NCBI GenBank assembly: GCA_002716355.1
Contig: PBAU01000007.1
Location: 1 to 20,266, forward strand
Origin: a bacterium
Lineage (GTDB): Bacteria; UBP7; UBA6624
Direction of reading: 5' to 3'
Length of the DNA stretch: 20,266 nucleotides
The translations under genes were made by a program, and so were the position numbers. Positions 1 through 20,266 of this stretch are shown here, piece after piece (within the stretch, counting starts at the first letter, position 1; each line of letters opens with the position of its first letter). The notes beneath the pieces are model-generated. The model saw nothing but the letters and a program-made list of their open reading frames with translations. It did no database searches and was not told the DNA's origin.

Positions 1-69
1 CAAGGCGGACCACCACAAGGCGGACCACCACAAGGCGGACCACCACAAGGCGGACCACCACAAGGCGGA
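1..69 (+). repeat. 15-bp tandem repeat coding QGGPP
   Basis: Four perfect 15-bp units fill 1-60. A fifth unit runs to 69 and then diverges into the stop codon. The unit length is a multiple of three, so changes in copy number keep the reading frame. The array probably extends to the left of the window. Confidence 0.9.
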
Positions 70-75
70 AGATAA
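1..75 (+). CDS. C-terminal end of a QGGPP-repeat protein (partial)
   Basis: Frame 1 is open from the window edge to a TAA at 73-75. It encodes four copies of the pentapeptide QGGPP followed by QGGR. Each copy is the same 15 bases (CAA GGC GGA CCA CCA), with no synonymous change, so the array looks recently expanded or homogenised. It is much more G+C-rich than its surroundings. Low-complexity Gly/Pro/Gln tails of this sort occur on exported, surface and RNA-binding proteins. The body of the protein lies outside the window, so no function can be given. The next gene starts 41 bases downstream on the same strand. Confidence 0.75.
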   Translation, partial: QGGPPQGGPPQGGPPQGGPPQGGR

Positions 76-116
76 TTTTTTAAAATTTTTAATTATTTTT
101 TTACAATACTTGATTC

Positions 117-758
117 ATGGTCAACCGCAATCGTAAAAATGCATATCCTTTTAACTGCTATGCAAAATTAGGTTTAAATGTAAAGGTTTCAAAATCAGAA
201 ATCGATAAAAGGTATAAATTCTTATCTAAAGAAAATCATCCAGACTCTAAACCAGCTTCTCAAAAGAAAGAATATACAAAAAAGCAATCTGAAATTAATA
301 AAGCTTATCAGGTTTTAACACAAGACAGAAAAAATCATGATTGGTGGCTTTTAAATATAAAGAAAGATCATTCTTTATCTCAGAAAGATCACAAAAAAAC
401 AAAAAGAGCAAATCCAAAGTTTGATGAAAGCTATACAACAAAAACAAAAGAAGAAATAGAAATAGAACAAAGAAAGAAGAAGGAAGCCAGGAAGAAAAGA
501 GACAAGCAGTATAGAGAATTTATCAAAAACGCCGAAAGAGAGCGAAGGAAAAAAACGAAAAAAGAAAGAAAGTTAGAGGAATTGCTTTCTGAAGAGAGAA
601 AAGCCATTAGGCTTAAAAAAGAGAAAGAAGATTTTAAATATCAAAAAAACGAAAAAAGAAAACAGAAAAAAATTGAAGTTTTTTTTACAAGAACGGTTAT
701 TTTTTTCTATGTTATTGTTGCGATAATAATGTATTTAAATAGATTGTCTAATAATTGA
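117..758 (+). CDS. J-domain protein with charged coiled coil and C-terminal membrane anchor
   Basis: The 213-residue product begins with a J-domain-like segment (about residues 12-75). It carries the HPD tripeptide at 41-43, which in DnaJ proteins stimulates the Hsp70 ATPase, and helix-like segments on both sides (KLGLNVKVSKSEIDKRYK; INKAYQVLTQD). Residues about 85-185 are almost entirely Lys, Glu and Arg and should form a long coiled coil. A single hydrophobic segment (about 190-207) lies six residues from the C-terminus, so it looks tail-anchored with the J domain in the cytoplasm. It has no Gly/Phe region, zinc-finger or client domain of true DnaJ. I infer a membrane-tethered Hsp70 co-chaperone, partner unknown. 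ATG 117 is preceded by an AT-rich stretch without a clear ribosome binding site. It converges on yaaA with one base between stops. Confidence 0.75.
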   Translation: MVNRNRKNAYPFNCYAKLGLNVKVSKSEIDKRYKFLSKENHPDSKPASQKKEYTKKQSEINKAYQVLTQDRKNHDWWLLNIKKDHSLSQKDHKKTKRANPKFDESYTTKTKEEIEIEQRKKKEARKKRDKQYREFIKNAERERRKKTKKERKLEELLSEERKAIRLKKEKEDFKYQKNEKRKQKKIEVFFTRTVIFFYVIVAIIMYLNRLSNN

Positions 759-759
759 T

Positions 760-1452
760 TTATTTGACTTTAAGGAATCTCTCTCCGTCCCATTTGAATC
801 CATCAAGCTCAAATTGAATCATTTCTTCAAATTTTGTTATCATGTTTCTGCAAACAAATTGTATAAATTTGCCCTTTATCATTTTTCCATTATGGCCTGC
901 AGGTGTTTTTTTTCCGTTTTTTATTATTGAAAAATCAATATTTACACAATTTTGATGTTGAGTGTAAGCTTTTTTATGAATTTGTGGCAAAAGATCCACA
1001 ACAAGATTTTCTTTTTTGAGCTCTTCGGTAAGGGCTGGATTCCAGAATTTGTAGAGCTGCAAGACATTCATTTTCAACTTGTAGTTCGGAATGAGAGTCA
1101 TTGGGGAAACTGCTCCAAATAAACCACTGAAAATTAGAAAATGTCTATCGAAAAATTCTTTTTGTTCATCGTTGAATGATTGCCAATTTATGTTTGAGTA
1201 AACTGTTCCGGTATATCTTAAAATTGCAGGAGAACATAAACTTTTTTTTATCATTTTGTTCTGTTTGTGGATCAAGGCTGATTTTTCTGAAGTTGTCCCA
1301 TATATCTTTTTAAAGTCTTCAGGTTTGATTTTTATCAGTTTTTTAATTATCTCATCAACTTTTTTAGAGTGTTTGAAATTTGTTTTTTCAAAAATTGTAT
1401 TTGTTATGTTGTCTTTTGATTTTCCTTCGCTTGGTGGTATTAGAAATTTCAA
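760..1452 (-). CDS. yaaA: YaaA family (UPF0246) peroxide-stress protein
   Basis: The 230-residue product opens with MKFLIPPSEGKSK, the hallmark N-terminus of the YaaA/DUF328 family. Further family segments include RYTGTVYSNINW, FSGLFGAVSPMTLIPNYKLKM, FWNPALTEEL and GHNGKMIKGKFIQFVCRN. E. coli YaaA (about 258 residues) lowers free intracellular iron and protects against DNA and protein oxidation during hydrogen peroxide stress. The structure is a DNA-binding-like fold, and the biochemical activity is not settled. The start codon is TTG at 1452, chosen because it gives the family N-terminus exactly. The gene lies 13 bases after the TPR fragment and is probably the last gene of the 3612-760 transcript. 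Confidence 0.93.
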   Translation of the reverse strand: MKFLIPPSEGKSKDNITNTIFEKTNFKHSKKVDEIIKKLIKIKPEDFKKIYGTTSEKSALIHKQNKMIKKSLCSPAILRYTGTVYSNINWQSFNDEQKEFFDRHFLIFSGLFGAVSPMTLIPNYKLKMNVLQLYKFWNPALTEELKKENLVVDLLPQIHKKAYTQHQNCVNIDFSIIKNGKKTPAGHNGKMIKGKFIQFVCRNMITKFEEMIQFELDGFKWDGERFLKVK

Positions 1453-1465
1453 AACTTATTCTCGA

Positions 1466-1840
1466 TTACCTGTTTCCAAAAAACCAATCATTTTTTTTCA
1501 GCAAAGAAAGGTTTTTAAAATCTTCCATTTCCCTTAGGCTTTTTAGGTCAGGGTCTGAATTCATCCAGCCTATTATTGACAGATCTATGCTGATTGCTTT
1601 TTTGAGCATTTTTATAGATTCTTCAAAATTACCTTGAAGTGCATATGAGCAGGCAGCATTGTAAGGATGCGATGCATCTTCTGGATACAATTCAACGAGA
1701 TTTAAAAATATCTTCAAGGCCTCTTTAAATTTTCCTTCGTACGTTAAGTTGTATGCTTCAAATGTCAGAGCGAGGGGCCTTCCAAGGTTTAAGAGTCTCT
1801 CGAGCTCTTTAAAAGGGTTTTTTGAATCGTCAACTCTCAA
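1466..1840 (-). CDS. TPR fragment: downstream part of an interrupted DUF1028-TPR gene
   Basis: As a separate ORF this is 124 residues from a TTG at 1840. The same frame is open upstream to the TGA at 1867-1865 that ends the DUF1028 ORF. The codons between (GYTDVKYDLRVDDSKNP, partly before the TTG) match the usual C-terminal end of DUF1028 proteins, whose tail reads roughly GGY-D-YVDLRVDDHPDP-ELRRLL. The rest contains about two tetratricopeptide-like repeats (EAYNLTYEGKFKEALKIFL; HPYNAACSYALQGNFEESI) and ends LLKKNDWFFGNR. I infer it is not an independent gene but the C-terminal part of a DUF1028-TPR protein separated by a nonsense codon. Independent translation from TTG is possible, but no ribosome binding site was seen. 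Confidence 0.7.
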   Translation of the reverse strand: MRVDDSKNPFKELERLLNLGRPLALTFEAYNLTYEGKFKEALKIFLNLVELYPEDASHPYNAACSYALQGNFEESIKMLKKAISIDLSIIGWMNSDPDLKSLREMEDFKNLSLLKKNDWFFGNR

Positions 1841-1864
1841 ATCGTATTTAACGTCAGTATAGCC

Positions 1865-2494
1865 TCAATATCCAGCCCCTTCCTTTTCAACCAGCAGTGC
1901 TGCTGACTGCATTCCTCTTATGTCTCCACCTTGCTCTTGTCCCGCAATCAATGCTGCAACAAGCCTTGCCGCAAAATCAAGATGAGTATTTTCGTGCATT
2001 GCCTCAGCCATTGCTTCAACAACTTTTGCACTGGCTAAAATATTCCCCTGTGCTGCAAATATGATTCCATCTTCTGTTGTTTCCACCGTGCCTCCAGCCC
2101 AATCCATACATTCTTCTCCAGTGTAAGTAAATCCGGTTCCGTCTGTTTTAACAAGACCAACCTGTCTCATTCCTGGATTGTCATCGGTTTTAATTAATGT
2201 ATTCAGGGTTTCTTCAGGAGACATTCCTTTTTCCATCATTTCGAGACCTCTGGGCCCAAAGGTTGTATTTGCAAAAGATTGTGTTGCAATGGCTCCAACT
2301 CCTGCTTTCACCCATGGAACCACAACACCGACCCCAAAGAACTTGCTTTGAACAGCAACTCCAACTTCTTCAGTTCCTGAGTGATAGGCTGCGACTGAAA
2401 ATGTGGAGATGATTTTTTCATCGCATGTTTCTGCATTCAGATTCAAGGGAATGAAAACAAAAAACAAAAGTAGTATTTTTTTAATTTTTTTCAT
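1865..2494 (-). CDS. Exported DUF1028 protein, cut short by an in-frame TGA
   Basis: The 209-residue product has a Sec signal peptide (residues 1-21, KKIKKILLLFFVFIPLNLNA). A DUF1028 (Ntn-hydrolase-like) domain follows, recognised from STFSVAAYHSGTEEVGVAVQ, PWVKAGVGAIATQSFAN, GPRGLEMMEKGMSPEE, GEECMDWAGG, AAQGNIL and QSAALLVEKEGAGY. The family's function is not established; a hydrolase has been suggested. The ORF ends just where family members continue with GGY...DLRVDD, and that missing end is present in frame beyond the TGA at 1867-1865. The stop falls where the family normally has Gly, so a single GGA to TGA change explains it. The start is firm: AAGGAG lies seven bases upstream. The export and the PQQ dehydrogenase just upstream suggest periplasmic work. 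Confidence 0.85.
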   Translation of the reverse strand: MKKIKKILLLFFVFIPLNLNAETCDEKIISTFSVAAYHSGTEEVGVAVQSKFFGVGVVVPWVKAGVGAIATQSFANTTFGPRGLEMMEKGMSPEETLNTLIKTDDNPGMRQVGLVKTDGTGFTYTGEECMDWAGGTVETTEDGIIFAAQGNILASAKVVEAMAEAMHENTHLDFAARLVAALIAGQEQGGDIRGMQSAALLVEKEGAGY

Positions 2495-2501
2495 TTTTTT
2501 T

Positions 2502-2507
2502 CTCCTT
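2502..2507 (-). promoter_or_regulatory. Strong Shine-Dalgarno site of the DUF1028 gene
   Basis: AAGGAG on the minus strand, seven bases before the ATG at 2494. It overlaps the TAA stop of the upstream PQQ dehydrogenase (2508-2506), so the two genes are translationally adjacent on one message. It is one of the few canonical ribosome binding sites in this window. Confidence 0.8.
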
Positions 2508-3612
2508 AGGGCACTAATTTTATAATTATTCCCGAATGTGTAATTAGGTATATCTCTCCTTCTTTATCTTCAGCAAAAGATGAGACCCTGTCTTCGAATG
2601 GTTTTTCATCTGGCCATACTAATTCTAATTTTTGCTGGTTTGATTGTTTATGCATGGTATCGATTGCGGCTACCCATTTTTTAACATAATCTGCAAATAT
2701 GTATTTTCCCTGTAGTTTTTCTATTGCTTTTCCCCTGTAAACATAACCTCCAGTTATTGAAGCCCCTACCGAGCGATCATATACATGAAAAGGGATATCC
2801 AAACCTTTCTTTAAACAATTTTTTGAAGGTTCATAACATGCTTCTCCTTCCATTATTTTCCAACCAAAATTAATACCTGCTTTATCAAAGGGTGATTTAT
2901 GAATTTCTTCCCATTTATTTTGACCCACATCAGCAATCCATAAATCTTTTTCAGTTTTATCAAAAGAGAACCTCCAGGGGTTTCTTAAACCCCAATGCAG
3001 GATTTCTTTTTCAGATTGATCCGTTTTGTAAAAAGGGTTTTCTTTGGGGATTTCATATTTGGCATTTTTGTTTGGAGCAGGTTTGATTCTGAGTATTTTT
3101 CCAAGATAGCTTGATTTATTTTGAGCATAATTTCTTGGATCTCCACCTGCTCCTCCATCACCCATGCCTATATACAGATAGTTGTCCGGCCCAAAAGTTA
3201 TGTATCCTCCATTATGGTTTGCCCAAGGTTGTTCTATTTTTAGCAAAATTAATTCTTCTGAGGTTTTTGGTTTGTTTGTTTTCTCATCTATTGGAAAAGC
3301 AGATATTATTGTTGCTCCGTTTGGTTTTGATGTGTAGTTCACAAAAATCCAATTTTCAGATTCTGTATTTTTTGGGCCAATTGCAATTGAAAGCAGGCCT
3401 TTTTCCCCACCACTGGAAACCCTGTCTCTTATATCAAGCCACACCTCTCCAGGCCTTTTATTTTTTACACCTCGAACAGTGCCTCCCTGCTCAACAACAA
3501 GCATCATTTCATCCTGCCATGTTAAATGCACTGGATATTTAAAGTTTTCAGCTATTAGCTCTATATTGACTTTTGAAAGAAATAAAGATAAGCAAAATAT
3601 TAAAATATTCAT
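2506..3612 (-). CDS. PQQ-dependent sugar dehydrogenase (sorbosone/soluble glucose dehydrogenase family)
   Basis: The 368-residue product has a short hydrophobic N-terminus (about 1-13) that may be a signal peptide. A six-bladed propeller of the soluble aldose sugar dehydrogenase family follows. Diagnostic pieces are VEQGGTVRGV (39-50), GLLSIAIGP, WANHNGGYITFGPDNYLYIG (130-149) with the likely catalytic His133, GDGGAGGDPRN (151-161), the PQQ-pocket segment LRNPWRFSFD (209-218) and DVGQ (228-231). Members oxidise aldoses to lactones in the periplasm using PQQ; the substrate here is unknown. The blade spacing and length are normal. No PQQ biosynthesis gene is in the window, so the cofactor may come from elsewhere in the genome or from outside. 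The ATG lies 23 bases from the divergent VKOR-like gene. Confidence 0.88.
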   Translation of the reverse strand: MNILIFCLSLFLSKVNIELIAENFKYPVHLTWQDEMMLVVEQGGTVRGVKNKRPGEVWLDIRDRVSSGGEKGLLSIAIGPKNTESENWIFVNYTSKPNGATIISAFPIDEKTNKPKTSEELILLKIEQPWANHNGGYITFGPDNYLYIGMGDGGAGGDPRNYAQNKSSYLGKILRIKPAPNKNAKYEIPKENPFYKTDQSEKEILHWGLRNPWRFSFDKTEKDLWIADVGQNKWEEIHKSPFDKAGINFGWKIMEGEACYEPSKNCLKKGLDIPFHVYDRSVGASITGGYVYRGKAIEKLQGKYIFADYVKKWVAAIDTMHKQSNQQKLELVWPDEKPFEDRVSSFAEDKEGEIYLITHSGIIIKLVP

Positions 3613-3635
3613 ACTGATAGTGTAAACTTTTTTGA

Positions 3636-3992
3636 ATGAATAATACTTTTTTTACAATAATTTTGGCTTTTGCATGGCTGAATGTTTTGACTTTTGAAAA
3701 AAGGGCTAAGAGATGCGTTATTGAAAGCAAATGGGGCAAATGGAAAGGTATACCTGTTTACAAGATTGGATGGTTTGCATATCCGATTATTTTTCTTTTG
3801 TGGGCGTCTTCAGATTATTATTTTCAAGATTTAAAAGAATTTTTTAGATGGGGGATTTGTGTTGGTCTTTTTGTTTCAAGTAGTAGACAAGCTTGGGGTT
3901 TAAGGTGGTTGGATGATCCATGTACTGCTTGTTTTTCAGGCCATTTTTGTAATTTACTTATAATTCTTTTACTTGCCTTGAAGGTGTTTTGA
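3636..3992 (+). CDS. Small VKOR-like membrane protein (putative thiol oxidoreductase)
   Basis: The 118 residues carry about four hydrophobic segments (5-20, 43-58, 68-83, 103-116). The pattern resembles the vitamin K epoxide reductase family. TM1 is followed by a loop C27-VIE-S31-K-W-G-x3-GIP, comparable to the family's loop Cys, conserved Ser/Thr and GIP stretch. A CxxC (C96-TA-C99) sits at the start of the last helix, where VKOR enzymes have their quinone-linked active site. VKOR homologues reoxidise DsbA-like proteins. Two things are odd: only one loop Cys is seen where most members have two, and there is no fused thioredoxin domain. This assignment is by pattern only; an unrelated membrane protein is possible. 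The gene ends three bases before the ispH ATG. Confidence 0.5.
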   Translation: MNNTFFTIILAFAWLNVLTFEKRAKRCVIESKWGKWKGIPVYKIGWFAYPIIFLLWASSDYYFQDLKEFFRWGICVGLFVSSSRQAWGLRWLDDPCTACFSGHFCNLLIILLLALKVF

Positions 3993-3994
3993 TC

Positions 3995-4933
3995 ATGAAT
4001 AATTTTGAAATAAAAATAGCTCAGCCAAGAGGTTTTTGTGCAGGTGTCGACAGAGCAATTGAAATTGTTGAGCAGGCATTAAAGATATTCGGGTCACCTA
4101 TTTATGTTAGACATGAGATAGTTCACAATAAAAGAGTGGTTAACAATTTAAAAGAAAAGGGAACAATATTTATAGAGGATATTAATGATGTCCCAGATGA
4201 TTCAATTTTAATATTTAGCGCTCATGGCACAGGGAAAGACTTGCTGCAAAAAGCAAGAAGCAGAAAGTTAAAAGTTATTGATGCTGCTTGTCCTTTAGTC
4301 ACAAAGGTTCATATGGAGGCAATAAAGTATTCACAAAAAGGGTATTCAATTGTTTTGATTGGACATGAGGGCCATATAGAGGTAGAAGGAACAATGGGAC
4401 AGCTTCCCAAAGGTGAGATCACACTAGTCGAAACAGTTCAAGATGTAGAAAAATTAAGCTTTGAAAATGATGAAAATGTTGCTGTTATCACTCAGACAAC
4501 ATTAAGTGTTGATGACACCTTTTACATTATGGAAGCTTTAAAAAATAAATATAAAAATTTAATTAAACCAAAAGCGGATGATATTTGCTATGCTACACAA
4601 AATAGGCAGGATGCAGTTAAAGATCTTGCGAGAGAATGTGATTTAATTCTTGTTTTAGGCGCTAGGAATTCCAGCAACAGCAATAGGTTGAGAGAGGTGG
4701 GAGAAAAATGCGGTGTTGCTTCTTTTTTGATTGATGATGCATCGCAATTTCTTCCTGAATGGATAAAGGATGTTGAATCTGTAGGCGTAACAGCTGGAGC
4801 ATCTGCACCTCAGGTTTTAGTTGAAGAGCTGATAGAAACTTTAATCAAACTTGGAGGTGATTTTCCAAAAGCGATTAAAGGCAAGGTGGAGAAGATCTCT
4901 TTTCCATTGCCTATTGAAATTAGAAATGTTTAG
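3995..4933 (+). CDS. ispH: 4-hydroxy-3-methylbut-2-enyl diphosphate reductase IspH
   Basis: This is the last enzyme of the MEP isoprenoid pathway, a [4Fe-4S] enzyme that reduces HMBPP to IPP and DMAPP in the cytoplasm. The 312 residues contain the three cluster cysteines: C15 (PRGFCAGVDRAI), C99 (DAACPLVTKVH) and C198 (ICYATQNRQ). They also contain the substrate-binding stretches VHNK, SAHGTG, GHEGH, VITQTTLS and SSNSNRLREV. Length and order are normal for the family. I chose ATG 3995 over the in-frame TTG at 3989 because it has an AAGG site at 3981-3984 and gives the usual short N-terminus. It overlaps nothing but directly follows the VKOR-like gene, so the two may share a transcript. As an Fe-S enzyme it is a likely client of the nearby SUF system. 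Confidence 0.96.
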   Translation: MNNFEIKIAQPRGFCAGVDRAIEIVEQALKIFGSPIYVRHEIVHNKRVVNNLKEKGTIFIEDINDVPDDSILIFSAHGTGKDLLQKARSRKLKVIDAACPLVTKVHMEAIKYSQKGYSIVLIGHEGHIEVEGTMGQLPKGEITLVETVQDVEKLSFENDENVAVITQTTLSVDDTFYIMEALKNKYKNLIKPKADDICYATQNRQDAVKDLARECDLILVLGARNSSNSNRLREVGEKCGVASFLIDDASQFLPEWIKDVESVGVTAGASAPQVLVEELIETLIKLGGDFPKAIKGKVEKISFPLPIEIRNV

Positions 4934-5013
4934 TTTATTTTTTTGCATATCGCTTCTGTCGCAATAGACCTTCCGGAATTATGACCACACAAAAAAAGAA
5001 TTTTTAAAGACAT
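4930..5013 (-). pseudogene. 27-codon N-terminal stump of an ArsC/LMW-phosphatase-like gene
   Basis: On the minus strand, ATG 5013 opens a short frame ending at TAA 4932-4930. It reads MSLKILFLCGHNSGRS and then IATEAICKKIN. The beginning is an unmistakable beta strand plus P-loop C-x5-R-S (C9, R15) of arsenate reductases and low-molecular-weight phosphatases, where CTHNSARS is typical. Those proteins are about 130-150 residues, but here everything after the first helix is missing and the frame runs into the convergent end of ispH. Its ATG overlaps the end of the DUF3293 gene, as expected of an operon partner. I infer a gene truncated by deletion. It could instead be expressed as a 27-residue peptide, but it cannot fold as a phosphatase. 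Confidence 0.7.
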
Positions 5014-5390
5014 TTGACTATTTCAGTTTTTTTTGGAGTTGAGTACACTATCGCTTTTTGTTTGAAAAGTGTTCCTAATGCAACAATAATGTTTTTTTCT
5101 ACATTTTCAACTGTAAAACTTTCTTCAAAATGCTTTGAGTTTCCGCATTTTGTTTTGTAGTATTCAAGACCAAGTTCCATTAGCTTTGATTCAAGAATAT
5201 TATTTGCTTTTTCATTTTTTTCTTTGCTTGTTTTTTTGTTTAAAGGATTCCATGCAGTTATTATTCCGAATGTTTTTTTGCTCAGGGTTTTGCATGCTCC
5301 TCGTTCATTCACCTTGAATGACACGAGTACATTTTTGTCATTTTTTATCCAGTATTTACTTTCGTAATACTCTTTGGGTGTATTGTTCAT
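5004..5390 (-). CDS. DUF3293 family protein
   Basis: The 128 residues match the DUF3293 pattern. There is an N-terminal Tyr/Trp-rich strand (YYESKYWI), the signature ITAWNPLNKK (44-53), a Leu-rich helix (NNILESKLMELGLEYYK), an EESF segment (89-92) and a C-terminal FKQKAIVYSTPKK resembling the family's F-Q-A-vvy. The function of the family is unknown. The protein looks soluble and cytoplasmic. The start ATG overlaps the TGA of the symporter gene (ATGA), so translation is probably coupled. The end overlaps the phosphatase stump by ten bases. Confidence 0.8.
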   Translation of the reverse strand: MNNTPKEYYESKYWIKNDKNVLVSFKVNERGACKTLSKKTFGIITAWNPLNKKTSKEKNEKANNILESKLMELGLEYYKTKCGNSKHFEESFTVENVEKNIIVALGTLFKQKAIVYSTPKKTEIVKCL

Positions 5391-6574
5391 TTTAAAGATG
5401 AATCAACAACTGCAGCACCAATTGAATCACCCCAAACGTTAACAGCTGTTCTGAACCTATCTAAAAACCAATCAACACCAATGATCAGCCCAACTCCTTC
5501 TAATGGTAATCCGACAGCTGTGAGAACCAACGACATTGTTACAAGCCCTGCTTGTGGTATCCCTGCAGCACCAATGCTTGCAAGCGTTGCTGTAAGAGCT
5601 ATGATGACTATTTGACTAATGTCAAGATTCATACTGTATGCTTGTGCAATAAAAACAACAGCAACAGCTTCATAAAGAGCTGTTCCATCCATGTTTATAG
5701 TTGCACCAAGCGGTAGAACAAATTTTCTTGTATCCCTGGTTACTTTTGCATTTTTAACACAATTCATTGTGAGCGGCAATGTCGCGCTGCTGCTTCCTGT
5801 AGAGATTGCATTTAGTATTGCAGGACTCATAGCTTTTGCATAATCAGCAATTTTTCTTTTTGTTCTAGCTAAAATGACAGGTAAAGTGATTGTTGAATGT
5901 ATCAATAGCCCTAAAAGAACAACAACCATATACATCATTACAAAATTCAAAGACTCTAGGCCTCTTGTTGCTATAGTGTTTCCAATAAGTGCAAATATTC
6001 CATATGGTGTTAAGTGAATTACCCACATGGTCATCTTTAGAACAGCTTCAAACATTGATTCAAAAAAATCAGCTGCAGGTTTGCCTTTTTCACCTGTTGC
6101 TCCTATTGAAAATCCTAACAATAAAGAAAAAACTATTATTGAAAGTATTTTTCCATTTGATAATGCTTCAATAGGGTTTGTAGGGATAAAGGAATACAAA
6201 AGTTCTTTAATTGTTGTCCCATTCTTTACAACATCTGGTGTAGAAAGGTTAACCCCTTCTAAATTTAAGCCATTTCCGGGTTGAATTGTGGTTACTAAAA
6301 TCAAACCTAAAATAACAGCAAAGAAAGTAGTCAAAAGGTAATATCCAAAAGTTTTTAAAGCTAATTTTTTTGCTTGATTCTTACCGCTTTTTATTGCATT
6401 TATAGAACCTGTTGTCATTGAAAAAAGAACAAGCGGCACTATTAACATTTTTAAAAGTCTCATGAATATGTCTCCGATTGGAGCTATTGCTATAGATAAA
6501 TTGGGAAATTGCCAACCGAAAAGAATGCCTAAAAGCATGCCCAGACCAATTTTTTTTGTTAGTGATTGTTTCAT
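5387..6574 (-). CDS. Acidic amino acid:cation symporter (DAACS/GltP family)
   Basis: The 395-residue inner-membrane protein of the dicarboxylate/amino acid:cation symporter family imports substrate with Na+ or H+. It shows hairpin HP1 GSSSATLPLTM (260-270), NMDGTA (294-299), HP2 GIPQAG (338-343) and the TM8 motif DWFLDRFRTAVNVWGD (368-383). By alignment with GltPh, D372, R375, T376, N379 and D383 occupy the D394, R397, T398, N401 and D405 positions. The Arg that contacts a side-chain carboxylate is kept, so aspartate or glutamate is the likely substrate rather than a neutral amino acid; this is inference from homology. The start is ATG 6574. The gene is first in a minus-strand operon with the DUF3293 gene and the phosphatase stump. 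Confidence 0.92.
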   Translation of the reverse strand: MKQSLTKKIGLGMLLGILFGWQFPNLSIAIAPIGDIFMRLLKMLIVPLVLFSMTTGSINAIKSGKNQAKKLALKTFGYYLLTTFFAVILGLILVTTIQPGNGLNLEGVNLSTPDVVKNGTTIKELLYSFIPTNPIEALSNGKILSIIVFSLLLGFSIGATGEKGKPAADFFESMFEAVLKMTMWVIHLTPYGIFALIGNTIATRGLESLNFVMMYMVVVLLGLLIHSTITLPVILARTKRKIADYAKAMSPAILNAISTGSSSATLPLTMNCVKNAKVTRDTRKFVLPLGATINMDGTALYEAVAVVFIAQAYSMNLDISQIVIIALTATLASIGAAGIPQAGLVTMSLVLTAVGLPLEGVGLIIGVDWFLDRFRTAVNVWGDSIGAAVVDSSLK

Positions 6575-6583
6575 TGAATTAGA

Positions 6584-6589
6584 TATGAT
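6584..6589 (+). promoter_or_regulatory. Candidate -10 element for the CPBP-like gene
   Basis: TATGAT (five of six consensus positions) lies in the 38-base gap between the divergent symporter and CPBP-like genes, about 23 bases before ATG 6613. On the other strand TACAAT (6593-6588) could serve the symporter. No convincing -35 hexamer was found for either, so this is a weak call in AT-rich DNA. Confidence 0.25.
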
Positions 6590-6612
6590 TGTACTTACTA
6601 TCGCAGTATGTT

Positions 6613-7413
6613 ATGTTGAAGTTAAACAATTGTTATCTGATTCTTTTCACTTTTGCGTGTATTTTTATCGTTTTAGATGATTTGAATAATTTTTTTATTG
6701 GCAACTTGTTAATGATTGCATCCTTGGTTTTGATTTATTTTTATGCTAAAAAAGATTTTAAAAATTATCTTTTATTGGCAATTTCATTTTATATGGCTCA
6801 TTATGCTGAAATTAATACTAATTTGGATTGGGCTAATATTTTAATTTTGACCTCTGTCTTTTTTCTTATGGTTTGGGTTCCAGCAAAATTTTCCTCTGGG
6901 CTTATTAGTTTTGATTTCACATTTAAGAAATGGAGTAAAGATCAGTTTAAATGGTTCTTAACGACTGGTTTTTGCGCATTGATTATCTTGTATTTTTATT
7001 TCAATGATGCTTTAACAGCTACAGGTTTACCAATTCATCGTAGCTGGTCGATAGAGGGTGGAACCGGCTTGCCTTTAGATTTTATAAATTTTGAAAAAAG
7101 TTTAGTTTTGTTTTTTGCGTGTATGCTTTTGGGATGCTGGGATGAAATGTTCTTTGTTAATACGGTTTTAACCATATTTAAAAAATCAAATCCATTTTGG
7201 CTCGCTAACACTTGTCAATCTTTATTGTTCGCGGCTTTTCTTTATGAGTTAGCTTTTCAAGATTGGGGACCCTGGATGATTATCTTTTTTGCATTCATTC
7301 AAGGAAATATACTTAAAAAAACTCATGATTTGGTTTATGTGATATGTTTGCATTTATTTGCAGACACAATTTTATTTGTTTACATACTGAATGGTCATTA
7401 TTCCTTTCTTTAA
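6613..7413 (+). CDS. Multi-pass membrane protein, CPBP (Abi/Rce1)-like but with altered motifs
   Basis: From ATG 6613 (an upstream TTG at 6589 is also possible) the product is about 266 residues with seven or eight hydrophobic segments. The C-terminal half resembles the CPBP intramembrane protease family. WDEMFFVN (176-182) aligns with EExxFR-G, SLLFAAFLYEL with the F-x3-H helix, and CLHLFAD (246-251) with H-x3-N. The catalytic set is incomplete: the first Glu is Asp, the Arg is Val, and the His of the second motif is absent. So I infer a non-proteolytic or much diverged member; a different membrane family is possible. The stop codon overlaps that of the convergent phosphatase gene by four bases. 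No function can be given from context. Confidence 0.5.
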   Translation: MLKLNNCYLILFTFACIFIVLDDLNNFFIGNLLMIASLVLIYFYAKKDFKNYLLLAISFYMAHYAEINTNLDWANILILTSVFFLMVWVPAKFSSGLISFDFTFKKWSKDQFKWFLTTGFCALIILYFYFNDALTATGLPIHRSWSIEGGTGLPLDFINFEKSLVLFFACMLLGCWDEMFFVNTVLTIFKKSNPFWLANTCQSLLFAAFLYELAFQDWGPWMIIFFAFIQGNILKKTHDLVYVICLHLFADTILFVYILNGHYSFL

Positions 7414-7877
7414 TTTTTCTCTTCAAGATATGAGATGAGATTCTTAATACATTTGTAAACTAGAGTAAAAACATGTTCAAACCCATCAGGCCCTCCATAG
7501 TATGGATCTGGAACATCAAGATTTGAATTTGAATTTGAATAAATATTTTCAAAATCTCTCATCAGTTTTATTTTTTGTTTGTATTTGTCAGATGTTGCTA
7601 AATTCATTAAATGATTTTTGTTTTCTCTATCCATTGCGATAATTAAATCAAATTTATAAAAATCAGAAGATTTAACCTGCCTGGCTCTGCTTTTAAGTTT
7701 TATATTGTGTTTTTTTGCAGTCTCACTCATTCTGCGATCAGGAAGATTGCCAGCATGCCAGTTCCCTGTTCCGCAAGAGTCCGCTTTAATTTGTTCGTTT
7801 TTTGAAAGGTGCTTGAAGATACCTTCTGCTAATGGGGATCTGCATATGTTTCCAAGACAAACGAATAATATTTTCAT
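7410..7877 (-). CDS. Low-molecular-weight protein tyrosine phosphatase
   Basis: The 155-residue cytoplasmic enzyme has the complete signature: P-loop C7-LGNIC-R13-S near the N-terminus (MKILFVCLGNICRSPLAEG), the DRRMSETA stretch, AMDRENK and the general-acid loop D124-PYYGG near the C-terminus. It hydrolyses phosphotyrosine. In bacteria such enzymes often oppose tyrosine kinases in polysaccharide export, but no kinase is nearby. Alternatives such as arsenate reductase are less likely, given the DPYYG loop and the CLGNICRS signature. A short (GAATTT)n run makes a Ser-Asn stutter at about 114-119. The start ATG 7877 is 20 bases from the divergent sufC ATG. Confidence 0.93.
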   Translation of the reverse strand: MKILFVCLGNICRSPLAEGIFKHLSKNEQIKADSCGTGNWHAGNLPDRRMSETAKKHNIKLKSRARQVKSSDFYKFDLIIAMDRENKNHLMNLATSDKYKQKIKLMRDFENIYSNSNSNLDVPDPYYGGPDGFEHVFTLVYKCIKNLISYLEEKN

Positions 7878-7897
7878 TATAGAATAACTGATTAGTT

Positions 7898-8674
7898 ATG
7901 AAAGATGACTATATTTTAAACATTAATAACTTAAAGGTATCGATTGACGATAAGCAAGTTTTGCAGGGAATTGATCTTAGTGTTAAAAAAGGTGAAGTTC
8001 ATGCCATAATGGGACCAAATGGATCAGGAAAAAGCACTCTTGCATATTCGTTGATGGGGCATCCGTCTTATGAATTGGATTCAGGAGATATTGAATTAGA
8101 TTCAGAAAGTATTGTTGACCTGGAACCTCACGAAAAAGCTCAAAAAGGTTTGTTTTTAGCTTTTCAGTACCCAATGGAAATTCCAGGTCTTCAAATGGAG
8201 AGCTTCTTAAGAAGTGCTGTTTCTTCCATAAAGGGTTCAGAGGAAACAAAAGATGTTTTTGATTTTCATAGGAAAGTTTTAAAAGAGATGAGATATCTGG
8301 GGATTGATGAATCTTTTGCTGACAGATATGTCAATGATGGTTTTTCTGGTGGTGAGAAAAAAAGAGCAGAGGTTCTTCAGATGCTGCTTCTTCAGCCAAA
8401 ATTAGCAGTTATGGATGAGACTGATTCAGGTTTGGATATTGATGCAATCAAAGTGGTTGCAAAAGGTGTAAACAGACTAAAAGAAAAAGGTATGTCTATA
8501 TTGATAATTACACACTACCAAAGAATACTGGATTACATTCATCCTGACAGGGTCAGTGTTTTAAGTGGTGGAAAAATATTGAAAACAGCCGGTCCGGAAC
8601 TTGCAAAAGAATTGGAAAAAACTGGATACAAAGATTTTGTTCCTAAAAAATCTTCCTTGGATGTTAAATTTTAA
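7898..8674 (+). CDS. sufC: SufC, ATPase of the SUF Fe-S scaffold
   Basis: The 258-residue ABC-type ATPase binds SufB and SufD and drives Fe-S cluster assembly on the SufBC2D scaffold in the cytoplasm. Seen are Walker A GPNGSGKST (39-47), the Q-loop in FLAFQYPMEIPG, the SufC-type signature FSGGEKKRAE (149-158), Walker B LAVMDETDSGLD (169-180) and the H-loop ITHYQR. It is the first gene of sufCBDSU; the stop shares one base with the sufB ATG (TAATG). No Fe-S regulator gene (SufR, IscR) is adjacent. Only 20 bases separate it from the divergent phosphatase start, so the promoter must reach into that gene. No clear ribosome binding site was seen. Confidence 0.97.
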   Translation: MKDDYILNINNLKVSIDDKQVLQGIDLSVKKGEVHAIMGPNGSGKSTLAYSLMGHPSYELDSGDIELDSESIVDLEPHEKAQKGLFLAFQYPMEIPGLQMESFLRSAVSSIKGSEETKDVFDFHRKVLKEMRYLGIDESFADRYVNDGFSGGEKKRAEVLQMLLLQPKLAVMDETDSGLDIDAIKVVAKGVNRLKEKGMSILIITHYQRILDYIHPDRVSVLSGGKILKTAGPELAKELEKTGYKDFVPKKSSLDVKF

Positions 8675-10089
8675 TGAGTAAAGAAGATAAATTTAGTCAG
8701 GATTTTTCTGAATTTGATAGTTACCAGTTTGGTCATTACGATAAGGTAAAGCATATTGCTTCTACAGGAAAGGGTATATCAAGAGATGTAGTAACAAAAA
8801 TATCAGAATTAAAAAATGAACCTGGATGGATGACTGATATTCGTTTAAAAGCTTATGAGGTTTTTGAAAAAAAACCCATGCCTTCTTGGGGTCCAGATTT
8901 AAAGGAGATAAAATTTGAAGATTTTACCTACTTTATTAGATCTACTGAAAAAGAGAGTGATCAGTGGGATGATATGCCAAAGGAAATTCTTGAAACTTTT
9001 GATAAGCTGGGAATACCTGAAGCAGAAAAGAAGTTTTTAGCTGGCGCAAGTGCTCAATATGAGAGTGAAGCTGTTTATCACAAGTTAAACGAAGAGCTTG
9101 GCAGGGAAGGTGTTGTGTTCTTGACAATGGATCAGGCTGTAAAAGACGAACCAGACTTGGTGAAAAAATATTTTGGGTCTGTTATACCAGCATCAGATAA
9201 TAAATTTTCAGCTTTAAATACTGCTGTTTGGTCAGGAGGATCTTTTATTTATGTGCCTCCTGGAGTTGAGGTTAGCACTCCATTACAAACTTATTTCAGG
9301 ATAAACGAAGAGGAGTTTGGTCAATTTGAAAGAACTTTAATTATTGCCGATAAAGGCGCTAAGGTTGTTTATAACGAAGGTTGCTCTGCTCCAAAATGGG
9401 CAAAATCATCACTTCATGCTGCTGTTGTAGAGTTGGTGGCTTTAGAGGATTCCCGTATTGACTACCAGACTATTCAAAATTGGTATAAAAATATTTACAA
9501 CCTAGTCACAAAAAGAGCAAAAGCAGAAAAGAATGCTACTGTAACTTGGTTAGATATAAATGTTGGTTCACGTATAACTATTAAGTATCCATCAGTAATG
9601 ATGATGGGAGAGGGTGCTAGAGGTGAGGTTCAGTCCATAGCTTTTGCTAATGAGGAACAGCTTCAAGATTCTGGAGCAAAAATGATACACGGAGCTCCCA
9701 ATACAACAAGTGTAGTAACAAGTAAAAGCATCTCTAAAGGAACGGGAAGATCATCTTACAGAGGTTTGATAAAAGTTTTAAAAGGCGCAAAGAATTCTTC
9801 TTGTAGGGTTGAGTGTGATGCATTGTTGATAAATGAAGAAAGTAGAACTGACACTTATCCTGTTATGGATATAGCTGAAGATGAAACCCAAATTGCACAT
9901 GAAGCAAGTGTGTCAAAAGTTAATGAAGACCAGATTTTTTATTTACAAAGCAGGGGAATACCAGAGATTGATGCTATGAAAATGGTTGTCAATGGTTTTC
10001 TTGAGCCAATGGTTAAAAAATTACCTTTAGAGTATTCAGTAGAGTTTCAACGCTTAGTAGAACTTGAACTTGAAGGTTCTGTAGGATGA
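8674..10089 (+). CDS. sufB: SufB, Fe-S cluster scaffold subunit
   Basis: The 471-residue core of the SufBC2D complex receives persulfide sulfur and builds the nascent cluster. Family segments are clear: VVTKISELKNEPGWM near the N-terminus, SGGSFIYVPPGVEVSTPLQT, NEGCSAPKW, TVTWLDINVGSRITIKYPS, GARGEVQSIAFA, the beta-helix repeats around KGAKNSSCRVECDALLI, and a C-terminal ARG-like helix with QSRGIPEIDAMKMVVNGFLEPM. The conserved Cys of SCRVECD and the Glu-rich C-terminal region are present. The length is close to that of E. coli SufB (495). It starts at ATG 8674, one base inside the sufC stop, and ends with TGA inside the sufD start (ATGA). This shows TGA acting as an ordinary stop in this genome. 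Confidence 0.97.
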   Translation: MSKEDKFSQDFSEFDSYQFGHYDKVKHIASTGKGISRDVVTKISELKNEPGWMTDIRLKAYEVFEKKPMPSWGPDLKEIKFEDFTYFIRSTEKESDQWDDMPKEILETFDKLGIPEAEKKFLAGASAQYESEAVYHKLNEELGREGVVFLTMDQAVKDEPDLVKKYFGSVIPASDNKFSALNTAVWSGGSFIYVPPGVEVSTPLQTYFRINEEEFGQFERTLIIADKGAKVVYNEGCSAPKWAKSSLHAAVVELVALEDSRIDYQTIQNWYKNIYNLVTKRAKAEKNATVTWLDINVGSRITIKYPSVMMMGEGARGEVQSIAFANEEQLQDSGAKMIHGAPNTTSVVTSKSISKGTGRSSYRGLIKVLKGAKNSSCRVECDALLINEESRTDTYPVMDIAEDETQIAHEASVSKVNEDQIFYLQSRGIPEIDAMKMVVNGFLEPMVKKLPLEYSVEFQRLVELELEGSVG

Positions 10090-11207
10090 ATCATATTTGG
10101 CCTGATAGAAAAAATGAATACTGGAGAAGGTCTGCTTTTCTTAGGCCACCAGAAAATTTAAACCATTCTGCTGTTCCTTCTAATCAAAAATGGGAATCGA
10201 CGCTGAGTTCTGATTCGGTAATTTCTTTTGACAACGGAGTTCTTTTAGAGGATTCGTTCGTAAAAGGTATAAAGATTGATAAAGTTGATCCAGGTTCATT
10301 TTTAAAAAAAGCTGGTTTTATTTCTGGTGGGCAATCTTGGAATGACTGGACTATATTGAATGGTAATGTTTATGAGGTTACGATTAGCAAAAACTTCACA
10401 GCGGATCAGCCATTAATTGTAAGAGAGAAGATTTCTTCTGAGGGCAATATCACGTCTAGTTATATTTTTTTTAATATTGAGGAGAATGTTGAGCTTTCAG
10501 TTTGTTACCTTATGGAAGGTTTTGGTGATGGTTTCCATTCTGGTGGCTTTACTTTCAACCTAAACAATTCATCCAATTTAAAACTTATGCATTTTCAAAA
10601 TATATCCAAAGAGAGTAAAGCTAGATTCAACTGGGAAGTAAAAACTTCAGAAGGTGCGAATGCAGAATGGCATCTAGCTGCCTTTGGAGGTAAGCAGGTT
10701 CGACATGAATGTAGACTTGAAATGAAAGGAAAGGGTTCAAATTCAAGTTTGAAAGGAATTTATATCCCCTTTAAAGGTCAGAGGCATGAGTTTCAAACAC
10801 AACAAGATCATCAGAAAGGCGATTCAACTAGTGATTTATTGCTGAAGGGAGCAGTGTGTTCTGCCTCTAGAGGTATTTTCCAAGGAATGATAAACATTAG
10901 GCCTGATGCTCAAAAAAGTAACGCTTATCAGACTAATCGTAATTTATCTCTTTCAAGTAATGCTAAAGTAGAAACAATTCCTGGTTTAGAAATAGAAGCA
11001 AATGATGTAAAGTGCTCTCATGGTGCGACTGTTAGCAAAATTGACCCTTATTCTCTTTTTTATTTAGCTGCTAGGGGTATTGATAAAAAAGAAGCAGCAC
11101 AGCTTCTTGCTGAAGGTTTTTTCTATGAAATTTCTGATGATTTTCCAGATGAAATGAAAAATATCATCAACAGTGAAATCCAAGAAAGGCTTCTAGAGGC
11201 CTTTTAA
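10086..11207 (+). CDS. sufD: SufD, Fe-S cluster scaffold subunit
   Basis: The 373-residue paralogue of SufB pairs with it in the SufBC2D scaffold and helps bring in iron. The shared C-terminal beta-helix and end region are seen: KGIYIPFKGQRHEFQTQQDH, LLKGAVCSASRGIFQGMINI, the following QKSNAYQTNRNLSLS, the PGLEIEANDVKCSHGATVSK segment with a conserved Cys-Ser-His-Gly, and FYLAARGIDKKEAAQLLAEGF. The N-terminal domain is shorter and weakly conserved, as is usual for SufD. The start overlaps the sufB stop by four bases, and the stop is three bases from sufS, so all five suf genes are probably one transcript. Confidence 0.95.
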   Translation: MNHIWPDRKNEYWRRSAFLRPPENLNHSAVPSNQKWESTLSSDSVISFDNGVLLEDSFVKGIKIDKVDPGSFLKKAGFISGGQSWNDWTILNGNVYEVTISKNFTADQPLIVREKISSEGNITSSYIFFNIEENVELSVCYLMEGFGDGFHSGGFTFNLNNSSNLKLMHFQNISKESKARFNWEVKTSEGANAEWHLAAFGGKQVRHECRLEMKGKGSNSSLKGIYIPFKGQRHEFQTQQDHQKGDSTSDLLLKGAVCSASRGIFQGMINIRPDAQKSNAYQTNRNLSLSSNAKVETIPGLEIEANDVKCSHGATVSKIDPYSLFYLAARGIDKKEAAQLLAEGFFYEISDDFPDEMKNIINSEIQERLLEAF

Positions 11208-11210
11208 GCA

Positions 11211-12425
11211 ATGTTGTCTTTGGGAAAATCTTTAAGATCTAAATTTCCAATATTGAAGAGAAAGATCAGAGGAAAAAGACTTGTTTATCTAGATAGCGCT
11301 GCCACAACACAAAAACCTATAGAGGTTATTCGCGAGATTGAGAATTATTACATGAATACAAATGCAAATGTTCATAGAGGTTTGTATAAATTAGCCGAAG
11401 AAGCAACATCTCAGTATGAATCATCAAGAAAGAGGATTGCAGAATGGTTTGGTTCAGAATCAGAAAATTTAATTTTTACAAGAGGCACAACTGAGTCGAT
11501 TAATTTGATAGCAAAATCATGGGGTAATAAGTATGTATCAGCTGGCGATAGAGTCTTAGCTCCATTGTCAGAACATCACAGTAATTATGTTCCATGGCAG
11601 ATGTTATGTGAGCAAAAAGGTGCTGAATTCGTTTCTTTGCCTTTATTGGAAAATCTTGGAATTGATAAAGTTATTTTGGAAAAAAATCTTGCAATGGATG
11701 CAAAAATTTTAGCCTTTTCAGCACAAAGTAATGTTTTAGGGAATAAGGAGAATGTAAAAGAGATTTGTGAGCTTGCTAAAAAATATGGTGTTACCACGAT
11801 TGTTGATGGAGCACAAATTGCTGGCCATTCAAGATTTAGCATTAAAGATTCTGGATGTGATTTTTTTGCATTTTCAGGACATAAGATGTTTGGACCAATG
11901 GGTATAGGTGGGTTTGTAGCTTCAGATGAGGTTTTGAAATCCATGCCTCCTTGGCAGGGTGGAGGTGAGATGATATCTGATGTAAAAAGAGACAGCTGGA
12001 CTGCTGCTCAGTCACCGTACAAGTTTGAAGCAGGGACTCCTAATGTGGTAGGTGCTATTGCCTTGTCTAAAGCTGTTGATATTCTTGATGAAGTTTTTGA
12101 ATCAGGTTTAGAGGATCATATTTTAAATTTATCTAATTATGCTTATGAAAAACTTAAAGTTTTTGAGAATGTTAAGTTTTTAGCAAAAGAAAAGCCTTGC
12201 GGTGCAATTTCTTTTTGGGTTGAATCTATGCATCCTCATGACCTTGCAACGATATTGGATCAGGATGGGATTGCAATAAGAGCAGGTCATCATTGTGCTA
12301 AACCTTTGCACCAATATCTTAATGTTCAAGCAAGTGTCAGGCTAAGCCTGCATGCTTATAATGATATTGATGATATTGATGATTTTATAGATTCGTTAAA
12401 AGGAGCTTTCTCTTTCCTTTTATGA
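11211..12425 (+). CDS. sufS: SufS, group II cysteine desulfurase
   Basis: The 404-residue PLP enzyme removes sulfur from cysteine as an enzyme-bound persulfide and passes it to SufU. Seen are the N-terminal YLDSAATTQKP motif, TRGTTESINL, SEHHSN, VDGAQIAGH, the PLP lysine K225 in FSGHKMFGP and the catalytic cysteine C362 in RAGHHCAKPLHQ. Length and spacing are typical of SufS. The stop codon TGA lies within the sufU start (ATGA), and the partner relation is supported by this overlap. No SufE gene is in the operon, so SufU is the expected sulfur acceptor. Confidence 0.97.
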   Translation: MLSLGKSLRSKFPILKRKIRGKRLVYLDSAATTQKPIEVIREIENYYMNTNANVHRGLYKLAEEATSQYESSRKRIAEWFGSESENLIFTRGTTESINLIAKSWGNKYVSAGDRVLAPLSEHHSNYVPWQMLCEQKGAEFVSLPLLENLGIDKVILEKNLAMDAKILAFSAQSNVLGNKENVKEICELAKKYGVTTIVDGAQIAGHSRFSIKDSGCDFFAFSGHKMFGPMGIGGFVASDEVLKSMPPWQGGGEMISDVKRDSWTAAQSPYKFEAGTPNVVGAIALSKAVDILDEVFESGLEDHILNLSNYAYEKLKVFENVKFLAKEKPCGAISFWVESMHPHDLATILDQDGIAIRAGHHCAKPLHQYLNVQASVRLSLHAYNDIDDIDDFIDSLKGAFSFLL

Positions 12426-12871
12426 GTCTAGAAGACCTATATAGAAGTGTTATATTGGATCACTATAGATCTGCAAGAAATAAGGGAACAATAGAAAATC
12501 CTGACTTTCATGCAATTGGTGACAATCCTGCATGCGGAGACCAGCTAGAGGTTTTTATATCTTTTTCAAAAGACGGCACTGTTGGTGATGTGAAATGGAA
12601 TGGGGAGGGTTGTGCAATATGTTGTGCAAGTTCTTCCATAATGACAGAATCTGTTAAAGAAAAATCAAAGCAGCAAATATTTGAATTATGCGAAAAGGTT
12701 AAAAGGTTAATAAAAGGTGAACCTTTAGACCCTTCTGAAAAAGATGATTTAGGTGAACTTGTTGTTTTAGAAGGTGTTTCTAAATTCCCTGTTAGAGTTA
12801 AATGCGCCACTCTTCCTTGGGTTTCGATTGAGATAGCCTTACAAGGAAAAAAAGAAGCCTCTACTGAGTAG
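12422..12871 (+). CDS. sufU: SufU, zinc-type sulfurtransferase partner of SufS
   Basis: The 149 residues have the SufU form of the IscU fold: C38 and D40 in NPACGDQLE, C64 in GEGCAICCASSS and C128 in VRVKCATLPW. In Bacillus SufU the equivalent three Cys and Asp hold Zn and accept persulfide from SufS. The roughly 20-residue insertion between the second and third Cys (LIKGEPLDPSEKDDLGEL) is the feature that separates SufU from IscU. C67 and C68 add an extra CxxCC pattern after C64 that I would not call functional. It is the last gene of the suf operon, and its end overlaps the convergent MFS gene by eleven bases. Confidence 0.94.
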   Translation: MSLEDLYRSVILDHYRSARNKGTIENPDFHAIGDNPACGDQLEVFISFSKDGTVGDVKWNGEGCAICCASSSIMTESVKEKSKQQIFELCEKVKRLIKGEPLDPSEKDDLGELVVLEGVSKFPVRVKCATLPWVSIEIALQGKKEASTE

Positions 12872-14084
12872 CTTTTTCTTCTGAAAATTTTATTTTTTTA
12901 AAAAATACATAATAAATTATTGTGGATACAAGGTATAAGAATGACGTGAAGAGAAAAGGTTCTTTGTAGCTTTGGTTAGTGTCTATCCATACTCCGCTTA
13001 TCGCGGGACCTATAGTCCAACCCAGGGCCCATATTATCCCTACTACTGCTAAAGATTTGCTTCTATGCTCTTGAGGTGTTATCTCCATTAAGAGTCTTGA
13101 TCCAAGCGGGTGTGTTGCATTGATAAGAGTTGCTCTTGCGACAAAAGAGAATATTGCAATTGTGGGATTGGTTGTAAAAGCCAGAATTACCAAGAAAGGA
13201 ATTGAGAGAAAGTTAAGTATTGCAATTGTTATTGTCGATTGAGTTTTTTTAGCTAATACAGGAGCGATTAAGTAACCGACAACAAGCATAAATTCTTGTA
13301 TTGAAAAAGCATTTCCTATCTGATCGTTAGTAAGTCCTATTTGGTTTGAAAGATATAAATTCATAAAAGGAATTGACATACCTGCCCCTAATGCTAAAGG
13401 AGCATGATATATCCAATATTTAGCAATAAGCCCATTATTAACTTGTAAGAGTTCTTTGAATTTTGTATTTGATTTTTCTTTCTTTTTTGAATGATGAACA
13501 TTTTTTAATTTTTTTAGTATTGAATACGAAAGAATATTGATAATTCCTAATATTAAATACATGATTTGAAAACTTTCCTTGTTTCCTTTTTCATTAATCA
13601 ATAAAGGTATCACTCCGCCTAGGTAAGAACCAGCTGTTTGAAAGATTCCCCCAACAACAAACCCTAGAGTGTATCTGTAGTTTGCGTATTTTTCCTTTCC
13701 GATAGCTAAGAGAGGTTCAAACGCATGTAGCAAAGGGCGAAATATCATTCCTGCAAAAAAAGATGATGCAATTATTGTTGTTTGAGTTGTTGAAAAGCCT
13801 TTAGCTATAACAAATATGCCAAGTAAAGGCAAACCAATGCTTATCATTTTTCCAACTCCATTTTTATCCATCCATTTTCCTATTTTGTATGCAACAAGCA
13901 TGGAGCCGATAGATGCAGCAGCAGCAGCATAGCCAGCTAATTTTTCATTAAAGCCAAGGCTTTTTAGATAAAGGTTATAGGAGACTCTGGTAATCCCAAA
14001 ATTAAGACCAAATATTGCCCATGATATCAGTAAGGTGTTAAACCAATGTGGGGCATCTTTGTAAGATTCTAAGTATTTTTTCAA
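12861..14084 (-). CDS. MFS transporter
   Basis: The 407-residue protein has about 12 hydrophobic segments and a Lys/Ser-rich central loop (LKKLKNVHHSKKKEKSN) dividing two halves, the standard major facilitator layout. Other MFS-type pieces are KIGKWMDKNGVGKMIS (loop 2-3 motif) and SFVARATLINATHPLGSRLL with ITPQEHRSKSLAVVG. That region resembles drug or metabolite exporters, but the substrate cannot be read from sequence. The start is TTG 14084, the only standard start after the upstream in-frame TAA at 14099-14097. It sits inside an AAAATG/CATTTT inverted repeat. It lies 25 bases after tRNA-Arg, so both may be on one precursor. Confidence 0.85.
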   Translation of the reverse strand: MKKYLESYKDAPHWFNTLLISWAIFGLNFGITRVSYNLYLKSLGFNEKLAGYAAAAASIGSMLVAYKIGKWMDKNGVGKMISIGLPLLGIFVIAKGFSTTQTTIIASSFFAGMIFRPLLHAFEPLLAIGKEKYANYRYTLGFVVGGIFQTAGSYLGGVIPLLINEKGNKESFQIMYLILGIINILSYSILKKLKNVHHSKKKEKSNTKFKELLQVNNGLIAKYWIYHAPLALGAGMSIPFMNLYLSNQIGLTNDQIGNAFSIQEFMLVVGYLIAPVLAKKTQSTITIAILNFLSIPFLVILAFTTNPTIAIFSFVARATLINATHPLGSRLLMEITPQEHRSKSLAVVGIIWALGWTIGPAISGVWIDTNQSYKEPFLFTSFLYLVSTIIYYVFFKKIKFSEEKATQ

Positions 14085-14098
14085 AATGTATCCATTTT
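14083..14098 (-). promoter_or_regulatory. Small inverted repeat over the MFS start codon
   Basis: AAAATG-GATA-CATTTT on the minus strand is a perfect six-base stem with a four-base loop. The TTG start of the MFS gene (14084-14082) is in its 3' arm. It could hold the start codon in a weak hairpin, or could simply be chance in AT-rich DNA. It lacks a U-run on this strand, so it is not a terminator for tRNA-Arg. Confidence 0.3.
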
Positions 14099-14109
14099 AG
14101 TATTGGAAC

Positions 14110-14182
14110 CACCCTCGGAGAGACTCGAACTCCCAACCTACGGCTTAGAAGGCCGTCGCTCTGCCAGTTGAGCTACGAGGGC
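14110..14182 (-). tRNA. tRNA-Arg (anticodon TCT)
   Basis: A 73-base cloverleaf can be drawn. The acceptor is GCCCTCG/CGAGGGT (first pair G-U). The D arm is GCTC/GAGC with loop AACTGGCA. The anticodon arm is ACGGC-CTTCTAA-GCCGT, giving anticodon TCT (reads AGA, common in AT-rich genomes). The variable loop is AGGTT. The T arm is GGGAG-TTCGAGT-CTCTC, and the discriminator is G. The CCA end is not encoded (GTTCC follows), so it must be added by the nucleotidyltransferase. Its first base is also the last base of the TAG stop of the upstream small ORF. Confidence 0.95.
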
Positions 14183-14433
14183 TATTTTATTCCTGGTAAA
14201 TTCTGTTTTCTTTTTTCAAGAATCTCTTTAAGGTTTGGGTGAACCCTTTGCATGCATTTGCCATGTTTGTAAGGTGCAAGGTATTCCTCGTTGCATTCTG
14301 GACAGGTTCTTTGTCTGTACTCAACTCCACCGTTATATTTATCCCAAATGAAATTGGATTTTTTCTTATATTTTCCAGAACTAACTGGGCTGTCCAAAAC
14401 TAAAAACCTGCCTGTTGATGTCCTACAGGGCAA
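14182..14433 (-). CDS. Small Cys-motif protein (hypothetical)
   Basis: This 83-residue ORF from ATG 14433 overlaps the end of the secreted protein gene by 34 bases. A TTG at 14397, just past that stop, would give 71 residues and no overlap. The N-terminal half is Lys/Tyr-rich. The centre has CPECNEEYLAPYKHGKC (C45, C48, H60, C62), which could be a small zinc ribbon-like site, and the rest is basic. I do not recognise the family. The stop TAG ends on the first base of tRNA-Arg, so processing of the tRNA would remove or expose the end of this message. Coding is plausible but not proven. Confidence 0.5.
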   Translation of the reverse strand: MPCRTSTGRFLVLDSPVSSGKYKKKSNFIWDKYNGGVEYRQRTCPECNEEYLAPYKHGKCMQRVHPNLKEILEKRKQNLPGIK

Positions 14434-15617
14434 ACAGAGAAACTCAGACCTGCCGCTGCAACTGATCCAGCTGAAGACCCAAAGCCTAATTGAGCAGTTT
14501 CTTCACATATTAATATCTGAAGACCTTGCTGGATTATTTCTCTTCTTTCCTGAGCTTGCCTATATGCTTTTGTTTCTCCTGTTGGAATTTGGTTTTCGTA
14601 AACTTTCATATTGTTTTCAAGAGTGACAAGAACGTCGATTAATTTGTCGGTTTCAGGATTAATGTATGCTCTTCCACTTAACTCTAGCGTTCCAATGAAA
14701 TTCCTATCAATTCTCCATTCATTTTTTTCACTTACTTCATTACCATCAAATCTTGCAAAACCAAACATGTCGATAACGATTGAAGGTTCCAGTCTGTATG
14801 CTTTGAGGTTTGGAAGACTTAGCATTGTTCCTCCAGAAACAATACCTTGAACAAATCTCACATCCCTAATTGGAAGTCTATATTCAATATCTATTTTTTG
14901 AAGAGTTCTTAAGCCAGGAATTGTGAGGTAGACAGGTCTAACCCAAGTTTCACCTAATTGGACTGATCTGTCAGGGAATCTCAATATATGAAAGTATTCC
15001 ATTATTTGTTGAAGTGATACATTGGCTCTTTCTCTCTCATTTTGAACAAGTTCTAATGGAATTCCTTGACTAGTTAAAACCTCACCATTTTTATTTCTTA
15101 TTAAAGTATGTTCCTCTTGAAGTAAATCAATTACTGAATCTTCAATTGCAGTGCCTTCAGAACTTCCAGAACCTCCTCCTCCACCAACTCCCATGCCCAT
15201 TCTTAAATCTGCACTTCGACCTTCGTTTCCGCCGTCGTCACCATCGTCGCCACCACCATCGTCGCCACCGCCATCGTCGCCACCGCCATCGCCACCAGCA
15301 CCACCTGAAATTTCAAACTCTTGTCTCTGGTAGGAATAATCATCAAATCTTATTTTTGACCATGTTAAATTGAATTCTTCACTCTCATGACTCTCGGAAA
15401 GAACTGCTCTTGTGAAACCTTCAAGGCTTTCAAATTCACCTGGAGCCCATATTTGACCACTGGATCCAGCTTGGATGATATACCTGTGTGGAGTTGCATA
15501 CATCGGTATAGGAGGATCATAGGAAAGTTTAATAAAGTCAGATTTTGTTGACATTGAAGAAGCAACTAAAAGTACAGCAGGAACCAAGAAAAAAAGTCTA
15601 ATGCCTTTTATTTTCAT
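14400..15617 (-). CDS. Exported protein with Gly/Asp-rich linker (hypothetical)
   Basis: The 405 residues begin with a Sec signal peptide (1-22, KIKGIRLFFLVPAVLLVASSM). Residues about 23-103 form one segment. A linker GGAGGDGGGDD... (105-133) made of GGGDD repeats follows, then a glycine run (141-152). A larger C-terminal part (about 155-370) is rich in beta-strand pattern, with LGETWVRPVYLTIPGL, YRLPIRDVRFVQGIVSGGT and IDRNFIGTLELSGRAYINPETDKLIDV. The last stretch resembles lipid- or peptide-binding beta barrels of exported proteins (DUF-type), but I cannot name a family. The GGGDD array lacks the nonapeptide spacing of RTX calcium repeats. The gene is 51 bases after the xylanase gene and may be co-transcribed with it. 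Confidence 0.75.
   Translation of the reverse strand: MKIKGIRLFFLVPAVLLVASSMSTKSDFIKLSYDPPIPMYATPHRYIIQAGSSGQIWAPGEFESLEGFTRAVLSESHESEEFNLTWSKIRFDDYSYQRQEFEISGGAGGDGGGDDGGGDDGGGDDGDDGGNEGRSADLRMGMGVGGGGGSGSSEGTAIEDSVIDLLQEEHTLIRNKNGEVLTSQGIPLELVQNERERANVSLQQIMEYFHILRFPDRSVQLGETWVRPVYLTIPGLRTLQKIDIEYRLPIRDVRFVQGIVSGGTMLSLPNLKAYRLEPSIVIDMFGFARFDGNEVSEKNEWRIDRNFIGTLELSGRAYINPETDKLIDVLVTLENNMKVYENQIPTGETKAYRQAQERREIIQQGLQILICEETAQLGFGSSAGSVAAAGLSFSVCPVGHQQAGF
15246..15290 (-). repeat. 15-bp tandem repeat coding GGGDD
   Basis: Three 15-bp units (plus-strand GTCGCCACCGCCATC, first copy with one change) lie in the linker of the exported protein, with partial copies on both sides. It is G+C-rich against an AT-rich background, and like the array at 1-69 its unit is a multiple of three bases. 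It gives a long antisense His/Arg ORF that is not a gene. Confidence 0.85.
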
Positions 15618-15668
15618 AACCAGACTATCTTACTACATTTTGAACGCATGAATGATTTTTTTAAAAGG

Positions 15669-16775
15669 CTAATTTCCCTTGAGTCCTTTTATTAAACCTC
15701 TATGGGAAATTTTTAATTCGTAATTTGAATTGTATAAAGAGGGATATTCATATTTATTATTGTGAAATTTTAACAACCAACTATCATTGTCTCTCATTCC
15801 CCAAAATGTCATTCCAAATTGTTGATTTTTTGGAATAGACATGTATATTTCGGCTATTTCTTTATATTTCTCCTCTTGAATCAATGCCTTTTCGTAATTA
15901 AGTCTTTTAAATGATTTTTCTTTGTTAACAGTTATGTCAATTTCTGAAAAATGAATCAATAATCCTGATTTAATAATTTTTTCTAGATTTTGCTTAATTG
16001 TTTCTTTTTTTGGATTTAGATGATCTATATGCATTTGGAAACCTATTCCATCAATTGGGATATTTTTTTCTTGAAAATTTTTAATCATTTTTTGCACTTT
16101 TTTAATTTTTGAAGGATAACTTTCAAGGTTGTAGTCGTTGTAGAAGAGTTTTACGTCCGGATCTGCTTCTCTTGCCCATTTAAAACACTTGCTCACATAA
16201 TCTTCACCAATTTTTTTTCTAAAGATACTATTTTCTGCTCCTGTAGTGAAAGCTTCATTGACTACATCCCAACCTTCAACAATTGAAACTTCTTCTCCAT
16301 CAATCCTTACTTTTTCTTTTGCAAAGTGGGAAACTGTATTTTGTATATAGTCTTTTATAAGACTCTCAAAGTCTTCATCGGTTCCTTTGTAATTTTTTAG
16401 CCATTTCGGTATTGAGCTATGCCAAATTAAGGCATGACCGAAGACGCGAAAATTGTTTTCTTTTGCAAATTTGACAATCTCATCACCATCACTAAAGTCA
16501 TAAATGCCTGGAGCTTTAAAGATGTTTGCCATTTTCATTTGATTTTCTGCTGTCATGCTATTGAAGTCTCTTTTGAGCGTTGAAACAAACAGGGGGTTTG
16601 ATTTTAGCTTCTCAGAAGAAACAACATTGCCTATAGGAAAAGAGGCGATGTTTTTTATTGACTCTTGAGTTTTGTAGGTTGTGCCACTTTCGTATGATGG
16701 ATTTAGCAAAAAGCTTACAAGGAAGAAAAGAAAAGAAAAGTTTTTAATTATGAAAATTCTCCAGTATTTCTTCAC
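15669..16775 (-). CDS. Endo-beta-1,4-xylanase, glycoside hydrolase family 10
   Basis: The 368-residue exported enzyme hydrolyses internal beta-1,4-xylosidic bonds. Residues 1-30 are a basic then hydrophobic signal segment (FSFLFFLVSFLL). The GH10 barrel shows FNSMTAENQMKMA (71-83), GHALIWHSSIPKW (113-125), the acid/base E174 in WDVVNEAF, LFYNDYNLES, GFQMHIDH and the nucleophile E278 in HFSEIDI. Both catalytic Glu and most sugar-binding residues are present, so it should be active. It has no carbohydrate-binding module. The start is GTG 16775: no ATG or TTG lies at the start of the signal segment. The start sits one base after the encoded CCA of tRNA-Ala, so there is no room for a normal leader. 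Confidence 0.93.
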   Translation of the reverse strand: MKKYWRIFIIKNFSFLFFLVSFLLNPSYESGTTYKTQESIKNIASFPIGNVVSSEKLKSNPLFVSTLKRDFNSMTAENQMKMANIFKAPGIYDFSDGDEIVKFAKENNFRVFGHALIWHSSIPKWLKNYKGTDEDFESLIKDYIQNTVSHFAKEKVRIDGEEVSIVEGWDVVNEAFTTGAENSIFRKKIGEDYVSKCFKWAREADPDVKLFYNDYNLESYPSKIKKVQKMIKNFQEKNIPIDGIGFQMHIDHLNPKKETIKQNLEKIIKSGLLIHFSEIDITVNKEKSFKRLNYEKALIQEEKYKEIAEIYMSIPKNQQFGMTFWGMRDNDSWLLKFHNNKYEYPSLYNSNYELKISHRGLIKGLKGN

Positions 16776-16776
16776 A

Positions 16777-16851
16777 TGGTGGAGCTGGAGGGATTCGAAC
16801 CCTCGACCCCTTGTATGCCATACAAGTGCGCTACCACTGCGCCACAGCCCC
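16777..16851 (-). tRNA. tRNA-Ala (anticodon GGC), CCA encoded
   Basis: A 72-base cloverleaf plus CCA. The acceptor is GGGGCTG/CAGCTCC and includes the G3-U70 pair that marks alanine tRNAs. The D arm is GCGC/GCGC with loop AGTGGTA. The anticodon arm is CTTGT-ATGGCAT-ACAAG (anticodon GGC). The T arm is GAGGG-TTCGAAT-CCCTC, and the discriminator is A. It lies between rsfS (stop two bases upstream) and the xylanase start (one base downstream), inside what appears to be one transcript. Confidence 0.96.
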
Positions 16852-16853
16852 TT

Positions 16854-17198
16854 TTAAGATTCGTAAACTATCAAGCATCCTTCCACTAATCCATCTATAT
16901 CCCAATAATCCCTTGCTGCTGGAGTCATGAGATGAATTATCGTGTCACCCAAATCTAACAAAGTCCATTCTGATTCAGCTTTAGACCCTTCAGGGATAAT
17001 TCCATTGAAGCCATTTTTTTTCAACCATATTTTTGCATTTTCCCTCAATGTTCTTAAATGCGTTTTGTTTTGTGCTGTGGCAATTATGAAATTTTTTGTC
17101 CATGTTATTTTTTTTTCAACATTGATTAGTTTCACCTCTTCAGCAAGTTCTTCAACTAGCATAAGGCTTATTTCTTTTGGTTTGGCGTTCTTCGTCAT
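16854..17198 (-). CDS. rsfS: Ribosomal silencing factor RsfS
   Basis: The 114-residue RsfS/Iojap protein binds L14 on the 50S subunit and blocks joining of subunits when nutrients fall. The diagnostic core is GSKAESEWTLLDLGDTIIHL and the following MTPAARDYWDIDGL (71-104), with the helix THLRTLRENAKIWLKK before it. The length is normal. ATG 17198 is three bases after the LCP stop. Next to nadD it has the placement seen in many bacteria, where nadD, rsfS and the L21-L27-obg block travel together. Confidence 0.95.
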   Translation of the reverse strand: MTKNAKPKEISLMLVEELAEEVKLINVEKKITWTKNFIIATAQNKTHLRTLRENAKIWLKKNGFNGIIPEGSKAESEWTLLDLGDTIIHLMTPAARDYWDIDGLVEGCLIVYES

Positions 17199-17201
17199 TG
17201 T

Positions 17202-18023
17202 TTATTGGTTTATATTTTTTGCAACCCATTGATTCAATTCGCTCATTTCAGGAGACCAGAAGGGACCCATGAATTTACCTGGGAGTATTTCTGTTGTTGG
17301 AGCTTCACCAAGTGTTCTTATCCCGAGTATTAAGGCTTCTTCAATTTTTAAGTTAGTTTCAATGTTTTTTAAGAAATTTTGTATTATGAATATTTTTTTT
17401 AATGTTGCTGTTTTGTGAAATTTTTTTAAAATAGCGTGGGCTAATTTCTGTTGTCTTTGTATTCGTCCTATATCCCCCAATGCATCACTTCTGAACCTTG
17501 CATAAAGCAAAGATTGACGACCATTTAAGTTATGTATGCCAGGTGAAAAGTCAATCAATAGGTTTTGAGATTTGTCTTCATATTTCATTTCTTTTTCTAT
17601 ATGTATTTTTATTCCACCCAAACCATCTATTAGCTGCTCCAGGTTTTTAAAATTTATAACTAGGTATTTGTCTACTGGAATGTTTGCTAACGAGGTTAAA
17701 GCCCCTCTTAAACCTGTTATGTTGCCATTTTCATGCCAACTATGGTTGATCCTGTTTGTTCCATTTTCAGTTTCAACTAAAGTGTCTCTAGGTATTGAAA
17801 GTATTTTTGGGGAGCCCCCTTCTTTAGGTAACGCTGTTAAAAGAATAGTATCAGGGTTTATATCTTCTTTTGATTGGTCTAGCCCGACAATTAAAATTGT
17901 TTCAGATCTTTTTTGTTTGTTTTTTTTGAAGCTTTCTGGAAATTCAAAATACGAAAGAGTCAAAAAGGTCAGTATGGCAAAAAGCATACTTGAAAAAGTT
18001 AAGTTTAAATACCTTCTAATCAC
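17202..18023 (-). CDS. LytR-CpsA-Psr (LCP) family protein
   Basis: The 273 residues have an N-terminal membrane anchor (about 8-26) and an extracytoplasmic LCP domain. Seen are ILIVGLDQ (43-50), D58 in INPDTILL, SIPRDT (76-81) with R79 and D80, RINHSWHENG, the GLGGIKI strand, and LLYARFRSDALGDIGRIQRQQ (172-192 region) with conserved Arg and Asp. LCP enzymes transfer undecaprenyl-linked glycopolymers to peptidoglycan or other acceptors. The usual C-terminal LytR_C domain is absent. The start is GTG 18023, overlapping the nadD end by eight bases. Its place between nadD and rsfS suggests co-regulation with growth genes rather than with a polysaccharide locus. Confidence 0.9.
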   Translation of the reverse strand: MIRRYLNLTFSSMLFAILTFLTLSYFEFPESFKKNKQKRSETILIVGLDQSKEDINPDTILLTALPKEGGSPKILSIPRDTLVETENGTNRINHSWHENGNITGLRGALTSLANIPVDKYLVINFKNLEQLIDGLGGIKIHIEKEMKYEDKSQNLLIDFSPGIHNLNGRQSLLYARFRSDALGDIGRIQRQQKLAHAILKKFHKTATLKKIFIIQNFLKNIETNLKIEEALILGIRTLGEAPTTEILPGKFMGPFWSPEMSELNQWVAKNINQ

Positions 18024-18579
18024 TGTAAAGACCGTTTGTTTTTATTTGTTGTTTTATTTTTTTTGGCACCATTTCATCAATTGATTCCTTAAGTTTAATT
18101 TTATTTCTTATTTTCGATGATGATATTTTAACAATTTTGTTTCTAAGGAGAGTGCCTTCTTTTTCTTTTTTTGAATTTGTTCTTTCTGCTATCACCATGG
18201 TGCATATTTGAATTAATTCTTTGTAATCTTTCCATTTTTCAATTTTTCTTAAATTATCATCACCAAGCAGTAATGATATTTTTTGATTTTTGTGTATTTT
18301 TTTTATAAATTTAACCTGGTCAATAGCATAGCAAGTTTTTTTTGTTTTGCCTTCAAAATCAGACACTTTTACATTTTTGATCCCCAATGTTCCTAATTTA
18401 CATAATTGCAATCTTTTACTGTAAGGTGCATGAATTTTCTTGCCTACCGGTGATTTGAATGTAGGAATTACATATATAGGGTTATATTTTTTTTCCTCCG
18501 CCATTTTGATTAAGTGTAGATGACCGTTGTGAAACGGATCAAAAGCTCCTCCAAAAATCAATGGTTTCAATTTGGCCAT
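18016..18579 (-). CDS. nadD: Nicotinate-nucleotide adenylyltransferase NadD
   Basis: The 187-residue enzyme joins nicotinate mononucleotide to ATP in NAD synthesis. The nucleotidyltransferase motif GGAFDPFHNGH (10-20) is intact, as are VIPTFKSPVGKK, LLLGDDNLRKIEKWKDYKEL and the C-terminal SSSKIRNKI (the ISSTxIR motif). The length is slightly short of the common 190-220. The start ATG 18579 lies 13 bases inside the obg gene, and the end overlaps the LCP start, so the three are translationally linked. Confidence 0.96.
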   Translation of the reverse strand: MAKLKPLIFGGAFDPFHNGHLHLIKMAEEKKYNPIYVIPTFKSPVGKKIHAPYSKRLQLCKLGTLGIKNVKVSDFEGKTKKTCYAIDQVKFIKKIHKNQKISLLLGDDNLRKIEKWKDYKELIQICTMVIAERTNSKKEKEGTLLRNKIVKISSSKIRNKIKLKESIDEMVPKKIKQQIKTNGLYSD

Positions 18580-19403
18580 TTTTCGATCTCGGTAATGTTT
18601 TCTGAAAGGATTGGTATTTTTGACAATCCATAAGTGAATATCTTTGATTTTGTTGGAATGTTTTTTTGAATCTCTTTAAATTCTTGATTTTTAAAAGATC
18701 CGATAAAAACAATATTCTTTGCGTTTCTTATGTGGTGCAACCATTTTTTTTCTTGATCGAAGTTTGGTATCAGTAATATTTTTTCATTTTCTTTTAGCTT
18801 GTTTACCTTAACGCCTATTATTGGATAGTTTGGCACCATATTTTCATACCTTCTTCCTGTAAGTTTTTCATGAACATCTAAACAGAGGGTATCATTTGAA
18901 ATGATTGCAGTATCGCAGGGTATAAAGTAGTTCATTTTCAAACTTTTTTCATCACCCATTTCTCCTTGTGTGTGTTTTCTTGGAGATCTGTTAACAGAGC
19001 TCGCGAAAGATCTATTACCTTTTCCTCCGCGGCCTCCTTTTAAGGTGAATTCTTGACCATGGCCGTTTAATTTTTTTATTGTCTTGTCATCCATATCTTT
19101 AAGAACTGTTCCAATTGGAACTTTCAACACTAGTGTTTTTCCATTCTTTCCACTTTTTTTGTTTTTTCCACCGGGTTGACCATCTTCAGCCTTGAAGGGT
19201 TTTATTTTTTTGAATTTGTAGAGATCGAATATTGAGGATTCAGCAGTGATCTTCAAATCTCCACCTTTGCCACCATTACCTCCATCAGGACCCATGCTTG
19301 CTCTGAATTTTTGCCTCAGGAAGGAAGTCTTACCATCGCCCCCAGCCCCAGCGATAAAATGAGCTTTAGCCGAATCTACAAATGAACTAATGAATTTACT
19401 CAG
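18567..19403 (-). CDS. Obg-like protein with a degenerate GTPase domain
   Basis: The frame is open from after the TAG at 19409-19407. The N-terminal family sequence [20 protein letters not shown] lies before the first ATG (19295), so the true start is a rare codon: CTG 19403 (278 residues, overlapping rpmA) or ATT 19391. The glycine-rich Obg domain is complete (about 1-155 from CTG): [42 protein letters not shown]. Downstream, where Obg has its P-loop GFPNAGKST, DxPG and NKxD, there is only [10 protein letters not shown]..., NYPIIGVKV, a WLHHIR echo of FLRHI and GLSKIP. All nucleotide-binding motifs are gone, and the domain is about 120 rather than 170 or more residues. It lies in the canonical place after rplU-rpmA. 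A divergent ribosome factor or a decaying gene are both possible. Confidence 0.85.
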
Positions 19404-19650
19404 AATCTATTTGTGCCACTTTTTTATTGCCTCTTTTTTTGATGTATTTGACTACTCCATCATCTAAAGCAAATAAAGTGAAATCTTTTCCAATACCAAC
19501 ATTTTTTCCAGGATGAATGCTTTTTCCTCTTTGTCTAACTAGAACATTTCCAGCTGCAACTTTTTGACCATCTGAGCATTTGATCCCAAGACGTTTTCCT
19601 GCAGTTGATCTTAAATTTTTAGTACTACCTTGACCTGTTTTGTGTGCCAT
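19396..19650 (-). CDS. rpmA: 50S ribosomal protein L27
   Basis: The 84 residues follow the L27 pattern: [12 protein letters not shown] at the start, [43 protein letters not shown]27 lies near the peptidyl transferase centre, with its N-terminus reaching toward the P-site tRNA. There is no N-terminal extension of the kind cleaved in Firmicutes. ATG 19650 is one base after the rplU stop, and its ribosome binding site (GAGGG) is within the last codons of rplU. The end overlaps the CTG candidate start of the Obg-like gene. Confidence 0.98.
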
Positions 19651-19651
19651 A

Positions 19652-19966
19652 TCAACCCTCGATTTTTAATACCTTTAATTGAGTGTATTCTTGTCTATGC
19701 CCAATTATTCGTTTGTAATTTTTTTTAGGTTTGTATTTTTGAACCCTTACTTTTTTGTCTTTTACATGAGAAAGGATTTGACATGTTACTTTTGCTTTTT
19801 CCACAAGTGGTTTCCCAATTTTGACCTTGTCTTTATTGATTGTCATTAAGACTTCTTTGAAAATAACTTTTTTCCCTTTCTCTTCGTCTATCTTGTCTAC
19901 AAATACAACATCTCCAGAAGAAATTAACATTTGTGTTCCTGATGCTTTAATAATTGCTCTTTTCAT
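19652..19966 (-). CDS. rplU: 50S ribosomal protein L21
   Basis: The 104 residues match L21: the N-terminal [47 protein letters not shown], and the characteristic [25 protein letters not shown]. It binds 23S rRNA and is needed for 50S assembly. ATG 19966 has a GAAGG site about eight bases upstream. It is the first gene of the rplU-rpmA-obg-nadD-LCP-rsfS cluster. Confidence 0.98.
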
Positions 19967-19989
19967 AAATCAAACCTTCGTAATATACT

Positions 19990-19995
19990 ATTATA
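19990..19995 (-). promoter_or_regulatory. Candidate -10 element for rplU
   Basis: TATAAT, a perfect -10 hexamer on the minus strand, lies 23 bases before the rplU ATG in the short gap between rplU and the divergent small ORF. At the expected -35 position there is only an A-run. It is the best promoter candidate for the ribosomal cluster, but the region is AT-rich. Confidence 0.4.
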
Positions 19996-20003
19996 TAACT
20001 TTT

Positions 20004-20099
20004 ATGGAAAGATTTTTTGGGCAAGTAACAAATCTAACTTTGATTCTAGGAATCATTGGAGGTTTGATTTGGTTTTTTGTATCAAGGTTGAGAAGGTAA
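20004..20099 (+). CDS. Small single-pass membrane protein (31 residues), putative
   Basis: ATG 20004 opens MERFFGQVTNLTLILGIIGG, then LIWFFVSRLRR and TAA at 20099. The hydrophobic stretch (about 10-26) is followed by Arg residues, so it would be a one-span peptide with its C-terminus in the cytoplasm. A longer reading of the frame from 19821 is antisense to rplU and not credible. It sits between the divergent rplU and the convergent partial gene, with its stop abutting the next stop. No ribosome binding site was seen, and coding is uncertain. Confidence 0.3.
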   Translation: MERFFGQVTNLTLILGIIGGLIWFFVSRLRR

Positions 20100-20266
20100 T
20101 CAATCTCCTTTCCAGACAACCGCCAATAACGCAAGACACATTTCATCCAAAGATGTGTTTCCAAGTCTGACATCTATAGGCTCATTGATGTCATCGTATT
20201 CTTCGAGAGCATAGGCAAGGAAAGGATTGTTCATCGTATTGTCAAAAGTGCATTTGAATTCAATAG
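20100..20266 (-). CDS. C-terminal end of an unrecognised protein (partial)
   Basis: The minus strand is open from the window edge to TGA 20102-20100. It encodes 54 full codons that contain EEYDDINEPIDVRLGNTSLD and end LALLAVVWKGD. It is acidic and looks soluble. I do not recognise the family. It runs into the window in the same direction as rplU, 134 bases before it, so it may be transcribed ahead of the ribosomal cluster. Confidence 0.6.
   Translation of the reverse strand, partial: IEFKCTFDNTMNNPFLAYALEEYDDINEPIDVRLGNTSLDEMCLALLAVVWKGD

Follow-up and report, generated by a model that had tools for sequence, protein, structure and literature searches.

Obg counts as an essential and almost universal GTPase, and in bacteria it normally works as a GTP-driven switch that finishes the assembly of the large ribosomal subunit. 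The locus described here, from a bacterium of the phylum UBP7, encodes an Obg protein in which the motifs of the GTPase are missing, and it raises the question of whether the essential act of Obg needs GTP at all.

The short Obg and its locus

The DNA analysed, hereafter the window, is one entire contig of 20,266 bases from an 86.6% complete metagenome-assembled genome (1.26 Mb, 16 contigs). UBA7824, of the same genus, is its closest relative in the collections, and a third UBP7 genome, from another genus of the same family, completes the sample; these three metagenome assemblies, designated G000 (the window's own), G001 (UBA7824) and G002, are 87, 62 and 78% complete, respectively. The features needed for the argument are the following:

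18567..19403 (-): short obg, 278 residues plus stop, an open frame from CTG (19403) to the stop codon
18930..19379 (-): complete Obg (glycine-rich) domain, residues 9-158, by Pfam PF01018 and conserved columns
18570..18929 (-): pseudo-G domain, residues 159-278, as judged by hhalign with shuffle controls, column counts and dN/dS
19396..19650 (-): rpmA (bL27), directly upstream of obg, identified by sequence and position
19652..19966 (-): rplU (bL21), identified by sequence and position
18016..18579 (-): nadD, whose first 13 bases lie within the end of obg, in the same order in UBA7824 and G002
17202..18023 (-): LytR/CpsA/Psr-like gene, next in the cluster, in an order conserved in UBA7824 and G002
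16854..17198 (-): rsfS-like ribosome silencing factor, at the end of the conserved cluster, identified by sequence without a profile search

The order rplU-rpmA-obg-nadD, followed downstream by the LytR-like and rsfS-like genes, is kept in the three UBP7 genomes, in agreement with the standard rplU-rpmA-obg position given in the initial annotation. Because of the overlap between nadD and obg, there is no room for a G domain at its normal place. At the other end of the gene, no ATG, GTG or TTG precedes the conserved domain in the obg frame of G000 and G001, and the first canonical in-frame start, the ATG at 19295, would cost the Obg domain 36 residues. The first usable codon is a CTG overlapping the rpmA stop (CTGAGTAA), which is the sole candidate common to both genomes; the same CTG geometry is found in G002 (CTGAATAG), where a TTG a few codons upstream is also possible (start regions: window 19383-19403, minus strand; L032 4750-4770, minus strand; L033 4166-4190, plus strand). 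Such a start of the short obg is unusual, and is perhaps read by coupling to rpmA.

In the three genomes the cluster is adjoined by a gene for a Gly/Asp repeat protein (GGDDGGGDDGG; window 14400-15617, minus strand), whose repeat stretch varies in length among them. Between this gene and rsfS, a secreted-looking protein that by eye resembles a GH10 endoxylanase (window 15669-16775, minus strand) is encoded in G000 and G001, and was not seen there in G002.

The Obg domain had been described as intact, and profile searches bear this out. The Pfam family GTP1_OBG (PF01018) matched residues 9-158 over model positions 1-152 of 155, with 143-144 bits, whereas the NCBIfam Obg models were matched over their first ~163 of 329 positions only (149-153 bits against cut-offs of 280-300). 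For the TIGR02729 equivalog the short Obg reached 148.7 bits against a cut-off of 280.25, and none of the three UBP7 genomes passed. The UBP7 proteins were aligned with 42 ordinary Obg proteins drawn from diverse genomes, and columns conserved in at least 95% of the latter were taken as invariant. In the Obg domain, 28 of 29 such columns are kept in G000, 27 in G001 and all 29 in G002; another reference set of Obg proteins gave the same column picture. The first ~165 residues of the E. coli ObgE row of the alignment agree with the solved structure. Relative to ObgE, loop 3 (NRSPR, with R136 and R139) and K27 are kept in the three UBP7 proteins, the K31 position is occupied by S in G000 and G001 and by R in G002, and the R76/R82 positions by N/N in G000 and G001 and by K/R in G002; further basic residues lie nearby. 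Mutation of K27/K31, R76/R82 and R136/R139 of ObgE impairs binding to the 50S subunit (Feng et al. 2014, PMC4028186). In ObgE, K31 reaches the end of the P-site tRNA. The UBP7 protein shares with the Obg/CgtA GTPases (TIGR02729; ObgE) the Obg domain with its invariant glycines and loop 3, the operon position and the single copy, but differs from them in having no G1, G3 or G4 motif and a C-terminal part of ~120 instead of ~170 residues. By origin it is an Obg, but the lack of the defining motifs places it outside the family of Obg GTPases.

The C-terminal tail and the constraint upon it

The absence of the GTPase motifs, already reported in the initial annotation, was confirmed on alignment. 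In the ~120-residue tail of G000, the places of the P-loop GxPNxGKS/T, of DxPG and of NKxD are taken by SNDTLCLD, LLIPN and GLSKIP, respectively; the P-loop is absent from all three UBP7 proteins, and no match of the short Obg to a G-domain family was found in a Pfam search up to E 10. Only 5 of the 24 invariant columns of the G domain are kept in G000 and G001, compared with 14 in G002. A comparison by hhalign of the three tails with Obg G domains gave an E value of 3.4e-5 and a score of 34.2, against a maximum of 21.4 for 60 column shuffles and 15.3 for the reversed tail, in an alignment running from the first strand to just beyond FLRH. The G002 tail is the less worn one, with GLGxxFLxHxxR kept and the P-loop gone: this copy still reads GLGASFLHHGHRAE, and it has GLGASFLHHGHRAERVVWVG where Obg has GLGxxFLRHxERTxxLLxVVD. 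Taken with the profile match, the less worn copy supports the earlier proposal that the G domain decayed in place rather than being cut off. As regards the weak echoes of GTPase motifs that had been pointed out, those of switch I and FLRH are upheld by the hhalign match, but that of NKxD (GLSKIP), though correctly placed, is unsupported alone. On these sequence comparisons, the tail is a worn-down Obg GTPase domain, whose GTP-binding motifs were lost before the UBP7 genera split and whose other parts wore later in G000 and G001, and we infer that the short Obg is independent of GTP.

Structure prediction was too weak to establish the fold of the tail independently. An AlphaFold2 model from five rows (pLDDT 48, tail 55-71) showed the Ras-like order of elements, and Foldseek matched it to Obg with an E value of 5e-7, both results being partly circular as the alignment held Obg rows; with two UBP7 rows alone the pLDDT was 34, too low to be informative.

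The tail is as constrained as the rest of the protein. Between the two species of the window's genus (G000 and G001), the dN/dS ratio by NG86 was 0.106/0.839 = 0.13 for the whole gene, 0.112/0.875 = 0.13 for the Obg domain, 0.097/0.782 = 0.12 for the tail and 0.070/0.783 = 0.09 for residues 159-239, a low value for the tail that indicates that it is not decaying at present. The neighbouring genes gave 0.135/0.658 (0.21) for nadD, 0.049/0.724 for the LytR-like gene and 0.049/0.857 for the rsfS-like gene, so that the constraint on obg is no weaker than that on nadD. The gene had been described as held in this operon, and the purifying selection seen in both halves agrees with the word. Between species the tail is conserved at 81% and the Obg domain at 80%, and residues of the tail (FxPCDT, HxxTGR and LHH) are conserved in both genera.

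Two checks suggested along with the initial annotation have a bearing here. The same short form is found in the related genomes, that is, in three of three UBP7 genomes from two genera, and no second full-length Obg was found in G000, or likewise in G001 and G002. Every one of these genomes contains a single PF01018 match, and a search with the full Obg model revealed neither a second Obg nor a standalone Obg-type G domain in any of them, its next matches being other GTPases, with HflX and MnmE first.

In none of the three UBP7 genomes was Era or EngB/YsxC identified among the matches to MMR_HSR1, so that these genomes seem to have fewer ribosome-assembly GTPases even apart from Obg. The other Obg-class protein, YchF (L070 1495-2541, plus strand, in G000; L063 in G001; L082 1495-2541, plus strand, in G002), keeps its P-loop and reaches 177-179 bits against a cut-off of 279. 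It appears to be without the canonical switch II stretch DxAGLVxGAxxGxGLGNxFL, and as far as its sequence goes YchF appears to be a second anomaly of nucleotide handling in the UBP7 lineage.

A second phylum with Obg proteins lacking the GTPase motifs

A census of 240 genomes at least 95% complete, carried out with the full-length Obg model, found 228 of them above the TIGR02729 cut-off. One of those below it, G390 (96% complete), matched with an E value of 6.7e-45, as would a lone Obg domain, even though 382 residues are encoded in its Obg frame, and no full-length Obg with GTPase motifs was found in this genome. Among the other low scorers, those inspected through their assembly or relatives were explained by an absent Obg, contig ends or N-runs. 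P-loop, DxPG and NKxD are missing from the Obg proteins of G390, G282, G018 and G158, which belong to one phylum, and in a sample of 10 genomes from 4 families of this phylum they are missing from the eight Obg proteins recovered, from eight genomes and 3 families (loci L098, L102, L105, L108 and L123-L126). In two families (f17 and f216) nadD adjoins obg. The pseudo-G domain of these proteins is nearly full length and contains, among other motifs, LRKPRxxxxExxFRRYxVAFLPF and LxHLYxxxxVV. That it is related to the G domain of Obg is beyond doubt, as measured by hhalign (E 5.7e-28 over 173 columns).

A pseudo-G type common to UBP7 and the second phylum was looked for but not found, as a profile comparison of the two gave an E value of 0.2 and no special likeness. 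In an RpoB tree each group is monophyletic with full support and both lie on long branches, and a single clade uniting them is not rejected (p-AU 0.63), which makes one loss or two both possible. In the two phyla, 27-29 of the 29 invariant columns of the Obg domain are kept in each of the 11 GTPase-less proteins. An intact P-loop is present in none of them; three G-domain residues are common to all, namely P196, P215 (the proline of DxPG) and H234 (the histidine of FLRH). Further searches with the short Obg found no relatives among viral contigs, and among genome contigs only the sibling UBA7824 and three ordinary Obg proteins.

The initial annotation knew of no described example of such a protein. 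The open-access literature searched yielded no account of an Obg lacking the GTPase motifs, nor was a GTPase-less Obg described in open-access papers on pseudoGTPases in ribosome biogenesis or on UBP7, but the UBP7 form is not unique, as the second phylum has a longer one. Both the GTPase-less Obg of UBP7 and the longer pseudo-G form of the second phylum thus appear to be new. The mitochondrial proteins GTPBP5 (MTG2) and GTPBP10, found by sequence and fold comparison, are similar in having an Obg domain, which acts at the peptidyl-transferase centre of large-subunit intermediates; unlike the short Obg, both are known as proteins that bind GTP and whose G domain is normal. ObgE mutants deficient in nucleotide binding are also nucleotide-free Obg proteins and are reported to support viability (PMC6982127), but they are full-length laboratory point mutants with an otherwise normal G domain, whereas the short Obg is natural, old and shortened. 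A departure from a 50S GTPase thought to be indispensable has likewise been reported for part of the Candidate Phyla Radiation, where, according to the passages of the paper considered here, obgE was lost and in some classes the whole gene is gone (PMC12641178); there the entire gene disappeared, whereas in UBP7 the ribosome-binding half was kept and only the GTPase lost, and those passages make no mention of a loss of the GTPase alone.

Proposed mode of action and its alternatives

The short Obg is probably an orthologue of Obg that lost GTP binding and is still in use, with the pseudo-G domain serving as a fixed docking piece without switching. More generally, the sequences of all these forms most likely describe GTP-independent factors of peptidyl-transferase-centre assembly or of anti-association, docked by a dead G domain. 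How the short Obg would bind the ribosome, act and be released we infer as follows. As a constitutive factor, it would bind the peptidyl-transferase centre, hold or check its shape and keep the 30S subunit off, while the pseudo-G domain would dock, probably on the side of the stalk base and sarcin-ricin loop where the G domain of ObgE sits. Release would come with maturation of the centre or through displacement by another factor, without hydrolysis of GTP. Obg would also no longer mediate any regulation by GTP/GDP or ppGpp, despite the presence of a RelA/SpoT protein.

Work with ObgE gives this proposal several points of contact. Within the peptidyl-transferase centre, ObgE uses its Obg domain to mimic the acceptor arm of the tRNA of the A site, and for anti-association a construct made up of the Obg domain and the G domain is enough (PMC4028186). 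For the ObgE-50S structure, the legend to Figure S6 of PMC4028186 treats switch II along with the stalk base, or GTPase-associated centre, a link through which P196, P215 and H234 may have been kept for docking. E. coli remains viable with ObgE mutants that cannot bind nucleotide (Dewachter et al. 2019, PMC6982127), which fits a GTP-independent short Obg. On the other hand, GTP or GMPPNP raises the affinity of ObgE for the 50S subunit (PMC4028186), so that a nucleotide-free form might bind it poorly, and the replacement of K31 and R76/R82 in G000 and G001 also counts against a 50S-binding reading.

Other explanations have to be weighed against this one. The GTPase role may have shifted, so that the short Obg works with, or is released by, Der, HflX, RbgA, EF-G or the divergent YchF in a step that is still GTP-dependent. 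Der, HflX, RbgA/YlqF, LepA, TypA and two EF-G-like proteins are indeed present in UBP7, and the roles of ObgE and EngA/Der overlap in in vitro reconstitution (PMC13278734), but none of the candidate partners carries a fused or extra domain hinting at an Obg role and a standalone Obg-type G domain is absent from the UBP7 genomes, which leaves such a shift unlikely. Rather doubtful is a new job, in which the Obg domain would bind RNA or protein, the reworked tail something else, and the role in ribosome assembly would have been dropped: a tail conserved as much as the Obg domain, with its own residues common to both genera, would suit it, but obg stays in a ribosomal-protein operon, nearly all invariants of its Obg domain are kept, and no replacement for Obg exists elsewhere in the genome.

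It is very improbable that the gene is on its way out, its GTPase lost first and the remainder decaying or kept by chance. The few G-domain residues left in G000 and G001 could be read in this manner, but the reading is refuted by dN/dS values of 0.12-0.13 in both halves at a dS of 0.8, which together with a frame open in three genomes and two genera also rule out a simple pseudogene. An artefact of assembly or binning, or a full-length Obg in those parts of the genomes that the assemblies lack, is hardly credible, even with the UBP7 genomes as incomplete as they are. Assembly error is ruled out, as three assemblies agree in structure and all have nadD at its place downstream; a second Obg would have been missed in all three genomes with a chance of about 1%, if the gaps are independent, and G390 of the second phylum, at 96% completeness, is also without a full-length Obg.

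Returning to the preferred reading, a constitutive Obg docked by its pseudo-G domain, we lean slightly towards its extension to both groups, whereby UBP7 and the second phylum, independently or jointly, would have turned Obg into a constitutive, nucleotide-free assembly factor whose dead G domain would be no more than a docking surface. Both phyla seem to present a natural removal of the switch, in which the ribosome-touching half was kept and the GTP-binding parts were all lost, and P196, P215 and H234 stand out as the few G-domain residues that would matter beyond nucleotide binding. The natural GTPase-less forms of two phyla would answer the evolutionary side of the question of whether the essential act of Obg needs GTP, and they are ready-made material for a direct test of that need. 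If the proposal is true, the GTPase cycle of Obg and its sensing of ppGpp would be dispensable for the conserved job of the protein.
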